Shown here: positions 1 to 64,000 of the stretch, in pieces | How positions within the stretch are numbered: the stretch's first letter is position 1 | How the letters are laid out: each line of letters starts with the position of its first letter | Source of the DNA: Gemmatimonadaceae bacterium | Lineage (GTDB): Bacteria; Gemmatimonadota; Gemmatimonadetes; Gemmatimonadales; Gemmatimonadaceae | DNA length: 64,000 nt | Direction: 5' to 3' | NCBI GenBank assembly: GCA_020851035.1 | Contig: JADZDM010000007.1 | Location: forward strand, 62,001-126,000 | Notes under the pieces: generated by a model | What the model was told of the DNA's origin: nothing | The model's database searches: none | The model's input: only the letters and a program-made list of their open reading frames with translations | Position numbers and translations under genes: made by a program

Positions 1-115
1 CGACAGCGTCGACCGCACGCTGCAGGCGGCGCCCGAACTTCAGGACCGCGCGCTCAGCGCGTCCACGCAGGGGCTCAGGGATCGTGGCATGATGCGCGTG
101 AAAAATGATCTCCAC
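1..115 (-). CDS. N-terminal fragment of a ribosome hibernation promoting factor-like protein, cut by the window edge
   Basis: The minus strand reads GTG at 115-113 and stays open to the window edge, giving about 38 residues that begin MEIIFHAHHATIPEPLRGRA (GTG read as Met). The start is set by an excellent Shine-Dalgarno, AAGGAGG at 124-130, eight bases upstream. The opening beta-strand followed by an amphipathic helix rich in Arg/Glu resembles the start of HPF/RaiA (YfiA) proteins, which bind 30S subunits and promote 70S or 100S dormancy. With only 38 residues the family call is a resemblance, not a proof. The gene overlaps the last 41 bases of the glycosyltransferase gene, in another frame, so the two are probably translationally linked. 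It is the downstream end of the riboflavin/nusB transcript as far as visible. Confidence 0.5.
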   Translation of the reverse strand, partial: MEIIFHAHHATIPEPLRGRAERAVLKFGRRLQRAVDAV

Positions 116-1226
116 CAGCGTGTCCTCCTTCGCGCACCTGCTGACGCAGGTGCGCCTCGGTGTGATCGGCCGCGGACTCCCAGGTGAAGGACTCAGCGAA
201 AGCTCGTCCGGCCGTCCCGAGTCGGGTGACCAGTGCCGGATCGGCGATGATTCGATCGAACGCCCCGGCGAGCGCTGCGACATCGCCGTGGGGCACGAGG
301 AATCCGGTCCGTCCATCCAGCACTGATTCGCGCAGGCCCGGGGAGTCGGACGCCACCACTGGCGTCCCGCACGCCGCCGCCTCCAGGTTCGTGATACCCC
401 ACCCCTCCTTCGGGGAGGTGAGGCTCACGATCCACGCTCGACGGAGCAAGGCGGACTTCTCCGCCTCACTCACGAATCCAAGAAACCGCACGCGTCGTCC
501 GAGGTCAAGCGACGCCGCGAGGGCCTCCAACCGGGGACGATCGTCCCCCGTGCCTGCAATCTCGACCGCTGTCGTACGATCCTGCATCCGGGCGACCGCC
601 TGCAGGATGAGCTCGACACCCTTGTACCGCCGCAACCGGCCGACGTACGCGATCACGGGGGTCGCCGACCGCTCGGCCGGCGCCGGCGTGAACGCCTGGC
701 TGTCGATCCCGCAGTAGATCACCCGGGTCCGTTCCACTGGTACCCCCCGGGCCAGCAGATCGCTCCGCGTGCTCTCGCTGATGGCCGTGAAGTCGCACCG
801 GCGGTAGACCAGCGGGATCGCCCGCTCGGCGGCCACCACCGTGCCTGCCACCGCCCACCCGGCCTCGCGGAACGCGGTCCAGCCGAACAGGTGCGGCACC
901 ACCACGTCCACCGGCTCCCGCACCCACACCGGGCTGAACAGCGGCAGCTTGTTGATGTCCTCGACCACCACGTCGAACGCCCCCGCGCGGCGGAGCGCCC
1001 GGTAGGCGCCCACCACGTGCAGCGCGAAGGTCCAGCGCCCGCCGGCGCGGTGGACCTTCATGCCGTCCAGCGTGGCCTCCCGCGCGCAACCCTCCCAGCC
1101 GCTGCACAGCAGCGTGACGTCGTGGCCGCGCTGCGCCAGGCGGCCGTAGATCTCGTGCAGGTGCGTCTCGGCGCCGCCGGCCTGCGGATTCTCGCGGTCG
1201 AGCCAGTTGATGACGAGAATGCGCAC
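75..1226 (-). CDS. GT4-family glycosyltransferase
   Basis: A 383-residue retaining glycosyltransferase of family GT4 (GT-B fold). The N-terminal half opens with a Rossmann strand (MRILVINWLD) followed by the GGAETH motif typical of the acceptor domain. The C-terminal half carries the nucleotide-sugar site, with YVGRLRRYKG near residue 190 and the E-x7-E type motif EGWGITNLEAAACGTPVVAS near residue 275. GT4 enzymes transfer a sugar from a nucleotide- or lipid-linked donor; donor and acceptor cannot be read from the sequence. The start is GTG at 1226, three bases after the nusB stop, so it belongs to the nusB transcript. There is no glycan cluster around it. Its last 41 bases overlap the HPF-like gene. 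Confidence 0.9.
   Translation of the reverse strand: MRILVINWLDRENPQAGGAETHLHEIYGRLAQRGHDVTLLCSGWEGCAREATLDGMKVHRAGGRWTFALHVVGAYRALRRAGAFDVVVEDINKLPLFSPVWVREPVDVVVPHLFGWTAFREAGWAVAGTVVAAERAIPLVYRRCDFTAISESTRSDLLARGVPVERTRVIYCGIDSQAFTPAPAERSATPVIAYVGRLRRYKGVELILQAVARMQDRTTAVEIAGTGDDRPRLEALAASLDLGRRVRFLGFVSEAEKSALLRRAWIVSLTSPKEGWGITNLEAAACGTPVVASDSPGLRESVLDGRTGFLVPHGDVAALAGAFDRIIADPALVTRLGTAGRAFAESFTWESAADHTEAHLRQQVREGGHAGGDHFSRASCHDP
124..130 (-). promoter_or_regulatory. Ribosome binding site of the HPF-like gene
   Basis: The minus strand reads AAGGAGG here, eight bases before the GTG at 115-113. It lies inside the coding region of the upstream glycosyltransferase gene. Because most genes in this window have weak or no Shine-Dalgarno, this strong site is the main evidence that translation restarts here and that the short overlapping frame is real. 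Confidence 0.7.
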
Positions 1227-1229
1227 CGG

Positions 1230-1652
1230 TCAGAGCTTGTCGAGGCGGCGCGCCAGCGCATCGAGCACGCCGTTGACGAACTTCGCGCTCTGCTCCGAGC
1301 CGAAGCGCTCGGCGAGACGGACCGCCTCCTGCAGCACCACCTTGGCCGGTGTGTCCATCTGCCGCAACTCACCGGCGGCGATCCGGAGCACGCAACGCTC
1401 CACTGCGCCGAGGCGGTCGATCCGCCAGTTGGTGGTGATGGACTCCAGGTCCGCGTCGATCGCGGCGATGTCGCGCTCGACCGCGGCGACGATCACCGAC
1501 GCGAACATCCGCTCGTCGCGCGGGATGCCGATGTCGTCCCACACCGTGCGGGCCACGGTGCCGAGCGGCTGCACCCGGCCCCGCACATCCCACGCATAGA
1601 GGGCCTGGAGCGCGCGCGATCGCGCACGCGTCTCAAGCCTGGGCTTCGCCAT
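1230..1652 (-). CDS. nusB: Transcription antitermination factor NusB
   Basis: A 140-residue all-helical NusB. It starts MAKPRLETRARSRALQALYA, the usual N-terminal helix, and ends with the conserved block FGSEQSAKFVNGVLDALARR. NusB binds boxA RNA with NusE (S10) and supports rRNA antitermination. ATG at 1652 was chosen because homologues start at this helix and GGGGAG lies just upstream; an in-frame upstream extension to 1751 exists but would lie wholly inside ribH. The gene overlaps the end of ribH by 20 bases. The ribH-nusB pairing is a common bacterial arrangement, which supports both calls. Confidence 0.96.
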   Translation of the reverse strand: MAKPRLETRARSRALQALYAWDVRGRVQPLGTVARTVWDDIGIPRDERMFASVIVAAVERDIAAIDADLESITTNWRIDRLGAVERCVLRIAAGELRQMDTPAKVVLQEAVRLAERFGSEQSAKFVNGVLDALARRLDKL

Positions 1653-2136
1653 CGAGCTCCCCGGGTTCGAGTGCATCGAGGCGCGACAGCAGGTCGGCCA
1701 TCTCGAGCGCCGCCAGTGCGGCGTCACGGCCCTTGTTCCCGTGCTCACCACCGGCGCGCGCCTCGGCCTGCGCCATGTTGTCGGTGGTGAGCAGCCCGAA
1801 GCCGATCGGCACCTCGAAGTCGGCGCCGAGCTGCATCATCGCGCGCGACACCTCGCCGGCGACGTACTCGAAGTGCGGCGTCCCGCCCCGCACCACGGCA
1901 CCGACCACCACGCAGCAGTCGTAGCGTGCGGTGCCGAGCAGTGCCCGCGTCGCGGTGGGCAGTTCCCACGCGCCCGGCACCACCACCACGTCGATGTCGT
2001 CGAACGACACGCCGCACTCGACGAGCGTGCCGACCGCGCCCTCCCCCAGCGCCTGCGTGACGGTCTCGTTGAAGCGGCTCACGACCACCGCCACGCGGCG
2101 GCCGGTGCCGTCCGGGGATCCGATGAACTCAGGCAT
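1633..2136 (-). CDS. ribH: 6,7-dimethyl-8-ribityllumazine synthase
   Basis: A 167-residue lumazine synthase, which condenses 5-amino-6-ribitylamino-uracil with 3,4-dihydroxy-2-butanone 4-phosphate in the penultimate step of riboflavin synthesis. Visible signatures are VVSRFNETVTQALGEGA near the N terminus (substrate pocket), VPGAWELP, the GAVVRGGTPHFEYVA segment, and PIGFGLLTTDN with the downstream GNKGRDAA phosphate-binding loop. Length is normal. ATG at 2136 overlaps the ribBA stop by eight bases. It sits last in a ribD-ribE-ribBA-ribH block and is followed by nusB. Confidence 0.97.
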   Translation of the reverse strand: MPEFIGSPDGTGRRVAVVVSRFNETVTQALGEGAVGTLVECGVSFDDIDVVVVPGAWELPTATRALLGTARYDCCVVVGAVVRGGTPHFEYVAGEVSRAMMQLGADFEVPIGFGLLTTDNMAQAEARAGGEHGNKGRDAALAALEMADLLSRLDALEPGELDGEAQA

Positions 2137-3346
2137 TGGGCGTGGCGCTGAATGGCAGGTGACCGAGCTTGGCGCGCTTGACCTTGAGGTACTGCGAGTT
2201 CTCCGTGTTGAGCGGCGCCTCGAGTGCGACCTGGCCGGCGACCCGGAGGCCGTAGCCCTCGAGCCCGACGATCTTCTTCGGGTTGTTCGTGATCACGCGG
2301 ATCGAGTGGATGCCGAGGTCGAGGAGGATCTGCGCCCCGACACCGTAGTTGCGCAGGTCCGGCCCGAAGCCGAGCCGCTCATTGGCCTCGACGGTGTCCG
2401 CCCCCGCGTCCTGCAGTTCGTAGGCCCGCAGCTTGTTGAGCAGGCCGATGCCGCGGCCCTCCTGGTCGAGGTACACGATCACGCCGCGCCCCTCGTGCAC
2501 GACCATCTCCATCGTGGTCTCGAGCTGCCAGCCGCAGTCGCAGCGCAGCGAGTGGAAGGTGTCCCCGGTGAGGCACTTCGAGTGCATGCGCACCAGCACG
2601 TCCTCGCCGTCGGCCAGGTCGCCGTACACCAGCGCCACGTGCTCCGCGTTGTCGATGTCGTTGCGGAACCCGACGATGCGGAACTCGCCGAACTCGGTGG
2701 GGAGGCGGGCACTCGCCACGCGGTGCACCAGCCGCTCGGTCTGCAGCCGGTGTGCGACGAGCTGGGCGACGGTGATGAAGGTCAGCCCGTGCCGCGTCGC
2801 GAAAGTGGAGAGCTGGTCACGCTTGGCGGTCGTGCCGTCGTCGTTGAGGATCTCGCAGATCACGCCGGCCGGCGTGAGGCCCGCCATGCGCGCCAGGTCC
2901 ACCGCGGCCTCGGTGTGCCCGACGCGCTTGAGCACCCCGCCCTCGCGCGCGCGGAGCGGGTGGATGTGCCCGGGCCGGCGCAGGTCCGACGGCTGCGTCC
3001 GCGGGTCGACGGCCACGCGGATGGTCTGCGCGCGGTCCTTCGCGCTGATGCCGGTGGTCACGCCGAACCGCTCGTCGGCGTCGATGCTCACCGTGAATGC
3101 GGTCCGGAAGGCGTCGGTGTTCTCGCGGCCCTGCGGCCCGAGCTCGAGCTGCTGCACGCGCTCGGGGGTCATCGCGAGGCAGATCATCCCCTTCGCCTGC
3201 AGCATGAAGTTGATGACCTCGGGGGTGATCATCTCGGCGGCGCAGATGAGGTCTCCCTCGTTCTCGCGGTCCTCGTCATCGGCGACGACGATGACCTTGC
3301 CCTGCCGCAGGTCCTCGATGGCTTGTGCAATGGTGCCGAATGGCAT
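2129..3346 (-). CDS. ribBA: Bifunctional 3,4-dihydroxy-2-butanone 4-phosphate synthase / GTP cyclohydrolase II
   Basis: A 405-residue fusion supplying both precursors of riboflavin. The N-terminal half (about 1-205) is the RibB domain, with VVADDEDRENEGDLICAAE near residue 20 and the GHIHPLRAREGGVLKRVGHT segment. The C-terminal half (about 206-405) is the RibA domain, with RMHSKCLTGDTFHSLRCDCG providing the three zinc-binding cysteines and YLDQEGRGIGL the GTP-binding region. ATG at 3346 matches the standard RibB start. An open frame continues 600 bases further upstream but is antisense-like arginine/proline-rich sequence overlapping ribE in another frame and was not included. The gene overlaps ribH by eight bases. 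Confidence 0.96.
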   Translation of the reverse strand: MPFGTIAQAIEDLRQGKVIVVADDEDRENEGDLICAAEMITPEVINFMLQAKGMICLAMTPERVQQLELGPQGRENTDAFRTAFTVSIDADERFGVTTGISAKDRAQTIRVAVDPRTQPSDLRRPGHIHPLRAREGGVLKRVGHTEAAVDLARMAGLTPAGVICEILNDDGTTAKRDQLSTFATRHGLTFITVAQLVAHRLQTERLVHRVASARLPTEFGEFRIVGFRNDIDNAEHVALVYGDLADGEDVLVRMHSKCLTGDTFHSLRCDCGWQLETTMEMVVHEGRGVIVYLDQEGRGIGLLNKLRAYELQDAGADTVEANERLGFGPDLRNYGVGAQILLDLGIHSIRVITNNPKKIVGLEGYGLRVAGQVALEAPLNTENSQYLKVKRAKLGHLPFSATPNA

Positions 3347-3354
3347 GGCGTTCT

Positions 3355-4026
3355 CTAGTGACCCATGCCGCGGAACAGCCCGAGGGCGGTGCCGAGCATC
3401 TGTGGTGGCAGCGCCGAGCCGGAGTGCGGCAGCGCCTGGAGGTACGGCGTGAGGAGGTGCTGGACGAACTTGCCGATGACGTCGCACTCGAGGTGCACCG
3501 CGTCGCCGCAGTGCCGGTCGGCGAGGGTCGTGTGCGTCCAGGTGTAGTCGATGATCGAGAGCCCGAGGATCCCGGGTTCGGGGAGGGCGTTCACGGTGAG
3601 GCTGACGCCATCGACGCAGATCGACCCCTGCGGCACCAGCAACGCCGCCACGGCCGGCGGCACCTGCACGAGGATGATCCAGGCATCGCCCTGCCGCGCC
3701 ACCGAGGTGACCCTGCCGACGGCATCGACGTGCCCCTGGACGAGATGCCCGCCCAGGCGGTCGGTGGGGCGCATCGCACGCTCGAGGTTCACCCGTCGCC
3801 CGGCATCCCAGCCACCGAGCGCGGTGCGCTCGAGCGTGGTGACCACGGCCGCGACGGTGAACCAGCCCGCGCCGTGCTCGCGCACGGTGAGGCAGGTGCC
3901 GTCGAGCGCGATGCTCTCCCCATCCAGCAGGTCGTCGTAGCGGCACTGCACGCGAAACTCGCGTCCGGCGTCGGTGGCGCGGACCTGCTCGATGACGCCG
4001 ATGTCGTCAACGAGTCCGGTGAACAC
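3355..4026 (-). CDS. ribE: Riboflavin synthase
   Basis: A 223-residue riboflavin synthase with the two internally related barrel domains that dismutate two lumazine molecules into riboflavin. The N terminus reads (M)FTGLVDDIG from a GTG at 4026, the canonical family start. LDGTCLTV in the first barrel is mirrored by CVDGVSLTVN in the second, and GHLVQGHVDAVG marks the inter-domain stretch. It overlaps the end of ribD by 20 bases and lies eight bases before ribBA, so the three are surely cotranscribed. The tail after about residue 200 (ALPPQMLGTALGLFRGMGH) is slightly longer than usual. Confidence 0.95.
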   Translation of the reverse strand: MFTGLVDDIGVIEQVRATDAGREFRVQCRYDDLLDGESIALDGTCLTVREHGAGWFTVAAVVTTLERTALGGWDAGRRVNLERAMRPTDRLGGHLVQGHVDAVGRVTSVARQGDAWIILVQVPPAVAALLVPQGSICVDGVSLTVNALPEPGILGLSIIDYTWTHTTLADRHCGDAVHLECDVIGKFVQHLLTPYLQALPHSGSALPPQMLGTALGLFRGMGH

Positions 4027-5110
4027 TGCGGCTGAGGTCGTAGATGGCCATGAGATCGTCCCCGAAACGGCGTTGCGCGACCAGACGGTGTCGCACGGTT
4101 GCGTCCTGGGGGATGTGGACGCCGGCCTGCAGGGGGCGCACGGCATCGGCGCCCAGCAGGACCGGGGCTGTGAAGATAACCAGCCGGTCCACCAGCCCAT
4201 CGGCCAGGAGGGCGTCGGCGAGCGCCGCACCACCCTCGCAGTAGATCGACTCCACCCCGGCCGCCCGCAGCGCCGCGAGCTGCGACGGAAGGTCGGGGGC
4301 CGGCAGCAGGGAGACGCCGGCCTCGGCGAGGGCCGACAGCGCCGGCGACGAGCCCGGCAGGCAGGCGACGATCACCGGGATCTCCCGGGCGCTGCGGACC
4401 AGCGCGCCCGTGCAGGGCAGCCGGCCATGCCGGTCGAAGATCACCCGCACCGGCGCGCCCTGTGGCGTGGGCAGGCCACGCACGGTCAGCAGCGGGTCGT
4501 CCGCGATCGCGGTGCCCACGCCAACCGCCACCGCCGCGTGGTCGCGTCGCTGCCGGTGCACCTCGCGCCGCGCCGCCGGTCCGGTGAGCCACGTCCGGCT
4601 GCGGTCGGCGCCCGCGATGGCGCCGTCGAGGCTGAGCGCCAGCTTCAGTGTCACGAACGGACGGCCACTGGCGAAGCGGTGGAAGAAGGCGGGGTTCTGG
4701 TCCAGCGCCGCCTGGGCCTCGAGTCCGCCCTCGGCCCGCACGCCGGCGGTGGCGAGGCGCTCCGCCCCGCCCTGCATCGCCGGATTCGGGTCGGTGGCCG
4801 CGTAGACGACGCGTGCCACCCCGGCCGCGAGCAGCGCATCGACACAGGGCGGCGTGCGCCCGGTGCCGTTGCAGGGTTCGAGTGTGACGTACACCGTGGC
4901 ACCGCGGGCCGCCTCGCCGGCGGCGGCCAGCGCCATGATCTCGGCATGCGCACCTCCGGGCGGCTGCGTGTGGCCCTCGCCCACGACGCGACCCTCGCGA
5001 ACGACGACGGCGCCGACCATGGGGTTCGGCGCCGTCGTGCCACGGCCGCGGAGCGCCACACCCAGCGCCCGCCGCATGAAGCGGCGATCGTCGGTGGAGA
5101 AGGCGCTCAC
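4007..5110 (-). CDS. ribD: Bifunctional diaminohydroxyphosphoribosylaminopyrimidine deaminase / 5-amino-6-(5-phosphoribosylamino)uracil reductase
   Basis: A 367-residue RibD. The N-terminal deaminase domain (about 1-145) has the zinc site HAEIMAL near residue 54 and LEPCNGTGRTPPC near residue 77. The more usual form of the second motif has His after the first Cys pair position, so Asn-Gly-Thr here is a small departure. The C-terminal reductase domain (about 150-360) contains FVTLKLALSLDGAIAG and the nucleotide-binding YCEGGAALADALL. It performs the second and third steps after GTP opening. GTG at 5110 was taken as start, 21 bases after the outer-membrane protein gene; that gap is too small for an FMN riboswitch. 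Confidence 0.95.
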   Translation of the reverse strand: MSAFSTDDRRFMRRALGVALRGRGTTAPNPMVGAVVVREGRVVGEGHTQPPGGAHAEIMALAAAGEAARGATVYVTLEPCNGTGRTPPCVDALLAAGVARVVYAATDPNPAMQGGAERLATAGVRAEGGLEAQAALDQNPAFFHRFASGRPFVTLKLALSLDGAIAGADRSRTWLTGPAARREVHRQRRDHAAVAVGVGTAIADDPLLTVRGLPTPQGAPVRVIFDRHGRLPCTGALVRSAREIPVIVACLPGSSPALSALAEAGVSLLPAPDLPSQLAALRAAGVESIYCEGGAALADALLADGLVDRLVIFTAPVLLGADAVRPLQAGVHIPQDATVRHRLVAQRRFGDDLMAIYDLSRSVHRTR

Positions 5111-5131
5111 CGCGGCGACATCGTCATGCGG

Positions 5132-6133
5132 TCAGAAGCTGAGGCGCAGGCCAACCGAGCCGAACATGCGCTTCTCGTTGATCTTCCCGTCGGTGAACTC
5201 GTTGAACGTCGACACGCTGTCGCCGCCGAAGGTCTGGCCCGCCTCGGCCCCGATGCGGAGCTTCAAGATGTTCAGGGCCAGCGAGCCGTAGGCGGCGTTC
5301 CGCTTGATCTGCTGCGTGAGCACGAAGGCCCCGCTGGCGGCGGAACCGACGGGCGGCGTGACCCGCGCCTGCAACTGCGAGAAGCTGCGATACGTGTCCT
5401 GGCCGACACCGCCGCCGATCTCGATGAAGCCGAGCTTCTTCGACGCCGAGAGACGCAGGGCGTCGTTGCGGATGCTGAGTTCCGAGAGCGCGAGGCTGTC
5501 GTTCACGGTGACCCCCGAGACGCCCGACGTGAAGCTGGTGCTGAACGTCGTGGTCGGGATCTGCCGGCGGAAGTAGCTGATGGCCACGGCCGGCACCATC
5601 AGCCGGTCGGCAAGGAGGCCGAGGCGCGCACCATACCCGAACTTGAACGAGCTCTTCGACGGCCGGATGCTGAAGTCCTCGACGTCCTGCTTCGGCATGT
5701 ACGCGACGTTCACCAGGGCGTCGAGCGACAGCACGCGCTGCACGCCGAGGTTGACGCCCGGGAAGACACCGAGCGCCACGTCGAGCGCCGGCATCGGGAC
5801 CGGTGCACGCTTGGTGGCGAAGGTGCTGCGGACGACGCCGGTGCCGCTCAGCGACACGTTCGTGATCTCGGGCACCGCGCCGTCCATGGCGTTCACGCGC
5901 AGGCCGATCGACAGGCCGCGCACGGCGCGCGAGGAGCCGAGCACGGGTCCGCCGCCGCCGAGCGCGCCCTGCACCTGGGGCATGAGCATCGCGAAGATGT
6001 CGGTGCCCTTCTGGCAGGCGTCGCGCAGCGCCGCCGGTTGCGAGGCGCACTGCGCCGACTGGGCGGAGAGCGGCAGGGCGAGCGCGCCGGTGCTCAGTGC
6101 AACGACGGCCAGGAGGCGGGCGGGTGTGGTCAC
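5132..6133 (-). CDS. Putative outer-membrane beta-barrel protein
   Basis: A 333-residue secreted protein of unknown function. The first 28 residues form a signal peptide (LLAVVALSTGALALPLSAQ) with a likely cut after SAQ. The mature part alternates short hydrophobic strands with Gly/Ser turns and ends in VGLRLSF, a terminal aromatic residue preceded by alternating hydrophobics, as expected for a BAM-inserted barrel. Cysteines at about 33 and 43 could form a disulfide. It starts at GTG 6133, sharing a GTGA overlap with purM. It separates purM from the riboflavin genes yet lies on the same transcript. No specific family was recognised. Confidence 0.75.
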   Translation of the reverse strand: MTTPARLLAVVALSTGALALPLSAQSAQCASQPAALRDACQKGTDIFAMLMPQVQGALGGGGPVLGSSRAVRGLSIGLRVNAMDGAVPEITNVSLSGTGVVRSTFATKRAPVPMPALDVALGVFPGVNLGVQRVLSLDALVNVAYMPKQDVEDFSIRPSKSSFKFGYGARLGLLADRLMVPAVAISYFRRQIPTTTFSTSFTSGVSGVTVNDSLALSELSIRNDALRLSASKKLGFIEIGGGVGQDTYRSFSQLQARVTPPVGSAASGAFVLTQQIKRNAAYGSLALNILKLRIGAEAGQTFGGDSVSTFNEFTDGKINEKRMFGSVGLRLSF

Positions 6134-7170
6134 GAGACGGGAGGTAGGAGTTGCACCGCGCCCGAGCCGGGCCGGATGGCACCAAGGATCCACGACGGTG
6201 TGCCTGATTCCGCCGCGGCGGCCTGCACCTCCCTCACATGGTCCGGGGCGCAGGCGATCACCATACCGACGCCCATGTTGAAGGTACGAAACATCTCGCC
6301 GTCCCCGACCCGCGCCGCCGCCTGGAGCTGTCGATACACATTGGGCACGTCCCATGACGTGAGATCAATGGCCGCATCGAGATGGTGCGGCAGCATGCGG
6401 TTCACGTTGCCCGGCAGCCCGCCGCCGGTGATGTGCGCCATGCCATGCACCAGGCCGAGCACCGGCCGCAGTGCGGGCAGGTAGGTCACGTGCGGCCGCA
6501 GCAGCACCTGCGCCACGGTCTGGCCCTCCTCGCCCGGGAAGGGATCAGCCACGCCGAGCCGCATGGCATCGCTCACGATCTTGCGGGCCAGCGAGTAGCC
6601 GTTGGTGTGGAGGCCGGCACTCGCGAGCGCGACCAGCGTGTCACCATCGCGCACCCGGTCCGCCCCGAGGACCGCGTCCTCTTCCATGATGCCGGTGATG
6701 AAGCCGGCGAGGTCGTAGTCGGGCGGGGTGTAGACGCCCGGCATCTCCGCCGTCTCGCCGCCGAGCAGCGCGCAGCCGTTCTCGCGGCAGCCGTGCGCCA
6801 CGCCGGCCACGATGCCCTCGGCGACGACCGGATCGAGCCGGCCGAACGCGACGTAGTCGAGGAAGTAGAGCGGCACCGCGCCCATCACGAGGATGTCGTT
6901 GACGCAGTGGTTCACGAGGTCGCGGCCGACGCCGTCGTGCACGCCGGCCTCGATCGCGACCTTCAGCTTCGTGCCGACGCCGTCGGCGCTCGACACGAGC
7001 ACCGGGGCCCGATAGCCCGCCGGCACGCGGAACATCCCGCCGAACCCGCCGAAGCTGCCGCGCGCCCCCGGCGTCAGCGTCGACTCGACGAGCGCCTTGA
7101 TGCGACCCTTCGCGTCGTCGGCCTTCTCGAGGTCGACGCCCGCGGCGCGGTAGTCCAGCGGCGCGCTCAC
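6130..7170 (-). CDS. purM: Phosphoribosylformylglycinamidine cyclo-ligase (AIR synthetase)
   Basis: A 346-residue PurM, which uses ATP to close FGAM into 5-aminoimidazole ribotide in purine synthesis. Clear signatures are SADGVGTKLKVA near residue 55, VNHCVNDILVMGAVPLYFLDY near 80, GGETAEMPGVY near 128 and the late block HITGGGLPGNVNRMLP. The GTG at 7170 was chosen because the family starts with a short YRAAGVDLEKAD motif and because it shares a GTGA overlap with the kinase gene upstream. It also overlaps the outer-membrane protein gene by GTGA downstream. No other pur gene is in the window. Confidence 0.96.
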   Translation of the reverse strand: MSAPLDYRAAGVDLEKADDAKGRIKALVESTLTPGARGSFGGFGGMFRVPAGYRAPVLVSSADGVGTKLKVAIEAGVHDGVGRDLVNHCVNDILVMGAVPLYFLDYVAFGRLDPVVAEGIVAGVAHGCRENGCALLGGETAEMPGVYTPPDYDLAGFITGIMEEDAVLGADRVRDGDTLVALASAGLHTNGYSLARKIVSDAMRLGVADPFPGEEGQTVAQVLLRPHVTYLPALRPVLGLVHGMAHITGGGLPGNVNRMLPHHLDAAIDLTSWDVPNVYRQLQAAARVGDGEMFRTFNMGVGMVIACAPDHVREVQAAAAESGTPSWILGAIRPGSGAVQLLPPVS

Positions 7171-8084
7171 GCGGACATCGGCGCCTCGAACGCGACCAGG
7201 CGGTGGAACTCCCGCACCCGCTCCTCGATCTCCGGGCGCGTCAGCTCGATGGTGCGCTCGTTCGAGAACTTCTCGACCGCGAACGATCCCATCGCCGAGC
7301 CGTAGACGACGGCCTTGCGCATGCTCTCCTCGCTCAGGTCGCCGGTGGCGGCGAGGTAGCCAATGAAGCCACCCGCGAAGGAATCGCCGGCGCCGGTGGG
7401 ATCGAACACCGACTCCAGCGGGAACGCGGGGGCGAAGAAGATCGTGCTCCCCGAGAACAGGAACGCACCATGCTCCCCCTTCTTGATCACGACGTGCTTC
7501 GGGCCGCGGGCCATGATCCACCGGGCGGCCTTCACCAGGTTGGCCTGCTCGGTGAGCTGCCGCGCCTCGGCGTCGTTGATCGTGATCAGGTCCACGTGGC
7601 CGAGCAGCTCGAGCAGGTCGGGGCGGCGGCTCTCGATCCAGAAGTTCATCGTGTCGCACCCCACCAGGCGCGGGTTCTTCACCTGCTTCAGCACGTCGAG
7701 CTGGAGGCGCGGGTCGATGTTGCCGAGGAAGACGAACGGCGAGTCGGCCAGCGTGGCGGGGATCTTCGGCCGGAAGTGCGAGAACACCCCGAGGCGCGTC
7801 TCGAGCGTCTCGGCGGAGTTCAGGTCGTGCCGGTAGCGCGCGCGCCAGCGGAAGCTCTCGCCCTCGGCCACCTCGACGCCGCTCATGTCCACGCCCTTCG
7901 CCTTCAGCGGCTCGAGCTTCTCCATCGGGTAGTCGGTGCCGACCACGCCGACCATCCGCACCGGCGCGAAGTGGCAGGCGGCGGAGGCGAACATGTTGGC
8001 GGAGCCACCGAGCACCTCCTCGGCCTTCCCGAACGGGGTCTCAACGGAATCAAGGGCGACGGAACCGACGACGAGTACGGACAT
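7167..8084 (-). CDS. PfkB-family carbohydrate or nucleoside kinase
   Basis: A 305-residue ribokinase-fold kinase. GGSANMFASAACHF near residue 27 matches the first PfkB signature region, and DPTGAGDSFAGGFIGYLA near residue 235 is the second, with the catalytic Asp and anion hole. The overall layout recalls adenosine-kinase-like and sugar kinases, but the phosphate acceptor cannot be named. The start is ATG at 8084, 38 bases after argS. It is translationally coupled to purM through GTGA, which hints at a link with purine nucleosides; that is inference only. Confidence 0.85.
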   Translation of the reverse strand: MSVLVVGSVALDSVETPFGKAEEVLGGSANMFASAACHFAPVRMVGVVGTDYPMEKLEPLKAKGVDMSGVEVAEGESFRWRARYRHDLNSAETLETRLGVFSHFRPKIPATLADSPFVFLGNIDPRLQLDVLKQVKNPRLVGCDTMNFWIESRRPDLLELLGHVDLITINDAEARQLTEQANLVKAARWIMARGPKHVVIKKGEHGAFLFSGSTIFFAPAFPLESVFDPTGAGDSFAGGFIGYLAATGDLSEESMRKAVVYGSAMGSFAVEKFSNERTIELTRPEIEERVREFHRLVAFEAPMSA

Positions 8085-8122
8085 GAGCGGTGTTCTCGGG
8101 GAGTAGGGGAGCAGCGGACGGC

Positions 8123-9775
8123 CTACATCCGCTCCGGGGCGGACAGGCCGAGCACGGCGAGGGCATTCGCGAGCACGACGCGGGTGGCGTTGGCCAGCAC
8201 GAGGCGCGCCTGCATGATGGGTGGTGGTTCGTTCAGGATGTGATGCTTGTGGTACCAGGTGTGCACGAGCGCCGCGGTCTTCTCCAGCCAGTTGGCCAGC
8301 CGGTGCGGTTCCAGCGCCTGCGCCGTGCCGGCGAGGAGCGCCGGGAAGTCGGCCAGCGCCTTCACCAGCTCGCGCTCCTCCGGCTCCACCAGCACGCCCA
8401 GGTCGACGCCCGCGCCGGTGACCGAGGCGGGGTCGATCGCGCCGACGCGGAAGATGCCGCACAGCCGTGCATGCGCCATCTGGATGTAGTACACGGGATT
8501 GGCCTCCGACTGGGAGCGGGCGAGGTCGATGTCGAAGACGAGCTGCGAGTCGCCCTTCCGCATCACGAAGAAGTACCGGACGGCGTCACGTCCGACCTCC
8601 TCGATGAGGTCCCGCACGGTCACGTAGCTGCCGGCGCGCTTGGAAATCTTCACCTCCTCGCCGCCGCGCATCACCGTCACCATCTGGTGCAGCACGTAGT
8701 CGGGGTATCCCTCCGGGATGCCCACGCCCAGCGCCTGCAGGCCGGCGCGGACCCGCGTCACGGTGGAGTGGTGGTCGGAGCCCTGCACGTTGATCGCACG
8801 TGAGAAGCCGCGCTCCCACTTCGTCACGTGGTAGGCCACGTCCGGCACGAAGTAGGTGTATTCCCCGCCCTTCTCCGCCGAGCGCTTCATCACGCGGTCC
8901 TGGTCATCCCCGAAGTCGGTGGTGCGGAGCCAGAGGGCACCGTCCTTCTCGTAGGTGAAGCCACTCTGCACCAGCGCGGCCACGGTCTCCTCCACCTTGC
9001 CGTCGGTGTAGAGGGAACTCTCGAGGTAGTAGGTGTCGAACACCACCCCGAAGGCCTTCAGGTCCAGGTCCTGCTCGGCGCGCAGCGCGGCCACCGCGAA
9101 GCGGCGGATCGCGTCGCTGTCGGCGACCGCGGCATCGTCAGGATGCGCGGCGCGGTACGCCGCGGCGATCTCCCGGATGTAGTCGCCGTGATAGCCGTTC
9201 TCGGGAAACGCGATCTCCGCGCCGCCCAGCTCCTGTGCGCGCAGCTGCACGCTGCGCTGCAGCGTGTTGATCTGGCCGCCGCCGTCGTTGTAGTAGAATT
9301 CGCGGCTCACCTTCCAGCCGGTCCACTCGAGCAGCGTGCTGATGGCGTCGCCGAGCGCGGCCTGCCGGCCGTGGCCGACGTGCAGCGGCCCGGTGGGGTT
9401 CGCCGACACGAACTCGATCACCACCGGCCGGCCGGCCCCCTCGCTGCCCCGCCCGTACGCGGCGCCGCTGGCGATGATCGCCGGCAGCACGCGCGTGAGC
9501 GCGCCGGTGTCGACGCGGAAGTTCAGGAATCCCGGGCCCGCGATCTCGGCCGCACTGATCCCGACCCCGCCCAGGTCCATCGTGGCCACCAGCTGCGTCG
9601 CCACGTCCTTCGGCGCCCGCTTCAGCGGCCGGGCGAGCATCATGGCCGCGTTCGTCGACCACTCGCCGAACGCGGGATCGCGCGGACGTTCGACCACCGC
9701 GACGAAGTCGTCCGGCGCACCGAGCGTCCGTGCCGCGCGCTCGATCTCCGCGCGCAGCGTGTCGGGCGAGCTCAC
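8123..9775 (-). CDS. argS: Arginyl-tRNA synthetase
   Basis: A 550-residue class I synthetase that charges tRNA-Arg. The N-terminal additional domain (Add1) is followed by the adenylate site: FVSANPTGPLHVGHGRQAALGD near residue 120 contains the HIGH-type motif HVGH. The KMSKS equivalent is KISKRAGSYVTVRDLIEEVG near residue 365. The C-terminal helical anticodon domain ends NALAVLGLSAPERM, typical for ArgS. GTG at 9775 overlaps the stop of the preceding gene by GTGA. Confidence 0.96.
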   Translation of the reverse strand: MSSPDTLRAEIERAARTLGAPDDFVAVVERPRDPAFGEWSTNAAMMLARPLKRAPKDVATQLVATMDLGGVGISAAEIAGPGFLNFRVDTGALTRVLPAIIASGAAYGRGSEGAGRPVVIEFVSANPTGPLHVGHGRQAALGDAISTLLEWTGWKVSREFYYNDGGGQINTLQRSVQLRAQELGGAEIAFPENGYHGDYIREIAAAYRAAHPDDAAVADSDAIRRFAVAALRAEQDLDLKAFGVVFDTYYLESSLYTDGKVEETVAALVQSGFTYEKDGALWLRTTDFGDDQDRVMKRSAEKGGEYTYFVPDVAYHVTKWERGFSRAINVQGSDHHSTVTRVRAGLQALGVGIPEGYPDYVLHQMVTVMRGGEEVKISKRAGSYVTVRDLIEEVGRDAVRYFFVMRKGDSQLVFDIDLARSQSEANPVYYIQMAHARLCGIFRVGAIDPASVTGAGVDLGVLVEPEERELVKALADFPALLAGTAQALEPHRLANWLEKTAALVHTWYHKHHILNEPPPIMQARLVLANATRVVLANALAVLGLSAPERM

Positions 9776-10119
9776 GATGCGGCTGGACCGCTGCCCGACG
9801 ACGGCTTCGGATCGCTCTTGGCCGGCGCGGCCTTGGACTCCGACGCGGTCGTGCCGGCATCCGCCTTCGGTTTGGCCCCCCCTTCGGACGTGGAGGGGGC
9901 CGAGGGCTTCGGCGCATCCCCCTGCGTGCGATGGGCATTGCGGCCGTAGTCGGTCAGGTAGAATCCCGAGCCCTTGAACAGCAGGGCCGCGCCGCCGGAG
10001 ATGATCCGCACCGCGGTCCCCTCACCGTTGGGGTTCGGGATCTCGGCGGGAACTTCGGAGATCTTGAAGGACCGCTCGATGATCGTGCCATCGGGCAGGC
10101 GAAACTCGTAAGTGGGCAT
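9772..10119 (-). CDS. FmdB-like small protein lacking the zinc-ribbon cysteines
   Basis: A 115-residue protein. Residues 1-60 follow the pattern of FmdB/CxxC_CxxC_SSSS regulatory proteins: MPTYEFRLPDG at the start, RIISGGAALLFKGSGFYLTDY in the middle. Typical members carry two CxxC pairs forming a zinc ribbon, but this protein has no cysteine at all; the expected positions read LPDG and NPNG. Residues 65-115 are a low-complexity Ser/Ala/Pro/Lys tail. ATG at 10119 is favoured over the ATG at 10146 because MPTYE is the family start. It is the first gene of the long argS to nusB transcript, with a promoter candidate about 35 bases upstream. The function of the family is not firmly known. Confidence 0.8.
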   Translation of the reverse strand: MPTYEFRLPDGTIIERSFKISEVPAEIPNPNGEGTAVRIISGGAALLFKGSGFYLTDYGRNAHRTQGDAPKPSAPSTSEGGAKPKADAGTTASESKAAPAKSDPKPSSGSGPAAS

Positions 10120-10152
10120 GACTCCGGCACTTGGAAGAGACGACAACCATGC

Positions 10153-10181
10153 AAGCTAGCCGGGCCGTGATGGGCATTCAA
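10153..10181 (-). promoter_or_regulatory. Sigma-70 type promoter for the FmdB-like/argS/rib transcript
   Basis: On the minus strand TTGAAT (10176-10181) is separated by 17 bases from TAGCTT (10153-10158). The -35 matches four of six consensus positions and the -10 fits TAnnnT. Transcription would start near 10146, about 27 bases before ATG 10119. It lies in the 117-base gap between divergent genes, where a promoter is required. The match is by eye only. Confidence 0.5.
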
Positions 10182-10236
10182 CGGCGCCCCGGGCTCGCGG
10201 GGGACGGCAACCGGCGTCGAGGGGTAACAGCAGGCC

Positions 10237-10845
10237 GTGCGCATCGGCCACCAAATTCGTGGCCCGCGCGGACCCGGCCCGGCCACCCCCAAGCCCACCG
10301 CCGGCACCAAGTCACACCCCGCGTCACCCAACGACGCCGCGCCCCCGTCCAGCCCCCACGCTGCCCTCGCCACCTTCGGCGCCGGCTGCTTCTGGGGCGT
10401 CGAGCAGATCCTCTCCCGACTCCCGGGTGTGACGGGCACGGCCGTCGGGTACATGGGCGGTGGCATCTGCGCACCGACCGACGAACAGCCCTGCAGCGAC
10501 ACGACCCGTCGCGCCGAGGTGGTCCAGGTCACGTTCGACCCGGCCATGCTGCCATATGAGCAGTTGATCGACGTCTTCTGGCGCCTCCACGACCCGGCCC
10601 AGGTGAACCGCGAGGGGCCGGACATCGGGCGCCAGGCCCGGAGCGTGGCCTACACGCACGACGCGGAACAGGAGCACATCGCCCGCGCGACGTTCTGGAC
10701 GGGCGAGGCGTACCACCTGCAATACTTCGACCGCCGTGGGGTGGAAGGGTGCCACCTCTACCCGGCCTGGGAGCGCGCCAAAGACCGGGCACACGCAGAC
10801 CCGGACCGGAATCCGGTGACAGTGCACACAACCGGAATCCGGTGA
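10237..10845 (+). CDS. msrA: Peptide-methionine (S)-S-oxide reductase
   Basis: A 202-residue MsrA, which reduces methionine S-sulfoxide in damaged proteins. The catalytic motif GCFWG sits at residues 50-54 with Cys51 as nucleophile, followed by GVTGTAVGYMGG, the AEVVQVTFDP strand, the YEQLIDVFWRLHDP helix, and GEAYHLQYFDRRG near the C terminus. The N-terminal 40 residues are Pro/Ala-rich and poorly constrained, so the GTG at 10237 is tentative. The last 12 residues (RNPVTVHTTGIR) are encoded by the first copies of the downstream repeat array, so the natural stop was probably replaced when the repeats arose. Confidence 0.92.
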   Translation: MRIGHQIRGPRGPGPATPKPTAGTKSHPASPNDAAPPSSPHAALATFGAGCFWGVEQILSRLPGVTGTAVGYMGGGICAPTDEQPCSDTTRRAEVVQVTFDPAMLPYEQLIDVFWRLHDPAQVNREGPDIGRQARSVAYTHDAEQEHIARATFWTGEAYHLQYFDRRGVEGCHLYPAWERAKDRAHADPDRNPVTVHTTGIR

Positions 10846-11028
10846 CAGTGCACACAGCAATCCGGTGACAGTGCACGAATTGCGGCGTTCGTGCACTGTC
10901 ACCAGATATTCGCGAGCTCTCGCAACAGGTGCACTGTCACCGATTTTCCCCCGCAATCCGTGCACTGTCACCGATTCTCCCAATTCGTGCACTGTCACCG
11001 ATTTTCCAATTCGTGCACTGTCACCGAT
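10811..11028. repeat. Array of eight GTGACAGTGCAC elements in two opposed blocks
   Basis: Three copies read GTGACAGTGCAC on the plus strand (10816-10827, 10842-10853, 10865-10876) inside a longer unit AATCCGGTGACAGTGCAC. Five copies have the reverse complement GTGCACTGTCAC (10891-10902, 10929-10940, 10960-10971, 10987-10998, 11013-11024), mostly followed by CGATT. Start-to-start spacing is 26, 23, 26, 38, 31, 27 and 26 bases. The longer units of the two blocks are the same element in opposite orientation, differing by one C. The core contains the palindrome GTGCAC. The array begins inside the 3' end of msrA and fills the space before the next gene. It resembles REP-type or operator clusters; no transposase is near. 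Confidence 0.9.
10865..10902. other. Perfect hairpin where the two repeat blocks meet
   Basis: The last left-hand unit and the first right-hand unit form a 15-base perfect inverted repeat, GTGACAGTGCACGAA and TTCGTGCACTGTCAC, with an 8-base loop TTGCGGCG. It lies 20 bases after the msrA stop. There is no T-run on either strand, so it is not a classical intrinsic terminator, but such a stem in mRNA could block 3' exonucleases or slow polymerase. Confidence 0.75.
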
Positions 11029-11080
11029 TTTCCCACCGATTGGCCGTGCCACCGGCCTTCCTGCACCGAACGGCTTGCTG

Positions 11081-11731
11081 ATGCGACTGCTCATCCTCGG
11101 CGCGTCCGGGGGCTGTGGCCAGTGGCTCACGCGCATCGCCGTGGCGCGCGGTCACGAGGTGACGGCCCTGGTCCGTGGCACCGCCCGGACGTCGCAGGCG
11201 CTGGCGGGCGCCACGATCGTGCGTGGAGACGTGCTGGATCCCGCGTGTCTCCCGTCAGTGCTCCGGCGACAGGACGTCGTGCTCTCGGCACTCGGCATGC
11301 GGCGCGCCAGCCGCAATCCATGGTCCGCACTGCTGTCGCCGCCGGACTTCACCGCGCGTGCAGTCCGCGGCCTGATCCCCGCCATGGAACACGCCGGCGT
11401 CACGCGGCTGGTGGCGATCAGCGCCGCCGGCGTCGGCGACAGCGACAGCCAGCTGACCTGGCCGGTGCGCAGGCTGCTGAGCCTTGGCAATGTCGGCGTC
11501 GCGTACCGCGACCTTGCGGTCATGGAATCGGAGCTCGCAGCGAGCCGCCTCGACTGGCTGGTGGTGCGGCCGGTGGCGCTGGTCGATGGCGAGGTGACCG
11601 GGACCGCGAGCGCAGTCACGCGCTTCGGGCTCGCCTCCACCATCCGGCGCGCCGACGTCGCGCAGTGGATGGTCGAAGCAGCGGAATCCGTGCCGCAGCG
11701 CGCGTCGCGTTTCGTGACACTCGGCTCCTGA
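11081..11731 (+). CDS. NAD(P)-binding epimerase/NmrA-like protein
   Basis: A 216-residue atypical short-chain dehydrogenase-like protein. The Rossmann dinucleotide motif GASGGCGQWL lies at residues 7-16, followed by an arginine (ALVRGTAR) suggesting NADPH preference and by GDVLDP. The segment LVAISAAGVGDSD replaces the usual Ser-Tyr-Lys catalytic region; there is a Tyr at VAYRDLAVME but no YxxxK. This pattern is common in NmrA, SDR_a5 or flavin-reductase-like proteins, some of which sense redox state rather than catalyse. The ATG at 11081 was chosen at the Rossmann strand; the frame is open back to 10865 but only through the repeat array. It ends 24 bases from the convergent mutase gene. Confidence 0.8.
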   Translation: MRLLILGASGGCGQWLTRIAVARGHEVTALVRGTARTSQALAGATIVRGDVLDPACLPSVLRRQDVVLSALGMRRASRNPWSALLSPPDFTARAVRGLIPAMEHAGVTRLVAISAAGVGDSDSQLTWPVRRLLSLGNVGVAYRDLAVMESELAASRLDWLVVRPVALVDGEVTGTASAVTRFGLASTIRRADVAQWMVEAAESVPQRASRFVTLGS

Positions 11732-11755
11732 CACCATCCGACAGGGACGCGGTGT

Positions 11756-13359
<1,604 letters not shown>

Positions 13360-13363
<4 letters not shown>

Positions 13364-14388
13364 GCCGTGGCCGCTGCGGGGGCCAGCATCTCGATCGCCG
13401 TCTCGACGTCGCCCTTGCTGCCAAGGTACAGCGGCGTGCGCTCGTGCAACTCGGCCGGCTGCACGTCGAGGATGCGGATGCGGCCGTTGCTGCCTGCGCC
13501 ACCGGCCTGCTCGCACACGAACGCCAGCGGGTTGGCCTCGTAGAGCAACCGCAGCTTGCCCTTCGGCGACATCGTGTTGGCCGGGTACACGAACACGCCC
13601 CCGGCCAGCAGGTTGCGGTGGAAGTCCGCCACCAGCGACCCCACGTAGCGCACGTTGTGCGCCTGCTGCTGCCCGTCGAGGCCGCGGTAGCGCCGCATCA
13701 GCGCCTTCACGTTCTCGTCCCAGTACTGCTCGTACGAGTCGTTCACCGACAGGAACTTGCCGCGGTGCGGGGTGCGGATGTTCGGGTGCGAGAGCAGGAA
13801 CTCGCCGATCGAGGGATCGAGCGTGAAGCCATGCACACCCTGGCCGGTGGTGTAGACCATCATCGTGCTCGAGCCGTAGATGATGTACCCCGCCGCGACC
13901 TGCCGCCGCCCGGGCTGGAGGAAGTCCTCCAGCTCACCCTGCCGGCCGTTGGTGATCTTGCGCACCACGGAGAAGATCGTGCCCACCGGCACGTTGACGT
14001 CGATGTTCGACGAGCCGTCCAGCGGGTCGAACATCAGGCAGTACTTCCCGGTGCGGAAGCGGTCCGGGATCGGGATGATGTCCGGCTCCTCCTCGGAGGC
14101 CATGGCGCAGAGGCGGCCACCGTGGTCCATCGCCTTGATCATGATGTCGTTGGACAGCACGTCGAGCTTCTGCTGCGTCTCGCCCTGCACGTTCTCGTTC
14201 TCGGTCGCACCGATGATGTCGACCAGCCCGGCCATGCGGACCTTGTTCGAGATCATCTTCGCGGCCAGCGCGACGTCGTACAGGATGCCCGAGAGCTCAC
14301 CGCTCGCCTCGGGGTAGAGGCGCTCCTGCTCGATGATGAACCGCTCGATGGTGACGACGGAAACGGGGGTGTGGTTGACCACGGTCAC
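13360..14388 (-). CDS. fbp: Class I fructose-1,6-bisphosphatase
   Basis: A 342-residue FBPase that hydrolyses fructose 1,6-bisphosphate in gluconeogenesis. The metal site [20 protein letters not shown] near residue 110 is intact, as are ASEEEPD near 88 and the late [19 protein letters not shown] and [13 protein letters not shown] blocks that bind phosphate. GTG at 14388 shares a GTGA overlap with the gene upstream and fits the family length; the open frame continues upstream but only through the other gene. It lies directly before the mutase gene, so both may serve carbon entry from propionate or succinate into sugar synthesis. Confidence 0.96.
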
Positions 14389-14813
14389 GCGCCCGGAGGA
14401 AGGTTGGACGGCCAGGGCCGTTTGTAACGCGTTGCAGCCCAGGCATCGGCGTCCGCCTCGAAGCGGTTGCCGGCATACCCGCGCGTGAGCGATTCCCACA
14501 CGTACAGCAGCGGGAATGCCAGTGACCCGGCGAACTGCTCGGCATGCCGATGCTCGTGCAAGAGTAACGCGGGCTCCCACGCGACGCCGGGCGCGAGGTA
14601 GACGGTGCGCCACAGCGTGATGCCCTGAACTGACGACTGACCGAGGCACCAGCCACCAACCCGCGGCGGCAGCCCGCCGCGGCGCCACCGCACCGTCGTG
14701 AGCTCCGGCCACCGCTCAGCCAGCCGCTCGGGCAGCGCCGCCGGCTCCCCGATCAGGGGGCGGACGAACCGGTGCCGGAACCACGAGGTAGCGCGGGTGA
14801 GGAGAGTGTCCAT
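14385..14813 (-). CDS. Small putative zinc metallopeptidase-like protein (HExxH)
   Basis: A 142-residue protein not assigned to a named family. [12 protein letters not shown] has an exact HExxH match at residues 86-90 and is followed at 119-125 by EADADAW, which could give the third zinc ligand as in gluzincins; this spacing of about 29 residues is plausible. A hydrophobic helix [13 protein letters not shown] (97-109) lies between. There is no signal peptide. Activity is inferred only from the motif; related small proteins are mostly uncharacterised. ATG at 14813 overlaps the comEC 3' end by 61 bases, and the stop shares GTGA with fbp. Confidence 0.6.
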
Positions 14814-17017
14814 GCTCGAGCGGCGGTGGCGATGACCAGATCCCGGCCATCCGTACTCACGACAGTCGTTCCGGCCACATCGGTCCGCAAGAGCGGAACC
14901 GACCGCCGGGCGTATTCGGCCACGACCTCGGGGGAGGGATGCCCATACGAATTACCCCGCCCGACCGAGACCAGCGCCACCCGGGGGCGGACCGCGTCGA
15001 GGAAGTCGCTGCCAGAACTCGTCCGGCTGCCGTGATGCCCGACCTTCAGCACGTCGGCACGCAGCCACGCCGGCGGGACGTGCTGCAGCAGCCAGTCCTC
15101 CTCGGCGATCTCGGCGTCGCCCACCAGCAGCATCGCGATGCGCCCGAACTCCACCCGGAGGACCGTGCTGGCGAGGTTGGCGTCGTCGAGGCCCGCCGTC
15201 CAGGACGAGTCGGGGGCCAGGAACCGGAACGTCACCCCGTCCAGGTCGAGCGTGTCACCCGGGTGCACGCGCTGCCAGCGCACGCGGTGCACCGCCGCGC
15301 TCTCGAGCGACGCCCGGTACGCCGCGGTGGCTCCGGCGAACGCACCGTCGAGGTAGCGTGCCGGTGGCATCCGCCCGAGCAGCGCCGGCGCGCCACCCAC
15401 GTGGTCGAGATGAGGGTGCGAGAGCACGAACGCCTCGAGGGGGCCGCCGATGCGCCGCAGGTAGGGGAGCACCGTCCGGCGCCCGCGATCGAGCCCGGGC
15501 GCGCCCCCACCCGCGTCGACGACGACCCAGCGCCCCCGCGGCGTGCGGACGGCAATGGCGTCGCCCTGCCCCACGTCCAGCATGTGCAACTCGAGCCGTC
15601 CGGAACCACGCGGGGCGCCCAGTCCCGACCACACCAGCACCACGACGCTGCCGGCGGCGGCGAGCAGGGCCGGCCCCGCGTCCCGCCGGACCATGGCCGC
15701 CAGCAGTGCGCCCGAGACCACCCCGCCGAGCACCGCCGCGTTCAGCGTCGGCGTGAGGTCGGTTGCCGCCCACGTCGGCGCGGCGGCGCGGACCGCGACA
15801 CCGTCGATCAGCGCGAGCAGCGGATGCACCGCACCCGCCACGAAGCGTGCGACGGCCGGCCAGGGCGAGCAGGCCAGCGCGAGGAAGAGCGTCGGTTGCA
15901 GCACGGTGACCAGCGGCGCCACCACGATGTTCGCGGCCGGCGCGATGAGGCTGATGGTGCCGAAGTGCCAGGCGATGAGTGGCGCCGAGGCCAGGCTCGC
16001 CACGACGCTGGCCACGAACTCGCGTCGCAGCGATCCGCGCCACCCGCCGCCGCTCCAGCCGACACGGCGCACGAGGCGCGCGCTGGCGGCCAGCGCGACG
16101 ACACCGAGCACCGACAGCTGCCAGCCGAGGTCGAGCGGGGCCGCCGCATCGGCGAGCACCGGGATCAGCGCACCGAGCACCAGCACCGACCACGGCGACG
16201 CGGGGCGTTGGCGGAGCCTGGCGACCATCACGCTGCCGAACATCACCGCGGCCCGCACCGCCGGTGGCGGCAGGCCAAGCACCACGACGTAGCCGGCGGT
16301 GAGCGCGAGCGAGGCGAGCGTGGCGGCGCGCAGCGAGAGGCGCAACGCACTGCCCAGGAGCAGCAACGCCCCCGCGATGATGGCGACGTGCACCCCCGAG
16401 ACCGAGAGGAGGTGCACCAGGCCGGCTCGCGCCCATCGCTGGCGCATCTCCGGATCGATGAGGTGCATGTCGGCCAGCAGGAGTGCCCTCGCCATGGGTG
16501 CGTCGCCGGCGAAGGTCGAGTCGACGCGACGCACGCCGGCCGCCCGCAGGCCGGCGCGACGCAGCAGATCGCCGGTGGGCGTGACGGTGGCGATCGTGAC
16601 GACGAGTCCCGCGCGCGATGGCTCCGGTCGTGACGCCGTGCGAAGCCAGATCCCGCCGCGCACGCCGACCCGGGCCCGGATGCGCCCCGTGGTCTCACAT
16701 CCGCCGCGGTGGGGACGGAAACGCGCCGGCGCCATCCCGCCCGAATCGGCATCGAAGTCCGCGACGACCTCCACCTGGCTGCTCCGCATGAGCAGCGCCC
16801 TGCAGTGTGCCTCACGCCATCGGATGGCCGTGGCGCGCGCGCCGGCGGCGAGGGCCAGTGCCACCGTCGCGAGGATCGCGAGCCGGCCGCTGCGTCGCAC
16901 CATGCGGGCGATGCACAACACGGCCACCGCGCTCCCCGCGGCAACCGACGTGACGCCCGCACTCCCTGCCGCCGAGCCGATGATGTAGCAGGCGAGGATC
17001 CACGAGGTGGCGGGCAT
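14753..17017 (-). CDS. comEC: ComEC/Rec2-type DNA internalisation protein
   Basis: A 754-residue inner-membrane channel protein for uptake of transforming DNA. It has N-terminal membrane helices, a DUF4131-like extracytoplasmic part, and then the competence domain, marked by GLVHLLSVSGVHVAIIAGALLLL near residue 200 and a series of about eight helices. The C-terminal third is a metallo-beta-lactamase domain: LHMLDVGQGDAIAV near 484, VLSHPHLDHVGG near 535 and LKVGHHGSRTSSGS near 668. It lies 79 bases after miaB and has no comEA or other competence gene near. The last part overlaps the small HExxH gene. Confidence 0.93.
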   Translation of the reverse strand: MPATSWILACYIIGSAAGSAGVTSVAAGSAVAVLCIARMVRRSGRLAILATVALALAAGARATAIRWREAHCRALLMRSSQVEVVADFDADSGGMAPARFRPHRGGCETTGRIRARVGVRGGIWLRTASRPEPSRAGLVVTIATVTPTGDLLRRAGLRAAGVRRVDSTFAGDAPMARALLLADMHLIDPEMRQRWARAGLVHLLSVSGVHVAIIAGALLLLGSALRLSLRAATLASLALTAGYVVVLGLPPPAVRAAVMFGSVMVARLRQRPASPWSVLVLGALIPVLADAAAPLDLGWQLSVLGVVALAASARLVRRVGWSGGGWRGSLRREFVASVVASLASAPLIAWHFGTISLIAPAANIVVAPLVTVLQPTLFLALACSPWPAVARFVAGAVHPLLALIDGVAVRAAAPTWAATDLTPTLNAAVLGGVVSGALLAAMVRRDAGPALLAAAGSVVVLVWSGLGAPRGSGRLELHMLDVGQGDAIAVRTPRGRWVVVDAGGGAPGLDRGRRTVLPYLRRIGGPLEAFVLSHPHLDHVGGAPALLGRMPPARYLDGAFAGATAAYRASLESAAVHRVRWQRVHPGDTLDLDGVTFRFLAPDSSWTAGLDDANLASTVLRVEFGRIAMLLVGDAEIAEEDWLLQHVPPAWLRADVLKVGHHGSRTSSGSDFLDAVRPRVALVSVGRGNSYGHPSPEVVAEYARRSVPLLRTDVAGTTVVSTDGRDLVIATAARAWTLSSPALPRGSGTGSSAP

Positions 17018-17096
17018 GGCGACACCATGCGGCCCGTCGCCCCGGCGCGCACATCAGGCGAGCGCACGCGGCATCATCCGCGCGCGCGCCGCCGTG

Positions 17097-18431
17097 TCAG
17101 CCCGCCATTGGCAGGGCGGCGCGCGCAGCCACCGGCGCCCCGGTGAAGGTGTGGCCGGTGGTCCCGGTGATCTCCACCGTCATGTAGCTGCCGATGAGCG
17201 ACGCATCCCCCTGCACGAGGATGGTGCGGAAGTCACGGGTCCGACCCTGGAGGAGGTCGCCACGCCGCGCCAGTTTCTCGACCAGGATCTCGTGGCGCGT
17301 GCCCAGCAGGCGCATGTTCACCGCGCGACTGTCGGCCCGGATCGTCTCCACGAGCTGCAGCAGCCGCGCGCCCGCCACCTCGTCCGGCACCGTCTCCTCG
17401 GCCGCCATCCGCGTGGCGGGCGTGCCTTCACGGGCCGAGAACTTGAAGGTGAAGGCATCCATGAAGCCGACCTCCCGGCAGGCGCTGAGCGTTTCCGCGA
17501 AATCGTCGTCGGTCTCGCCCGGGAACCCGACGATGATGTCCGTGGTCAGCACGATCGACGGGATCGCCGCGCGCAGGCGTGCGACACACTCCATGAACCC
17601 CTCGCGCGTGTAGCGCCGCAGCATGCGGCGCAGTGTGCGCGTGGAGCCGCTCTGCATCGGCAGGTGCACGTGCTCGCAGACCGTGGGTGTCTCCGCCATC
17701 GCGGCGATCACGCGGTCGCTGAAGTCATTCGGGTGCGGGCTCGTGTAGCGGAGGCGGCGCAGGCCGGGCACGCGGCCGACGGCGCGCAGCAGGTCGGCGA
17801 AATCGTGGCGGCCGTCGTTGTAGCTGTTGACCGTCTGCCCGAGCAGCACGATCTCCGACATGCCATCCGCCACCACCTGCTCCGCCTCCCGCAACACGTC
17901 GTCCAGCCGGCGGCTGCGCTCGCTGCCGCGGGTGGTCGGCACGATGCAGTAGGTGCACCGGTAGTCGCAGCCGCGCTGCACGGGGATCCACGCCTTCACC
18001 CGGTCGAAGCGGCGCGGCGTGAAGTCCTCGTAGTGCTCCTCGAGGTCGAAGGTGGTGGCGGTGGTGCGGGCGCCGTGGCGTGCGCCGTCCACCAGCGACG
18101 GCAGGGCGCGATACCCGTCCGGGCCGATCACCAGCGACACATGCTTCGCCTGCTCCAGCAGCCGCGGGCCGAGGCGCTGCGCCATGCACCCGGTCACCCC
18201 CATCACGGTGTCCGCCTTCATGTGGCGCTTCAGTTCACCCAGGCGGCCGATCACGCGCTGCTCGGCGTGGTCGCGGATGGCGCAGGTGTTGAGCAGGATC
18301 ACATCCGCGCCATCCGGCACGTCCACCACGGCGTAGCCGGCGTCCACGAGCTTGCCGAGCATGAGCTCGGAATCGCTCACGTTCATCTGGCAGCCGTAGG
18401 TCTCGATGAAGACGGTGGGGCGCAGCGGCAT
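17097..18431 (-). CDS. miaB: tRNA-2-methylthio-N6-dimethylallyladenosine synthase
   Basis: A 444-residue radical-SAM methylthiotransferase that adds a methylthio group to i6A37 of tRNAs reading codons starting with U. The N-terminal UPF0004 domain has ETYGCQMN and LLNTCAIRDHAEQ, providing three cysteines of the auxiliary cluster with GVTGCMAQR. The radical-SAM cluster is CDYRCTYC near residue 150, inside GCDYRCTYCIVPTTRG. The C-terminal TRAM domain is visible from about 375. ATG at 18431 is the family start; it is seven bases after mtaB. MiaB is favoured over RimO by the NTCAIRDHAE and PTTRG signatures. Confidence 0.95.
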   Translation of the reverse strand: MPLRPTVFIETYGCQMNVSDSELMLGKLVDAGYAVVDVPDGADVILLNTCAIRDHAEQRVIGRLGELKRHMKADTVMGVTGCMAQRLGPRLLEQAKHVSLVIGPDGYRALPSLVDGARHGARTTATTFDLEEHYEDFTPRRFDRVKAWIPVQRGCDYRCTYCIVPTTRGSERSRRLDDVLREAEQVVADGMSEIVLLGQTVNSYNDGRHDFADLLRAVGRVPGLRRLRYTSPHPNDFSDRVIAAMAETPTVCEHVHLPMQSGSTRTLRRMLRRYTREGFMECVARLRAAIPSIVLTTDIIVGFPGETDDDFAETLSACREVGFMDAFTFKFSAREGTPATRMAAEETVPDEVAGARLLQLVETIRADSRAVNMRLLGTRHEILVEKLARRGDLLQGRTRDFRTILVQGDASLIGSYMTVEITGTTGHTFTGAPVAARAALPMAG

Positions 18432-18438
18432 GGACGAG

Positions 18439-19692
18439 TCAGGAAAGCGGTGTGGCGATGGGCCGGACCGGTGTGGTGCCGGCCCCGAGGCGGGCAGCGA
18501 ACCGTACGCCGCGGCCAGGAGCGGGCTGCGCGAGCTCCACGGCAATGTAGTCCTCCGTGAGCCCGTCCCGGTGACCATCCGCATGCCCGATCACGATCAC
18601 GTCAGCCACCCCACCGATGCGGCGGGCCACGTAGGCGGCGGCCGCCGATGCCCCGAGCTGGCGCAGCTCCGCGGCCCGCGCGCGCCGGACCGCATCGGGG
18701 ACGTCGCCCCCGAGTCGCACGGCCGCCGTGCCCGGCCGCGCAGAGTACGGGAAGACGTGCAGTCCGCTGAACGGCAGCGCCTGCACCACGTCGCAGGTGG
18801 CGCGGTGGTCGGCCTCCGTCTCCCCCGGGAAGCCGGTCACGACGTCGGCACCGAGGCCGAGCACCGGCGCCCGCACGAGGAGCGCCTCGATCGCCGACAC
18901 GTAGCGGGACGAAGTGTACCAGTGCCGTCCCATGCGCCGGAGCACGGCGTCGCTGCCCGACTGCAACGGGGCATGCAGGTACGGGGCGACCCGGCGCGGG
19001 TCGTGCACCAGCAGCTCGCCCAGGAAGGCATCCACTTCGGTCGCCTCCACACTCGACAGCCGGAAACGCACCGCCGGCACGCGGCGCACGAGCGTGTCGA
19101 GGAGCATGGCGAGCGACGAGCCCTGCTCCGCACCGTACGACCCGATGTGCACGCCCGTGAGCACGATCTCGGCGTGATGCGCGGCGAGCCGGCCGGCCTC
19201 CTCGACGAGTTCATCGACGGGTCGCGAGCGGCTGGCCCCGCGCGCGAGCGTGGTCGCGCAGAAGGTGCAGTGCTCGTTGCACCCGTCCTGGATGCGCAGC
19301 AAGCCACGCGTGCCCCGCTGCGGACCGGTGGGCGCGCCGGTGGTGGTGGCCTGCGGCAGCCCGATGGCCTGGCCCACGGCATGCAGGTCCGCACCGCCGA
19401 TGACGGCATGCACCCGCGGCAGTTCCGCCAGCGCAGCCCCGGATCGCGCGGCCGCGCACCCCATGACGATCGTCCGCACCTGCGGGGCGTGACGCGCCGC
19501 GCGCCGCACCTGCTGCCGCAGGTCCGACTCGGCGGCGGCGGTGACGGCACAGCTGTTGAAGACCGCGACGTCCGCGTCGGCGACGTCGTGCACCACGGTG
19601 CCGCCGCTGCGCGTCACGAGCGCCGCGACGGCCTCCGAATCGTACTGGTTCGCCCGGCACCCGAACGTCTGCAGGAAGACACGCACTGCCAC
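18439..19692 (-). CDS. mtaB: MtaB-type tRNA (t6A37) methylthiotransferase
   Basis: A 417-residue MiaB/RimO-superfamily protein that starts VFLQTFGCRANQYDSEA, the hallmark of the MtaB branch (GCRxNQ), which converts t6A37 to ms2t6A37 in tRNAs decoding ANN codons. FNSCAVTAAAESD and VMGCAAARSG give the other auxiliary-cluster cysteines, and CNEHCTFC near residue 145 is the radical-SAM motif. LHAPLQSGSDAVLRRMGR and DVVTGFPGETEADH are conserved blocks. The TRAM portion is short. GTG at 19692 was used. It is immediately upstream of miaB. Confidence 0.92.
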   Translation of the reverse strand: MAVRVFLQTFGCRANQYDSEAVAALVTRSGGTVVHDVADADVAVFNSCAVTAAAESDLRQQVRRAARHAPQVRTIVMGCAAARSGAALAELPRVHAVIGGADLHAVGQAIGLPQATTTGAPTGPQRGTRGLLRIQDGCNEHCTFCATTLARGASRSRPVDELVEEAGRLAAHHAEIVLTGVHIGSYGAEQGSSLAMLLDTLVRRVPAVRFRLSSVEATEVDAFLGELLVHDPRRVAPYLHAPLQSGSDAVLRRMGRHWYTSSRYVSAIEALLVRAPVLGLGADVVTGFPGETEADHRATCDVVQALPFSGLHVFPYSARPGTAAVRLGGDVPDAVRRARAAELRQLGASAAAAYVARRIGGVADVIVIGHADGHRDGLTEDYIAVELAQPAPGRGVRFAARLGAGTTPVRPIATPLS

Positions 19693-19696
19693 GGGC

Positions 19697-20860
19697 TCAG
19701 GTGCGCAGCCGGAATCCGAACGACACGATGAAGCCGTTCTCCTTCACGTTGTCGAGGCCCGGGACCTTGCGCGCGGCACGCTCGAGACCGAGGTCGATCT
19801 GCGCGCGGCCGAAGCCGACCGGCAGCCCGATGCCGCCACCGAGCACTGTCTCCGTCGGCTGGCGGCCTGCCACGCCGTACGGCAGGTCGCGACGCCTCGC
19901 ACCGAGGCGCACCAGAAGCTGGCCGCCCGGCAGCCGCGGTCCCGGCACCTCGGCACCGATGCCGTACTCCTTCGTGTCGAACACACCGGCGGTGCTGGCA
20001 CCCAGGCCCTGCATCGACGACCATCCCTCCCAGTTGTAGCGGGCGGCGATGTTCGAGCCACCCACCTCCCAGCGCACCGCCGCGCCGGCGCGGTTCGGCA
20101 CATCGGCGTTGAAGCGCGTGGAGTCGTTCAACTCCGCGCGCATGCCGAAGCCGATCCTCGCGGAGCCAGCCAGGCTGAGGCGCTTGTGCGGCGTCAGTTC
20201 CACCCCGAAACTCAGCCCGGTGCCGCCGAAGGTGAGTGTGCTCTGCTCCGGGATGTCGGCGTAACTCACCGTGTCCACGCGGACACCAGTGTCGCCTGCA
20301 ATTGCCCGCGTGGTGTTGACGCGGTTCTCGCCGGTCACGACGTGCAGTGCGGTGCCGACACGGAGCCACTTCGTGACCTGCATGGCGCCACCGAACCGGA
20401 TGTCGCTGATGCCGCCACGCGCCGTGGTGGTGGTGGTGGTGGTCACGGAGTCGGCGCGGATGTACTGCCGTGCGGTGAGGATGGTGGTGAAGTTTCGCTC
20501 CAGCAGCGTGGAGCTCGACACCCCGAAGGCGAAGCGCTGCCCCGCCGGCAACCCGATCGCGAAGACCGGGAAGCGCGCCACGAGCGACGTGGTGCGCGTG
20601 CCCGCCACGGTGGTGGAGCGGCGCTCTGGCGAGTACTGCAGGTACGCGCCGGCCACGCCCCAGTTCAGGAGGGCAGCCGGATTGACCGGTGCGGCGGGAT
20701 CGAACTCACCAAGCGCGCCGCCCGTCGTCGCCGCGCGCACCGTGAGCTGGCCCGGCGGGTAGCCGTACCCCTGCAACGCGACCGCCCCCTGCGCCCGCAG
20801 CGCCCCGGCGGCGCACAGCAGGGCGACACCGAGCACGGTGGCGGAACGTGCGCGGGTCAT
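19697..20860 (-). CDS. Putative FadL/PorV-like outer-membrane protein
   Basis: A 387-residue secreted beta-barrel protein. A signal peptide (VLGVALLCAAGALRAQ) ends near residue 24. FDPAAPVNPAALLNWG near residue 55 resembles the NPAA motif of FadL/OmpP1/PorV barrels, and the chain ends FIVSFGFRLRT. FadL relatives move hydrophobic molecules across the outer membrane or assist secretion; neither can be chosen here. A Thr run at residues 140-147 is encoded by six GTG units (20424-20441 on the plus strand), a small microsatellite. A strong Shine-Dalgarno GAAGGAG precedes ATG 20860, which also shares ATGA with the lipoprotein gene. Confidence 0.78.
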   Translation of the reverse strand: MTRARSATVLGVALLCAAGALRAQGAVALQGYGYPPGQLTVRAATTGGALGEFDPAAPVNPAALLNWGVAGAYLQYSPERRSTTVAGTRTTSLVARFPVFAIGLPAGQRFAFGVSSSTLLERNFTTILTARQYIRADSVTTTTTTTARGGISDIRFGGAMQVTKWLRVGTALHVVTGENRVNTTRAIAGDTGVRVDTVSYADIPEQSTLTFGGTGLSFGVELTPHKRLSLAGSARIGFGMRAELNDSTRFNADVPNRAGAAVRWEVGGSNIAARYNWEGWSSMQGLGASTAGVFDTKEYGIGAEVPGPRLPGGQLLVRLGARRRDLPYGVAGRQPTETVLGGGIGLPVGFGRAQIDLGLERAARKVPGLDNVKENGFIVSFGFRLRT

Positions 20861-22227
20861 GGAATCGCTCCTTCGCGACGGGTGGTGTACGTGACGCGGA
20901 GGCGCGGTCGCAGCGACGGGATCGTCGCCCGTGACGAGAAGAACGCGGGGCGCTGTTCCTGGAAGGTCTCACCCTCGGAATAGAGGACGAAGCTCGTCGG
21001 GATCACGGTGTCCTGCGCGATCCAGAGCCGGATGGCGGCGCCGACATCGAACGAGCGGGTCCCGCTGTCCGCCGCGGCGATGCGCAGTGACGGCAGCAGC
21101 ACGCCCTCGAGGGTCGGGTCGAGGAACTCCACCAGTCGCCGCGGGTCGGAGCCGAGCGCCGGCCCCGCGATGCCCACGCGGGCACGGATGCGGATGAAGT
21201 CACCGGCCCCCGGCATGGTGCGCCGTGGGCGCTGCACGAGGTCGAGCGAGGCGCGCACGATCGTGACCGTGTCGAGGAACCCGCGCGGGATCCGCACCTT
21301 CAGCAGGCTGCGCGAACCCACCATGCCGCCCACCTCGAGTGACCCGTCGTTGAGCAGCGTCGTGCGGTCCTGCAGCACCAGCGTCTGCGACCGCAGCCGC
21401 TCCGGTGATGCCGCAGTCCCGTTGTACTGCGTGGAGACGAGCCAGGAGTCGACGGTGGTGTCCGGTGACGGATCGTACGTCACGCGCGGCACGAGGTTCG
21501 ACGAGTTCACGCTGGGCGCCACGAACCGGAGGCCAGCCGGGCCTGCGGACGTGACCTGCATGCCGACGCGGATCCGGTGCGCCTTCGTCACCAGGCGCAG
21601 CATGATCGAGTCGGGGATGGAGACCTGGAACGACCGGATGGTCACGCCGGAGCCGGAGCCGTCGATCGTGTCCGCATACACCTCGTCGCGCGTGAACGTC
21701 CGCGTGGCGATCAGCCGCGACGGCACGAACCGCGCCGCGAGCACGGCGGCACTGGTGTCATCGGTGACCGTGGAGTCGTCCACGTCGTAGAGCGACACGG
21801 TGGTGTTGCCAGCCGGGATCACCGACCGCGCGGTGTCGATGACGAGCAGCAGCTTGCTGTCCGTCACCGCGGCGATGGAGGTGGTGTCGGTGGCCGAGAG
21901 CGTGCGCGGCAGCGTGTCGAACCGGAAGACCTGGCGGATGTCCACCGAATCGGGACGGCTGACCACCGGCACGAAGGTTTCGTAGAGGTAGCCGCCGAGG
22001 CCATCCGAGGTGGCGAGCCCCGGCGCACGCCAGCGCTCACCGACCCCGGTGAAGCCGGCGTACATCGAGTCGAATTCCACCACGTCGAAGGTGGTGTCCC
22101 TGAACGCCAGCGAGTTGTCGGTGCAGAGCACCGGACAGTTCTTGCTGGTGTCGAGGCGTTCCGAACACGCCGCCGCGAGGGCGATCGCGGCGAACGGCAG
22201 GCAGCGTAACAGCGGGCGAAGAGACAC
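20857..22227 (-). CDS. Putative secreted lipoprotein of unknown function
   Basis: A 456-residue protein with a clear lipoprotein signal: hydrophobic PFAAIALAA followed by the lipobox AAAC at residues 18-21. After the lipidated Cys there is a second Cys pair (NCPVLC) near 31-35. The rest is beta-rich with repeated strand-like segments and many Asp/Thr; no catalytic motif was recognised. It starts at GTG 22227 and its stop overlaps the start of the FadL-like gene (ATGA). The pairing of a surface lipoprotein with a barrel suggests a joint envelope function, but no substrate can be named. Confidence 0.7.
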   Translation of the reverse strand: MSLRPLLRCLPFAAIALAAACSERLDTSKNCPVLCTDNSLAFRDTTFDVVEFDSMYAGFTGVGERWRAPGLATSDGLGGYLYETFVPVVSRPDSVDIRQVFRFDTLPRTLSATDTTSIAAVTDSKLLLVIDTARSVIPAGNTTVSLYDVDDSTVTDDTSAAVLAARFVPSRLIATRTFTRDEVYADTIDGSGSGVTIRSFQVSIPDSIMLRLVTKAHRIRVGMQVTSAGPAGLRFVAPSVNSSNLVPRVTYDPSPDTTVDSWLVSTQYNGTAASPERLRSQTLVLQDRTTLLNDGSLEVGGMVGSRSLLKVRIPRGFLDTVTIVRASLDLVQRPRRTMPGAGDFIRIRARVGIAGPALGSDPRRLVEFLDPTLEGVLLPSLRIAAADSGTRSFDVGAAIRLWIAQDTVIPTSFVLYSEGETFQEQRPAFFSSRATIPSLRPRLRVTYTTRREGAIP

Positions 22228-22260
22228 GGAAACGGGACGGAGAGTGGCGAGTGAGCGCCG

Positions 22261-22680
22261 TCAGGAGACGGTCATCAGGTTCGCCGCAAAGGCAGCGGGC
22301 AGCAGGGCATCGAGGCGCCAGCGCTGGCTGGCCCCACCGGTGGTGATACTGGTGATCTCGAGCGTGGGGGCGAACTCGTACAGCACCTGGCGACAGATCC
22401 CGCACGGGGGCGTCGGCACGGCCGCCTCGGTGCAGATCACGATCGCGGTGAACGTGCGGCAGCCATCGGCCACCGCGCGCGAGAGCGCCGTGCGCTCGGC
22501 GCAGATGCCCGCCGGGTAGGTGGCGTTCTCCACGTTGCAGCCGACGTGCACCGAGCCGTCGGCGGCGAGCAACGCAGCGCCGACACGGAAGTTGGAGTAC
22601 GGTGCATAGGCGCGACGCATCGCGGCCTCGGCGGCAGCGGCCAGGTCCGGCGGCGGCACGGGCGGGGTCGGGACGGTCAT
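22261..22680 (-). CDS. cdd: Cytidine deaminase
   Basis: A 139-residue tetrameric-type cytidine deaminase that turns cytidine or deoxycytidine into uridine forms. YSNFRVGAALLAADG is the substrate region, NVENATYPAGICAERTALSRA has the zinc-binding CAE with the proton-shuttling Glu, and PPCGICRQVL gives the other two cysteine ligands. ATG at 22680 shares an ATGA overlap with deoB, a frequent partner in nucleoside salvage. A further open frame upstream in deoB was not included. Confidence 0.96.
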   Translation of the reverse strand: MTVPTPPVPPPDLAAAAEAAMRRAYAPYSNFRVGAALLAADGSVHVGCNVENATYPAGICAERTALSRAVADGCRTFTAIVICTEAAVPTPPCGICRQVLYEFAPTLEITSITTGGASQRWRLDALLPAAFAANLMTVS

Positions 22681-23858
22681 CGCATCACCACCGGTGACAG
22701 GACCCGGGCCAGGAAACTCGTGCCGTGCCCGCGCCACCCCAGCCCGAAGGCCTCGGCGACGGTGGCACCGACATCCGCGAACGTCGCGCGCGGAGGGAGC
22801 ACCCCGCCCTGCACCGACCGTCCCGCGACCAGCAGCGGCACGCACTCGCGCGCGTGATCCGTCGATGCCGTCGTGGGATCGTTGCCGTGATCGGCGGTGA
22901 TGAACAGCAGGTCGTCGTCGCGCAGCGCACCCAGCAGCGCCGGCAGCGCCGCGTCGAACTCCGCCAGCGCGCCGGCAAAGCCGGCGACGTCGTTCCGGTG
23001 CCCGAACTGCTGGTCGAAATCCACGAGGTTGGCGAAGAGGAACCCGTCGGTCGTGCCATCGAGCCACCCCTGCACCAGCGCCAGGCCCTCGGCGTTCCCC
23101 GAGGTATGGGTCGAGGTGATGCCACGGCCGGCGAAGAGGTCGTCCACCTTGCCCACGCCCGTCCGCGCGATGCCGGCAACTGCCAGCGCATCGAGCAGCG
23201 TCTCCGCCGCCGGCGGGACCGAGTAGTCACGCCGGTTCGCGGTGCGGTGCCAGGCGCCCGGCGTGCCGGTGAAGGGCCGCGCGATCACGCGGGACACGTT
23301 GCAGGGAGCCACCAGCAGCGCGCGGGCCAGCTCGCAGGCGCGATACAGCTCCGCGAGCGGCACCACCGACTCGTGCGCCGCAACCTGGAAGACGGAATCC
23401 GCGGAGGTGTAGACGATCCACGCGCCGGTCGCGACGTGTTCCGCGCCGAGCCGGTCGAGCACCGCCGTGCCGCTGGCCACGCAGTTGCCGATCACGCCCC
23501 GCCCCGTGGCTTCGGTGAACGCGTCCAGCACACTCGTGGGGAAGCCATCGGGAAAGACGGGGAACGGCGTCTCGAGCACCACGCCGGCCAGCTCCCAGTG
23601 GCCGGTGGTGGAATCCTTGCCGGCGCTGCGCGGCGTCAGCGTCGTGACGACGGCGGCAGGCGCAGCCACCGCGTCCACGCCGTGCAGCGGAGTCACGTGC
23701 CCCAGCCCGAGGCGTTCCATGGCGGGCAGCCGGAGTGTCGTGACCTGAGCGAGCACGTGGCCGAGCGTGTTGCTGCCGGCATCGCCGTACGCGTCGGCAT
23801 CGGGGGCCGCGCCGCAGCCGACGCCGTCGAGCACGATCACGGCCACACGCCCGCTCAC
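22677..23858 (-). CDS. deoB: Phosphopentomutase
   Basis: A 393-residue alkaline-phosphatase-superfamily mutase that interconverts ribose or deoxyribose 1- and 5-phosphates. VLDGVGCGAAPDADAYGD near residue 10 gives the first metal ligand. AGKDSTTGHWELAG near residue 79 carries the phosphorylated Thr region, and DFDQQFGHRND plus TADHGNDPTT give the remaining Mn ligands. GTG at 23858 shares GTGA with alr. With cdd next to it the pair forms a nucleoside catabolism unit. Confidence 0.95.
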   Translation of the reverse strand: MSGRVAVIVLDGVGCGAAPDADAYGDAGSNTLGHVLAQVTTLRLPAMERLGLGHVTPLHGVDAVAAPAAVVTTLTPRSAGKDSTTGHWELAGVVLETPFPVFPDGFPTSVLDAFTEATGRGVIGNCVASGTAVLDRLGAEHVATGAWIVYTSADSVFQVAAHESVVPLAELYRACELARALLVAPCNVSRVIARPFTGTPGAWHRTANRRDYSVPPAAETLLDALAVAGIARTGVGKVDDLFAGRGITSTHTSGNAEGLALVQGWLDGTTDGFLFANLVDFDQQFGHRNDVAGFAGALAEFDAALPALLGALRDDDLLFITADHGNDPTTASTDHARECVPLLVAGRSVQGGVLPPRATFADVGATVAEAFGLGWRGHGTSFLARVLSPVVMR

Positions 23859-24961
23859 GCCGCGACCCCGACGGGGGCGGCACTGGCGAGGTACGTGCGT
23901 GCCGCCCGTGCCCGCAGCCCGGTGAGGATCTCGTACGGTGACCGGCGCGCGTGCGCGGCCACCGCACTCACGCTCGACGCGGCGTCACCGCCGATCAGCG
24001 TGACGCGATCACCCACTTCGCACTGCACATCCGTCACGTCGCACATCGTCATGTCCATGGTCACGAGTCCCACCACCGGCACCGGGCGGTCGTTGACGAC
24101 CGCGGTGGCGCCATTGCCGGCGCCGCGCGGATATCCGTCCGCATACCCGAGCGCGACCGTGGCGATCCGCCGTGGTTCCCGCGCACGCCAGGTGGCGCCG
24201 TAGCTGACCGAGTCCCCGGGGGCCAGCCGGCGCAACTCGACCACCGGCGCCGCCAGCCGCACCACGTCCAGCGGCGTCCACGCGGCCGGTCCCACCGACA
24301 CGCCGTAGAGCGCGATCCCGGGGCGCGCGCAGTCGTACCGCGACACCCCGCGCTGCAGCAGCGCGGCGCTGTTCTCGGCGTGGATCGACGCCGGACGCAC
24401 CGGCAGGGCGCCCACAACGGCCGCGAAGCGCTCTTCCTGCACAATCATCGAGCCGGGGTCGGTGTCGGCGGAGTGGAAGTGCGTGAAGACCCCGTCAGGC
24501 GCAGGGCCGGCGGCGAGCAGCGCGCGGATCGTGGCCGTGTCACGCCAGTGCACGCCCGCGCGGTTCATCCCCGTGTCGACCGGCAGCTGCCACCGACCAC
24601 CGAGCGCCAGCCAGGCCGACAGGTGCCCGGGATCCGACAGCGCCAGCGTGAGTCCGGCCTCGCGCGCGAGGGCGAAGGCGGACGGCAGCACCGGTGTGAA
24701 GACCACCACCGGCCGCGCGACGCCGGCGGCACGCAGCGCCCGCCCCTCGTCGACCGACGCGACGCCGAAGGCCACCGGCGATTCCGGGTCCAGGACCCTG
24801 GCAACCTCGACCGCACCCAGGCCGTAGGCGTCGCTCTTGACCATCGGCAGCAGCGGAACCGCCGCACGCCTCGCCAGCAGGCGATAATTCTCCCGCACCG
24901 CGGCGAGGTCCACGGTGAGCATGGCGCTCAGGGCGCGGGCGTCGGCGGGAGTGGCGGTCAC
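23855..24961 (-). CDS. alr: Alanine racemase
   Basis: A 368-residue PLP enzyme making D-alanine for peptidoglycan. The PLP lysine is in LLPMVKSDAYGLGAVEVAR near residue 42. VDTGMNRAGV, HFHSADT and GIALYGVS mark the barrel, and SVSYGATWRA holds the second catalytic Tyr (Tyr-Gly) from the other subunit; RIATVALGYADGYPR is the family signature. The GTG at 24961 is used; a later Met (LSAMLTVDLAAVREN) is closer to the usual start and cannot be excluded. It heads the transcript running down to the mutase gene. Confidence 0.94.
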   Translation of the reverse strand: MTATPADARALSAMLTVDLAAVRENYRLLARRAAVPLLPMVKSDAYGLGAVEVARVLDPESPVAFGVASVDEGRALRAAGVARPVVVFTPVLPSAFALAREAGLTLALSDPGHLSAWLALGGRWQLPVDTGMNRAGVHWRDTATIRALLAAGPAPDGVFTHFHSADTDPGSMIVQEERFAAVVGALPVRPASIHAENSAALLQRGVSRYDCARPGIALYGVSVGPAAWTPLDVVRLAAPVVELRRLAPGDSVSYGATWRAREPRRIATVALGYADGYPRGAGNGATAVVNDRPVPVVGLVTMDMTMCDVTDVQCEVGDRVTLIGGDAASSVSAVAAHARRSPYEILTGLRARAARTYLASAAPVGVAA

Positions 24962-24969
24962 AGCCTAGG

Positions 24970-24999
24970 AAGCTACCGGGAGCGGTCGTAACGATGCAA
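24970..24999 (-). promoter_or_regulatory. Candidate promoter of alr, giving an almost leaderless mRNA
   Basis: On the minus strand TAGCTT (24970-24975) lies eight bases before the alr GTG, with TTGCAT (24994-24999) 18 bases further up. The same TAGCTT hexamer occurs in the argS-transcript promoter candidate at 10153. If used, transcription would start within one or two bases of the GTG. The -35 overlaps the mazG start codon, so the two divergent genes would compete. The -35 match is weak. Confidence 0.35.
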
Positions 25000-25755
25000 G
25001 CGAAAGCCAGCCTTGAAGATACCCTCGCACTTATGCGCGATCTCCGGGCCCGGTGTGACTGGGACGGCGCCCAGACCCACCAGTCCCTCCGTCCGTACCT
25101 GATGGAGGAGGCGCACGAGGTGGACGACGCGCTGCGGCTGGCCGACGACGGCCTGTTGCGGGAGGAGCTGGGGGACCTGCTCTTCCAGGTGCTGTTCCAC
25201 AGCGTCATCGCCGAGGAGCGCGGGGCGTTCGACCTGCACGAGGTGGCGGCGGCGCTCATCGCGAAGATGCGGACGCGGCATCCGCATCTCTATGGCGGGG
25301 GGGAGGCCGTACCCTGGGAGCGGCAGAAGGCGAAGGCCCGGGAGTCACTGGCGGACGGCCTGCCGGTGGACCTCCCCGCGCTGCACCGGGCCCACCGGCT
25401 GCAGGATCGTGCCGCCGGCGTCGGGTTCGACTGGGACGATGTCCGGGGTCCGCTGGAGAAAGTCCGCGAGGAGGTGGAGGAGGTCGCGGCGGAGCTGGCG
25501 CCAGGGGCGGAGGGTGTCGCCCCCTCGCAGGACGCGATCGAGGGTGAGCTCGGCGACCTGCTGTTCGCGGTGGTGAACCTCTGCCGCAAGGCGAACGTCC
25601 ACGCCGCCGTGGCGCTGGACCGGGCCAACCTGAAGTTCGTGCGCCGCTTCACGGCGGTCGAACGGCTCGCGGCCGAGCGCGGCGTGCAGGTGGGCACAGC
25701 GTCGCTGGCGGAGCTGGACGTGTTGTGGGATGCGGTCAAGGAGGCCGGCGGATGA
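24994..25755 (+). CDS. mazG: MazG family nucleoside triphosphate pyrophosphohydrolase
   Basis: A 253-residue all-alpha NTP pyrophosphatase with two MazG repeats. The first has LMEEAHEVDDALRL near residue 36 and REELGDLLFQVLFHSVIAEE near 56, the EEx(n)ExxD metal site. The second has KVREEVEEVAAEL near 154 and EGELGDLLFAVVNLCRKANV near 183. MazG clears non-canonical NTPs and can affect ppGpp levels in E. coli. ATG at 24994 has GGGAG 11 bases upstream. It is divergent from alr and overlaps the next gene by ATGA. Confidence 0.95.
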   Translation: MQAKASLEDTLALMRDLRARCDWDGAQTHQSLRPYLMEEAHEVDDALRLADDGLLREELGDLLFQVLFHSVIAEERGAFDLHEVAAALIAKMRTRHPHLYGGGEAVPWERQKAKARESLADGLPVDLPALHRAHRLQDRAAGVGFDWDDVRGPLEKVREEVEEVAAELAPGAEGVAPSQDAIEGELGDLLFAVVNLCRKANVHAAVALDRANLKFVRRFTAVERLAAERGVQVGTASLAELDVLWDAVKEAGG

Positions 25756-26363
25756 CCGTGACGCAGACGGTGGCGCCACCGCGGTCACTCACGACCATGC
25801 AGCCCTACTTCCGCGAGCTGGCCGTGAACCGGGAGACCGCCCTCGCGCTGCTCGACGGCCTCACCGCGACGCAGCTCGCCTGGTGCCCCGACGACGTGTC
25901 GTGGGGCCTGTCCGAGATCTGCGCGCACCTCGCGAACACGTTCGAGGTGGCCCTGCCGGCGCTGGACCGCGCCATCGAGCGCGGGCATGGTGATGCCGCC
26001 TACAGCGACCGCCCGTTCACGGGGAACGTCGTGACGCGCCTGATGGTGTGGACGATGGAACCGCCGGTGCGCGTCCGCCTGCGCGCGCCGCGCGTGCTGC
26101 GGCCGGACCCGGCGGCGGACCCGCTGCTGTCCCGCCAGCGCTACCGCGCCGCACAACACGCCTTCGAGATGCGGCTCGAGCGGGCGGCCGGGCTGGACCT
26201 CACGCACGTGCGCGTGCAGCTGCCGACCATCCGCAGCCTGCAGCTCGCGCTGGGCACGGTGCTGGCGCTGCTGCTGGCGCACGAGCGCCGCCACCTCTGG
26301 CAGGCGACGGTGGTGCGCAAGGCCGGTCCCTTCCCGCTCGCCGCGCGACGCCGCTTCGCCTGA
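25752..26363 (+). CDS. DinB-family four-helix protein
   Basis: A 203-residue protein with the DinB/YfiT four-helix bundle pattern. A conserved helix start (YFRELAVNRETALALLDGLTA) is followed by WGLSEICAHLANTFEV, giving the first metal-binding His, and by LLLAHERRHLWQATVV, giving the His pair (HxxxH) near the C terminus. These three His commonly bind a divalent metal in thiol-transferase-like DinB proteins; the reaction here is unknown. ATG at 25752 overlaps the mazG stop by ATGA. Confidence 0.82.
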   Translation: MTVTQTVAPPRSLTTMQPYFRELAVNRETALALLDGLTATQLAWCPDDVSWGLSEICAHLANTFEVALPALDRAIERGHGDAAYSDRPFTGNVVTRLMVWTMEPPVRVRLRAPRVLRPDPAADPLLSRQRYRAAQHAFEMRLERAAGLDLTHVRVQLPTIRSLQLALGTVLALLLAHERRHLWQATVVRKAGPFPLAARRRFA

Positions 26364-26395
26364 GCGGCGCGCGCGCGCGCGTCACCGCCGCCGGG

Positions 26396-27697
26396 TCACG
26401 GCCGCAGGCGGTTCATGAGGCGCGGGAACGGGATGCACTCGCGGATGTGCGGCGTGCCGCAGAGCCACGCCACCGTGCGCTCGAGCCCGAGCCCGAAACC
26501 GCTGTGCACGAACGTGCCGTACTTCCGCAGGTCGAGGTACCAGGTGTAGGCCGCGACATCCAGTCCCTCCTCGACGATGCGGTGCAGCAGCTTGTCGTGG
26601 TCGTCCTCGCGCTGCGAGCCGCCGATGATCTCGCCGTACCCTTCCGGCGCCAGGCAGTCGGCGCACAGCACCGTGCGCGGATCGTCGGGATTCTCCTTCA
26701 TGTAGAAGGCTTTCGCCTCCTTCGGGTAGTTGCAGATGAAGATCGGCGTGCGGTAGTCGGCCACCAGCAGCGCCTCGTCCTCGGCGCCGAGGTCCTCTCC
26801 CCAGGTGATGGCACTGCCCTTCTGCTGCAGCGTGGCCACCGCGTCGGTGTACGAGATGCGCGGGAACGGGCCCGTGATCGCCTCGAGGTGGCTGACGTCA
26901 CGCTCCAGCACGGCGAGTTCCGGGCGGCGACGCTCGAGCACGCGCGCGGTGATGTAGAGCAGCATGTCTTCCTGGAGCTGCATGCTGTCGTGCACGTCGT
27001 AGAACGCCATCTCCGGCTCGATCATCCAGAACTCGGTGAGGTGGCGCCGCGTCTTCGACTTCTCGGCGCGGAACGTGGGGCCGAAGGTGTAGATGCGGCC
27101 CAGCGCGGCGGCCAGCGCCTCGCCGTAGAGCTGCCCCGTCTGCGCGAGGTAGGCGCTGCCCTCGTCGAAGTACTCGGTGCTGAACAACCCCGAGCGCTCG
27201 CCGATGGCGGCGGTCAGGATCGGCGTGTCGCAGTGGATGAAGTCGCGGGCGTAGAAGAAGTCGTGGATCGCCTGCTCGATCTCGTGCCGGATGCGCATCA
27301 GCGCCACCTGGCGCGGCGCGCGCAGCCAGAGGTGGCGGTTGTCCATCAGGAAGTCGACGCCATGCTCCTTCGGCTGGATCGGGTAGTCGATCGGGCTGGC
27401 CCCGAGCACCGTCAGCCCGGTGGCGCCCAGCTCGGCGCCGCCCGGGGCGCGCGGCTCGAGCCGCACCTCACCGCTGACCGAGACCGACGCCTCGAGCGTG
27501 AGCGTGCCGAAGCGCTCCCACACCTCGGGTGTGACCTGGCTCTTCACGAACACGCACTGCACCACCCCGGTGCCGTCCCGGACCACGAGGAAGGCGACCT
27601 TGCCCTGCGTGCGGACGTGCTGGACCCAGCCGCGCACGGTGACGGCCTGGCCAGCCGCCGATGGCAGCGCGTCGATGTACTGCACCTGACCTGTCAT
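26396..27697 (-). CDS. asnS: Asparaginyl-tRNA synthetase
   Basis: A 433-residue class IIb synthetase. The N-terminal OB fold (about 15-105) reads VTVRGWVQHVRTQGKVAFLVV. Motif 2 is FGPTFRAEKSKTRRHLTEFWMIEPEMAF near residue 210, with the EFWMIEPE form typical of AsnS rather than AspS. Motif 3 is GFGLGLERTVAWLCG near the end. ATG at 27697 was chosen at MTGQVQYID; the frame opens eight codons earlier but GGAG lies ahead of this ATG. It converges with the DinB-like gene and has its own promoter candidate. Confidence 0.96.
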   Translation of the reverse strand: MTGQVQYIDALPSAAGQAVTVRGWVQHVRTQGKVAFLVVRDGTGVVQCVFVKSQVTPEVWERFGTLTLEASVSVSGEVRLEPRAPGGAELGATGLTVLGASPIDYPIQPKEHGVDFLMDNRHLWLRAPRQVALMRIRHEIEQAIHDFFYARDFIHCDTPILTAAIGERSGLFSTEYFDEGSAYLAQTGQLYGEALAAALGRIYTFGPTFRAEKSKTRRHLTEFWMIEPEMAFYDVHDSMQLQEDMLLYITARVLERRRPELAVLERDVSHLEAITGPFPRISYTDAVATLQQKGSAITWGEDLGAEDEALLVADYRTPIFICNYPKEAKAFYMKENPDDPRTVLCADCLAPEGYGEIIGGSQREDDHDKLLHRIVEEGLDVAAYTWYLDLRKYGTFVHSGFGLGLERTVAWLCGTPHIRECIPFPRLMNRLRP

Positions 27698-27732
27698 TGT
27701 TCTGCACTGCTCCGCTCGCAAGATTGGGGGGC

Positions 27733-27761
27733 AACGTACCGATCGCTGGAATGCGAGTCAA
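27733..27761 (-). promoter_or_regulatory. Sigma-70 type promoter of asnS
   Basis: On the minus strand TTGACT (27756-27761) is followed after exactly 17 bases by TACGTT (27733-27738). The -35 matches five of six consensus positions and the -10 fits TAnnnT. It would start transcription near 27726, giving a 29-base leader to ATG 27697. It lies in the 96-base gap between the divergent asnS and histidine kinase genes. Confidence 0.6.
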
Positions 27762-27793
27762 CGCATTGCAGCACCGACGCCTACGCCCCTTTC

Positions 27794-29371
27794 GTGACCC
27801 CAGTCTTCCGCGAGCCGAAACCAGCGCTGCACCTCGTGTCGCACCGGCGTGGGGTGTCGCTGCGTGTCCGGCTGGTGGCGGGGCTGCTGATGGTCGCGGC
27901 GATCCTCGTCGCGCCGCTGGTGGTGACGCGGTTCTCGCTGAAGCGGCTGTTCACCGACATGGAGCAGCTGCAGAGCCAGGACTTCCGGGCCTCGCTGCTG
28001 CTGGGTGGGATGCGCACGATGGCGGACCAGGTCCGCCGTGGCGACGACCAGATCGGGGGCCTGCGCGACTCGACCGGCGCCCCCATGCTGCGGGCGGCCG
28101 TCGCGCGGCTGCTGGTGCTGAGCGACAGCCTGCAGGCGATCGCGACCGGGCCGTCGTACGCGGCGGTGGACTCGACCGTGCGCGAGGTGAACCGCCTCAC
28201 CGGGCTGAGTCTCGAGGCCATGGAGAATCGCGACTTCGACCGGGTGGACAACCTGTCGACCCAATCGGTGCGCCCCGGGCTGAGCCGCATGCTGACCGCG
28301 GTGGCCGAGGCGGAGGCCGCCCTCCGCATCGAGACGGCGGCCCGGGTGCGCCGCGCCCGGGACGAGACGGGGCAGGCGCGGCAGGTGTCGCTGATCGCGC
28401 TCATGCTGGCACTGGTGCTGGCCGCCATCGTGGCGGCGTGGATCATCGTCAGCATCGCGAGACCGGTGGCCGACCTGCAGTACGGCATGGAGCGGGTGGC
28501 CGCCGGCCAGTTCGACCACAAGCTGTCGGTGGCTGCGCGGCGGAGCGACGAATTCGGCAGCCTCGCCGCCAGCTACGCCGCGATGGCACAACGCCTCGGC
28601 GAGCTGGACCGCCTGAAGGCGGAGTTCGTGTCCATGGCCTCGCACGAGCTGAAGACGCCCCTCAACGTGATCCTCGGCTACCTCACGCTGCTCGACGACG
28701 GCGTGTACGGGCCGTTGAACGACAAGCAGCGCGAAGTGGTGCACACCTTGGAACGCCAGAGCCATTCGCTGAACCGCCTGGTGCGGCAGCTGCTGGACGT
28801 CTCGAAGTACGACGCCGGCGGGGCGAAGCTGGACCTGCAGCCGCTGGACACCCGGGCATTCTTCGCGGAGCTGGAGGACTCGCTCCAGGTCCTGGCCCAC
28901 CAGCGCGGGGTGACGTTCAGCGTCACGTCCGCTGACGGGATGCCGGGCGAAGTGTGGTGGGATCATGACCGCATGACCGAGGCGATCGGGAACCTCGTCA
29001 CGAACGCCTGCAAATTCACGCCGCGCGGCGGCGTGGTGGCGCTGCACGGCGACGGCGAGCCCGGCGTGGTCCGGATCGAGGTCCGCGACAGCGGTGTCGG
29101 AATTCCCGCCCCGGAGCTTCCGCACGTCTTCCGCAAGTTCTTCCAGGCCGGCAACCAGGAGGCGGCCACCGGCGTGGCTGGCACCGGGCTCGGCCTTGCC
29201 ATCGTCCGCGGGATCGTCGAGGCGCACGGCGGATCCGTGAACGTCTCGTCGGAGGTGGGCGTAGGGACGACATTCACGATCCTGCTCCCGCAGCGCGCGC
29301 CGGCCCCCCGCCGTCAATCCGTGTCACCACCCACGGCGAGTGCCACGGCACTCCCGAGCACTTCGACATGA
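27794..29371 (+). CDS. Membrane-bound sensor histidine kinase
   Basis: A kinase of about 525 residues (numbered from GTG 27794). Transmembrane helices are at about 24-46 and 198-222, enclosing a helical periplasmic sensor of about 150 residues that looks like a four-helix bundle. A HAMP domain (about 222-275) leads to the phosphoacceptor helix MASHELKTPLNVILGYL with His284. The ATPase domain has NLVTNACKFTP (N box), DSGVGIP (G1) and GTGLGLAIVRGIVEAHGG (G2). No response regulator is adjacent. The true start is uncertain: GTG 27836 is an alternative and no Shine-Dalgarno is seen. It overlaps the next gene by ATGA. Confidence 0.88.
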   Translation: MTPVFREPKPALHLVSHRRGVSLRVRLVAGLLMVAAILVAPLVVTRFSLKRLFTDMEQLQSQDFRASLLLGGMRTMADQVRRGDDQIGGLRDSTGAPMLRAAVARLLVLSDSLQAIATGPSYAAVDSTVREVNRLTGLSLEAMENRDFDRVDNLSTQSVRPGLSRMLTAVAEAEAALRIETAARVRRARDETGQARQVSLIALMLALVLAAIVAAWIIVSIARPVADLQYGMERVAAGQFDHKLSVAARRSDEFGSLAASYAAMAQRLGELDRLKAEFVSMASHELKTPLNVILGYLTLLDDGVYGPLNDKQREVVHTLERQSHSLNRLVRQLLDVSKYDAGGAKLDLQPLDTRAFFAELEDSLQVLAHQRGVTFSVTSADGMPGEVWWDHDRMTEAIGNLVTNACKFTPRGGVVALHGDGEPGVVRIEVRDSGVGIPAPELPHVFRKFFQAGNQEAATGVAGTGLGLAIVRGIVEAHGGSVNVSSEVGVGTTFTILLPQRAPAPRRQSVSPPTASATALPSTST

Positions 29372-29922
29372 CCCTGCACGTTCGCTCCCGCCTGCTGCCC
29401 CTCGTCGTGACCGTCGCACTCGTGAGCTGCCGCACGGCCGCGCCGGCCGCGGCCCCGCCCGTCGCGCCGCCCCCGCTTCCCGCACCCAGCGTCACGTCGC
29501 AGTGGGTCGCCGTGCAGGGTGCCGTCCTGGCGCTGGTGGCGGAGAACCGCACCGCCGCGGCCGACTCGTCACTCCAGCAGTTCGCCCGCGAGTTCGCGCG
29601 CACCAACGAGGGAGATCGCGCGCGCTGGTGGCGTGCACTGATGCGCGCCGACCAGCGCGCGGCGACCGGCGATCCCACCCTCGCCATCGCACAGATCGAC
29701 TCGCTCCTCGCCGACTCGCTCTCGCAGGAGATCCGTGCCGAGGCCACGATCATCCGGCGCAACTTCGTCGCGATCGATTCCGTGCGCCGGCTCGAGGTGC
29801 GCCGGCGCACGCAGGCCACGCAGACGGCCACCGAGCGTCTCGACGAGCTGAAGACCACCCGCGACTCGCTCGGCAAGCTGCAGGCGGAGATCGATCGGCT
29901 GCGCCGGCGCCTCCGGCCGTAG
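29368..29922 (+). CDS. Small putative lipoprotein with C-terminal coiled coil
   Basis: A 184-residue protein starting with a lipoprotein signal, LPLVVTVALVSC, where Cys21 would be lipidated, then a Pro/Ala-rich spacer (about 23-42). Residues 45-130 are helical with a TPR-like flavour (QQFAREFARTNEGDRARWWRALM), and 140-184 form a charged coiled coil ending LQAEIDRLRRRLRP. No family was recognised. It is translationally coupled to the histidine kinase (ATGA) and may be a periplasmic accessory of it; that is inference from position. It converges with recG, 21 bases apart. Confidence 0.7.
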   Translation: MTLHVRSRLLPLVVTVALVSCRTAAPAAAPPVAPPPLPAPSVTSQWVAVQGAVLALVAENRTAAADSSLQQFAREFARTNEGDRARWWRALMRADQRAATGDPTLAIAQIDSLLADSLSQEIRAEATIIRRNFVAIDSVRRLEVRRRTQATQTATERLDELKTTRDSLGKLQAEIDRLRRRLRP

Positions 29923-29943
29923 CAGCGCGCCGCCACGCGCGCA

Positions 29944-32064
29944 TCAGCCGACCCGGAACAGCTCCAGCGCACGACGGTAGCGGCCCGTGAGCAGGTCACG
30001 CAGCGGCGCGTGTTCCGGCGCGCTCAGCGTCGGGTCGCCGGCCAGCAGCTGCTCCGCGGCCGCGCGCGCCACCGGGATGAGCGCCTCGTCGCGCAGCGGA
30101 TCGGCGACGCGGAAACTCGGCAGCCCGCTCTGCCGCTCCCCGAAGAGGTCCCCCATGCCGCGCAACCGCATGTCGGCACGCGCGATCTCGAATCCGTCCT
30201 CGGTGCCGACGAACACGTCGAGCCGCTCCGCCGACTCCGGTCCCACGTCACCGAGCAGGATGCAGTAGCTGTCGGCCGCCCCACGGCCCACACGGCCACG
30301 CAACTGGTGCAGCTGCGACAGCCCGAACCGCTCGGGATGCTCGATGAGCATCACCGACGCATTGGGCACGTCGATGCCGACCTCGATCACCGTCGTCGCC
30401 ACCAGCACGTCCATCTCGCGTGCGAGGAAGGCACGCATCACGGCGTCCTTCTCGTCGGCCTTCAGCCGGCCGTGCAGCAGCCCCACGCGCCGCGCCACGA
30501 ACGCCCCCGCCGCCAGCTCCGCGGCCATCTGCGTGGCGGCACGCAGGTCACTGCGCTCGGATTCCTCGATCACCGGATACACGACGTACGCCTGCCGCCC
30601 CGCGTCGAGCTGCGTGCCGATGAACGCCATCACCCGCTCCCGGGCCGACTCCGGCCGCCGCGTGGTGACGATGGGGATCCGCCCCGGCGGCTTCTCGTCC
30701 AGCAGGCTCACGTCCAGGTCCCCGTAGATCGTCAGCGCCAGCGACCGCGGAATCGGCGTGGCGCTCATCAGCAGCACGTCCGGCGTCGCCCCCTTGGCCT
30801 GCAGCGCCTTCCGCTGCTCCACGCCGAAGCGGTGCTGCTCGTCCACGATCACGAGGCCGAGGCGGCCGAACGTGGTGGCCTCCTGCACCAGCGCGTGTGT
30901 CCCGATCACGATCAGCGGCTCGTACGACGCCAGGCGCGTGGCGACGGCGCGCCGCTCCGCGGCACCCATCCGGCCAGTGAGCAGCGCCGGCGTGATGCCA
31001 AGCGGCGCCAGCAGCGACGTGAAGGTGCGGAGGTGCTGCTCGGCCAGCAGCTCCGTCGGCGCCATCAGTGCGGCCTGCCAGTCGTTCTCGAGCGCCACCA
31101 GCGCCGCGAACAGCGCCACGATCGTCTTGCCGCTCCCCACGTCACCCTGCAGCAGGCGGTTCATGCGATGCACGCTCGTCATGTCGGCCACGATCTCGCG
31201 CAGCACGCGCACCTGCGCACCGGTGAGCGTGAACGGCAGGCGTTCCTTCAGGGCGGTGGTGAGCCGTCGCCGGTTCACGAACGTGATGCCGTCACGCGCC
31301 GTGCGCTCGAGCTGGTTCGCGCGACGATGCAGGAGCTGCACGCAGAACAGCTCCTCGAACGCGAGCCGCGCCCGCCCATGCTCTGCCTCCTTCACGCTCC
31401 CGGGACGGTGCACCTGCCGGAGCGCCTCGGCCAGCGGTGGCACGCCGGCGGCGGCCAGCACGGCCGCCGGCAGCGGATCGCGCACCTGCGGCAGCAGCGC
31501 ATCGAGCTGCGCGTCGACGAGCTGGCGCAGCAGCTTGGTGGGCAGCCCCTCCGTGGCCGGATACACGGCCAGCACGCGCCCGCCGGCCGTGCCCGCATCC
31601 TCGGCGCCGAGGTTCACGAACTCGCGCGGCGCCAGCTGGCGGCCGTGGAAGACGCGCACCGGCCCGCTCAGCAGCAGCACGTCACCGACGTTGATCGTGC
31701 GGTCCAGGTGCGGCTGCCCCGGCCAGCCCACCTCGAGCAGGCCACTCGCGTCCTGGATCACCGCCTGGAAGATCCGCAGCCCGCGGCGGGTGGGGATGAT
31801 GCCCTTCGAGATCACGCGGCCGAGCACCGTGACGTCGCTGCCCGGTTGGGCGCGCGCGACGGGCAGCACGGTCGTCGCGTCCTCGTAGCGTCGCGGGACG
31901 TGCAGCAGCAGGTCACCGGCGGTGGTGATGCCCAGCCGGCCAAGCAGCTCGGCGCGCCGCGGCCCGACGCCCTTGAGGTACGTCACCGGTGTGAGCAGCG
32001 TCACGGGCGGCGCACTTCCACCACCGCGCCGGTCGCGTCGCTGCGCCGCACCGTCACCGCTCAC
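29944..32064 (-). CDS. recG: ATP-dependent DNA helicase RecG
   Basis: A 706-residue superfamily-2 helicase that remodels stalled forks and branched DNA. The N-terminal wedge domain begins TPVTYLKGVGPRRAELLGRLG, followed by an OB fold near 75-165. The motor has motif I QGDVGSGKTIVALFA, motif II DEQHRFGVEQR, motif III LMSATPIPRSLALT and motif VI QLRGRVGRG. The tail GTEDGFEIARADMRLRGMGDLFGERQSG is diagnostic for RecG. GTG at 32064 overlaps ftsY by GTGA. It ends the ftsZ-M23-VWA-ftsY transcript. Confidence 0.97.
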   Translation of the reverse strand: MSGDGAAQRRDRRGGGSAPPVTLLTPVTYLKGVGPRRAELLGRLGITTAGDLLLHVPRRYEDATTVLPVARAQPGSDVTVLGRVISKGIIPTRRGLRIFQAVIQDASGLLEVGWPGQPHLDRTINVGDVLLLSGPVRVFHGRQLAPREFVNLGAEDAGTAGGRVLAVYPATEGLPTKLLRQLVDAQLDALLPQVRDPLPAAVLAAAGVPPLAEALRQVHRPGSVKEAEHGRARLAFEELFCVQLLHRRANQLERTARDGITFVNRRRLTTALKERLPFTLTGAQVRVLREIVADMTSVHRMNRLLQGDVGSGKTIVALFAALVALENDWQAALMAPTELLAEQHLRTFTSLLAPLGITPALLTGRMGAAERRAVATRLASYEPLIVIGTHALVQEATTFGRLGLVIVDEQHRFGVEQRKALQAKGATPDVLLMSATPIPRSLALTIYGDLDVSLLDEKPPGRIPIVTTRRPESARERVMAFIGTQLDAGRQAYVVYPVIEESERSDLRAATQMAAELAAGAFVARRVGLLHGRLKADEKDAVMRAFLAREMDVLVATTVIEVGIDVPNASVMLIEHPERFGLSQLHQLRGRVGRGAADSYCILLGDVGPESAERLDVFVGTEDGFEIARADMRLRGMGDLFGERQSGLPSFRVADPLRDEALIPVARAAAEQLLAGDPTLSAPEHAPLRDLLTGRYRRALELFRVG

Positions 32065-32993
32065 GACTCGAACATCGCCTCGGCAAACACCTGTGCGTCG
32101 AACGGCTCGAGGTCGTCGGCCCCTTCGCCGGTGCCGATGAACTTCACCGGGATGTCGAGCGCCTCGTGCACCGCCACCACCACGCCGCCCTTGGCCGTGC
32201 CATCCAGCTTCGTGACGACGAGCCCCGTCAGCGGCACCGATGCCGCGAAGGTCTTCGCCTGCTGCACCGCGTTCTGCCCGATGGTGCCGTCGAGCACCAG
32301 CAGCGCCTCATGCGGCGCCCCCGGCAGGCGCTTCGCGATCACGCGCACGACCTTCCGCAGCTCGTCCATCAGCGAGTCGCTGGTATGCAGCCGGCCGGCG
32401 GTGTCCACGATCACCACGTCAACACCGCGCGTCACACCGGCGTCAATCGCGCTGAAGGCCACGGCGGCAGGATCGGACCCGGGCGACGCGCCCACGAAGT
32501 CCGCGCCGGTGCGCTGGGACCAGACCCTGAGCTGCTCGATGGCGCCGGCACGGAAGGTGTCACCGGCCGCAACCAGCACCTTCTTCCCCTCCCCCCGCAG
32601 CCGCGAGGACAGTTTGCCGATGAAGGTCGTCTTGCCGGCACCGTTCACGCCGAGCACCAGGATCACGGTCGGCGCCTCGGGCTGGTAGTGCAGCGCGGGA
32701 TCGGCGTTGCCGGTGCGGAGCGCCTCCGCGATCTCCTGCTGGAGCGCCGAGCCGAACTCCTCGTCGGTGCGGATCTCGCCGCGGCGGGCACGATCCTCCA
32801 CCGCGGCCACCAGGCGCAACGTCACCGCCACGCCGAAATCCGACTCGAGGAGGACCTGCTCGAGCTGCTCGAGCGACCCCTGGTCGACACCGCCCTTGAG
32901 GACGACACGCCAGTTGGTGGTGACGACCGACTTGACCTTCTGCCAGAAGGACTTCTTCGGGAGGTCGCCGTCGCGACGAAAGAGGCGCGCCAT
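32061..32993 (-). CDS. ftsY: Signal recognition particle receptor FtsY
   Basis: A 310-residue SRP-type GTPase that docks ribosome-SRP complexes at the membrane. The N domain (about 12-100) opens with a basic helix KKSFWQKVKSVVTTNWRVVL; the long acidic A domain of E. coli is absent, as in many bacteria. The G domain has the P-loop GVNGAGKT at 115-122, DTFRAGAIEQLRVW, DTAGRLHTS, TKLDGTAKGG and the closing GTGEGADDLEPFD. ATG at 32993 lies 54 bases after the VWA gene and no clear Shine-Dalgarno is present. Confidence 0.97.
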   Translation of the reverse strand: MARLFRRDGDLPKKSFWQKVKSVVTTNWRVVLKGGVDQGSLEQLEQVLLESDFGVAVTLRLVAAVEDRARRGEIRTDEEFGSALQQEIAEALRTGNADPALHYQPEAPTVILVLGVNGAGKTTFIGKLSSRLRGEGKKVLVAAGDTFRAGAIEQLRVWSQRTGADFVGASPGSDPAAVAFSAIDAGVTRGVDVVIVDTAGRLHTSDSLMDELRKVVRVIAKRLPGAPHEALLVLDGTIGQNAVQQAKTFAASVPLTGLVVTKLDGTAKGGVVVAVHEALDIPVKFIGTGEGADDLEPFDAQVFAEAMFES

Positions 32994-33047
32994 GCGAGGA
33001 GTTCAGGGTGGGACGATCAGGAGGACCGGGCGCCAGGGCGACGCCGG

Positions 33048-34844
33048 TCAGCGCAGGCCGGCACGCCGCCGCAGCAGCCACTCGGCAGCCAGCAGCAGCA
33101 CTGCCGCAAGGTAGAGCCAGCCGACCGAGCGTGCACCGCGACGCACGGGACGGGCCTCCCCGTTCAGGGGACCACTGCGCAGCGTGACGGCACCGGGGAT
33201 CCACTCGCGTGAGGCGCTCACCGGAATCACCACCGCGGCGCCGTCGACGGTGCCGCGCCACACCCCTTCCGCCAGCGCCGGCATCGTCGCGTCACCGGCC
33301 GTGCCGAAGCGGAGCGAGTCACGTCGTGTCCGTCGATCCCCATCGCGGATGAGGCTGACGATCGACAGGGGCTGCGCGCCGCGACGCCAGGCCAGCGGCG
33401 TTCCGCCGCGCACGACCGGCGTGGCCGGCACGGGCACGGCCGCCCTGCCACGGGCGCCGAGCAACCAGTCCGTGGCGGCGCCGATGACGGACTGGAACGC
33501 GATCTCGCTCACGCCGCCGCGGGCGCGCCACCGTCCGTATCCGGCGGCGGTCAGCACGACGCGGCGCACCTCGCCGTCGATCACCGACAGGATCGGCGTC
33601 GCGCCGCTGGCCGTGACGCCGGGGGCTGCCGTCAGCGCCACCACGCCGCCGCGCGCCGGCGCGGCGGCCTGCAGCGGTGGCAGCGACTCGACGACGATGC
33701 CCGCGAGGCCCGCCTGCAGTGGCGAGGCGGGGGCCCGACGCACGAGCAGCTCCGGCGCGTCCTCCGCCGGCGGCGAGAGCAGCAGGAGCGCGCGCGTGCC
33801 GAGTGCACCGGGCGCGCCCATCGCCGTCGTGTCGCCGTGCAGGACGGCGAGGGTGGCGCCGCGCACCGCGCTGCGCACCACCGATTCCTCCACCGGCAGC
33901 AGTGCACCGTCGCGGAGCCAGCGCCCCGGGGCGATGCGGTAGTACGCATCGGTGGGCAGCGACACGCTCGCACGCAGTGCCGTGGCCACATCGCGCACGT
34001 CGGCGTCCGGTGCGGTGGAGACGATCACGATCCGCTGGCGTGCGCCGCGGCGGAACGCAACTGCAATGGTATCATTGCGCGACTGGGCATCCGCACCGGC
34101 GGGCAGCGCGGCCCGCAGCACCGCCACCGAGTCACCCGCCGGCACGACGAGGCGCTCCTCGATCACCGCCTCCCCATTGGCCAGCAGCGGCGGCACGGGC
34201 GACTCGGCCAGCACGACGCCATCCAGCAACCAGCGCACCGACGCGGCGACCGGCATCGCGGCGCTGGCGGCAATGCGGACCTGCACCGCCACCGTGTCAC
34301 CCACGCGCCCCTCCGCCGGCGCCGACAGGTCCACCACCGCCCGATCGGCTGCCGGTCGCACCGGGATCACAACCAGGCGCGAGCCGGGCATCGCCTGCTG
34401 GAGCGCGTCGGCATCGTCGAGCGCACCGTCGGTGACCACCACCAGTCGCTCGCCACGCGCCGCCGCGCGCTGCATGAGCGGCGTGGCGAGGCTGGCGGCG
34501 TCCACCGGGCGCGCCGGCGCGTCGCCTCCACGCACGGAGTCGCCGAAGAGCAGGACGGCCGCCCCGCCCGACGCCGAGCGTGCGGAGTCGAGGGCCGCGC
34601 GCCACGCGCCCGCATCGCCGCTGCGTGACCAGCTCGCCGACGCATCGAGTGCGACCAGCGGCTCGGGCGGCCGCGCCACCCCGATGGCCAGGTCGAGCAG
34701 GAGCGCGAGCACCAACACCACCGACACGACGCGCAACGCCATGAGCAGGCGGCGCAGGCGCGGCGCCGCCCCCGCGGGATACGCGATCCACGCCACCAGC
34801 AGCCCTGCCCCGAGCGCGAGCCCCCAGCCGAGCGGTCCGTTCAC
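33048..34844 (-). CDS. Membrane-anchored VWA-like protein
   Basis: A 598-residue protein with membrane helices at about 5-27 and 34-57 and again at about 575-592, so the bulk is extracytoplasmic or cytoplasmic between anchors. After the second helix, PLVALDASASWSRSGD matches the MIDAS DxSxS of von Willebrand A domains, and LVVVTDGALDDAD fits its later Asp motif. A beta-sandwich-like part follows (VGDTVAVQVRIAASAAM), and the remaining sequence has an amidotransferase-like flavour without catalytic residues. Similar proteins occur with Bat-type and peptidoglycan-related loci. The substrate is unknown. GTG 34844 overlaps the M23 peptidase gene (GTGA). Confidence 0.7.
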   Translation of the reverse strand: MNGPLGWGLALGAGLLVAWIAYPAGAAPRLRRLLMALRVVSVVLVLALLLDLAIGVARPPEPLVALDASASWSRSGDAGAWRAALDSARSASGGAAVLLFGDSVRGGDAPARPVDAASLATPLMQRAAARGERLVVVTDGALDDADALQQAMPGSRLVVIPVRPAADRAVVDLSAPAEGRVGDTVAVQVRIAASAAMPVAASVRWLLDGVVLAESPVPPLLANGEAVIEERLVVPAGDSVAVLRAALPAGADAQSRNDTIAVAFRRGARQRIVIVSTAPDADVRDVATALRASVSLPTDAYYRIAPGRWLRDGALLPVEESVVRSAVRGATLAVLHGDTTAMGAPGALGTRALLLLSPPAEDAPELLVRRAPASPLQAGLAGIVVESLPPLQAAAPARGGVVALTAAPGVTASGATPILSVIDGEVRRVVLTAAGYGRWRARGGVSEIAFQSVIGAATDWLLGARGRAAVPVPATPVVRGGTPLAWRRGAQPLSIVSLIRDGDRRTRRDSLRFGTAGDATMPALAEGVWRGTVDGAAVVIPVSASREWIPGAVTLRSGPLNGEARPVRRGARSVGWLYLAAVLLLAAEWLLRRRAGLR

Positions 34845-36223
34845 CTGGTGGCGCCAGCGCTCTTGGCGGGCACGCCGACATCGATCCTGACGCCCGGCGG
34901 GGCCGCGTCAGCGGCGCGGGAGGCCGCCTCGGTGGCGGGAAGGCCGAGCCGCGAGGCAAGCCCGTCGCGGACGCTGGCGAACGCCGAGAGCTTCGGGCCG
35001 GACAGGGTCACGCCGCTCGCCGCGCGCAGCGTTCGCGTGGGTTCTCTTGACACACCGTCCACGAGGGTCTCGAAGTGCAGATGAGGGCCCGTGGAGAGTC
35101 CGGTGGACCCGACGAAGCCGATGACCTGTCCCTGCGTGACGACCTGGCCTTCACGCAGGGATGGTGCAAAACCGCGCAGGTGTCCGTAGCGCGTGACCAT
35201 CCCGTCCCGGTGGCGGATCTCGACCATCTTGCCGAACCCGCCGCCGTACCCCGCCTTGATCACCGCGCCGTCGCCGACCGCACGGACCGGCGTGCCGAAG
35301 GGTGCTGCGAAGTCGATGCCCGCATGCCGGCGGACCGTCCCGAGGATGGGATGGACGCGCAGGCCGAACGCGCTCGACATCCGACGGAACTCGAGCGGTG
35401 CGGTGAGGAAGGTCGTCCGCATGGGCCGACCTTCCAGATCGTAATACTCCGCGTTACCGGCGTTGGTTGAGAACCGGATCGCACGCAGCCACTGGCCATC
35501 ATGGTAGATGCCCCCGGCCACCAGCGCACCGACCTGCTCGGCACCGAACGCGGTGCGGCGGCGCTCCATCACGACCAGCGCCGAGTCCCCCGGCGCGAGA
35601 TCCCGTCCGACATCGAGCTTGTACTCGAAGGCCTCGGCCAGCGCGTAGGCGGCCTCGATCCGACCTCGCACGGTGAGCGCGCCGCGGCCGGCGTTCCGCA
35701 TCGATTCCACCAGCGAGCCACGGGTGGCGGTGCGGATGACCACGGTATCGGTGCGCCAGAGTTCGCGGCGCTCGGTGGCGCTCCAGGTATTGCCCGCGGT
35801 GCGCATGACCCGGATGCTACGGTCGTCGGCGACCTGGAACTCGACCTCCCGCACGGGAGCGGCGGCGCTGTCGGCGTAGATCGCGAGCGGGATGTCTCGC
35901 CGCGCGGTACCGCGCATCTCGGATGCCTTGAGCACCGCCAGCGCGTCGTCACGCGGGAGGCCAGCCCGGACGAGCACGGTGACGACACCATCCCTGGCCC
36001 GGATCGTGTCGCGGCGCGACACGGGGATGGCCGTCTCGCCCCGACCGGCAGTGGTATCCCTCGGGAGCGGGGGCGAGCGCTTGGGCAGGCCCCAGATCGC
36101 GAGCGCGGCGGCGCCGAAGACCGTCAGGAAAACGACGGCGCGCGCCCGTCGCCGCAACTGGCGTTCGAGCGCGCGCTGACGTCGTGACCTGTAGCGATCC
36201 TCTGCGGCGGGAGCGTCGGGCAT
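34841..36223 (-). CDS. M23 (LytM) family metallopeptidase, membrane anchored
   Basis: A 460-residue cell-wall peptidase. An N-terminal basic stretch and one membrane helix (about 29-46) place it in the periplasm. Residues 80-290 form LysM/MepM-like accessory domains; the LytM domain follows, with RRHAGIDFAAPFGTPVRAVGDG (zinc His and Asp), YGHLRGF and STGPHLHFETLVDG (HxH). All zinc ligands and catalytic His are present, so it should cleave peptide cross-bridges rather than act as an EnvC-type activator. It starts at ATG 36223, 31 bases after ftsZ, a position suggesting a role in septal splitting or in wall growth. Confidence 0.9.
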   Translation of the reverse strand: MPDAPAAEDRYRSRRQRALERQLRRRARAVVFLTVFGAAALAIWGLPKRSPPLPRDTTAGRGETAIPVSRRDTIRARDGVVTVLVRAGLPRDDALAVLKASEMRGTARRDIPLAIYADSAAAPVREVEFQVADDRSIRVMRTAGNTWSATERRELWRTDTVVIRTATRGSLVESMRNAGRGALTVRGRIEAAYALAEAFEYKLDVGRDLAPGDSALVVMERRRTAFGAEQVGALVAGGIYHDGQWLRAIRFSTNAGNAEYYDLEGRPMRTTFLTAPLEFRRMSSAFGLRVHPILGTVRRHAGIDFAAPFGTPVRAVGDGAVIKAGYGGGFGKMVEIRHRDGMVTRYGHLRGFAPSLREGQVVTQGQVIGFVGSTGLSTGPHLHFETLVDGVSREPTRTLRAASGVTLSGPKLSAFASVRDGLASRLGLPATEAASRAADAAPPGVRIDVGVPAKSAGATR

Positions 36224-36254
36224 CCCCTCATGATGGCCGGAAGTGACTCCGGAC

Positions 36255-37478
36255 TCAATCCATCTGGCGCCGCATGAAGGTGGGGATTTCGAGATCGTCC
36301 TGACTGACCGGTCGCATCGGGCGCGCCGGGCCGGTCACCGAGCGGGGACCAGCGGGCGGCTGGGCCTGGACGGATCCGGCGCCTGCGGCCGGGTTCTGGC
36401 CTGGCCGCACGATGCTGCTGGGCTTCGGGACCACGAGCTGGGACGGTGTCTGCCGACCGTTCGCGGTGACGATGCCGGGCTTGAAGTCGGGCGTGGCCTG
36501 CCCGAGCGCACGGTCGAACCCGGTGGCGATCAGGGTCACGCGGATCTCGCCTTCCATGGCCGGATTGCTGGAATCGCCGCCGAAGATGATTTCCGCATCG
36601 TCGCCGACCGACTCCTGCACGAGCTCGGCAATCTGCTGCACCTCGCCGAGCTGGAGGTCGGGGCCACCGACGATGTTGATGAGCACGGACTGGGCGCCGG
36701 TGATCGAGACGCTGTCGAGGAGCGGGCTGGCGATGGCCTGCTGCGCCGCCTCCATCGCCCGGTTCTCGCCGCGGCCGATGCCGGACCCCATGAGCGCCGA
36801 GCCGCCGTTCTGCATCACGGTCCGCACGTCGGCGAAGTCGACGTTGATGGTGCTCGACGTGTTGATGATGCCGGAGATGCCGGAGGTGGCCTGCAGGAGG
36901 ACCTCGTCCGCCTTCTTGAGGGCATCCTGGAACGGCATGCCGCGCCCGACCACGGCGAGCAGGCGCTCGTTCGGCACGACGATCATCGTGTCGACGTGCT
37001 TCCGCAGCTCGCTGATGCCGAGCTCTGCCTGGCGCATCCGCTTGCGCCCTTCGAACAGGAACGGCTTGGTGACGATCCCGACCGTGAGGGCGCCGGCTTC
37101 GCGGGCGAGCTCGGCAATGACGGGGGCTGCCCCGGTACCGGTCCCACCGCCCATGCCGCAGGTCACGAAGACCAGGTCGGCGCCGGCGACCGTCCGGCTG
37201 ACCTCCTCGCGATTCTCTTCGATCGACTGCCGCCCGACGTCAGGTCTGGCACCAGCGCCGAGCCCGTTGGTCAGCTTCCGCCCGATCTGGATCTTGACGT
37301 CGGCCTTGGAATTGTGAAGGGCCTGGGCGTCGGTGTTGACGGAGATGAACTCGACCCCGCTGAGGTGCTCCTCGATCATCCGGTTGACGGCGTTCCCGCC
37401 GCCACCGCCAACGCCGATCACCTTGATGACGGCGTTGGAATCGTTGCGTTCCTCGAACTCGAAGATCATGGCGGACAT
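36255..37478 (-). CDS. ftsZ: Cell division GTPase FtsZ
   Basis: A 407-residue tubulin homologue that forms the Z ring. KVIGVGGGGGNAVNRM (about 19-34) and the tubulin signature GGGTGTG at 110-116 bind GTP. NVDFADVRTVM near 210 holds the catalytic T7-loop Asp. A Pro/Gln/Ala-rich linker (about 325-395) leads to the C-terminal peptide DLEIPTFMRRQ, which binds FtsA and other partners. ATG at 37478 was preferred over 37469 because GGAG lies 11 bases before it. It is separated from ftsA by 586 bases with a terminator and promoters, so it can be expressed apart from the rest of the dcw cluster. Confidence 0.97.
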   Translation of the reverse strand: MSAMIFEFEERNDSNAVIKVIGVGGGGGNAVNRMIEEHLSGVEFISVNTDAQALHNSKADVKIQIGRKLTNGLGAGARPDVGRQSIEENREEVSRTVAGADLVFVTCGMGGGTGTGAAPVIAELAREAGALTVGIVTKPFLFEGRKRMRQAELGISELRKHVDTMIVVPNERLLAVVGRGMPFQDALKKADEVLLQATSGISGIINTSSTINVDFADVRTVMQNGGSALMGSGIGRGENRAMEAAQQAIASPLLDSVSITGAQSVLINIVGGPDLQLGEVQQIAELVQESVGDDAEIIFGGDSSNPAMEGEIRVTLIATGFDRALGQATPDFKPGIVTANGRQTPSQLVVPKPSSIVRPGQNPAAGAGSVQAQPPAGPRSVTGPARPMRPVSQDDLEIPTFMRRQMD

Positions 37479-37595
37479 ATGGCGCTGCGCTCCGCGGAAT
37501 GGCAGGAGAGTGACCGGGCGACCGGCGTGCAAACAATCATGGAAACTCGCTGGCCCGGAGACACGACGGGCGCCGCGAGCAGGATTTCAGTCGAG

Positions 37596-37646
37596 AGTAT
37601 AGCAAATGGCTTCCTGCAACGCTATGGCGCGTACCACGGCCGTCAA
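37596..37646 (-). promoter_or_regulatory. Tandem promoter candidates for ftsZ
   Basis: P1 on the minus strand has TTGACG (37641-37646), 16 bases, then TAGCGT (37619-37624). P2 has an extended -10, TGC followed by TATACT (37596-37601), 17 bases below that TAGCGT. P2 would start near 37589 and leave a leader of about 110 bases before ATG 37478. The site lies downstream of a strong terminator that follows ftsA, where a new promoter is needed. Confidence 0.6.
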
Positions 37647-37930
37647 GATGCCGCCACGCTGACGGCAGCCTGACCGTCGGCAGGAGCGATCGCCAGCCAA
37701 CGGCATCCGGGTGAAGCACTTACCTGCCCACGCCTCGCGTGCTGCCGCAGGAAGGACGTTGCCCGGACGCACCTGGTCTCACCATCGGGAGCACCACACG
37801 GTTGCCCGGAAGCACTGGAGCCAAGTCGGCACGTTGCCGCGACACACGACCGGCACGCCGCGCCGCCGGTGCAGGTTGTCTGGATTCGCGTGCCAACTCC
37901 CGGTGAGCGTTGGACGTGCGTGATGGCGAG
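37647..37930. other. Intergenic spacer between the ftsA terminator and the ftsZ promoters
   Basis: About 285 bases without a convincing gene. Short open frames occur on both strands (for example 37779-37988 and 37720-38019 on the minus strand), but their translations are arginine-rich and lack family features or a ribosome site. No tRNA, riboswitch fold or long repeat was seen. The sequence is less GC-biased than the flanking genes. It may hold regulator sites for ftsZ. Confidence 0.5.
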
Positions 37931-37964
37931 AAAAAAGGGCGCGTCCCATTGCTGGAACGCGCCC
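37931..37964 (-). terminator. Intrinsic terminator after ftsA
   Basis: On the minus strand an 11-base stem, GGGCGCGTTCC paired with GGGACGCGCCC (one G-T wobble), with loop AGCAAT, is followed directly by TTTTTT at 37936-37931. It lies 100 bases after the ftsA stop. This is the clearest intrinsic terminator in the window and should end the rsmH-ftsA transcript. Confidence 0.92.
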
Positions 37965-38064
37965 GTCGAACAGCCGCTGCAACTCCATGTCCTGGCGAAC
38001 GCAGCGACCCCCTGCCCACCGTCCGGTCAGCCGCCCGAGTCCTCCGGGCGTTCCGGTGTCCGCC

Positions 38065-39333
38065 TCAGAAGAAGTCCTGGAACCACTCCTTCACCTTCCC
38101 CACGATCTGGTTCACACCCGCCGGAGTCGGCGCACCCGTCCGCTTCGCGGCAGCGGCCGGCTGCAGCATGGAGGCAATCGCGACGCGGCCCGCAGCGAAC
38201 TGGGCCAGACCCACGACGCAGCTGAAGCGCGGCGAATTCACGGCTTCCTTCAGACCATCCACACCTTCCGGAAGGCCGATCCTGACCGTCTGCCCGAACA
38301 GGTCGGAAGCCAGCTCCGCGATGCCTGCGGTGACCGAGGCACCTCCGGTCACGACCACGCCGGCGTTCAGCTGCTTGGCGAACCCGGCACGCTCGAGGTC
38401 GCGCTGGACGTGATCGAAGATCTCGTCGGTGCGCTGCTGGATGATGTGCGCGAGCAGTTCGTACGGGATCTGCCGGTCACCCTGGGTCACCGTGCTGGGC
38501 AGTGTGATGAACTGCCCGGGTTGGATCATCGGTTCGTAGGCGCAGCCGTACTCTTCCTTCAGGCGGTCGGCGTCCACGGGCGAGACGCCGAGCCCATGGA
38601 TGATGTCCGCGGTGACGTTCTGCCCGCCGAGGTTGATCGTCGCGACGTGGCGGATCTTTCCCTCGAGGAAGACGGCGAGGTCGGTGGTGCCGGACCCCAT
38701 CTCGACGAGCACCACGCCGAGTTCCTTCTCGTCTTCGGTGAGCGCCGCGAGCGCGCTGGCGAGCGGGGCCAGCACGAGGTCGCGGGTGCGGTACCCGGCC
38801 TTCTCGACCGCCTTCCGGATGTTGTTGGCTGGCGACGCCCCGACGGTGACGAGATACATCTCGGTCTCGAGGCGCGTGCCGACCATGCCGACGGGATCCC
38901 GGACCCCGAGATTCTTGTCGACCGTGTACTCCTGCGGAATGGCGTGCAGCAGTTCCCGCTCGCGCGGGATGGACTGGGCACGGGCCACCTCGTTCGCCCG
39001 GTCGACGTCGGCACGGGTGATTTCGTCCCCGTTCACGGCCACGATGCCCTGGCTGGTCATGGTCTGCACATGCTCGCCGGCGATGCCGACATACAGTGAC
39101 TCGACCTTCTGCCCTGCCATCCGTTCGGCGTCACCGAGCGCCTGCGCAATGGACCGGGTCGTCTCCTCGATGTCGGACACCACGCCACGGCGGAACCCAG
39201 CGGTTCGCGCCGTGCCCACGCCGAGCACCTTGAGCATCGGGCGCCTCGGCAGCTCGCCGATCACCTCCGCGATGAGGGCGGTGGTGTGGGCGGAGCCGAT
39301 GTCGAGCGCGGCGACAAGGCGGTCAGGACTCAT
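38065..39333 (-). CDS. ftsA: Cell division actin-like protein FtsA
   Basis: A 422-residue actin-fold ATPase that tethers FtsZ to the membrane. VAALDIGSAHTTALIAEV at residues 7-24 is phosphate loop 1, VEMGSGTTDLAVFLEGK near 205 loop 2, and VVVTGGASVTAGIAELA near 330 the adenosine motif. The 1C subdomain lies between about 85 and 165. The C-terminal GKVKEWFQDFF is the amphipathic membrane-targeting helix. ATG at 39333 shares ATGA with ftsQ. A strong terminator follows. Confidence 0.97.
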   Translation of the reverse strand: MSPDRLVAALDIGSAHTTALIAEVIGELPRRPMLKVLGVGTARTAGFRRGVVSDIEETTRSIAQALGDAERMAGQKVESLYVGIAGEHVQTMTSQGIVAVNGDEITRADVDRANEVARAQSIPRERELLHAIPQEYTVDKNLGVRDPVGMVGTRLETEMYLVTVGASPANNIRKAVEKAGYRTRDLVLAPLASALAALTEDEKELGVVLVEMGSGTTDLAVFLEGKIRHVATINLGGQNVTADIIHGLGVSPVDADRLKEEYGCAYEPMIQPGQFITLPSTVTQGDRQIPYELLAHIIQQRTDEIFDHVQRDLERAGFAKQLNAGVVVTGGASVTAGIAELASDLFGQTVRIGLPEGVDGLKEAVNSPRFSCVVGLAQFAAGRVAIASMLQPAAAAKRTGAPTPAGVNQIVGKVKEWFQDFF

Positions 39334-40085
39334 GGCAGTCTGGCGATGACGAGGTTGCGGAAGCGCAGGTCCAGCTCGGCTGCGCGGATCCGGCGGCGAG
39401 CGAGGTCCTGCTCGACAGGAATAATGTCTGCCAGACGGTCCAGCGTCACCTGCGGCGTCACCCGGACACGCTGGTGCGTGGTCCAGAGGTGCCATTCGGT
39501 GGTCGAGATCCGGCGGACCTCCTCGATCGCGTCGAAGAGGAGCGGGTCACGTGACCGCAGCGTGCCGAGCAGGTTGTAGAGGCGGCGATCGGCGACGGTG
39601 TCGCGCGGGCCGGCGGGTGGCAGCACGACCGGGGCATCGAAGGCGGAGACCGCCGGGTCGATCGGCAGGCGGGTGCCGGCGGAATCCACACCGCGGAAGC
39701 CGTCCCGGGTCGCGACGAGGGCAACCGGGGTGCGCTCGACGATGGCGACGACGAGCGTGCCGGGGAGGCGCCGCCGGATGTTGGCGCGGGCGACGAGGGG
39801 GATACCCTCCACCTTGGCGGCAAACCCCTTCGGGTCGTCGAAGACGCTGGCCGTCGTGTCGGCGCCCAGCGCCGCGACCACCGCGGTGGGTGAGAGGAAC
39901 CGCGCGCCCTCGAGCTGAACCGTCTGGACGTGGAAGTACTCGAGATTGCTGAGGAGGCGCGGGAGCCCCCAGTAGAGCAGGCCTGCCGTCACCAGCACGG
40001 CGCCAGCCACGGCCCCACGACGGCGAAGGTCGGTGTTCGCAGGCTCGGCCGCCGGCGCAGCGGTCACGCGCGCGGCCGCCGTCAT
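39330..40085 (-). CDS. ftsQ: Cell division protein FtsQ/DivIB
   Basis: A 251-residue bitopic membrane protein. One helix at about 25-42 (AVAGAVLVTAGLLYWGL) is followed by a POTRA domain (FHVQTVQLEGARFLSPTAVVAAL, then IPLVARANIRRRLPGTLVVAIVERTPVALV) and by the FtsQ beta domain. FtsQ joins FtsL to control septal synthesis by FtsW-FtsI. Sequence identity within this family is low, so position between murC and ftsA and the POTRA pattern are the main evidence. ATGA overlaps join it to both neighbours. Confidence 0.9.
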   Translation of the reverse strand: MTAAARVTAAPAAEPANTDLRRRGAVAGAVLVTAGLLYWGLPRLLSNLEYFHVQTVQLEGARFLSPTAVVAALGADTTASVFDDPKGFAAKVEGIPLVARANIRRRLPGTLVVAIVERTPVALVATRDGFRGVDSAGTRLPIDPAVSAFDAPVVLPPAGPRDTVADRRLYNLLGTLRSRDPLLFDAIEEVRRISTTEWHLWTTHQRVRVTPQVTLDRLADIIPVEQDLARRRIRAAELDLRFRNLVIARLP

Positions 40086-41497
40086 GCCGACCTCGCCGAG
40101 AGGGCCTCGAGCAGTTCCGGCCCGACCGCCGTCACGTCACCGGCACCCATCGTCAGCACGACATCCCCCGGCCGCACCAGCGCGAGCAATGCCGGCGTGG
40201 CGTCGCGGCGCGATCCCAGCCAGTCGGGCGCGTGCCCCGCACGATCCGCCGCATCGGCGATAAGCGTCGAGGTGACACCGGGAATCGGGTGCTCACGCGC
40301 CTTGTAGATGTCGGTCAGGGCGAAGCAGTCAGTGCCTGCGGCCAGCGCCTGCCCGAAGTCGTCCGCGAAGTCGCGGGTGCGAGTGTAGAGGTGCGGCTGG
40401 AACAGCGCGACGATGCGGCGACCGGGAAAGGCCGCGCGCGCCGCCTCGAGCGTTGCGCGCACCTCGGTGGGATGGTGCGCGTAGTCGTCGATGACGAGGA
40501 CACCGTGCACCTCACCCTTCCGCTCGAACCGCCGCTCCACGCCCACGAACGCCTCGAGCCCGGGCTTGAGCGCGTCGAACGAGTGGCCGAGCATCAGCCC
40601 TGCACCGATGGCCGCCAGCGCGTTGCGGCGATTGTGCTGTCCCGGCACACGGAGCGTGAGCGTGCCGAGCGGGGCGCCGTCGAAGACGATGCGCATCGCG
40701 TCACCCTCGACGATGCCCACCAGCCTGGCATCGGGGGTGTCGGTGCCGTAGCGGATCAGCTCCGCCTGTGCCGGCACGGCCAGCGCGTTCGCACCGGGAT
40801 CGTCGGCACACAACACGACACCATGCGCCTCCGCCAGGTACGCCTCGAACGTGGCGACGATGTCGCGGAGGTCGGTGTAGATGTCGAGGTGGTCGGCCTC
40901 GACGTTCGTGACGACGGCGATGGTGGGGTGCAGGGCGAGGAACGAGCGGTCGTACTCGTCTGCTTCGACCACCACCGTGGTGCCGCCGCCCCAGCGCAGG
41001 TTGCCACCCCAGCGGTGCACGCGGCCGCCGACGATGCCGGTGGGTGCGGCACTGGTGCCGGCGAGCGCCTCGGTCGTCATGACCGTGGTGGTCGTCTTGC
41101 CATGTGTGCCGGCGATGCCGACGATCTGCATGCCGGCGACGGCTGCACCAAGCGCCTCCGCACGCCGGATGACCGGGAGTCGCAGTGCGCCTGCCTCGAC
41201 CATCTCGACGTGGTCGGCGGGAATCGCGGAGGACACCACCACGGCGCGCGCGCCGCGCACGTACGCGGCGTCGTGCCCGCGGTGCACCGTGACGCCCAGC
41301 GCCTCCAGGTCGGCGTTGCCCGCCGGGCTCATGTCGCTGCCCGTGACGGTGACACCGCGGCGCACGAACAACTCGGCCAGCGCACTCATGCCGGCGCCGG
41401 CGATGCCGACGAAATGCACCGGCCTCGGGTCCGGTTCGCGGAAGAGGCGCAGCGCGTCATCGCGCATGCGGGCACTGGTCGTGGAATCGACAGCCAT
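40082..41497 (-). CDS. murC: UDP-N-acetylmuramate--L-alanine ligase
   Basis: A 471-residue Mur ligase adding the first amino acid of the peptide stem. VHFVGIAGAGMSALAELF near residue 27 is the MurC nucleotide-sugar motif. The ATP site is GIAGTHGKTTTTVM near 128, with VVEADEYDRSFL and the later VIDDYAHHPTEVRATL (MurC/Mpl signature) and FQPHLYTRTRDF. The chain starts at ATG 41497, 14 bases after murG, and ends overlapping ftsQ (ATGA). murB, which usually follows murC, is missing here. Confidence 0.97.
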   Translation of the reverse strand: MAVDSTTSARMRDDALRLFREPDPRPVHFVGIAGAGMSALAELFVRRGVTVTGSDMSPAGNADLEALGVTVHRGHDAAYVRGARAVVVSSAIPADHVEMVEAGALRLPVIRRAEALGAAVAGMQIVGIAGTHGKTTTTVMTTEALAGTSAAPTGIVGGRVHRWGGNLRWGGGTTVVVEADEYDRSFLALHPTIAVVTNVEADHLDIYTDLRDIVATFEAYLAEAHGVVLCADDPGANALAVPAQAELIRYGTDTPDARLVGIVEGDAMRIVFDGAPLGTLTLRVPGQHNRRNALAAIGAGLMLGHSFDALKPGLEAFVGVERRFERKGEVHGVLVIDDYAHHPTEVRATLEAARAAFPGRRIVALFQPHLYTRTRDFADDFGQALAAGTDCFALTDIYKAREHPIPGVTSTLIADAADRAGHAPDWLGSRRDATPALLALVRPGDVVLTMGAGDVTAVGPELLEALSARSA

Positions 41498-41511
41498 GAA
41501 TGGAGTTGAAG

Positions 41512-42621
41512 CTACTGCAGGTTCAGTGAGGCCAGGATGCGCGCGGCGATGACGTGCGCGGCGTCGACACGCGCCCGCAGGCGCGCCGCCGTGCCCATCG
41601 CCGACAGCGTGTCACCGGAGGAACATACGTCAGCCAACGCCGCGCCGAGTGCACCCTGCCCCAGCTGCGACTGCGGGACCACCTGCGCGGCGTGTGCCGC
41701 GGCGAGTGCGCGCGCATTCAGTGACTGATGGTCCGCCGCGGCGGTGGGCAACGGCACGAGCACCATGGGGATGCCCCACGCGCAGAGTTCCGCGGTGGAC
41801 ATGGCGCCGGCGCGGGCCACGGCGAGATCCGCGGTGTCGTACGCCTGCGCCATCGGGTTCTGGTACGCGACGACCCGCACGCGTTCACTGGCGAGGTGCG
41901 CCAACCGGGGGTGCTCGGACGGCCCCGTCACCCAGATCGCACCCCATCCGGCCGGCAGTCCGGCGGGTAGCCAGGCGGCGATGGCGTCGTTGATCGCGCG
42001 CGAGCCCTGGCTCCCGCCGAAGACCAGCAGCACCCGCGTGACCTGGTCGCCGAATCCCCAGCGGGCGCGTCCAACCGCGCGATCCGGGAGCGGCGAGGGG
42101 GGTGGCGCGATGGGGTTCCCGGTGTCGACCGTGCGACTGCGGGCGGCGGGCGGCAGGGTGGCGACGGCCTCGGGAAACCCGACGAAGGTGGCCCGCGCGG
42201 CCGGGCTGAACCAGCGGACGGTCAGGCCGGCGACGGCATTCTGCTCCTGCAGGAAGTACGGGATGCCCTTGAGCCGGGCGTAGCCCAGCAGGGCACCCGC
42301 GGCGTATCCGCCCGTGCCGAGCACTCCGACCGGGGGGTGCGCGTCGGCGAGCCGGCCGATGGTGCCAAGGGCGCTGGCCAGGCCGCGCAGCGTCTTCCAG
42401 TTCTGCCACGGCGCGCTGCGGTAGAGCGGGTGGAGGTCGAGCAGCTCGTGCGGCCAGCGGGTGGTGGGCAGCACGGTCCGCTCGATCCCGCGCTGCGCGC
42501 CGATGAAGCGGATGTCGAGGTCGGGGCGCTGGCTGGCGAGGGCGTCGGCGATGGCGAGCCCCGGGTACAGATGACCGCCGGTGCCGCCACCCGCGACATA
42601 AAAGCTGCCCACGGCACCCAT
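41512..42621 (-). CDS. murG: UDP-N-acetylglucosamine--N-acetylmuramyl-(pentapeptide) pyrophosphoryl-undecaprenol N-acetylglucosamine transferase
   Basis: A 369-residue GT28 transferase that turns lipid I into lipid II at the inner membrane face. The N terminus has the glycine-rich loop VAGGGTGGHLYPGLAIADAL at residues 9-28. LGTGGYAAGALLGYARLKGIPYFLQEQN and VFGGSQGSRAINDA are the next signatures, and VARAGAMSTAELCAWGIPMVLVPLPTAAADHQ near 270 is the UDP-GlcNAc site. The ATG at 42621 overlaps the ftsW stop by one base (TGATG). Confidence 0.96.
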   Translation of the reverse strand: MGAVGSFYVAGGGTGGHLYPGLAIADALASQRPDLDIRFIGAQRGIERTVLPTTRWPHELLDLHPLYRSAPWQNWKTLRGLASALGTIGRLADAHPPVGVLGTGGYAAGALLGYARLKGIPYFLQEQNAVAGLTVRWFSPAARATFVGFPEAVATLPPAARSRTVDTGNPIAPPPSPLPDRAVGRARWGFGDQVTRVLLVFGGSQGSRAINDAIAAWLPAGLPAGWGAIWVTGPSEHPRLAHLASERVRVVAYQNPMAQAYDTADLAVARAGAMSTAELCAWGIPMVLVPLPTAAADHQSLNARALAAAHAAQVVPQSQLGQGALGAALADVCSSGDTLSAMGTAARLRARVDAAHVIAARILASLNLQ

Positions 42622-43793
42622 CAGCGCGCGCCGATCCCGAGAATCGGGTCCGGAAGGGCGTCGCTGTAAACGCGCTCGCGCGAGCTGCCGATGTTCACGA
42701 GGATCCCCGTCATCGCCAGCGAGATGAGCAGGTTGCTGCGGCCGTAGGAGATGAACGGCAGGGTGAGGCCGGTGTTCGGGAAGAGCCCGGTGATGACCGC
42801 CAGGTGCACGAACGCCGTGATGACGGTGGTGAGTGTCAGGCCGACGGCCGTGAGCTGCAGGAACTGACTTCGGGCGTCGCGAGCGATCCGGAAGCCGAGC
42901 CAGGCGTAGCCGCCGAAGAGGGCCACCACGGTGAAGAGGCCGACGAATCCCCACTCCTCGCCGACGTTGGAGCCGATGAAGTCGGTGTACTGGAACGGCA
43001 GGAAGCCGCTCTGCTGGCGGCCCTCTCCGAACCCGACGCCGAACATGCGGCCGGCGCCGATGGCGATCATCGACTGGCGGGTCTGCAGGTTGATGTCCTG
43101 CGCACAGCCGACGGCACGCGGCTGGTCGCGCCAGTCGGCGATCCGGCACTTCACGTAGCCGTTCATCCGGCCCCACGCGAGCGGGATGACGAGCAGCCCG
43201 ATGAGCAGGAAGTGGCCCACCCGCGCGCCGGCGATGAAGAGCATCGCGCCCATCAGCGCCATGTAGAACAGCGCCACCGAGACGTCCGGCTCCAGGATCG
43301 CGAGCACCGCCAGGGTGCCGTTGACCGCGAAGAACGGCAGCAGGCCCTTGCCGAGCCGCCGCAGCTGCTCCCCCTTCTTGGCCGCGAGCATGGCCGTCCA
43401 CAGGATCACCGCGACCTTCGCGAACTCCGAGGGCTGCACGGCATGGCTGAACAGGAAACGCTTGGATCCGTTGACGTTGCTCGAGATGAGCAGGACGAGG
43501 AGCATCGACACCAGCGACGCGATCATGATGTGCCACGCGTACTCCCGCAGCCGCTCGGCGTCGAACTTGGCGCAGACCGCGAACGCCACGATGCCCAGGC
43601 CCGCGCCGACGAGCTGGCGGACGAGGTAGTACGACGGGGTGAGGTTCTTCTGCTGCGCGACGATCACCGTGGCGCTGTAGACCGTCGCGAGGCCGAGCAC
43701 GAGGAGGATGGCGGTGATCAGCAGCAGCGCGCGTGCCTCGACGCCCATGCGCCACCGTTCCCGGACCACTTCCACCGTCACCGCAGCCGTCAT
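42621..43793 (-). CDS. ftsW: Septal peptidoglycan glycosyltransferase FtsW
   Basis: A 390-residue SEDS polymerase with about ten membrane helices. ALLLITAILLVLGLATVYSAT is the first, SNVNGSKRFLF precedes VQPSEFAKVAVILWTAMLA, and LEPDVSVALFYMAL has the conserved acidic region. The late segment FPNTGLTLPFISYGRSNLL is the SEDS signature (usually FISYGGSS; here FISYGRSN). FtsW polymerises lipid II together with FtsI. ATG at 43793 has a strong Shine-Dalgarno (GGGGAGG) and overlaps the murD stop (ATGA). Confidence 0.95.
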   Translation of the reverse strand: MTAAVTVEVVRERWRMGVEARALLLITAILLVLGLATVYSATVIVAQQKNLTPSYYLVRQLVGAGLGIVAFAVCAKFDAERLREYAWHIMIASLVSMLLVLLISSNVNGSKRFLFSHAVQPSEFAKVAVILWTAMLAAKKGEQLRRLGKGLLPFFAVNGTLAVLAILEPDVSVALFYMALMGAMLFIAGARVGHFLLIGLLVIPLAWGRMNGYVKCRIADWRDQPRAVGCAQDINLQTRQSMIAIGAGRMFGVGFGEGRQQSGFLPFQYTDFIGSNVGEEWGFVGLFTVVALFGGYAWLGFRIARDARSQFLQLTAVGLTLTTVITAFVHLAVITGLFPNTGLTLPFISYGRSNLLISLAMTGILVNIGSSRERVYSDALPDPILGIGAR

Positions 43794-45178
43794 GACCTGC
43801 CTCCCCTGGCGAGTTGCCGGAACGCGGCGCCGCGCTCCTCGTAGTTGCGGAACATGTCGTAGCTGGAGCACGCCGGCGACAGCAGCACCGCGTCACCGGG
43901 TGCCGTGAGCGCGCGGGCGCGCTCGATCACCTGCGCGAACGTGCCCTCCACCCGCTCGACGGGCACGAGGGCGGCCAGGTCGTGCACGATCTCCGCCGCG
44001 GACTCGCCGTAGGCCAGCACGGTGCGGCCGTGTGCGAGGAACGGCGCCGCCAGTGCCGTGTACGGCTCCCCCTTGTGGCGCCCGCCGAGCAGCAGCACGA
44101 AGGGCCGCGTCATGCCCTGCACCGCCACCAGCGTCGAGCTCACGTTCGTCGCCTTGGAGTCGTTCAGCCAGAGCCGGCCGTCGTCGGTGGGGACGGGCTC
44201 GAGGCGGTGCGGCAGGGCGTGGAAGGTCCGCAGTGCAGCGGCGATCCGCGCGCGCGCCGCGGGTGTCGCATGCGCCGGATCGGCGACGGCGACGGCCAGC
44301 GCGGCGGTGAGCGCGTTGGCCACGTTGTGGTCGCCGACGAGCGGGAACTCACTGCGGGCGAGCAGCGGCTCACCGAGCAGGTGGAGGATCCCGGTCGCCG
44401 GCTCGTACCAGGCGTCGGCCGGTGTCCCGAGGCGGAAGGTGTGCACGGTGCCCGCCAGCGCGCGGTCCGGTGCCAGGCGGCGGTGCAGCGCCATGACACC
44501 CGCGTCATCGCCATTGAGCACCCACACCGACCCGGCAGCGGCGTTGGCGAACAGGAGTGCCTTGTCCGCGTAGTACGCATCGAGCGAGGCATACCGGTCG
44601 AGATGGTCCGGGCTCAGGTTCGTGACCACGCCGACGGTGGGCCGGATGCCCGGCGTGTCGTGCAGCTGGAAGCTCGAGCACTCGAGCGCCGCCCAGCCGG
44701 GCTGTGGATCGCGCAGGGCCACGTCGGCCAGTGCGGTGCCGATGTTCCCCGCTTCCACGGCATCACGGCCCAGCGCGCGGAGCAGGTGGCCGACGAGCGC
44801 GGTGGTGGTCGTCTTGCCGTTGGTGCCGGTGATCGCGACGTAACGCAGCGCCGGCATGGCGCGGAGCGCGACCTCCATCTCTCCCACGACCGGCACCCCG
44901 CGGGCACGGGCGGCGGCCAGCGGCGCGGCGCCGGGCGGCACGCCGGGACTGGCGACGACCAGTGCCGCGCGCGCGATGCGATCGAGGTCGTGCACCCCGA
45001 GTTCCACCGTCACGCCCGACGCACGCAGCGTGTCTGCGGTGGCGTGCAGCGCGGGTGACGACCCGCCGTCGGAGGCGTAGACCGCGCGCCCGTCGCGGCG
45101 GAGCAGCAGTGACACCGCGGCACCCGAGCGACCGAGCCCGATCACGGCCACCTCCCCCCCGGTCGCCGCCATCGTCAT
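43790..45178 (-). CDS. murD: UDP-N-acetylmuramoyl-L-alanine--D-glutamate ligase
   Basis: A 462-residue Mur ligase for the D-Glu step. EVAVIGLGRSGAAVSLLLRR near the start binds the UDP-sugar. ITGTNGKTTTTALVGHLL near 115 is the ATP loop, ECSSFQLHDT holds the metal/carbamate region, and LNDSKATNVSSTLVAVQG near 330 is typical of MurD, as is LLSPACSSYDMFRNYEERGAAF near the end. ATG at 45178 is coupled to the mraY stop (ATGA); the more distal in-frame ATG at 45172 is an alternative. Confidence 0.97.
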   Translation of the reverse strand: MTMAATGGEVAVIGLGRSGAAVSLLLRRDGRAVYASDGGSSPALHATADTLRASGVTVELGVHDLDRIARAALVVASPGVPPGAAPLAAARARGVPVVGEMEVALRAMPALRYVAITGTNGKTTTTALVGHLLRALGRDAVEAGNIGTALADVALRDPQPGWAALECSSFQLHDTPGIRPTVGVVTNLSPDHLDRYASLDAYYADKALLFANAAAGSVWVLNGDDAGVMALHRRLAPDRALAGTVHTFRLGTPADAWYEPATGILHLLGEPLLARSEFPLVGDHNVANALTAALAVAVADPAHATPAARARIAAALRTFHALPHRLEPVPTDDGRLWLNDSKATNVSSTLVAVQGMTRPFVLLLGGRHKGEPYTALAAPFLAHGRTVLAYGESAAEIVHDLAALVPVERVEGTFAQVIERARALTAPGDAVLLSPACSSYDMFRNYEERGAAFRQLARGGRS

Positions 45179-46317
45179 CGCAGCTTGAGGGTGCCCAGCG
45201 CCAGGAACGCGCAGAGGATGCCGATGATCCAGAAGCGGACCACCACCTGCGTCTCCGGCCATCCCTTCATCTCGAAGTGATGGTGCAGCGGTGCCTTGAG
45301 GAAGACGCGGTGTTTCTGCGCGAACTCGAGCCCGTGCTTCTTCCGGCGGTACTTGAACACGGTGCGCTGGATGATGACCGAGAGCATCTCGGCCACGAAC
45401 ACCGCGCCCACGATCGCGAGCAGGAACTCGCTCTTGAGCAGGATGGCGACGGCGCCGATGGCACCGCCCAGCGCGAGCGACCCCGTGTCACCCATGAACA
45501 CCTGCGCCGGGAAGGCGTTGAACCAGAGGAACCCGATCAGGGCGCCGAACATCGCGGCGCAGAAGATGGTCAGCTCGCCGGCGCCGCGCAGGTAGAAGAG
45601 CTGCAGGTAGCTGCTGGTGTCGATGCGTCCCATGGCGTAGGCATAGATCGCGAACGTCACTGCGGCGATGGCGCAGAGGCCGGCCGCCAGGCCATCGAGC
45701 CCGTCGGTGAAGTTCACGGCGTTGCTGGTCCCGGTGAGGATGAACGTGACGAACGGCACGTACAGCCAGGCGAAGCCGAGCGACAACGGGACGATGAGCA
45801 CGTACTTGAAGAACGGCAGCGTGGTGGACGCGCCCGGCAGCGTGCTGATGGGGTCGAGCCAGAGGTAGAGTCCGAGCGCGACGCCGATGACCACCTGGCC
45901 GGCGAGCTTGTAGCGCTCCACGAGGCCCTCGTTCTTCACGCCCATGCGCTTCTGGCGGAGCTTGAGGTAGTCGTCGAGGAAGCCGATGGCTCCCATCCAC
46001 GCCATCACCGCCAGCGCCAGCAGGACGTAGCGGTTGTTCAGCTTCGCCCAGAGCAGCGTGGGCACGATCGTGGCGGCGAGGATGATCAGCCCGCCCATGG
46101 TCGGCGTGGTGCCCTTCGCCTTGTGCGAATCCGGCGTGCCCTCGCGCACGATCTGGTGCAGTGCCATCGCCCGGAGCCGGGTGAGGATCAGCGGGCCGAC
46201 GAGGAACGCCATCAGCAACGCGGTCACCGCGGCGGCGACCGCGCGGAAGCTGATGTAGTAGATCAGCCGGAACGGGTCCCAGTAGGGTTGCAGCGGCGCG
46301 AGAAGGTGGAACAGCAC
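45175..46317 (-). CDS. mraY: Phospho-N-acetylmuramoyl-pentapeptide-transferase
   Basis: A 380-residue polytopic enzyme joining UDP-MurNAc-pentapeptide to undecaprenyl phosphate (lipid I). HKAKGTTPTMGGLIIL near residue 65 and GFLDDYLKLRQKRMGVKNEGL near 112 contain the conserved Asp pair. NAVNFTDGLDGLAAG near 201 has the catalytic Asp region, and KAPLHHHFEMKGWPE near 333 is the His-rich signature. About ten helices are visible. GTG at 46317 lies 21 bases after murF. Confidence 0.97.
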   Translation of the reverse strand: MLFHLLAPLQPYWDPFRLIYYISFRAVAAAVTALLMAFLVGPLILTRLRAMALHQIVREGTPDSHKAKGTTPTMGGLIILAATIVPTLLWAKLNNRYVLLALAVMAWMGAIGFLDDYLKLRQKRMGVKNEGLVERYKLAGQVVIGVALGLYLWLDPISTLPGASTTLPFFKYVLIVPLSLGFAWLYVPFVTFILTGTSNAVNFTDGLDGLAAGLCAIAAVTFAIYAYAMGRIDTSSYLQLFYLRGAGELTIFCAAMFGALIGFLWFNAFPAQVFMGDTGSLALGGAIGAVAILLKSEFLLAIVGAVFVAEMLSVIIQRTVFKYRRKKHGLEFAQKHRVFLKAPLHHHFEMKGWPETQVVVRFWIIGILCAFLALGTLKLR

Positions 46318-46338
46318 GTCGGGGTGGCTGGAGTGGGG

Positions 46339-47757
46339 TCAGGAGGCCGTGGTGGCCCAGGCGGTGATCGGCGCCACGAGGCGCTCGAGGCGCACGCCGC
46401 GTGAGCCCTTGAGCAGGATCGCGGCATCACGCGGCGTGCGACGAAGCAATGCCGACTCGAGGTCCGGCACGTCGGCGGCGGTGAGGACGCGCGGGTCACC
46501 GGGCGCGAGGCGCCGCAGCGCATCACCCAGCTCGCCCACGCCCGCGATGAGGGCCAGCGGGCGGCGCAGCGCATCGCGTGCGACGTCGTCGTGCAGCGCG
46601 GCGGCCGTTGCCCCGAGTTCGCGCATGGTGCCGAGCACCGCGACCAGCGGCCGGCCCTGTCCCACGGCCTCGAGCAGGTCGAGGGCGGCACGCATGGACG
46701 GCGGGTTGGCGTTGTACGCGTCGTTCACGAGCAACACCGACCCGACCGTCCCGACGGCGGCCCGCATCGTGGGCTGCGTCATGCGGGACAGGCCGAACTG
46801 CATCTGCTCCAGCGTGACCCCGAAGCCGCGGGCCACCGTCACCGCCAGCATCGCGTTCCGCAGGGTGTGCACGCCGCGCAGCGGGATGTGGAGGTCGCCA
46901 TCCTCGAAGGTCAGCGTGCCGGTGCCATCCGGTTCGAGGCGCCAGCGCAGCGGGTGCATGTGGCCGTCGTCCAGGCCGGCCACCACCACCTGCTGGCCGG
47001 CGCCGGTGACGCCCTCGGCGACCTCGGGGTGCGCCGCGGGTGTCACCACCACCGGCACACCGGTCGTGAGCGCGAGCTCCTCACGCAGCACCCCGGCGAC
47101 GTCGCCGAACCCCTCGAGATGTTCCTCGCCGATCGAGGTGATGACGGTGACGTCCGGGCTGATGATCGCGCGCAGGCGGGCAATCTCACCGGGGTTGTTG
47201 GTGCCGGCCTCGATCACGGCCAGGTCACAGTCGTCCGGGATCGTGAGCAGCGTGAGCGGCACCCCGATCTCGTTGTTCAGGTTGCCGGCGGTGGCGTGCA
47301 CGTCGTAAGCACCGGCCAGCATCGCGGCCAGCATGGCCTTGGTGCTGGTCTTGCCGTTCGACCCGCCGATCGCGATCACCGGCCTGCCCCACGCATGCCG
47401 GCGGAAGGCGGCGAGGGCACCGTATGCCGCACGCGTGTCGTGCACCACGAACACCGGCACGCCAGTGCCGGCGGCACGCGCCGCATCGGAGACGACCAGC
47501 GCGCCCGCACCCGCCGCCACGGCCTCGACGAGGAAGTCGTGGGCATCGAAGCGCTCACCCACGAGGGCCACGAACAGCGTGCCGACCGTGATGGTGCGCG
47601 TGTCGGTGCTCACCGCCGTGAACTCGCGCGACCCGGCCGGCAGTGGTGCGGCGGCACAGCCGGCGAGTGCCTGTGCCACGCGATCCATGGTCCAGAAGGC
47701 GCGACCGGTGGCCGTGTAGGGCACGTCGCTCGCGAGCGACGGACGTGGCGCCGTCAT
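46339..47757 (-). CDS. murF: UDP-N-acetylmuramoyl-tripeptide--D-alanyl-D-alanine ligase
   Basis: A 472-residue Mur ligase adding D-Ala-D-Ala. IGGSNGKTSTKAMLAAML near residue 131 is the P-loop, NLNNEIGVPLTLL and IEAGTNNPGEIARL follow, and NDAYNANPPSMRAALDLL near 365 is the MurF signature. The ATG at 47757 was taken because of the ATGA overlap with murE; the N-terminal 20 residues before WTMDRVAQAL are less conserved. The D-Ala-D-Ala ligase gene itself is not in the window. Confidence 0.97.
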   Translation of the reverse strand: MTAPRPSLASDVPYTATGRAFWTMDRVAQALAGCAAAPLPAGSREFTAVSTDTRTITVGTLFVALVGERFDAHDFLVEAVAAGAGALVVSDAARAAGTGVPVFVVHDTRAAYGALAAFRRHAWGRPVIAIGGSNGKTSTKAMLAAMLAGAYDVHATAGNLNNEIGVPLTLLTIPDDCDLAVIEAGTNNPGEIARLRAIISPDVTVITSIGEEHLEGFGDVAGVLREELALTTGVPVVVTPAAHPEVAEGVTGAGQQVVVAGLDDGHMHPLRWRLEPDGTGTLTFEDGDLHIPLRGVHTLRNAMLAVTVARGFGVTLEQMQFGLSRMTQPTMRAAVGTVGSVLLVNDAYNANPPSMRAALDLLEAVGQGRPLVAVLGTMRELGATAAALHDDVARDALRRPLALIAGVGELGDALRRLAPGDPRVLTAADVPDLESALLRRTPRDAAILLKGSRGVRLERLVAPITAWATTAS

Positions 47758-49229
47758 CGGGCCGCCGTGAGTTCTGCCACGATCTCCGCCTCGTCGAACG
47801 GGTAGCTGGTGGTGCCGCGGATCTGGTACGTCTCGTGGCCCTTGCCGGCCAGCAGCACGAGGTCGTCCGGGCCGGCCATCGCGATCGCGCGCGCGATCGC
47901 GACGCGCCGGTCCTCCTCGCACAGCGCCCGCCCCGGCGGCATGCCGGCGACGATGTCGTCGATGATCGCCGACGGGACCTCGGTGCGCGGGTTGTCGCTG
48001 GTGACGATGCAGACATCCGCCAGCGCCGCCGCGACGCGGCCCATCTCGGGACGCTTGCCGCGGTCACGGTCACCGCCGGCCCCGAAGGCAACGATCACGC
48101 GCCCGGTGGCGAAGGGCCGCACGGACTGCAGCGCGCGCTCGAGGGCGTCGGGCGTGTGTGCGTAGTCGCGCAGCACCGCAGGGGCGGTACTCAGGCGCTC
48201 GAGTCGCCCCGGCACCTGCGGCATCGACGACAGCCGTGCCCCGACCTCCGCCAGCGGAAGTCCGAGCGCCACGGCCACCGCCGCCGCGCCGACCGCGTTC
48301 TCAACCTGGAAGTCGCCCAGCAGCGGCAGCACCACCGCCACCGCGTCGCCGGCGTGGGCGTGCAGCGTGAAGCGACTGCCCACGGGGCTGAACACGACCT
48401 CGCTGGCCCGCACGTCAGCGGCGTGCGCGCCGGTGGAAAAGGTGAGCCGCCGGTGCGCCGTTGGCGGCAGCGCCGCCCAGGCCGCGTCGTCGGCATTCAC
48501 GACCAGGCAGCCATCGTCGGCAAGGAGGCCGACCAGCAGTGCCTTGGCGGACAGGTACTCCGCCATCGACCCGTGATAGTCGAGGTGGTCGCGCGTGAGG
48601 TTCGTGAAGAGCGCCGCCTGGAACGGCAGCCCCTCCAGCCGGTGCTGGTGGAGCGCGTGCGAGCTGGCTTCCATCGCCACCTGCCGCACGCCGGCGTCGA
48701 CGAGTTCACGCAGCACACGCTGCAACTCGATCGGGCCGGGCGTGGTGAGTCCGCCACCTCCGGGCAGCACCCGACCCTCGGAGCCGACGAGCACCCCGAG
48801 CGTGCCGATGGAGGCGGCGTCGGCCCCCTCGCGCGAGAGCAGGTGGCGGAGCATGCTGGCCGAGGTGGTCTTGCCGTTGGTGCCGGTGACACCGACCAGC
48901 GTGAGCGCGTCTGCCGGCGCGCCGAAGTACGCCGCGGCCGCCACCGCCACCGCGCGGCGCGTGTCGGAGACGATGATGGCCGGCAACGTGGTGGCGTCGG
49001 CATCGCTGACGAGGGCTGCACTGGCGCCCAGCGCCTCGACCTGCCCGAGATAGGCGTGCCCGTCGCGGGCGTTGCCCTTCACGGCGGCGAACAGGACCCC
49101 ATCGCGTGCCACGCGGCTGTCGTCGGTGATGCCGGCGAAGGTGGCCGGCAGAGGACCGCGGACGGCGACGAGCAGGCCGTGGCGGGTCAGCGCGTCGAGA
49201 ATCGCGGCGGATGTTCCATGTGGCATCAC
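47754..49229 (-). CDS. murE: UDP-N-acetylmuramoyl-L-alanyl-D-glutamate--2,6-diaminopimelate ligase
   Basis: A 491-residue Mur ligase for the third residue. GITDDSRVARDGVLFAAVKG binds the UDP part, GVTGTNGKTTSASMLRHLL near 113 is the P-loop, and the substrate motif DNPR (in VTSDNPRTEVP near residue 410) is the form associated with meso-diaminopimelate rather than lysine. MEASSHALHQHRLEG contains the conserved His. The start may be GTG 49229 (GTGA with ftsI) or the next codon, ATG 49226. Confidence 0.97.
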   Translation of the reverse strand: MMPHGTSAAILDALTRHGLLVAVRGPLPATFAGITDDSRVARDGVLFAAVKGNARDGHAYLGQVEALGASAALVSDADATTLPAIIVSDTRRAVAVAAAAYFGAPADALTLVGVTGTNGKTTSASMLRHLLSREGADAASIGTLGVLVGSEGRVLPGGGGLTTPGPIELQRVLRELVDAGVRQVAMEASSHALHQHRLEGLPFQAALFTNLTRDHLDYHGSMAEYLSAKALLVGLLADDGCLVVNADDAAWAALPPTAHRRLTFSTGAHAADVRASEVVFSPVGSRFTLHAHAGDAVAVVLPLLGDFQVENAVGAAAVAVALGLPLAEVGARLSSMPQVPGRLERLSTAPAVLRDYAHTPDALERALQSVRPFATGRVIVAFGAGGDRDRGKRPEMGRVAAALADVCIVTSDNPRTEVPSAIIDDIVAGMPPGRALCEEDRRVAIARAIAMAGPDDLVLLAGKGHETYQIRGTTSYPFDEAEIVAELTAAR

Positions 49230-51256
49230 GGCGCGCGATGGAGTCGCACGATGCTGCCCGCCGGCGCGCTGCTGCCCGCCGCGGGTGTGGTGCCGGCCGG
49301 ACCGGCCGAGTCGACGATCACGCGGAAGCCCTTGTCATGCAGCGTGAAGAGCGCCTCGCGCATCGGGAGTTGCGCCACCGAGGGGACCGTCCGGGGCGCG
49401 GCGGCCGGGGCAGCCGACGGATTGCGGGCCGGGGCGATCGCCATCAGGAACGGCACGGCGCCCTCCGCCGACTCCGCTCGCACGCGCCGTGCCACGCGGA
49501 CCGGTGCAGCCGCCGGCAGCGCCATCACACTGTCGTCGGCCAGCGAATCCGGCACCGGCGGCGTGGGAATGACCTGCGTGGCGAGCGCCCGGCGGTCGAT
49601 GGCCGTGCGGGTGGAGGCGAATGCGCCCTCGATGATCGCCTTCAGGATCGGCGCGGCCACCAGGCCGCCGTAGACCTGCCCGTTCCGCGGCCGGTCGAGC
49701 TTGGCCAGGATGACCAGCTGCGGATTGTCGGCCGGAAACAAACCGACGAAGCTCGCGGTGTAGTCGCCGGAGTTGTAGCTCCCGTTGCGCAGCAGCTTGG
49801 TGGTGCCCGACTTGCCGGCGAGCGCGAACTTGGTGAGCGAGGCGCTCCGGCCGGTGCCTTCGGTGATCGTGTGCTTGAGCACCTCGCGCATCTGCCGGGC
49901 GATGTCGGGGGTGAAGACGCGCCGCACGAGTCGCGGGGTGTGCCGCCAGCGCACGGTCCCGTCGGGGCCGCGGACCTCGCGCACCAGGGTCGGCTCCATC
50001 AGCAAGCCATCGGTGGCGAGCGTGCCGTAGGCCACCGCGAGCTGCAGCGGCGTGACGGTGAGCTCGTAGCCCATCGCCAGGGACGACGGGGTGAGCGGAT
50101 GCCAGCGGCCGAACGCCGGCAGTGAGCCGCGCGATTCACCCGGGTACGACAGCCCGGTCGGCGTGCCGAAGCCGAGGTTGCGGAGCAGCGAGTAGTGGTC
50201 GCGGTTCGACATGCGGTCGCGCAGCGTCACGATGCCGATGTTGCTCGATTGGGCCAGCACCTCGGTGACGCTCATGCGCGGGGCGACATGGGCGTCGGTG
50301 ATGCGGCGGATGCCCTTGTAGTTGAGCGTGCCGTTGAAGGTGTTCACGACCTCGTCGGGCCGGGTGCGGCCATCGGCGATGAGCTGCGCGACCACGAACG
50401 GCTTGAGGGTGGAGCCGGGCTCGTACGGGTCCGTGACGGCGGTGAGCTTGGTGGCCACCCCGGATCGCGTGCGGCTGGCCAGCGCCCGGATCTCGCCGGT
50501 GCGCGGGTCGAGCACCACGACGTCGCCGCCATCGGCGTTGTTGGCCGCCACGGCGCTCTCGAGGGCGCGTTCGGCGATGTCCTGCAGCGTGTAGTCGATG
50601 GTGAGCGTCAGCTCGCTGCCGGCCACCGGCGCGATCATCGGCGCGTCCGGCGACTCGAGCCGGTCGCCGCGCCCGGTCTTGATCAGGTGGCGGGTGCCGG
50701 TGGTGCCCTGCAGCAGCGAGTCGAGCGAGAGTTCGAGGCCGCTGATGGCGCTGTCGCCATCCAGGCCGCCGACGACCGCGCGCACGCCGCGCGACTGGAT
50801 CGCCATCAGGCGGGCCATTTCGTAGGTGGCGTACACGCCGCGCATGCCGATCATCGGGCCGGCATCGGCCACGGCGTAGCGGCCGGGCAGGTTGACCCAC
50901 TTGCGCGTGGTGTCGAGCGCGCGGCGCTGGTAGGGCTTCGGGGCGTTGAGCTTGCGCAGCGTGCGGGCGAGGAGCTGGCGGTCCTCGCGGCGCACCTCGC
51001 GCGGCGCGATGTTGAACGTGACCAGCTCGCGACTCTCGACCAGCGGCATGCCGCTGGCGTCGATCATGCGGCCGCGCGGCGCCGGGAGTCGCTCGAGGCG
51101 CGTCTGCTGGCGCGTGGCCAGCGCGGCCCACTTGCCACCGTCGAGCAGCTGCACCTGTGCCGCCTTGACGACGATCGCGAGCGCGAAGAGCCCCACGCCC
51201 CACTCGACGAGGGTGAAGCGGTCGCGCAGCCCGCCCAGGCGTTCACGGAGTGACAC
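49226..51256 (-). CDS. ftsI: Septal transpeptidase FtsI (class B penicillin-binding protein) with a PASTA-like tail
   Basis: A 676-residue class B PBP. One membrane helix (about 16-37) is followed by the pedestal domain with the conserved APRGRMIDASGMPLV. The acyl-serine motif is S282-T-L-K285, with SSN at 337-339 and KSGT at 482-485, so the active site is complete. After about residue 600 comes an Ala/Pro-rich linker and a single PASTA-like unit (VAQLPMREALFTLHDKGFRV), which is less usual in Gram-negative FtsI. It overlaps ftsL by 14 bases and uses GTG 51256. Confidence 0.95.
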   Translation of the reverse strand: MSLRERLGGLRDRFTLVEWGVGLFALAIVVKAAQVQLLDGGKWAALATRQQTRLERLPAPRGRMIDASGMPLVESRELVTFNIAPREVRREDRQLLARTLRKLNAPKPYQRRALDTTRKWVNLPGRYAVADAGPMIGMRGVYATYEMARLMAIQSRGVRAVVGGLDGDSAISGLELSLDSLLQGTTGTRHLIKTGRGDRLESPDAPMIAPVAGSELTLTIDYTLQDIAERALESAVAANNADGGDVVVLDPRTGEIRALASRTRSGVATKLTAVTDPYEPGSTLKPFVVAQLIADGRTRPDEVVNTFNGTLNYKGIRRITDAHVAPRMSVTEVLAQSSNIGIVTLRDRMSNRDHYSLLRNLGFGTPTGLSYPGESRGSLPAFGRWHPLTPSSLAMGYELTVTPLQLAVAYGTLATDGLLMEPTLVREVRGPDGTVRWRHTPRLVRRVFTPDIARQMREVLKHTITEGTGRSASLTKFALAGKSGTTKLLRNGSYNSGDYTASFVGLFPADNPQLVILAKLDRPRNGQVYGGLVAAPILKAIIEGAFASTRTAIDRRALATQVIPTPPVPDSLADDSVMALPAAAPVRVARRVRAESAEGAVPFLMAIAPARNPSAAPAAAPRTVPSVAQLPMREALFTLHDKGFRVIVDSAGPAGTTPAAGSSAPAGSIVRLHRAP

Positions 51257-51563
51257 GTGGCGCCTCGGTGAGCTGGAGGTCGATGACCTGCGTGTCGGAG
51301 GGCACGCGCATGCCGAGCGTGGACTCGACCAGCGGTGCGAGGCGGTTGCGGCTGGAGGCGGAGCGGATGTCGGCCTCCAGCTTGATGACCTCGCCGCTGA
51401 GCTGCGTGCGGGTGCGCTCGATGCCGCTCAGGTCACGCTGGAGGGTGCGGCCGTAGGACCGGCGGGCGATGACCGCCACGGTGACGACGAGGAACCCGGC
51501 CAGCGCCAGGAAGACGGTGGTGCGCCCGCGGCGGCGCGGCGGCGTTACTCGGCGCGCTGCCAT
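51243..51563 (-). CDS. ftsL: Probable cell division protein FtsL
   Basis: A 106-residue bitopic protein with a basic cytoplasmic N terminus (MAARRVTPPRRRGR), one helix (TTVFLALAGFLVVTVAVIA, about 15-33) and a periplasmic coiled coil (GIERTRTQLSGEVIKLEADIRSA). The closing LVESTLGMRVPSDTQVIDL is the usual FtsL C-terminal block. Members of this family share little identity, so the call rests on topology and on position between rsmH and ftsI. ATG 51563 gives a 19-base overlap with rsmH. Confidence 0.85.
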   Translation of the reverse strand: MAARRVTPPRRRGRTTVFLALAGFLVVTVAVIARRSYGRTLQRDLSGIERTRTQLSGEVIKLEADIRSASSRNRLAPLVESTLGMRVPSDTQVIDLQLTEAPRVTP

Positions 51564-52498
51564 ATGCGGAGATGCGCGCTGCGGGCGCGGGGGTTGCGGG
51601 CAACCTCGCCGGCGTCGGCGAGGATGGCCTTGCGGGTGCGCAGCGTCCCGGCGGCGACGCCGCTGCACTGGCAGAATGGCGCGCGGGGCGGGCAGGTGCA
51701 GGCCGCACTCCAGTCACGGAATGCGTGCTTCACGAGCCGGTCCTCACCGGAGTGATAGGCCATCACCAGGAACAGTCCACCAGGAGAGAGGCGATCGCGC
51801 AGCACGGGGAGTGCGCGGGCGAGACCGGCCAGTTCGTCGTTGACCGCGATCCGGAGTGCCTGGAAGAGGCGCGCGAAATCGGAGGGTCCGGAGCGCGCGC
51901 CGAGGGTGGCGCGGATCGCGTTGACAAAATCGTCACTGAGCACGAAAGGGCGCAACATGCGACGCTCGACGACGACCCGCGCGAGGCGGTGCGCACGCGG
52001 TTCGTCGCCGTACTCGCGGAAGGCGCGCACGAGCGTCGCATCGTCGGCGGTGTTGAGCCAGTCGGCCGCCGAGGCGCCGGCGGCCTCCATGCGCATGTCG
52101 AGCGGTGCCCCCATGCGGAACGAGAATCCGCGCGCGTCATCGTCGAGCTGGCGCGACGAGACGCCGAGGTCGAGCAGGATGGCGTCGAAGGTCCGGCCGT
52201 CGAGCGCGGCGACGCTGTCCACGTCGGCGTAGTTGCAGCGGACGATCTCGAGGGTACCCGCGGCGCAGGCGTCCGCGAGGCGCGCACCGGCCACGGCGAT
52301 GGCCGCGGGATCGCGGTCCAGGGCGGTGACGCGCTTCCCCGCCGCGAGCAGGGCGGCCGTGTGGCCTCCGCCGCCAAGGGTCCCGTCCAGAACCCTGACC
52401 GCCGGCGCACAGGCCTGCAGCACGGCGTCCACCAGCACCGGGGCGTGGTAGGGCGATGCGTACGTCACGGCGGTGGGTGTCTCTGGCGAGGCGATCAT
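51545..52498 (-). CDS. rsmH: 16S rRNA (cytosine(1402)-N(4))-methyltransferase
   Basis: A 317-residue SAM methyltransferase (MraW). YHAPVLVDAVLQA at the start and LDGTLGGGGHTAALLAAG near residue 37 form the SAM site. ILLDLGVSSRQLDDDARGFSFRMGAPLDMRM near 108 is the family signature, and MAYHSGEDRLVKHAFRDW lies near 245. It begins the dcw cluster; mraZ, which normally precedes it, is absent, with only 129 bases to the next gene. ATG 52498 has no Shine-Dalgarno. A -10 like TATATT is 30 bases upstream. Confidence 0.97.
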   Translation of the reverse strand: MIASPETPTAVTYASPYHAPVLVDAVLQACAPAVRVLDGTLGGGGHTAALLAAGKRVTALDRDPAAIAVAGARLADACAAGTLEIVRCNYADVDSVAALDGRTFDAILLDLGVSSRQLDDDARGFSFRMGAPLDMRMEAAGASAADWLNTADDATLVRAFREYGDEPRAHRLARVVVERRMLRPFVLSDDFVNAIRATLGARSGPSDFARLFQALRIAVNDELAGLARALPVLRDRLSPGGLFLVMAYHSGEDRLVKHAFRDWSAACTCPPRAPFCQCSGVAAGTLRTRKAILADAGEVARNPRARSAHLRIWQRAE

Positions 52499-52527
52499 GC
52501 GGGCGGGCTGGGTGGGCAGCGAGCCGC

Positions 52528-52533
52528 AATATA
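52528..52533 (-). promoter_or_regulatory. Candidate -10 element for the dcw transcript
   Basis: TATATT on the minus strand stands out in very GC-rich sequence, 29 bases before the rsmH ATG. No convincing -35 is 16-18 bases upstream (GCGTCC at 17). It sits just after the terminator of the preceding gene, where a promoter for rsmH would be expected. Confidence 0.4.
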
Positions 52534-52561
52534 GTCGCGCCGGGTGCGCCGGACGCGCCGG

Positions 52562-52601
52562 AAAAGCAGAGCGCCCGCCGTCGGTGAGGACGGCGGGCGC
52601 T
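52562..52601 (-). terminator. Intrinsic terminator after the periplasmic TPR gene
   Basis: A 13-base perfect stem, AGCGCCCGCCGTC and its complement (52570-52582 and 52589-52601), with a 6-base loop. On the minus strand it is followed by CTGCTTTTCC, a short T-run. It lies 26 bases after the stop of the TPR gene and just before the rsmH promoter region, so it should insulate the dcw cluster from upstream transcription. Confidence 0.8.
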
Positions 52602-52627
52602 GCACCCGGCTCAGGGCCGATCGTGCC

Positions 52628-54355
52628 TTACTTGCAGACCGCCTTCGCCGTCTGCTCGCCGGCCGGGATGAGCTGGCCGAGCGCCTGCATGAGCTGACCG
52701 GCGGCCTGTGGCGCGAAGCGGCCACCCGCCGGCACGTTCACCTGTGCCACCGCGAACTCGGCCTGCGCCTTCTTCACGAGGTCGCAGTTCCGCCCTTCCG
52801 CACCCGCCTTCAGCAACGCCTGGCCGTGCCGCAGCGAGACGGCACCGATCAGGAACTTCGCCTGCTGGCGGCGCTCCGGGCTGGTGGCATTCGCATCGGC
52901 GAGCGTGAGGTAGTTCACGACGGCGGCGTAGTCCGCGTCGGTGGCATCCGGCCTGGCCGCGACTTCACGCTGCGCCTTGTTGCCGAGGTCGAGCGCCACG
53001 TCACCCACCAGCACGCTGTCGGCACCCTTGTCGGCGAGCACCAGCGCCGCGTACGCGCTGTCGGCCTGCTTCAGTTCACCATAGAGCTGCGCGAGCTGCA
53101 GCTGGCCCTTCTCGACGTTGGCATCGAGGGTCAGCGCCTTCTTCAGCGTCTCGACCGCCTGCTGCGTCTGGCCGGCGGCGCGCTGCGCCTGGGCGGAGAC
53201 GACGAGGAGGCTGGCGTTCTCGGGGAACTTCGTCACGCCCTGCGCGATGACTTCGGCGGCCTTCGCCGGCTGGCTGTCGGCCTGGTAGGCGGCGGCCATG
53301 CGGAAGAAGTAGCTGGTATCGGTCATGGCCGTATCCAGCGCGGCGAGGTCGGTGCCCGTGCGGATCGCGGCCTTCGTCTCACGCGCCGCGAGCTCGACGA
53401 GGAACTGGGTGCGCATCAGGGCGGCATCACCCGGGTTGTCCTCGACGGCCTTGCGGATGATCGGGAGCGCAACGCCCGGGTTGCCGGCGCCGGCAATCGC
53501 CTTCGTCACGTCTTCGACCAGGCGCGTGTTCGTCGGATCGGCTGCGATCAGGCCCGTGTAGGCCTGGATCATCTTGTTGGCGTTCGCCGTGTCACGCGGA
53601 TTGGCGAGGTTGCGGCGGCGGTAGATGTCGCCGGCGATGGACAGCGCGCGACGGCTGCGCGAGTCGATCGCGAGGATCTCCTCGGCCATGGCGAGCTGCG
53701 CCTCGTCGGAGGCCTTCGTCTCGAACATCGCATTGAGCAGGCAGGTGCGCGCGATCACGGCCTTCGGGAAGAGGGCGATGCCCTCCCGGGCGGCGGCCAT
53801 GGCGCGGTCCCAGTTCTTCTCCCGTGCGGCGTTCACGCAGTTCCGCTCCGGCACGAGCTGCTTGCGGGCCTCGACCAGCTCGGCCGAGAGCAGCTTGGCG
53901 GCGTCGCCGGCCTTGGGCGCCGTGGCGAGCGTGAGCGGCTGGGCGAGCGACGGGTCACGAACGAGGTGCAGCGTCGCTTCCATGCGCCAGGACTCACCCT
54001 CGCGGCGGACGGTGCCCTGCACGAACTCGTCGGCGCGCAGCTGCCGGCCGAGCTCGCGGGCGTCGTTCGACGACAGCGGCTCGTCCTTGCGATAGCCCGA
54101 GGCCTCGAGCACCGCATTGATCTCGGTGTTCGGGATCTGCCAGAGCTGCTTGTACGGCACCTCGGAACTCATGCGGCTCCGCAGCGCGTCGGCGGCCTGC
54201 ACGCCAGAATTGCCAGGGGTGGCACTCCGGAACGTCAGCACCATCATCCGCGGGGTGTTGGGATCCGGAGCACGGGCCACCTGCGCTTCCAGCGCGGTGG
54301 TCAGGGTGCCGGCAACAAGCCCGAGCCAGGCGATTTGAGGAATCCGGACGCTCAC
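52628..54355 (-). CDS. Secreted TPR-repeat protein
   Basis: A 575-residue periplasmic protein. The first 25 residues are a signal peptide (IAWLGLVAGTLTTALEAQ). Residues 30-140 form an alpha/beta domain (PRMMVLTFRSAT, then ELGRQLRADEFVQGTVRREG and MEATLHLVRD) that recalls TolB N-terminal or CsgG-like domains seen in envelope proteins; this is a fold resemblance. From about 165 to 540 there is a series of TPR-like helical pairs (LPIIRKAVEDNPGDAALM, VIAQGVTKFPENASLLVVSA). Cys at 177, 203, 545 and 574 could form disulfides. The start is GTG 54355 with a good GGAGG seven bases upstream. A terminator follows. Confidence 0.8.
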   Translation of the reverse strand: MSVRIPQIAWLGLVAGTLTTALEAQVARAPDPNTPRMMVLTFRSATPGNSGVQAADALRSRMSSEVPYKQLWQIPNTEINAVLEASGYRKDEPLSSNDARELGRQLRADEFVQGTVRREGESWRMEATLHLVRDPSLAQPLTLATAPKAGDAAKLLSAELVEARKQLVPERNCVNAAREKNWDRAMAAAREGIALFPKAVIARTCLLNAMFETKASDEAQLAMAEEILAIDSRSRRALSIAGDIYRRRNLANPRDTANANKMIQAYTGLIAADPTNTRLVEDVTKAIAGAGNPGVALPIIRKAVEDNPGDAALMRTQFLVELAARETKAAIRTGTDLAALDTAMTDTSYFFRMAAAYQADSQPAKAAEVIAQGVTKFPENASLLVVSAQAQRAAGQTQQAVETLKKALTLDANVEKGQLQLAQLYGELKQADSAYAALVLADKGADSVLVGDVALDLGNKAQREVAARPDATDADYAAVVNYLTLADANATSPERRQQAKFLIGAVSLRHGQALLKAGAEGRNCDLVKKAQAEFAVAQVNVPAGGRFAPQAAGQLMQALGQLIPAGEQTAKAVCK

Positions 54356-54422
54356 TTACGACCTCCACGATGGTGATGCCAAATGAGCTGCCGCGTCGTG
54401 CCGCAGCCCCGAGATCTGCAGG

Positions 54423-54496
54423 TGGGCGAAGAGGGGTTCGAACCCCCGACCCCCTGTGTGTAAGACAGGTGCTCTAACCAGCTGAGCTATTCGCCC
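54423..54496 (-). tRNA. tRNA-Val (anticodon TAC)
   Basis: The minus strand folds as a complete cloverleaf. Acceptor arms are GGGCGAA and TTCGCCC, the D stem GCTC/GAGC, the anticodon stem CCTGT/ACAGG with loop CTTACAC, the T stem GGGGG/CCCTC (one G-T wobble) with loop TTCGAAC. Anticodon TAC reads GUA and, with modification, other Val codons. The discriminator base is A at 54423. The CCA end is not encoded (the next bases read CCT). It lies 67 bases upstream of the TPR gene and may share its transcript. Confidence 0.97.
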
Positions 54497-54556
54497 GACG
54501 GACTCTCCACCCCTGCAGACGACCACATCAGGCCTTCACGCAGTTGTAGTGCCCCC

Positions 54557-54581
54557 CGGGCGGAAAAGTGCCCGCCGCCCG
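54557..54581. other. Hairpin upstream of tRNA-Val
   Basis: CGGGCGG (54557-54563) and CCGCCCG (54575-54581) form a 7-base stem with an 11-base loop that holds the only A-run. Neither strand has a T-run after the stem, so a terminator role for the small membrane protein gene is uncertain. The rest of 54497-54683 holds no gene or other feature that I can support. Confidence 0.3.
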
Positions 54582-54683
54582 TAACAGTGGCAAGCGCCGC
54601 ATGGCAACGAAGTGCGCCCGGCGCATGCACTTAACCGGATCGTAACGTTCGCACGCCGGCGTCGGCGAGCGCGGGTGTTCGGC

Positions 54684-54854
54684 CTACTTCAGGATCGCGA
54701 CCGGGACCAGCACGCAGTACCCCAATACGAGGAGCACGGGGGCAAACGTTGTACCGCCGCGGGCCAGGTCCGCATAGCCCAGCAGCAGCGCAGCAGCAGC
54801 GAGCCCCCACCACAGCAGGGGACGGCGCGGAGATTCCGACTCGGAGGTAGCCAT
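54684..54854 (-). CDS. Small two-helix membrane protein of unknown function
   Basis: A 56-residue open frame from ATG 54854 to TAG 54684. The protein has a polar start (MATSESESPRRP), a first hydrophobic helix (LLWWGLAAAALLLGYADLA), a short loop (RGGTT) and a second helix (FAPVLLVLGYCVLVPVAILK) running to the end. The clean two-helix hairpin with no charges inside the helices supports a real gene in a region where other frames are nonsense. It is 33 bases after the peptidase gene and on the same strand. No family was recognised. Confidence 0.65.
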   Translation of the reverse strand: MATSESESPRRPLLWWGLAAAALLLGYADLARGGTTFAPVLLVLGYCVLVPVAILK

Positions 54855-54887
54855 AGGACGTGAGGCTACGCGTTCCGCGCGGGTGGG

Positions 54888-55934
54888 TCAAGCATCGGGG
54901 GGCAGCCGGGGCGGCACGGGGGGCAGGCTGCCCAGCAGCGCGTCGAGCGCCGAGCTCTGGGCGGCCCGCTCGAGCAGTGCCTCCCGGGCGCGCATCGCGT
55001 CGAGGCGCGCGCGCTGCGCGTTGCGCCGGCGGCGGTGGAGGGGTACCAGCAGCGCCAGCAGGAGGAGGGTGCCGATCGCCCCGTCCGCCACGAGGGCCAG
55101 GAAGCCGAAGCTCCAGCGGGTGCGCTGCTGCCAGTCACGCTCGAAATCCCCCGCGGTGACGGCGGCAGCGCGCCGGAGCGCGAGATCGAAGCTCCCGCGC
55201 TCCTTCCAGGCCGCGAGCAGCGGGCCGAGCCCGCGCTCCCGGTCGATGGCCGCCAGGTCGGAGACCGCGCGGAGCGCGAGCGCGTACCCCGCCCTCGCCT
55301 CGCCGCTGCGCGGATTCGAGAGCAGCGAATCGAGGCCGGCAAGGGTGGGCACGCCGCGGAACACCAGCGCGGCGTTGGTGGCGAGGAAGCCCGTGGTCCG
55401 CTCCTCACCGGCGGCGTAGCTGGCGTAGCCTTCGTCGAACCAGCGGGTCGACGCGCCGCCGAGATGGTCGTACAGGGCGAGGTGCGCGAGTTCATGCCGG
55501 AGCACCACCAGCGGATCACCGGCGGACGACGGCGCTCCCCGCCCCTGCATCACGATGCGCTGCTGGCCGACGAAGGCGAGGGCCGCGGTCCAGGGAAAGG
55601 CGGACCGACCGGCCCACTCGGTGAACGTGGCGGCGTCGGGGGCGAGCATCACCAGCACGCGTGCGCCGCTGCGCGGCAACCCCGGGAAGGTGTCCCGCGC
55701 CATGGCGGAGCGCAGCAACGCGTCGGCCAGCGCCGCGTCGGGCGCATAGTGCAGGATGGTGAAGCGGCCGGCATCCCGCCGCAGCGCCCCGGGTGGTGCC
55801 GCCGGCAGCGGCCCGGCGGCCAGCAGCGCACACGCGCCCAGCGCGAGCGCGCCGCACCAGCGCCTCAGGCCACGCGCGAGGGAGCGCCTCCGTCCGCGAT
55901 CGTCACCAGCATCTCCCGGCAGCGGGCACTCCAT
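54888..55934 (-). CDS. Peptidase MA-like zinc metallopeptidase with C-terminal membrane helix
   Basis: About 348 residues. A signal-like hydrophobic stretch (WCGALALGACALLAAG, about 26-41) is followed by a domain with the gluzincin pattern VVLRHELAHLAL (HELAH at 147-151) and WFDEGYASYAAGE, where Glu168 should be the third zinc ligand. This is the layout of peptidase MA family proteins. A membrane helix near 275-300 is followed by a basic, helical cytoplasmic tail of about 50 residues. Substrate unknown. The start is uncertain: ATG 55934 lies 70 bases inside the upstream TPR gene and lacks a Shine-Dalgarno. Confidence 0.75.
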   Translation of the reverse strand: MECPLPGDAGDDRGRRRSLARGLRRWCGALALGACALLAAGPLPAAPPGALRRDAGRFTILHYAPDAALADALLRSAMARDTFPGLPRSGARVLVMLAPDAATFTEWAGRSAFPWTAALAFVGQQRIVMQGRGAPSSAGDPLVVLRHELAHLALYDHLGGASTRWFDEGYASYAAGEERTTGFLATNAALVFRGVPTLAGLDSLLSNPRSGEARAGYALALRAVSDLAAIDRERGLGPLLAAWKERGSFDLALRRAAAVTAGDFERDWQQRTRWSFGFLALVADGAIGTLLLLALLVPLHRRRRNAQRARLDAMRAREALLERAAQSSALDALLGSLPPVPPRLPPDA

Positions 55935-56950
55935 GGATTGAACTTGTTGACGTCGGCTGCCTTGCGCCACGTGGCGATCGCATCGTCGGTGCGCTCCGCG
56001 AACCAGTACACGCGACCCAGCTCGAAGCGGGCCTCGATGAGGTTCGGCCCGAGCTCGATGGCCCGCAGCAGCGCGCCGATCGCCTCGGCGTACTGCTGCT
56101 GCTCGAAGTACACGAGACCGAGGTAGAAGTGCGCGTACAGGGTGGCCTTGCGATCGGTGTCGAGCGCGATCGCACGCGTCAGCAGGGCGATGGCCTGGTC
56201 GAACTGGCGGCGCCGCAGGTGCACGAAAGCGACGTTGATGGTCGCGAGCGCGTGGTCGGGAATGCGATCCAGCACGTGGTCGAACAGGGCCAGCGCCGCG
56301 TCGAACCGCCCCTGCGACATCTGCGCCCAGCCCAGCAGCGTCTCCGCCTGCGCATCGCCGGGGTTGAGCGCGAGCGCCTTCTCCAGCGACTCCTCGGCGG
56401 CGGGATAGTCGCCGGTGGCGATGCGGCTCCAGCCCCGCTCGACGAAGGTGGAGGCATTCAGCTCGTCGATGACGCGCGGCTGCCCCTGCACCGGCGTCCC
56501 GAACGCCGAGCGGACTTGCGGGGCGCTGCGCGGGGTGGGCGTCACCATCGCCGGCGTCGAGACCACGGCCGCGGTGCTGACCGCCGCCTCGTCCTCCAGC
56601 AGCGGGTCAGCCGACGGGAACGAGACCTCGAGTGCGGTCACGGCGCCAGGGGTCTCGACGGGCGACACCGGCGCACCCACGGCCGGCGGCGCGACAACGG
56701 CCGGCGTGGCCGGCGCGGCGGGCACGAACTTCACCTTCCACCCGTCCACCAGCGCCTTCACGTCGTGCTGCAGCGCGTCGATGACCTGCGCGTGCAGCGC
56801 GACGGACCGGTGCAGGAGGAAGATCCGCTGCTTCAGCGCAAGCGCGTCGCTCGAGTCGACGCCTGCCACCGCCAGCTGGCGGGTGAGTTCGTCGACCTGC
56901 GCACGAAGGTGGCTCAGCAGGTCTTCGGCTGAGGGGGGGATGATCGTCAC
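55865..56950 (-). CDS. TPR protein with N-terminal coiled coil
   Basis: A 361-residue protein without a signal peptide. Residues 1-75 form a helical coiled coil (AEDLLSHLRAQVDELTRQLA), 80-145 a Pro/Ala/Val-rich flexible linker, and about 155-350 five or six TPR units (ATGDYPAAEESLEKALALNP, QGRFDAALALFDHVLDRIP, QQYAEAIGALLRAIELGP). It is likely a cytoplasmic adaptor. GTG at 56950 was chosen because CGGAGAG lies five bases upstream; an earlier GTG at 56971 is in frame. It is 214 bases downstream of the DUF4388-TPR gene, so may have its own promoter. Confidence 0.8.
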   Translation of the reverse strand: MTIIPPSAEDLLSHLRAQVDELTRQLAVAGVDSSDALALKQRIFLLHRSVALHAQVIDALQHDVKALVDGWKVKFVPAAPATPAVVAPPAVGAPVSPVETPGAVTALEVSFPSADPLLEDEAAVSTAAVVSTPAMVTPTPRSAPQVRSAFGTPVQGQPRVIDELNASTFVERGWSRIATGDYPAAEESLEKALALNPGDAQAETLLGWAQMSQGRFDAALALFDHVLDRIPDHALATINVAFVHLRRRQFDQAIALLTRAIALDTDRKATLYAHFYLGLVYFEQQQYAEAIGALLRAIELGPNLIEARFELGRVYWFAERTDDAIATWRKAADVNKFNPWSARCREMLVTIADGGAPSRVA

Positions 56951-57163
56951 GTACTCTCCGAAATGCGACACTGCGGCTGCCCGGCCGCGAACCCTCTGGA
57001 CGCGGCTGCTGGAAACAAGAGTATCGGCTGCAGCGATCCGATCACAGACACCGTGCGCGTGCTCCGGGAAGGGTCAGGCCGGGTCGAACGTCGGCGACGG
57101 CACGCGCCGCCACCCCCGTACAGTCGCGCCTGCCAGAATCGTGCGCGCGCATCCGGCGACGGG
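56951..57163. other. Intergenic gap between the DUF4388-TPR gene and the TPR gene
   Basis: About 213 bases with no open frame of merit. On the minus strand a weak -10 like sequence (GATACT, near 57030) is the only promoter-like hint. No tRNA, terminator or repeat was found. Confidence 0.4.
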
Positions 57164-58786
57164 TCAGGAGGCGCGGCGGATGGCCTCGAGGCTGACCTGC
57201 GCCTGCCGGTTCCCCGGATCGAGTTCGAGGACGCGCTGCCAGCACCGCTGGGACTCCACCACCTCACCGCGCTGGTATCGCAATTCACCCAGCTTGAGGT
57301 AGATGTCCGGCCCCAGGGCCGGCTCCAGCCGCACGGCACGCTGGTACGACTCGATCGCGTCGTCGTAGCGCGCGACGCGGTGCGCGAGATCCCCGACCGT
57401 CTTCTGGAACGGCGCGAGGTTCGCCGCGTGGAGCATGCCCCGCTCGACGGCGGCCGCGGCGGCGGTGAGTGCGCCGCGCGTCAGCATCAGTGCCGCGTAG
57501 TTGGCGTGCAGGACGCCGACGGAGGGGTGCGTGCGGATGCCCTCCTCCAGCAGCGCCTGCGCCTGGTCCGCATCGTCCCGCGCCGCCGCCACCAGCGAGG
57601 CGTAGTGGAACCAGATCGCCGGTGGTGCATCGCCGTCGAAGCGCGTGCGCGCCGACGCCAGCAGCTGCTCGGCACGGGCGTAGTCACCGAGGCGGAACGC
57701 GTGCAGTGCGCGGGACAACTCCACCTGCGGCAGCGACGCGCCGCCGATCTGCACCGCGCGCTCGATCATGCGCGCCGCGTCGAGCTCACGACCCAGCCCC
57801 TCGTACGCCAGGGCGAGGTGGTGCAGCATGACCGCACCCGTGTCATCGAGCTGGGCGAGCGGCTCCAGCCAGCCCACCGCGTCGTCCCACGCGCCGCGCC
57901 GCAGTGCGAGCAGTCCGAGCTGATGGCGGGCCGTCGGCTCGTTCGGTGCCGACTCGACCACCTTCCGGAACTCGCGGGAGGCATCCTCGATCATCCCCGC
58001 CTTCGACAGCGCGAGGCCCATCTTCAGTGCCTTCTCGGTGGCGCTGATGCCGGCATCGTGCTCATCGGCCGGCGCCTCGGGCTGCGTGACGGCGATGAGC
58101 AGGCCCTGCGAGTGCAGTTCGTACATCGCCTTGCCGACCGCGAACTCGCCCAGCCCGGAGCGCTCGATCACGGCGCGGATCGAGCGGCGGCCGTCGAGGA
58201 GGTGCGAGACCTCGGCGAGCTCACCGGAGAGCGGATCGGAGAGGCCGGCGCGGGCCGCGTCCATCTCGAAGACCATGTCGAAGCTCGGGAACCGGCGCTC
58301 GACCAGCGACCACTCGTCGGTGCGGCGCGCCCCTTCCATCAGCAGCGACTCGGGGTTGATCGAGACCGTGAGCTGGCGGCCGTCGGGATGCACGTCGGGC
58401 TCGAAGGTCCAGATGCCCTGCGTCCAGGTGAAGAGCGAGAAGACCGCCTCCTCGACCAGCGCCCGCAGCTCCCGGTCCACCACGTCGCGTGAGACGAATC
58501 CCGCCTCGACGAGCAGCTCGCCGAGCCGACGGCCGGGGTGCTGGAGCTGCAGGCGGAGCGCCTCGTCGAGCTGGTCGCGATTGATGTGTCCGCGCTTGAC
58601 AAGCGAGTCACCGAGGCGGTCGCGCCGGTTGACGATCGCCCCGAACGAGATCTTGCCCTGCTGGAAGAACACCGACCCGAACTTGGTGCCGTCGACGATG
58701 CTGAGACAGCCGGTCTTCTGGCCGAGCGCCAGGAGCTGCAGGACGTCGGGGAAGCTCGCTTCCTTGAGACTGCCGCGAATGGCCAT
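57164..58786 (-). CDS. DUF4388 (PATAN)-TPR protein
   Basis: A 540-residue cytoplasmic protein. Residues 1-60 are a DUF4388/PATAN domain (RGSLKEASFPDVLQLLALGQ, then KTGCLSIVDG, FFQQGKISFGAI). Residues 55-150 contain a type II secretion E N-terminal-like segment (RLGDSLVKRGHINRDQLDEAL, then RRLGELLVEAGFVSRD) and a second PATAN-like stretch (VFSLFTWTQGIWTFEPD). Residues 180-235 look like a winged-helix (LLDGRRSIRAVIERSGLGEFA). From 245 to 535 there are about eight TPR units. DUF4388 proteins are often linked to two-component and motility signalling. ATG 58786 overlaps the AAA+ gene stop by one base. Confidence 0.85.
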   Translation of the reverse strand: MAIRGSLKEASFPDVLQLLALGQKTGCLSIVDGTKFGSVFFQQGKISFGAIVNRRDRLGDSLVKRGHINRDQLDEALRLQLQHPGRRLGELLVEAGFVSRDVVDRELRALVEEAVFSLFTWTQGIWTFEPDVHPDGRQLTVSINPESLLMEGARRTDEWSLVERRFPSFDMVFEMDAARAGLSDPLSGELAEVSHLLDGRRSIRAVIERSGLGEFAVGKAMYELHSQGLLIAVTQPEAPADEHDAGISATEKALKMGLALSKAGMIEDASREFRKVVESAPNEPTARHQLGLLALRRGAWDDAVGWLEPLAQLDDTGAVMLHHLALAYEGLGRELDAARMIERAVQIGGASLPQVELSRALHAFRLGDYARAEQLLASARTRFDGDAPPAIWFHYASLVAAARDDADQAQALLEEGIRTHPSVGVLHANYAALMLTRGALTAAAAAVERGMLHAANLAPFQKTVGDLAHRVARYDDAIESYQRAVRLEPALGPDIYLKLGELRYQRGEVVESQRCWQRVLELDPGNRQAQVSLEAIRRAS

Positions 58787-60705
58787 CAGTCGGCGTCCTC
58801 GATCAGGCGGGCGGTGAGGTCGGGCCAGCGGTGCACGAAGTTCTCGGTGTCGCCCATGAGGTGTCGCGTGCCGCGCCGCGGCGCCGCGGCGCCATCCAGC
58901 TCCGCCGCCACGAAGGCCGGGGTGATCGGTGCACCGGCCAGTGCCGCCGCCGCGTGCAGGCGCCGCACCACGTTCAGGACATCACCCACGGATCGCGCCG
59001 GCCGGTCGGCGAGGTGCGAGACGACCTGGTCGCTGACGATGGTGTGGTGCGTGTCGAAGTACTGGTGGATGAGCGCCGCGCGTTGTGCGATGTCGGGGCT
59101 GCCCAGCTCGACGACGAGGCCCTGCGCGAAGCGCGTGCGCAGGCGGTCCTCGAGCGTCGCGAGCTGGTTCGGCGGCACACTCGAGGTGAGCACCACCTGC
59201 CGGCCGGCACTCTGCAGCGCGTTGAACAGGTGGAAGAGCTCATCCTGCGTGCGCTCCTTCCCGGCGACGGCCTCGATGTCGTCGAGCAGCAGCGCGCCGG
59301 CGTTGCGATAGCGCGCGCGCCACTTCTCCACCGCCCCCTCGCGCAGCGCGGTGATGAGCTGCTCCGCGAAGACCGAGGCGCCGACGCAGGCCACCGTCTG
59401 CACGCCGGCGTCGATGAGCGCGTTGCCGATGGCATGGAGCAGGTGCGTGCGACCGCTGCCCGAGGGGCCGGTGATCACCAGCGGCACGTACTGCGTGCCC
59501 GGCGCGCCGACCACCGCACGGGCCGCGCGGAGCGCGAGCTGGTTGGCGCGACCCTCGTGCAGGCCGGCGAAGGTCCACGCCGGCTCCGGGCGCGGCGGCG
59601 GCTCGATCGCGCTCACGGCCTGCTGCACCAGCGCGTGCGCCTCCTTCACCCGCTCCGGATCGCGGAAGATGGCCTGGCCGCTGAGCGAGGCATCGGCCGC
59701 CGACCCTTGCCGCTCGAGGTCGCGCAGGTACTCGACGGCGGCGCCGAAGGTGGCGAGCAGGCCGTCGACGTCGGGCGCCTCGCGCAACTGGAGCGCACGA
59801 TCGAGCACCGCCACGCTGATGCCCTCGGCCCGCCAGCGCGAGGCGGCATCGGCCAGGCGCACGCGCCACTCCTCGACCTGCTCGACCACGGCCGTCGCGA
59901 CTTCCTGCACGAAGGTGTCGTAGTCCCCCGGACGCGGGGCCGGCTCGACCTCGGCCTCGGCGTGGATGATGACGTTCGCGAGCGGCGTGTGTCCGCGCAG
60001 CCCGACCAGCCGGCGCACGTCGGAGACGCCGATGGCGGCGTCACTCATGCCCTGCAGCGCGAGCAGCCGGTTCAAGCCGCCCTGCAGCTCGCGGATGTTC
60101 GAGAAGTCCACCCGCGCCAGCTCCTCGAGCACGCCGTCACGGAACCGCGCCGCACGCTCGGCCTGGAGCTTCTGCAGGATCGCGACCCGCGTCTCGTAAT
60201 CGGGGATGCCGACGTCGACGATCAGGCCGCCGGTGAGCCGTGTGAGCAGGCGGTCGGTGACGTCGGTGATCTCGTCGGGCGGCCGGTCGCTGGACATGAC
60301 GATCTGCGTGCCGCGCCCCTGGAGCACGTTGAAGAGGCGCAGCAGCTCACCCTGCACCTCGGCGCGGCCGGTGAGGAACTGCACGTCATCCAGCAGCAGG
60401 ATGCCGGCCGATTCGTAGCGTCGCTTGAACGTGTCGAGCCGTCCGCCTTCGGTGGCCTGGTGGAACTCCTCCATGTAGTCATCGAGCGCCACGTACTCGA
60501 CGCCGAGGGAGGGCTGCTTGTCGCGCGCAGCATGGCCCACCGCGTGCATCAGGTGCGTCTTGCCGAGGCCGGACGCGCCGTACACGAAGAGCGGGTTGTA
60601 CAACACACCGGGTGCGTCAGCGACCGCCTTCGCGGCTGCGACGGCGAGGCGATTGGACGAGCCGGTGACGAACGAATCGAAGCGGAGGCGTTGATCGAGT
60701 TTCAT
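58786..60705 (-). CDS. Tandem DnaA-type AAA+ protein without a DNA-binding domain
   Basis: A 639-residue protein with two DnaA-like AAA+ modules. Module 1 (about 8-235) has FDSFVTGSSNRLAV, Walker A GASGLGKT at 43-50, Walker B ILLLDDVQF at 102-110, VMSSDRPPDEI at 136-146, and the sensor 2 block NIRELQGGLNRLL at 203-215, all close to DnaA domain III. Module 2 (about 376-600) has GPSGSGRT at 413-420, where Arg replaces the Walker A Lys, an intact LLLDDIEAV, and RLRTRFAQGL. A helical linker (about 245-370) joins them. DnaA domains I and IV are absent, as is an Hda-type clamp motif. It is one base from overlapping DUF4388-TPR. Function unknown; not a replication initiator. Confidence 0.85.
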   Translation of the reverse strand: MKLDQRLRFDSFVTGSSNRLAVAAAKAVADAPGVLYNPLFVYGASGLGKTHLMHAVGHAARDKQPSLGVEYVALDDYMEEFHQATEGGRLDTFKRRYESAGILLLDDVQFLTGRAEVQGELLRLFNVLQGRGTQIVMSSDRPPDEITDVTDRLLTRLTGGLIVDVGIPDYETRVAILQKLQAERAARFRDGVLEELARVDFSNIRELQGGLNRLLALQGMSDAAIGVSDVRRLVGLRGHTPLANVIIHAEAEVEPAPRPGDYDTFVQEVATAVVEQVEEWRVRLADAASRWRAEGISVAVLDRALQLREAPDVDGLLATFGAAVEYLRDLERQGSAADASLSGQAIFRDPERVKEAHALVQQAVSAIEPPPRPEPAWTFAGLHEGRANQLALRAARAVVGAPGTQYVPLVITGPSGSGRTHLLHAIGNALIDAGVQTVACVGASVFAEQLITALREGAVEKWRARYRNAGALLLDDIEAVAGKERTQDELFHLFNALQSAGRQVVLTSSVPPNQLATLEDRLRTRFAQGLVVELGSPDIAQRAALIHQYFDTHHTIVSDQVVSHLADRPARSVGDVLNVVRRLHAAAALAGAPITPAFVAAELDGAAAPRRGTRHLMGDTENFVHRWPDLTARLIEDAD

Positions 60706-60789
60706 GGGGTCTGCGGTGTCCAGCCAACGACGACTGGCCTACCGGATTGGGCACTTGAGTCCGCTTGCCCAACAACCGTACAGCTCACC

Positions 60790-60814
60790 TGCCTGGCACC
60801 TGCTCACCCAGGCA
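60790..60814. other. Inverted repeat in the gap before the tandem AAA+ gene
   Basis: TGCCTGG (60790-60796) and CCAGGCA (60808-60814) form a 7-base inverted repeat with an 11-base loop in the 155-base gap between the Roadblock gene and the AAA+ gene. There is no T-run, so it may be an operator or an mRNA structure. No DnaA-box-like TTATCCACA is present in the gap. Confidence 0.35.
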
Positions 60815-60860
60815 ACATGGCTACCCCGTCAATCTACCGCCACGTCCCCGACTCCAGCCG

Positions 60861-61205
60861 TCAGCCGAGGCCCTGGGCCAGCCGGCGCATGGTGAGCCGG
60901 AGCAGGCCGAGGTTGGTCCACGGCTCGGCGACGGTCACGAGGAGGAGATCGCCCTGCGGGACGGCGCACACGCGGCCGCGCTCGCCTTCGAGGTGGAGGA
61001 AGCCCGGCTCGGTGCCGTCGGCGGCGGTGGCGGCGAGGGCGGCCCGCGCGTAGAGGCGCGCCGCGAGGGCGGCGATGGCATCGGCATCGGTGCCGATGTG
61101 GACGTTGCCATCGACGACGATCCCGTCCGTCCGGGAGACCACCAGTGCCGCATGGACGCCGGCGGTATGCATGAGCTCCTCGACCACGCGGTCGTAATTC
61201 GCCAT
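60861..61205 (-). CDS. Roadblock/LC7 domain protein (MglB-like)
   Basis: A 114-residue single-domain protein. The order helix (NYDRVVEELMHTA), strand pair (VHAALVVSRTDGIVVDG), long helix (DADAIAALAARLYARAALAATAA), strands (FLHLEGERGRVCAVPQGDLLLVTVA) and helix (LGLLRLTMRRLAQ) is the Roadblock/LC7 fold. Such proteins dimerise and often act on Ras-like GTPases, as MglB does on MglA; no GTPase is in the window. ATG 61205 is preferred because TGGAG lies seven bases upstream; ATG 61217 would overlap the stop of the gene above (TGATG). Confidence 0.82.
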   Translation of the reverse strand: MANYDRVVEELMHTAGVHAALVVSRTDGIVVDGNVHIGTDADAIAALAARLYARAALAATAADGTEPGFLHLEGERGRVCAVPQGDLLLVTVAEPWTNLGLLRLTMRRLAQGLG

Positions 61206-61216
61206 GACGGACTCCA

Positions 61217-62050
61217 TCAGAAGCCGTCCGCGGCGGCCCGCGCCGTCGCGACCCGGAGGAGGGCCCGCACGCGGCCGATCGGGACCTGCCGGCCGACGCT
61301 CAGCACCGTCAGCGACCCGGCAGGTGCCGGTGCCAGGGCGAGCGTGTCGCCGGCCGTCTCGAGCACCAGCGCGTGCCAGGCCCCGAGGTTCAGGTGCTTC
61401 ATCGCACGCGCGGCGTCATCGCCGACACCGGCGACGGCGGCGGCCATCGCCTCGAGCACCGCCATGTCGTCGGACGGCTGCGGACTCGCGAGCAGCAGGC
61501 CGTCGGCATCCGCCACCAGCGACCGCACGACCTCCGGCCGTGCCGGCGCCGAGGCAATGGTCGCAGAGAAGCCCGAAATGGCAGGATACGAGGCGGTGGG
61601 ATACGCCGCGCCGGTGGTGCGACCGTTCGGGATCCGTCCCGGCTCCACGCGCGTGTTCACCCTGGGCGTGAAGCGGTGCCCGTTCGGCATGCCGCCGTTC
61701 GGCCCATTGGATGCGGCCGCGCCGTTGCCGTCGGCGCCCGAATAGCGGTCGGGCGTGGGCGGTGCGCCGCCGTTGCCGTGGCCATGCGCCGGCGCCGGTT
61801 CGTGCTGCCGCGCGCGGTCCCAGTGTGCCGATGCGGCGGACAGGTCGCCGCGTGCTTCAGCGATGCGCGCGAGCACCATCAGTGCGGGCGCGTGCGAGGG
61901 GTGACGTTCGAGGCCGCGCGTCGCGAGGCGCTCGGCGGTCTCGAGGTCGCCCTGTTGCCGCAGTGCCTCGGCCAGGTCCGCGAAGACGAGACTCTGCGGA
62001 TCGGTCGCAAGCACACTGCTCCAACGGCGGATGTCGTCAGCTGCCGGCAT
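61217..62050 (-). CDS. TPR protein with a C-terminal Roadblock-like domain
   Basis: A 277-residue protein in three parts. Residues 1-82 form two TPR units (FADLAEALRQQGDLETAERL, then MVLARIAEARGDLSAASAHW). Residues 83-150 are a Gly/Asn/Pro/His-rich flexible linker. Residues 165-277 read like a Roadblock/LC7 domain: VVRSLVADADGLLLAS, a helix DMAVLEAMAAAVAGVGDDAA, strands HALVLETAGDTLALAPA and LTVLSVG, and a final helix VRALLRVATARA. It overlaps the downstream Roadblock gene region by one base and the upstream DUF4388 gene by 14 bases. Confidence 0.75.
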   Translation of the reverse strand: MPAADDIRRWSSVLATDPQSLVFADLAEALRQQGDLETAERLATRGLERHPSHAPALMVLARIAEARGDLSAASAHWDRARQHEPAPAHGHGNGGAPPTPDRYSGADGNGAAASNGPNGGMPNGHRFTPRVNTRVEPGRIPNGRTTGAAYPTASYPAISGFSATIASAPARPEVVRSLVADADGLLLASPQPSDDMAVLEAMAAAVAGVGDDAARAMKHLNLGAWHALVLETAGDTLALAPAPAGSLTVLSVGRQVPIGRVRALLRVATARAAADGF

Positions 62051-63179
62051 GGGCGGAGATCAGTTCCTGTAATTGCGCCGCAGCGTCGCGTGCGATCCGC
62101 ACCCGCGCCGCATCGGGCGCCGTTGGTGCTGCTGCAAGATAGTGCTCCCACGCGCTCAGCGCCGCACGGTACTCCCCGCGGCGGGCTGCCACGTAACCGA
62201 ACTGTTCCTGCGCCTCGGGCAGGAGCGGATCGAGCTGTACCGCAGTCCGCACCTCCTCCGCCCAGTCGTCGGGGCGGCCGAGGCCCAGCAGCGCGCGTCC
62301 GGCGAGGACGTGCGCGGCGGCATTCCGCGGCGCATGCCCGATGGCGGTGCGGGCGGCGGCGAGCGCGGCCTCGAAGCGGGACTCGGCCAGCGCCCGGCGC
62401 GCCTGCGCGGTGAGCATCGCGACGCCGGCCGTGGCCTCCCCGTCGTCCCGGGTGGCCCCCTGCGCATCGGTGGTGAGCGCGCCCAGCGCCGACCACCGCG
62501 AGATCCAGCGCGCGGTCTCGAACACGCGCATCCCTGCCGCGGAGGCGATCTGGCGGATGGTCCGGCATCCGTCCACACAGGAGAGCACCCGCCAGCCGTC
62601 GGCGGGCACGGCGAGCTCCCCGTCCCCGTCACAGTCGCAGACCAGCGGCACCGCGCCCAGCGACCCGATGCGGGCCTCGATCGCCGGCCACTCGTCGCGG
62701 CGACGTGCCGCATCGAGGAAGAGCTCCTCCCCGGACAACGTGAGGCTGGTGGTGGGCTCGAGGGCGCTGGCGGACTCGCCGTCGGTGAAGGAGAACGAGC
62801 CCTCGTCGAAGGTGGTGAGCTCGAAGCAGAGGTCGTCGATCAGCCGCCGCGCGACCGTATCACGCATCCGGGCACTGATGACCCCGGTCTCGACGAGGCC
62901 ATCGACGAGCGAGCGTGGTGGAGTCTGGCGGCTGGCCCAGGTAGCCGCCGCGCCGCGATCGTCGGCATCCACGAGTCCGGCGTGCGTGAGCGCCCCGAGC
63001 AGCGGTTCGGGCTCGTCGTCCCAGCGCGCCGCCGTGATGGACCCGTCGAGGAATCGCAGGATCGCCCCGCGCGCGCCGGCCCCGCCGGTCACGCGGAGCG
63101 TGCCGGAGCGACGGCCACCGGTCAGCAGCTGGAAGACCTCGGCCAGCCCGAGGTCGCGAAGTGCCCCCTCGAGTGCCAT
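62037..63179 (-). CDS. DUF4388 (PATAN)-TPR protein, second copy
   Basis: A 380-residue protein. MALEGALRDLGLAEVFQLLTGG and RSGTLRVTGG with AILRFLDGSITAARWDD (1-60) are a DUF4388/PATAN domain. A second half (about 70-145) has LVDGLVETGVISARMRDTVARRL and CFELTTFDEGSFSFTDGE, mirroring the other DUF4388 protein here. A winged-helix-like part (CVDGCRTIRQIASAAGM) is near 215-245, and three TPR units lie at about 265-375. ATG 63179 overlaps the stop of the upstream TPR gene by one base. It is shorter than the 540-residue paralogue by several TPRs. Confidence 0.82.
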   Translation of the reverse strand: MALEGALRDLGLAEVFQLLTGGRRSGTLRVTGGAGARGAILRFLDGSITAARWDDEPEPLLGALTHAGLVDADDRGAAATWASRQTPPRSLVDGLVETGVISARMRDTVARRLIDDLCFELTTFDEGSFSFTDGESASALEPTTSLTLSGEELFLDAARRRDEWPAIEARIGSLGAVPLVCDCDGDGELAVPADGWRVLSCVDGCRTIRQIASAAGMRVFETARWISRWSALGALTTDAQGATRDDGEATAGVAMLTAQARRALAESRFEAALAAARTAIGHAPRNAAAHVLAGRALLGLGRPDDWAEEVRTAVQLDPLLPEAQEQFGYVAARRGEYRAALSAWEHYLAAAPTAPDAARVRIARDAAAQLQELISAHAGS

Positions 63180-64000
63180 CAGCCCGTTCCCCGCCGCACG
63201 GAATCGATGATCACGGGGGTCTGCGGCACCGCAGCATCGTCGTACTCGGCGAGCGCGAGCCGCGCCCGTGTCGCCCATCGGTTCTCGCCGTTCGCGCCGC
63301 CGCTCCGGGTGGCGACGCGCCAGTGCGCCAGCGCCTCGGACTCGCGGCCGGCGCGCTGCGCCATGTACCCCTGCAGCGTGCGCACCCCCGCATGGTCCGG
63401 TGCAACGGCGGCGGCCCGGGCGATCGCATGCAGCGCCTGCTCCTCACGATTCAGCGCGAGCAGCGCCTCCGCGAGCGCCACCAGCAGGTCCGGATCACGG
63501 GGATTGGCGCGCAGCGGGCGCACCAGCGCCTGCATGCCGTCGCTGGGCCGGCCCACATCCACGCGCAGCTCGGCCAGCGCCCGCGCGGCATCGTGGAACG
63601 TCGGCACGCTCTCGAGGGCGTGCATCAGCTCCTTCTCCGCCTCGCGGACGCGGCCATCCTCGCGCAGCATCGCGGCGAGCGCCACGCGCACCTGCGCCAG
63701 GTCCGGGTCGCCGGCCAGGGCCGTGCGCAGCGCGCTCTCGGCATGCCGCATGACGACGGACGCCGGCGGCATCGGCGCCACCGCCTGCGCGCTGTGCGCC
63801 GTGCGCGGCGCCGGCTCCATGATCGCGAGCTGCGGCCCCGTGACACGGCGCAGCGGGATCACCGGCGTGCCGTGCGTGACACGCATCGAGACAGGGGTGC
63901 CGCCGCGGCGCAGGGCCACCCAGGCCCCGAGTGGCGTGCGGGAGCGAGTGGTATGTGGTGCCTGGCGGGCCTCGGCGGACTCGCGGATGGCGGCCCGCAT
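63179..64000 (-). CDS. TPR-repeat protein, possibly truncated by the window edge
   Basis: At least 273 residues. An ATG falls exactly on the last three bases of the window, so the true start may lie beyond. The first 85 residues are low in structure, with a short strand-rich part (PVIPLRRVTGPQLAIME). From about 86 to 255 there are four or five TPR units (AESALRTALAGDPDLAQVRVA, EAEKELMHALESVPTF, QALHAIARAAAVAPDHAGV, SEALAHWRVATR). It begins the visible part of the DUF4388/Roadblock/AAA+ run and is joined to the next gene by a TGATG overlap. Confidence 0.75.
   Translation of the reverse strand: MRAAIRESAEARQAPHTTRSRTPLGAWVALRRGGTPVSMRVTHGTPVIPLRRVTGPQLAIMEPAPRTAHSAQAVAPMPPASVVMRHAESALRTALAGDPDLAQVRVALAAMLREDGRVREAEKELMHALESVPTFHDAARALAELRVDVGRPSDGMQALVRPLRANPRDPDLLVALAEALLALNREEQALHAIARAAAVAPDHAGVRTLQGYMAQRAGRESEALAHWRVATRSGGANGENRWATRARLALAEYDDAAVPQTPVIIDSVRRGTG

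Follow-up and report, generated by a model that had tools for sequence, protein, structure and literature searches.

The window analysed here is a stretch of 64,000 nucleotides, positions 62001-126000 of contig C7 in the genome (G000) of a Gemmatimonadaceae bacterium. At 55865-64000 it holds seven open reading frames on the minus strand; the ORF list and Pfam confirm all seven, along with the same-strand arrangement and the domains that a sequence-only reading had assigned to them (Table 1). The one-base TGATG overlaps described in that reading are seen at three junctions (TPR/DUF4388a, TPR-Robl/Robl and AAA/DUF4388b), and DUF4388a and TPR-Robl overlap by 14 bases. The two junctions that do not overlap, of 155 bp and 192 bp, are the exact sites at which relatives carry robl2 with mglA and cheR-cheD-cheB, respectively. 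A Peptidase_MA-like gene (window positions 54888-55970) is conserved after TPRc; its true start probably lies further downstream, because the start as listed gives an overlap of 106 bases with TPRc.

Table 1. Genes, gaps and motifs of the run, listed from the window edge inwards (positions of the window).
Feature	Position	Strand	Basis and remarks
Long TPR protein, 3' part, cut by window edge	63179..64000	-	Pfam TPR; full gene 829 aa, L004:9179-11668
DUF4388(PATAN)-TPR protein a (DUF4388a)	62037..63179	-	Pfam; insertion MshEN-like in relatives, degenerate here
TPR + Roadblock/LC7 protein (TPR-Robl)	61217..62050	-	Pfam PF03259
Roadblock/LC7 protein (Robl), 118 aa	60861..61217	-	Pfam PF03259
Gap, 155 bp, Robl to AAA	60706..60860	-	Second Roadblock gene (robl2) and mglA at this place in relatives
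Tandem DnaA-type AAA protein, 639 aa	58786..60705	-	Pfam Bac_DnaA x2; AAA1 motifs intact; AAA2 Walker A Lys -> Arg
Linker AAA1-AAA2, ~residues 250-378	59572..59958	-	Begins with conserved [ED][FY]..F helix
C-terminal tail motif of AAA protein	58789..58848	-	EK.VW.WP....R.IEE in relatives; ENFVHRWPDLTARLIED in window protein
DUF4388(PATAN)-TPR protein b (DUF4388b), 540 aa	57164..58786	-	Pfam
MshEN-type c-di-GMP motif pair in DUF4388b, residues 57-110	58457..58618	-	Candidate by motif; final Gln of second motif is Leu here
Gap, 192 bp, DUF4388b to TPRc	56972..57163	-	cheR, cheD, cheB and cheW genes at this place in relatives
TPR protein c (TPRc)	55865..56971	-	Pfam TPR; kept at downstream end of cluster

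The seven-gene run extends beyond the window edge into cheC, cheA, cheY and cheW, and is probably the downstream half of a longer operon. The long TPR gene reaches ~1.7 kb past the window edge, and upstream of it, on the same strand, lie cheC, cheA, cheY and cheW (1.7 to 7 kb past the edge), followed by rluD, lspA, dksA and ileS. At this locus (L004) Pfam confirms CheC, CheW, the TPRs and a full CheA; the names of CheY and of rluD to ileS were assigned by reading the sequences and served as labels in similarity searches. The che genes make up a Che system, comprising a CheA with Hpt, dimerisation, ATPase and CheW-like domains, CheW, and CheY (the last by sequence and similarity only). The sequence-only reading had stated that no receptor, GTPase or response regulator lies within the window, which is true, yet the four che genes stand just beyond its edge. 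It had also proposed looking past position 64000 for an MglA-like GTPase or further DUF4388 genes. The only MglA-like GTPase is on contig 25, and the two DUF4388 genes of the window were the only ones found in the genome. Receptors are available, with nine MCPsignal matches in the genome, none of them inside the cluster, and the genome of G013, a relative that carries the cluster, gave no MCP match.

Conservation of the neighbourhood was assessed by searching the AAA protein in 395 genomes of the phylum and fetching 35 loci, from several families, that carry the AAA gene. In these AAA-selected loci DUF4388b stands directly after AAA in 35 of 35, and MglA directly before it in 31, the four others being two loci of family f5, the locus from the window's genus and one at a contig edge. 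Among 65 loci with a labelled slot gene (the slot being the position between mglA and DUF4388b), a set that includes loci picked by MglA matches, DUF4388b comes next in 64, the remaining one being cut at the locus end, and mglA precedes in 59; all loci were chosen via AAA or MglA matches. The order cheW, cheY, cheA, cheC, long TPR, DUF4388a, TPR-Robl, Robl, Robl2, MglA, AAA, DUF4388b, cheR, cheD, cheB, cheW, TPRc recurs across genera and families, in assemblies named Gemmatimonadetes or Gemmatimonadaceae. Three Roadblock proteins are typical, and cheR, cheD and cheB are often, not always, part of the cluster. The gene-neighbourhood check suggested earlier has thus found the module kept in many genera of Gemmatimonadota. 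A few relatives carry a gene for an ExeA-like AAA_22 ATPase between cheB and cheW (e.g., L041:18006-18806), and in L038-L043, L050, L065 and L066 two adjacent frames upstream of rluD match LspA, a possible tandem lspA. In L051 (G013), L124 (G065), L121, L240 and L249 the che part is degenerate, with a CheA of ~500 aa or none found; these clusters are without cheR, cheD and cheB, yet CheY and the MglA-slot-DUF4388b core are present.

The flanking ileS-lspA-rluD order is conserved as well; therefore, synteny alone is weak evidence. The che genes and the DUF4388/AAA genes could on this ground be mere neighbours with separate functions in a slowly rearranging region, and two f5 loci (L063 and L064), in which AAA-DUF4388b lies between rluD and pepMA and che genes are absent, would fit such an arrangement. 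However, stops and starts overlap, presence and absence are shared with MglA and PilT across 94 f5 genomes (see below), and L240 and L249 keep a core of CheY, long TPR, DUF4388a, TPR-Robl, MglA, slot gene and DUF4388b although other che genes have been lost. We consider mere neighbourhood unlikely. Of the 30 loci with both rluD and pepMA, 24 carry a cheA label and 26 an mglA label.

The distribution of the AAA family outside the phylum was also scanned. A single scan of genome contigs was flooded by true DnaA, with 80 loci of which only six had the linker, all from Gemmatimonadota. A shallow search with the linker only gave no match in 26 genomes reached via other-phylum loci and matched three Gemmatimonadota controls. 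A restriction of the family to Gemmatimonadota does not follow from scans of this depth.

Compared with its relatives, the window's genome has a reduced version of the cluster. Linked mglA, a Roadblock gene (robl2), cheR, cheD and cheB have all been lost from it, and the same-genus locus in G281 is likewise without linked mglA, robl2, cheR and cheB, with cheD retained. An MglA polarity module would include a linked MglA GTPase, which the relatives have (the 59 of 65 loci above) and the window's genus does not, and a Roadblock/LC7 (MglB-like) partner with a predicted GAP role, which is present as PF03259 at 60861-61217 and 61217-62050. In each of G000, G281 and G393, a paralogue (E ~1e-63 to cluster-type MglA) is the sole MglA match. 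In the window's genome this separate gene (L112:10001-10687, contig 25) has a Roadblock-like neighbour and directly follows genes reading as dnaX, ybaB and recR; its type is seemingly that of the phylum's general MglA.

The closest PDB match of AAA1 is DnaA (1.5e-55), an entry that we take to be from B. subtilis, and AAA2 weakly matches Hda. The protein thus carries the AAA domain of DnaA domain III, and the Pfam scan found no DnaA C-terminal DNA-binding domain IV (PF08299) in it. The whole protein scores 187.2 bits against the Hda model TIGR03420 (cut-off 194.8) over two matched stretches. Hda, the DnaA inactivator, has a single AAA domain and an N-terminal clamp-binding motif. AAA1 has intact Walker A and B motifs in all 42 tandem proteins; in AAA2, Walker A is intact in 37 and Walker B in 35 of the 42, and both loci of the window's genus have arginine in place of the Walker A lysine. 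A tree of 100 domains places AAA1, AAA2 and the DnaA of Gemmatimonadota in one group each, with support of 100/97 or better. PADLOC was run on five proteins; the AAA protein drew only weak hits to generic ATPases and the remaining four drew none, and a defence system was rejected.

The AAA domains are not a constant part of the slot gene. Of 72 untruncated slot genes, 47 encode two AAA domains, 14 encode one and 11 encode none, where 72 of 74 were counted (L126, a locus cut off, and L152, at a contig edge, were left out, and L112, the separate MglA locus, was dropped) and where the classes of L039, L042, L046, L051, L054, L120, L121, L244 and others come from motif and domain tallies, the automatic choice of frame being wrong there. 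Two of the 11 AAA-less genes retain the linker (185 and 213 aa), and the other nine encode mini proteins of 69 to 81 aa that consist of just a short helix (EF..F) and a C-terminal WP tail. With a strict form of the tail pattern, matches are confined, among the labelled genes of the cluster, to 29 AAA frames. Because dN/dS of the mini gene is 0.15 to 0.45 in four comparisons, it is evidently coding and under purifying selection. On the MglA tree, the minis of g3 and g14 form one clade (100/93) and L236, L233 and L248 stand apart from it, so that AAA losses occurred more than once. AlphaFold models of MglA-mini and mini-DUF4388b read-through chains gave pLDDT of ~62 to 82 for the helix and ~50 to 71 for the tail, and no confident docking of the tail on either partner. 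By these comparisons, the AAA domains derive from DnaA and are optional, and the short helix and WP tail are the constant parts, seemingly a new observation.

These data bear on the idea of a DnaA/Hda-like replication regulator in the AAA protein, with an operon that would tie polarity to the cell cycle. The PDB matches of both domains and the invariably intact Walker motifs of AAA1 speak for this idea, but a regulator of this kind is hard to reconcile with a protein that has no DnaA C-terminal domain, while each of 13 genomes checked carries exactly one match to that domain (a separate gene in the window's genome), that falls into clades separate from DnaA, and that has dropped AAA in 11 of 72 untruncated slot genes with helix and tail retained. 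We rejected a link to replication or division on these grounds and regard the regulator as highly improbable. Of the earlier proposal of a spatial control complex possibly linked to replication or division, the first part is supported, given the conserved MglA/Roadblock-type module with mglA before AAA, and the second is not, AAA having been dropped in several lineages and a DNA-binding domain being absent.

The insertion in the window's DUF4388b matches NCBIfam NF053729, an MshE-related c-di-GMP motif, with 53.8 bits (cut-off 38), and matches MshE (2.6e-5) and PilF (8.3e-5) in the PDB. An MshEN-type match at E <= 1e-3 is found in 56 of 64 DUF4388b proteins, and the arginine of the first motif is present in all 57 of 57 that have the insertion. 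The two tandem 24-residue motifs that define MshEN (excerpt of PMC5013675) are present, with the glutamine of the second motif absent in the window's protein. A relaxed version of the published pattern occurs at least once in 47 of 70 DUF4388b and 29 of 63 DUF4388a frames; among the other 13 labels tallied, it occurs in one long-TPR and one CheA frame. The helical insertion thus matches as a candidate MshEN-type c-di-GMP-binding motif, which also seems to be a new observation. A PATAN insertion was reportedly described by Makarova in 2006.

All DUF4388b proteins examined carry this insertion, those of the AAA-less L233, L236 and L248 included, except in the eight g3/g14 mini loci. The slot is reduced to ~70 aa in a clade whose following gene has also lost the c-di-GMP insertion; since g3 and g14 form one clade, the joint loss of AAA and insertion counts as one evolutionary event, and the link between mini slot and insertion loss is suggestive but not strong. 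Loss of c-di-GMP signalling was rejected as an explanation of the missing insertion, genomes of the mini clade still having 5 to 10 GGDEF matches.

The presence of the cluster follows type IV pili, not flagella. Of 41 genomes tested, 38 have PilT over the cut-off, among them all 26 with an AAA or mini gene; flagellar FlhA scores over its cut-off in only seven of these 26, and flagellar control was rejected, 19 of the 26 being without FlhA over the cut-off. Within family f5 (94 genomes), the most variable of the families, MglA (E <= 1e-65) occurs in 32 of 37 genomes with AAA vs. three of 57 without, and one PilT type (E <= 1e-170) in 30 of 37 vs. two of 57; the thresholds, including the PilT type, were chosen after seeing the scores, the rows were transcribed by hand and the genomes are not independent. 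With any PilT (E <= 1e-100) the association is weaker (35 of 37 vs. 35 of 57, p = 2e-4, under the same reservations). Co-occurrence with the pilus motor, as expected of a system for type IV pilus control, is seen both in the 26 genomes and in the f5 association. In f5, MglA is seemingly of the general, unlinked type and not of the cluster type. PilT is also present without the cluster in some genomes (e.g., G021 and G017). Genus g87 offers two genomes well suited to comparison: G116 has AAA, MglA and PilT, and in G118 AAA is absent, MglA matches only weakly (1e-22) and PilT stays below the cut-off.

The run is probably the downstream half of an operon whose signals tell the pili of a soil bacterium where to pull, with copies of a DnaA-type ATPase domain as an optional part. 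From the genome context, we find it reasonably likely that this is a chemosensory-polarity operon controlling type IV pili, in which the AAA gene encodes an MglA/DUF4388 adaptor. CheA, CheW and CheY would supply the chemosensory signal, with CheC as CheY-P phosphatase, and MglA and its Roadblock partners would set the active pole. The long TPR protein may be SgmX-like and join MglA-GTP to the pilus machine, and the DUF4388 proteins may read c-di-GMP via the MshEN-type insertion and act on the pilus motor as cyanobacterial PATAN proteins do. The slot product would be the adaptor between MglA and DUF4388b, and its DnaA-derived AAA1, linker and AAA2 an ATP-dependent assembly element that was repeatedly lost. 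Che signalling and c-di-GMP would then meet at the set of MglA, slot protein and DUF4388b, acting with the long TPR protein on the pilus motor. In the window's genome, where linked mglA has been lost, the adaptor may use the separate MglA of contig 25, or may work only with DUF4388b and Che.

Within such a pilus control operon, the slot protein might instead be a GAP-like or GEF-like regulator of MglA and not a DUF4388b adaptor. This would suit the position of mglA immediately upstream in 59 of 65 loci and the Roadblock genes adjacent in many, but family f5 and the window's genus retain the slot gene and DUF4388b without a linked mglA, and the constant partner is DUF4388b (64 of 65 loci, the other cut at the locus end), which makes an MglA regulator improbable. 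The adaptor reading can be taken further, although in this form it is tentative and rather doubtful: a new adaptor family of short helix and WP tail would tie MglA to a c-di-GMP-sensing DUF4388 protein, duplicated DnaA ATPases would make that link ATP-driven, and chemosensory and c-di-GMP signals would choose the pilus-bearing pole. If true, the ATPase domain of a replication initiator was recruited into cell-polarity signalling, and gene order would directly tie type IV pili to MglA, chemosensing and c-di-GMP in Gemmatimonadota. Since relatives naturally have two, one or no AAA domains, comparing them can test what the ATPase does.

The module had been proposed as undescribed, which holds for some of its parts. 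MglA near PATAN/DUF4388 genes is in print (excerpt of PMC4316618), and PATAN proteins are listed in M. xanthus (excerpt of PMC11580455); a literature search, with most subscription journals outside its scope, found no published description of the AAA gene of the cluster or of the c-di-GMP link, and no publication on twitching control in Gemmatimonadota.

Among known systems, the MglA/MglB-Frz-SgmX-pili system of M. xanthus resembles the cluster in its MglA family (1.7e-74 between the relatives' MglA and that of M. xanthus), Roadblock proteins, chemosensory genes and long TPR protein; SgmX of Myxococcus has 14 TPRs (excerpt of PMC7668184). The Gemmatimonadota genes differ in lying in one operon and in including DUF4388 with an MshEN-type insertion and a DnaA-type AAA gene. 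The cyanobacterial PATAN-CheY regulators PixE, PixG and LsiR, which act on PilB1 (excerpts of PMC7690835, PMC9090330 and PMC5812497), share a DUF4388/PATAN domain encoded in a chemosensory operon and a proposed pilus motor target, whereas the PATAN domain is here joined to TPRs instead of a receiver, with cheY a gene of its own. The MshEN domain of MshE and of PilF/PilB-type ATPases has the same two tandem RLG..L...G......L...L..Q motifs; in the cluster they are embedded in DUF4388, the spacer is six and not five residues, the last glutamine is missing in the window's protein, and binding is predicted. Finally, the AAA protein is like DnaA domain III in its AAA family and its Walker and sensor motifs, but unlike DnaA it is tandem, has no domain IV, carries an extra linker and a WP tail, is encoded in an operon with mglA and forms a separate clade.

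Follow-up and report, generated by a model that had tools for sequence, protein, structure and literature searches.

A DnaA-like two-module AAA+ protein family in chemosensory/MglA-MglB operons of Gemmatimonadota and its probable role in signalling

The window, a stretch of 64,000 nucleotides from a Gemmatimonadaceae genome, includes on its minus strand an operon that encodes proteins of the types TPR, DUF4388-TPR, TPR-Roadblock, Roadblock, DnaA2, DUF4388-TPR, and TPR, in this order. DnaA2, a DnaA-like two-module AAA+ protein, is encoded at positions 58786–60705, as recorded in the first-pass annotation; the open reading frame starts with ATG and specifies 639 amino acids followed by a stop codon. 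The genes upstream, identified with Pfam as were the other neighbours, code for a Roadblock/LC7 protein of 118 amino acids (60861–61217), a TPR-Roadblock protein of 277 amino acids (61217–62050), a DUF4388 (PATAN)-TPR protein named DUF4388a (62037–63278, with a start that is probably nearer to 63179), and a long TPR protein (63179–64000) that runs out of the window. The genes for CheC, CheA, CheY, and CheW are found just past the window, upstream of the long TPR protein (L033). On the downstream side, DnaA2 is adjoined by the gene for a second DUF4388 (PATAN)-TPR protein of 540 amino acids, DUF4388b (57164–58786), the start codon of which shares one base with the DnaA2 stop codon (TGATG), and a TPR protein gene (55865–56971) lies at the operon's downstream end. 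The Roadblock/LC7 gene is syntenic in most homologous loci and the terminal TPR gene in many relatives; the TPR-Roadblock and DUF4388a genes are syntenic as well. DUF4388b has, inside its DUF4388 domain, an MshEN-type c-di-GMP-binding motif (amino acids 57–105; positions 58472–58618, minus strand) that matched NCBIfam NF053729 with 53.8 bits (cutoff, 38). This model exceeded its cutoff in three of six DUF4388b orthologues, that of the window included; two of the other five were above, two were below, and in one the motif was undetected. Since only part of the orthologues matched, an input from c-di-GMP is a possibility and no general feature.

Pfam Bac_DnaA matched DnaA2 in two stretches with 325 bits in total, and in the AlphaFold model, built on ten homologues, two AAA+ modules and a helical linker domain were predicted with confidence and the C terminus was disordered. 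The two DnaA-like cores read earlier from the letters of the sequence were thus recovered by both methods. Module 1 (amino acids 1–235; positions 60001–60705) is a domain III of the DnaA type and has the full set of catalytic motifs; its Walker A is GASGLGKT at amino acids 43–50, and it alone has the sensor 2 block, NIRELQGGLNR. Module 2 (amino acids 376–605; positions 58891–59580) has the P-loop GPSGSGRT at amino acids 413–420, with Arg419, and keeps the box VII arginines. These Walker A positions and the sensor 2 block agree with the earlier description, and LLLDD is the Walker B of both modules. The first reading had overlooked two other parts, the helical linker domain between the modules (amino acids 258–372; positions 59590–59934; pLDDT about 89–91) and a conserved C-terminal tail (amino acids 619–639; positions 58789–58851), which in the window reads ENFVHRWPDLTARLIEDAD, is divergent in the window's genus, and is modelled as disordered (pLDDT about 36). 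The linker domain had no Pfam match over the cutoff, and the best PDB match found by Foldseek (E = 6) was not convincing, a result that does not by itself prove a new fold. A linker search of the same genome recovered DnaA2 alone, and a search of plasmids recovered nothing.

Structure comparison placed module 1 closer to DnaA domain III (8btg; Z 30, rmsd 1.7 over 237 residues by VIA-align) than to Hda (Z 19). The pTM of 0.47 makes the relative placement of the two modules in the model uncertain. Double-ring AAA+ ATPases of the p97 kind, with two stacked rings formed by one chain, aligned across both modules only at an rmsd near 20 Å. The modules could possibly form a fixed pseudo-dimer, as suggested before, yet their uncertain placement and the existence of single-module homologues have to be set against this arrangement.

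The DnaA DNA-binding and N-terminal domains had been described as missing, and neither Bac_DnaA_C nor DnaA_N matched DnaA2 in Pfam searches; Bac_DnaA_C was also absent from the families listed for nine homologues. A DnaA domain IV HMM built from 19 sequences gave no match among the 12,945 open reading frames of 57 neighbourhoods, while it found 23 matches in 23 control DnaA loci. Loss of domain IV by frameshift is therefore ruled out, and none of the homologues examined has this domain. A separate canonical dnaA with domains I, III, and IV, the presence of which the first-pass annotation had proposed to check, is found elsewhere in the same genome (G000:C5, L032:2868–4262). The gene that follows it was recognised by eye as what we take to be that of the beta clamp. 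DnaA2 shares with DnaA the AAA+ fold, Walker A and B, sensor 1, the box VII arginines, and, in module 1, sensor 2. Unlike DnaA, it has a second module, to which a helical linker domain and a docking-like tail are added, lacks the helicase-loading domain I and the DNA-binding domain IV, and is encoded in a chemosensory operon of a genome with its true dnaA at another location. Hda consists of a single module and an N-terminal clamp-binding motif. DnaA2 has in common with it a DnaA-type AAA+ region without domain IV, but differs in having two modules and no N-terminal clamp-binding motif, an absence already noticed and confirmed here, and in a score below the cutoff of the Hda model TIGR03420.

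DnaA2 is a member of a family conserved across the class in Gemmatimonadota. Of 60 genomes of the order, about 47 have the two-module form, a few of them split by contig edges; in a survey of 249 genomes of the phylum, it was also found in other families of the class. The gene is present in a complete single-contig genome (G023). A scan of genome contigs for close relatives returned Gemmatimonadaceae and other Gemmatimonadota; the same scan also gave single-region matches in Patescibacteria and others, which resemble ordinary DnaA. No such architecture was described in the profile libraries and literature searched. In a tree of AAA+ domains, module 2 formed one clade (100/99), and module 1 together with the single-module forms formed another (100/99). 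Both modules jointly grouped apart from dnaA with a support of 96/63, a value that makes a common origin likely, not firm. The same grouping, on this weak branch, disfavours a recent separate capture of dnaA as the source of module 2. The single-module forms fell at more than one place within the module 1 group, as would be expected if module 2 had been lost repeatedly.

The catalytic residues of module 1 are nearly invariant among homologues: the Walker A Lys and the Walker B Asp are present in 40 of 40 sequences, the sensor 1 Asp in 37, the Arg finger in 36, and the sensor 2 Arg in 38. At the Walker A position of module 2, 34 of 41 homologues have Lys, four have Ala, and three have Arg; the last three are members of the window's genus. 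The sensor 1 Asp and sensor 2 Arg of module 2 are found in 20 and 25 of the 41 homologues, and the Arg finger in 39. Module 2 thus reads, from its residues, as a nucleotide site that has loosened and retained the Arg finger. The first-pass annotation had proposed one active and one degenerate module. The looser sensor 1 and sensor 2 of module 2 agree with part of this claim, but the second P-loop has not degenerated across the family, as its Arg is private to the window's genus, and the proposal is no family rule. Between congeners, dN/dS was 0.05 for module 1, 0.09 for the linker, 0.19 for module 2, and 0.14 for the tail. Purifying selection thus acts on the DnaA2 gene within the genus, strongly so on module 1.

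The proposal of signalling with DUF4388 and Roadblock partners received strong support from synteny across the class, which adds CheW, CheY, CheA, CheC, CheR, CheD, CheB, and the GTPase MglA to the set of linked genes. The complete order found in relatives is RluD-CheW-CheY-CheA-CheC-TPR-DUF4388a-TPR/Robl-Robl-MglB-MglA-DnaA2-DUF4388b-CheR-CheD-CheB, and the linkage of DnaA2 with CheA, CheY, MglA, and MglB is conserved across several families. The operon MglA belongs to the Ras-like GTPases of the MglA type and shares 60% identity over 161 residues with this genome's housekeeping MglA; the gene before it codes for a Roadblock protein that weakly resembles Thermus MglB. In one set of compared loci, MglA is directly upstream of DnaA2 in each locus from outside the window's genus. 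In the window's genus, the operon MglA/MglB pair is absent and CheW, CheY, CheA, and CheC are kept; the operon MglA has been lost there, and a housekeeping Roadblock-MglA pair remains beside dnaX-recR in the window's genome (L102). The sequences of module 2 and of the tail have probably drifted in this genus too. A second, operon-type MglA is present in 49 of 60 genomes, all 49 of which carry DnaA2 in some form, be it full, single-module, linker-only, or mini.

These forms constitute a ready evolutionary series, running from two modules through one module and the linker only to the tail only, and the series tells which parts are needed. Gene calls in the neighbourhoods are open reading frame matches, and an absence near the end of a contig or of the fetched region is not proof of loss. 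The fullest form at the operon position consists of two modules, linker, and tail. Forms with one module, linker, and tail occupy the same position (L108, L124–L129, and the divergent L107), and others keep linker and tail without AAA+ modules (L106 and L109; genomes G016 and G032), so that the linker domain is kept in homologues that lack the modules. Mini forms of about 70 amino acids have one helix and the tail (L103, L104, and L105; genomes G005, G007, and G008). The tail, with the consensus EKxVWDWPDxxxRxIEELR, is present in 50 of 51 loci. Its mean pairwise identity is 0.58, and those of the two preceding stretches, which were compared without gaps, are 0.19 and 0.12. Its motif was found in no other open reading frame of the neighbourhoods, save for a single short match in the window that is ascribed to chance.

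DUF4388b was the only neighbour never lost (51 of 51 neighbourhoods). MglA is missing in eight of the 51 loci that have DUF4388b, and seven of these eight keep the tail, which rules out MglA as an obligate partner of the tail. Che genes are missing in genome G058 and in family f5. At the family f5 locus, only DnaA2 and DUF4388b are left of the operon, with neither MglA nor the CheA operon, and the links to MglA and CheA are therefore not obligate. One locus (L138) lacks module 2, the tail, and the PATAN part of DUF4388b at once, most simply through one deletion. From the parts that survive gene loss, there is about an even chance that the tail is docked on DUF4388b. The constancy of DUF4388b could also be due to its own importance rather than to tail binding.

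Among the closest known systems is that of Frz with MglA/MglB in Myxococcus xanthus, in which a CheA-type kinase system is likewise combined with a Ras-like MglA and a Roadblock GAP, and PATAN and TPR proteins are linked; in the literature searched, no DnaA-like AAA+ member has been described for it. The Myxococcus mglA does not adjoin the genes of its partners, PATAN genes are found near mglA/mglB in some genomes, and the holders of Group 1 MglA include Gemmatimonadetes (PMC4316618; Wuichet and Sogaard-Andersen 2014). The main text of PMC4316618 does not mention DnaA. A paper on Myxococcus considers two PATAN proteins alongside the MglA/SgmX pathway (PMC11580455). Our literature search returned no link between DnaA and DUF4388, between DnaA and MglA plus roadblock, or between MglA and DUF4388, and no DnaA-like AAA+ chemosensory protein. 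MglA-PATAN gene neighbourhoods were reportedly noted by Makarova in 2006. The proximity of PATAN genes to mglA is thus already published, and the DnaA-like partner is not reported in the literature searched.

A DnaA-like twin without the DNA-binding part, encoded in a conserved chemosensory/polarity cluster, suggests that a replication-type ATPase was recruited for another task. We propose, with a probability of roughly 0.58, that a DnaA-derived AAA+ family abandoned replication and came to serve in a chemosensory/MglA-MglB polarity operon, where its most likely task is the control of surface (type IV pilus) motility. If true, the ATPase fold of a replication initiator has been recruited into signalling and polarity control. 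That DnaA2 is a component of a chemosensory/PATAN/MglA pathway is the part that we consider quite probable. Type IV pili are the slightly favoured output. In Synechocystis, the pilus motor PilB is a binding partner of PATAN domains (PMC10519157); PilT was found in 60 of 60 genomes and, being universal, does not discriminate between outputs. FliG and flagella were found in 23 of 60 genomes, and flagella are not a general output, since about 29 genomes with the two-module form have no FliG. To judge from the motifs, module 1 would bind and hydrolyse ATP, and module 2 would mainly bind nucleotide and supply arginine fingers. With these properties the chain could self-assemble in an ATP-dependent manner by DnaA-like stacking, and such assembly may, tentatively, act as a switch. 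The tail would dock DnaA2 on the adjacent DUF4388b, and the assembled chains would gate or concentrate the output of this PATAN/TPR protein in answer to CheY phosphorylation and MglA-GTP. The DnaA-derived AAA+ protein might then, more speculatively, have been recruited into the polarity circuit as a nucleotide-driven switch, the third after CheA/CheY phosphorylation and the MglA GTPase; it would assemble with ATP and be tethered through its tail to a PATAN protein that would bind c-di-GMP in some lineages.

Other functions have to be weighed against this proposal. An Hda-like regulator, in which the tandem AAA+ would pair with DnaA through arginine fingers and stimulate ATP hydrolysis or block filament growth, would couple replication to surface signals. 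DnaA domain III is the closest relative of the modules, both modules keep the box VII arginines, and the Hda model TIGR03420 scored 187 bits, just below its cutoff of 194.8. However, the N terminus has no clamp motif of the QL[SD]LPL type, the operon has no replication genes, several lineages drop the AAA+ modules while locus and tail remain, and dnaA is normal in genomes without the DnaA2 gene, all of which makes such a regulator very improbable. The regulation of DnaA put forward in the first-pass annotation is accordingly unsupported, and the best reading is that DnaA2 has no part in replication. Binding of DNA or RNA through a DnaA-type single-strand binding surface, with an effect, for example, on pilus gene expression, appears hardly more probable. 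A DnaA-like helix (KERTQDELFHLFN) does adjoin the Walker B of module 2, with its Arg in 37 of 41 homologues, but the corresponding region of module 1 is altered (His to Arg in 35 of 40), no homologue examined has a helix-turn-helix or domain IV, and the neighbours are signalling proteins.

The reduced forms could also mean that the AAA+ modules are idle passengers of an adaptor peptide, made of linker helix and tail, that joins MglA or Che proteins to PATAN/TPR proteins. The mini forms of G005, G007, and G008, the linker-only forms of G016 and G032, and the weaker constraint on module 2 agree with this possibility, which we nevertheless regard as unlikely: module 1 is under strong purifying selection, as its dN/dS shows, and has kept its catalytic residues in nearly all homologues. 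Moreover, G007 and G008 lost the modules along with CheW/Y/A/C and the upstream TPR, PATAN, Roadblock, and MglB genes, a joint loss which indicates that the modules may serve that upstream input.

NCBIfam TIGR00362 (DnaA) matched DnaA2 with 457 bits, well over its cutoff of 344, because the scores of the two modules add up, and automated naming as DnaA is to be expected. Annotation software will probably mislabel DnaA2 proteins in this way, since NCBI's DnaA equivalog model would name such proteins DnaA.

The two-domain protein DnaA2 (window 58789-60705) scores over the cutoff of the NCBIfam DnaA equivalog model TIGR00362, because the scores of its two domains add up, and this summing is a likely source of misannotation. 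Outside the window, the same genome contains a fourth Bac_DnaA match, a weak one (33 bits) inside a 508-amino acid frame (contig C4, 60586-60885).

In the neighboring protein (window 57164-58786), the helical insertion of the DUF4388 domain contains a c-di-GMP motif of the MshEN type, matched by NF053729 at 53.8 bits. The presence of this motif suggests that c-di-GMP receptors exist among the PATAN proteins.

In several relatives, CheB is followed by an AAA_22 ATPase gene; the example at 18919-19458 of neighborhood L081 was judged by eye and is presumably ExeA-like. A housekeeping MglA was found in nearly all relatives. In the window's own genome, the housekeeping Roadblock (MglB-like)-MglA pair (neighborhood L102, 6131-7687; contig C25) immediately follows dnaX and recR.
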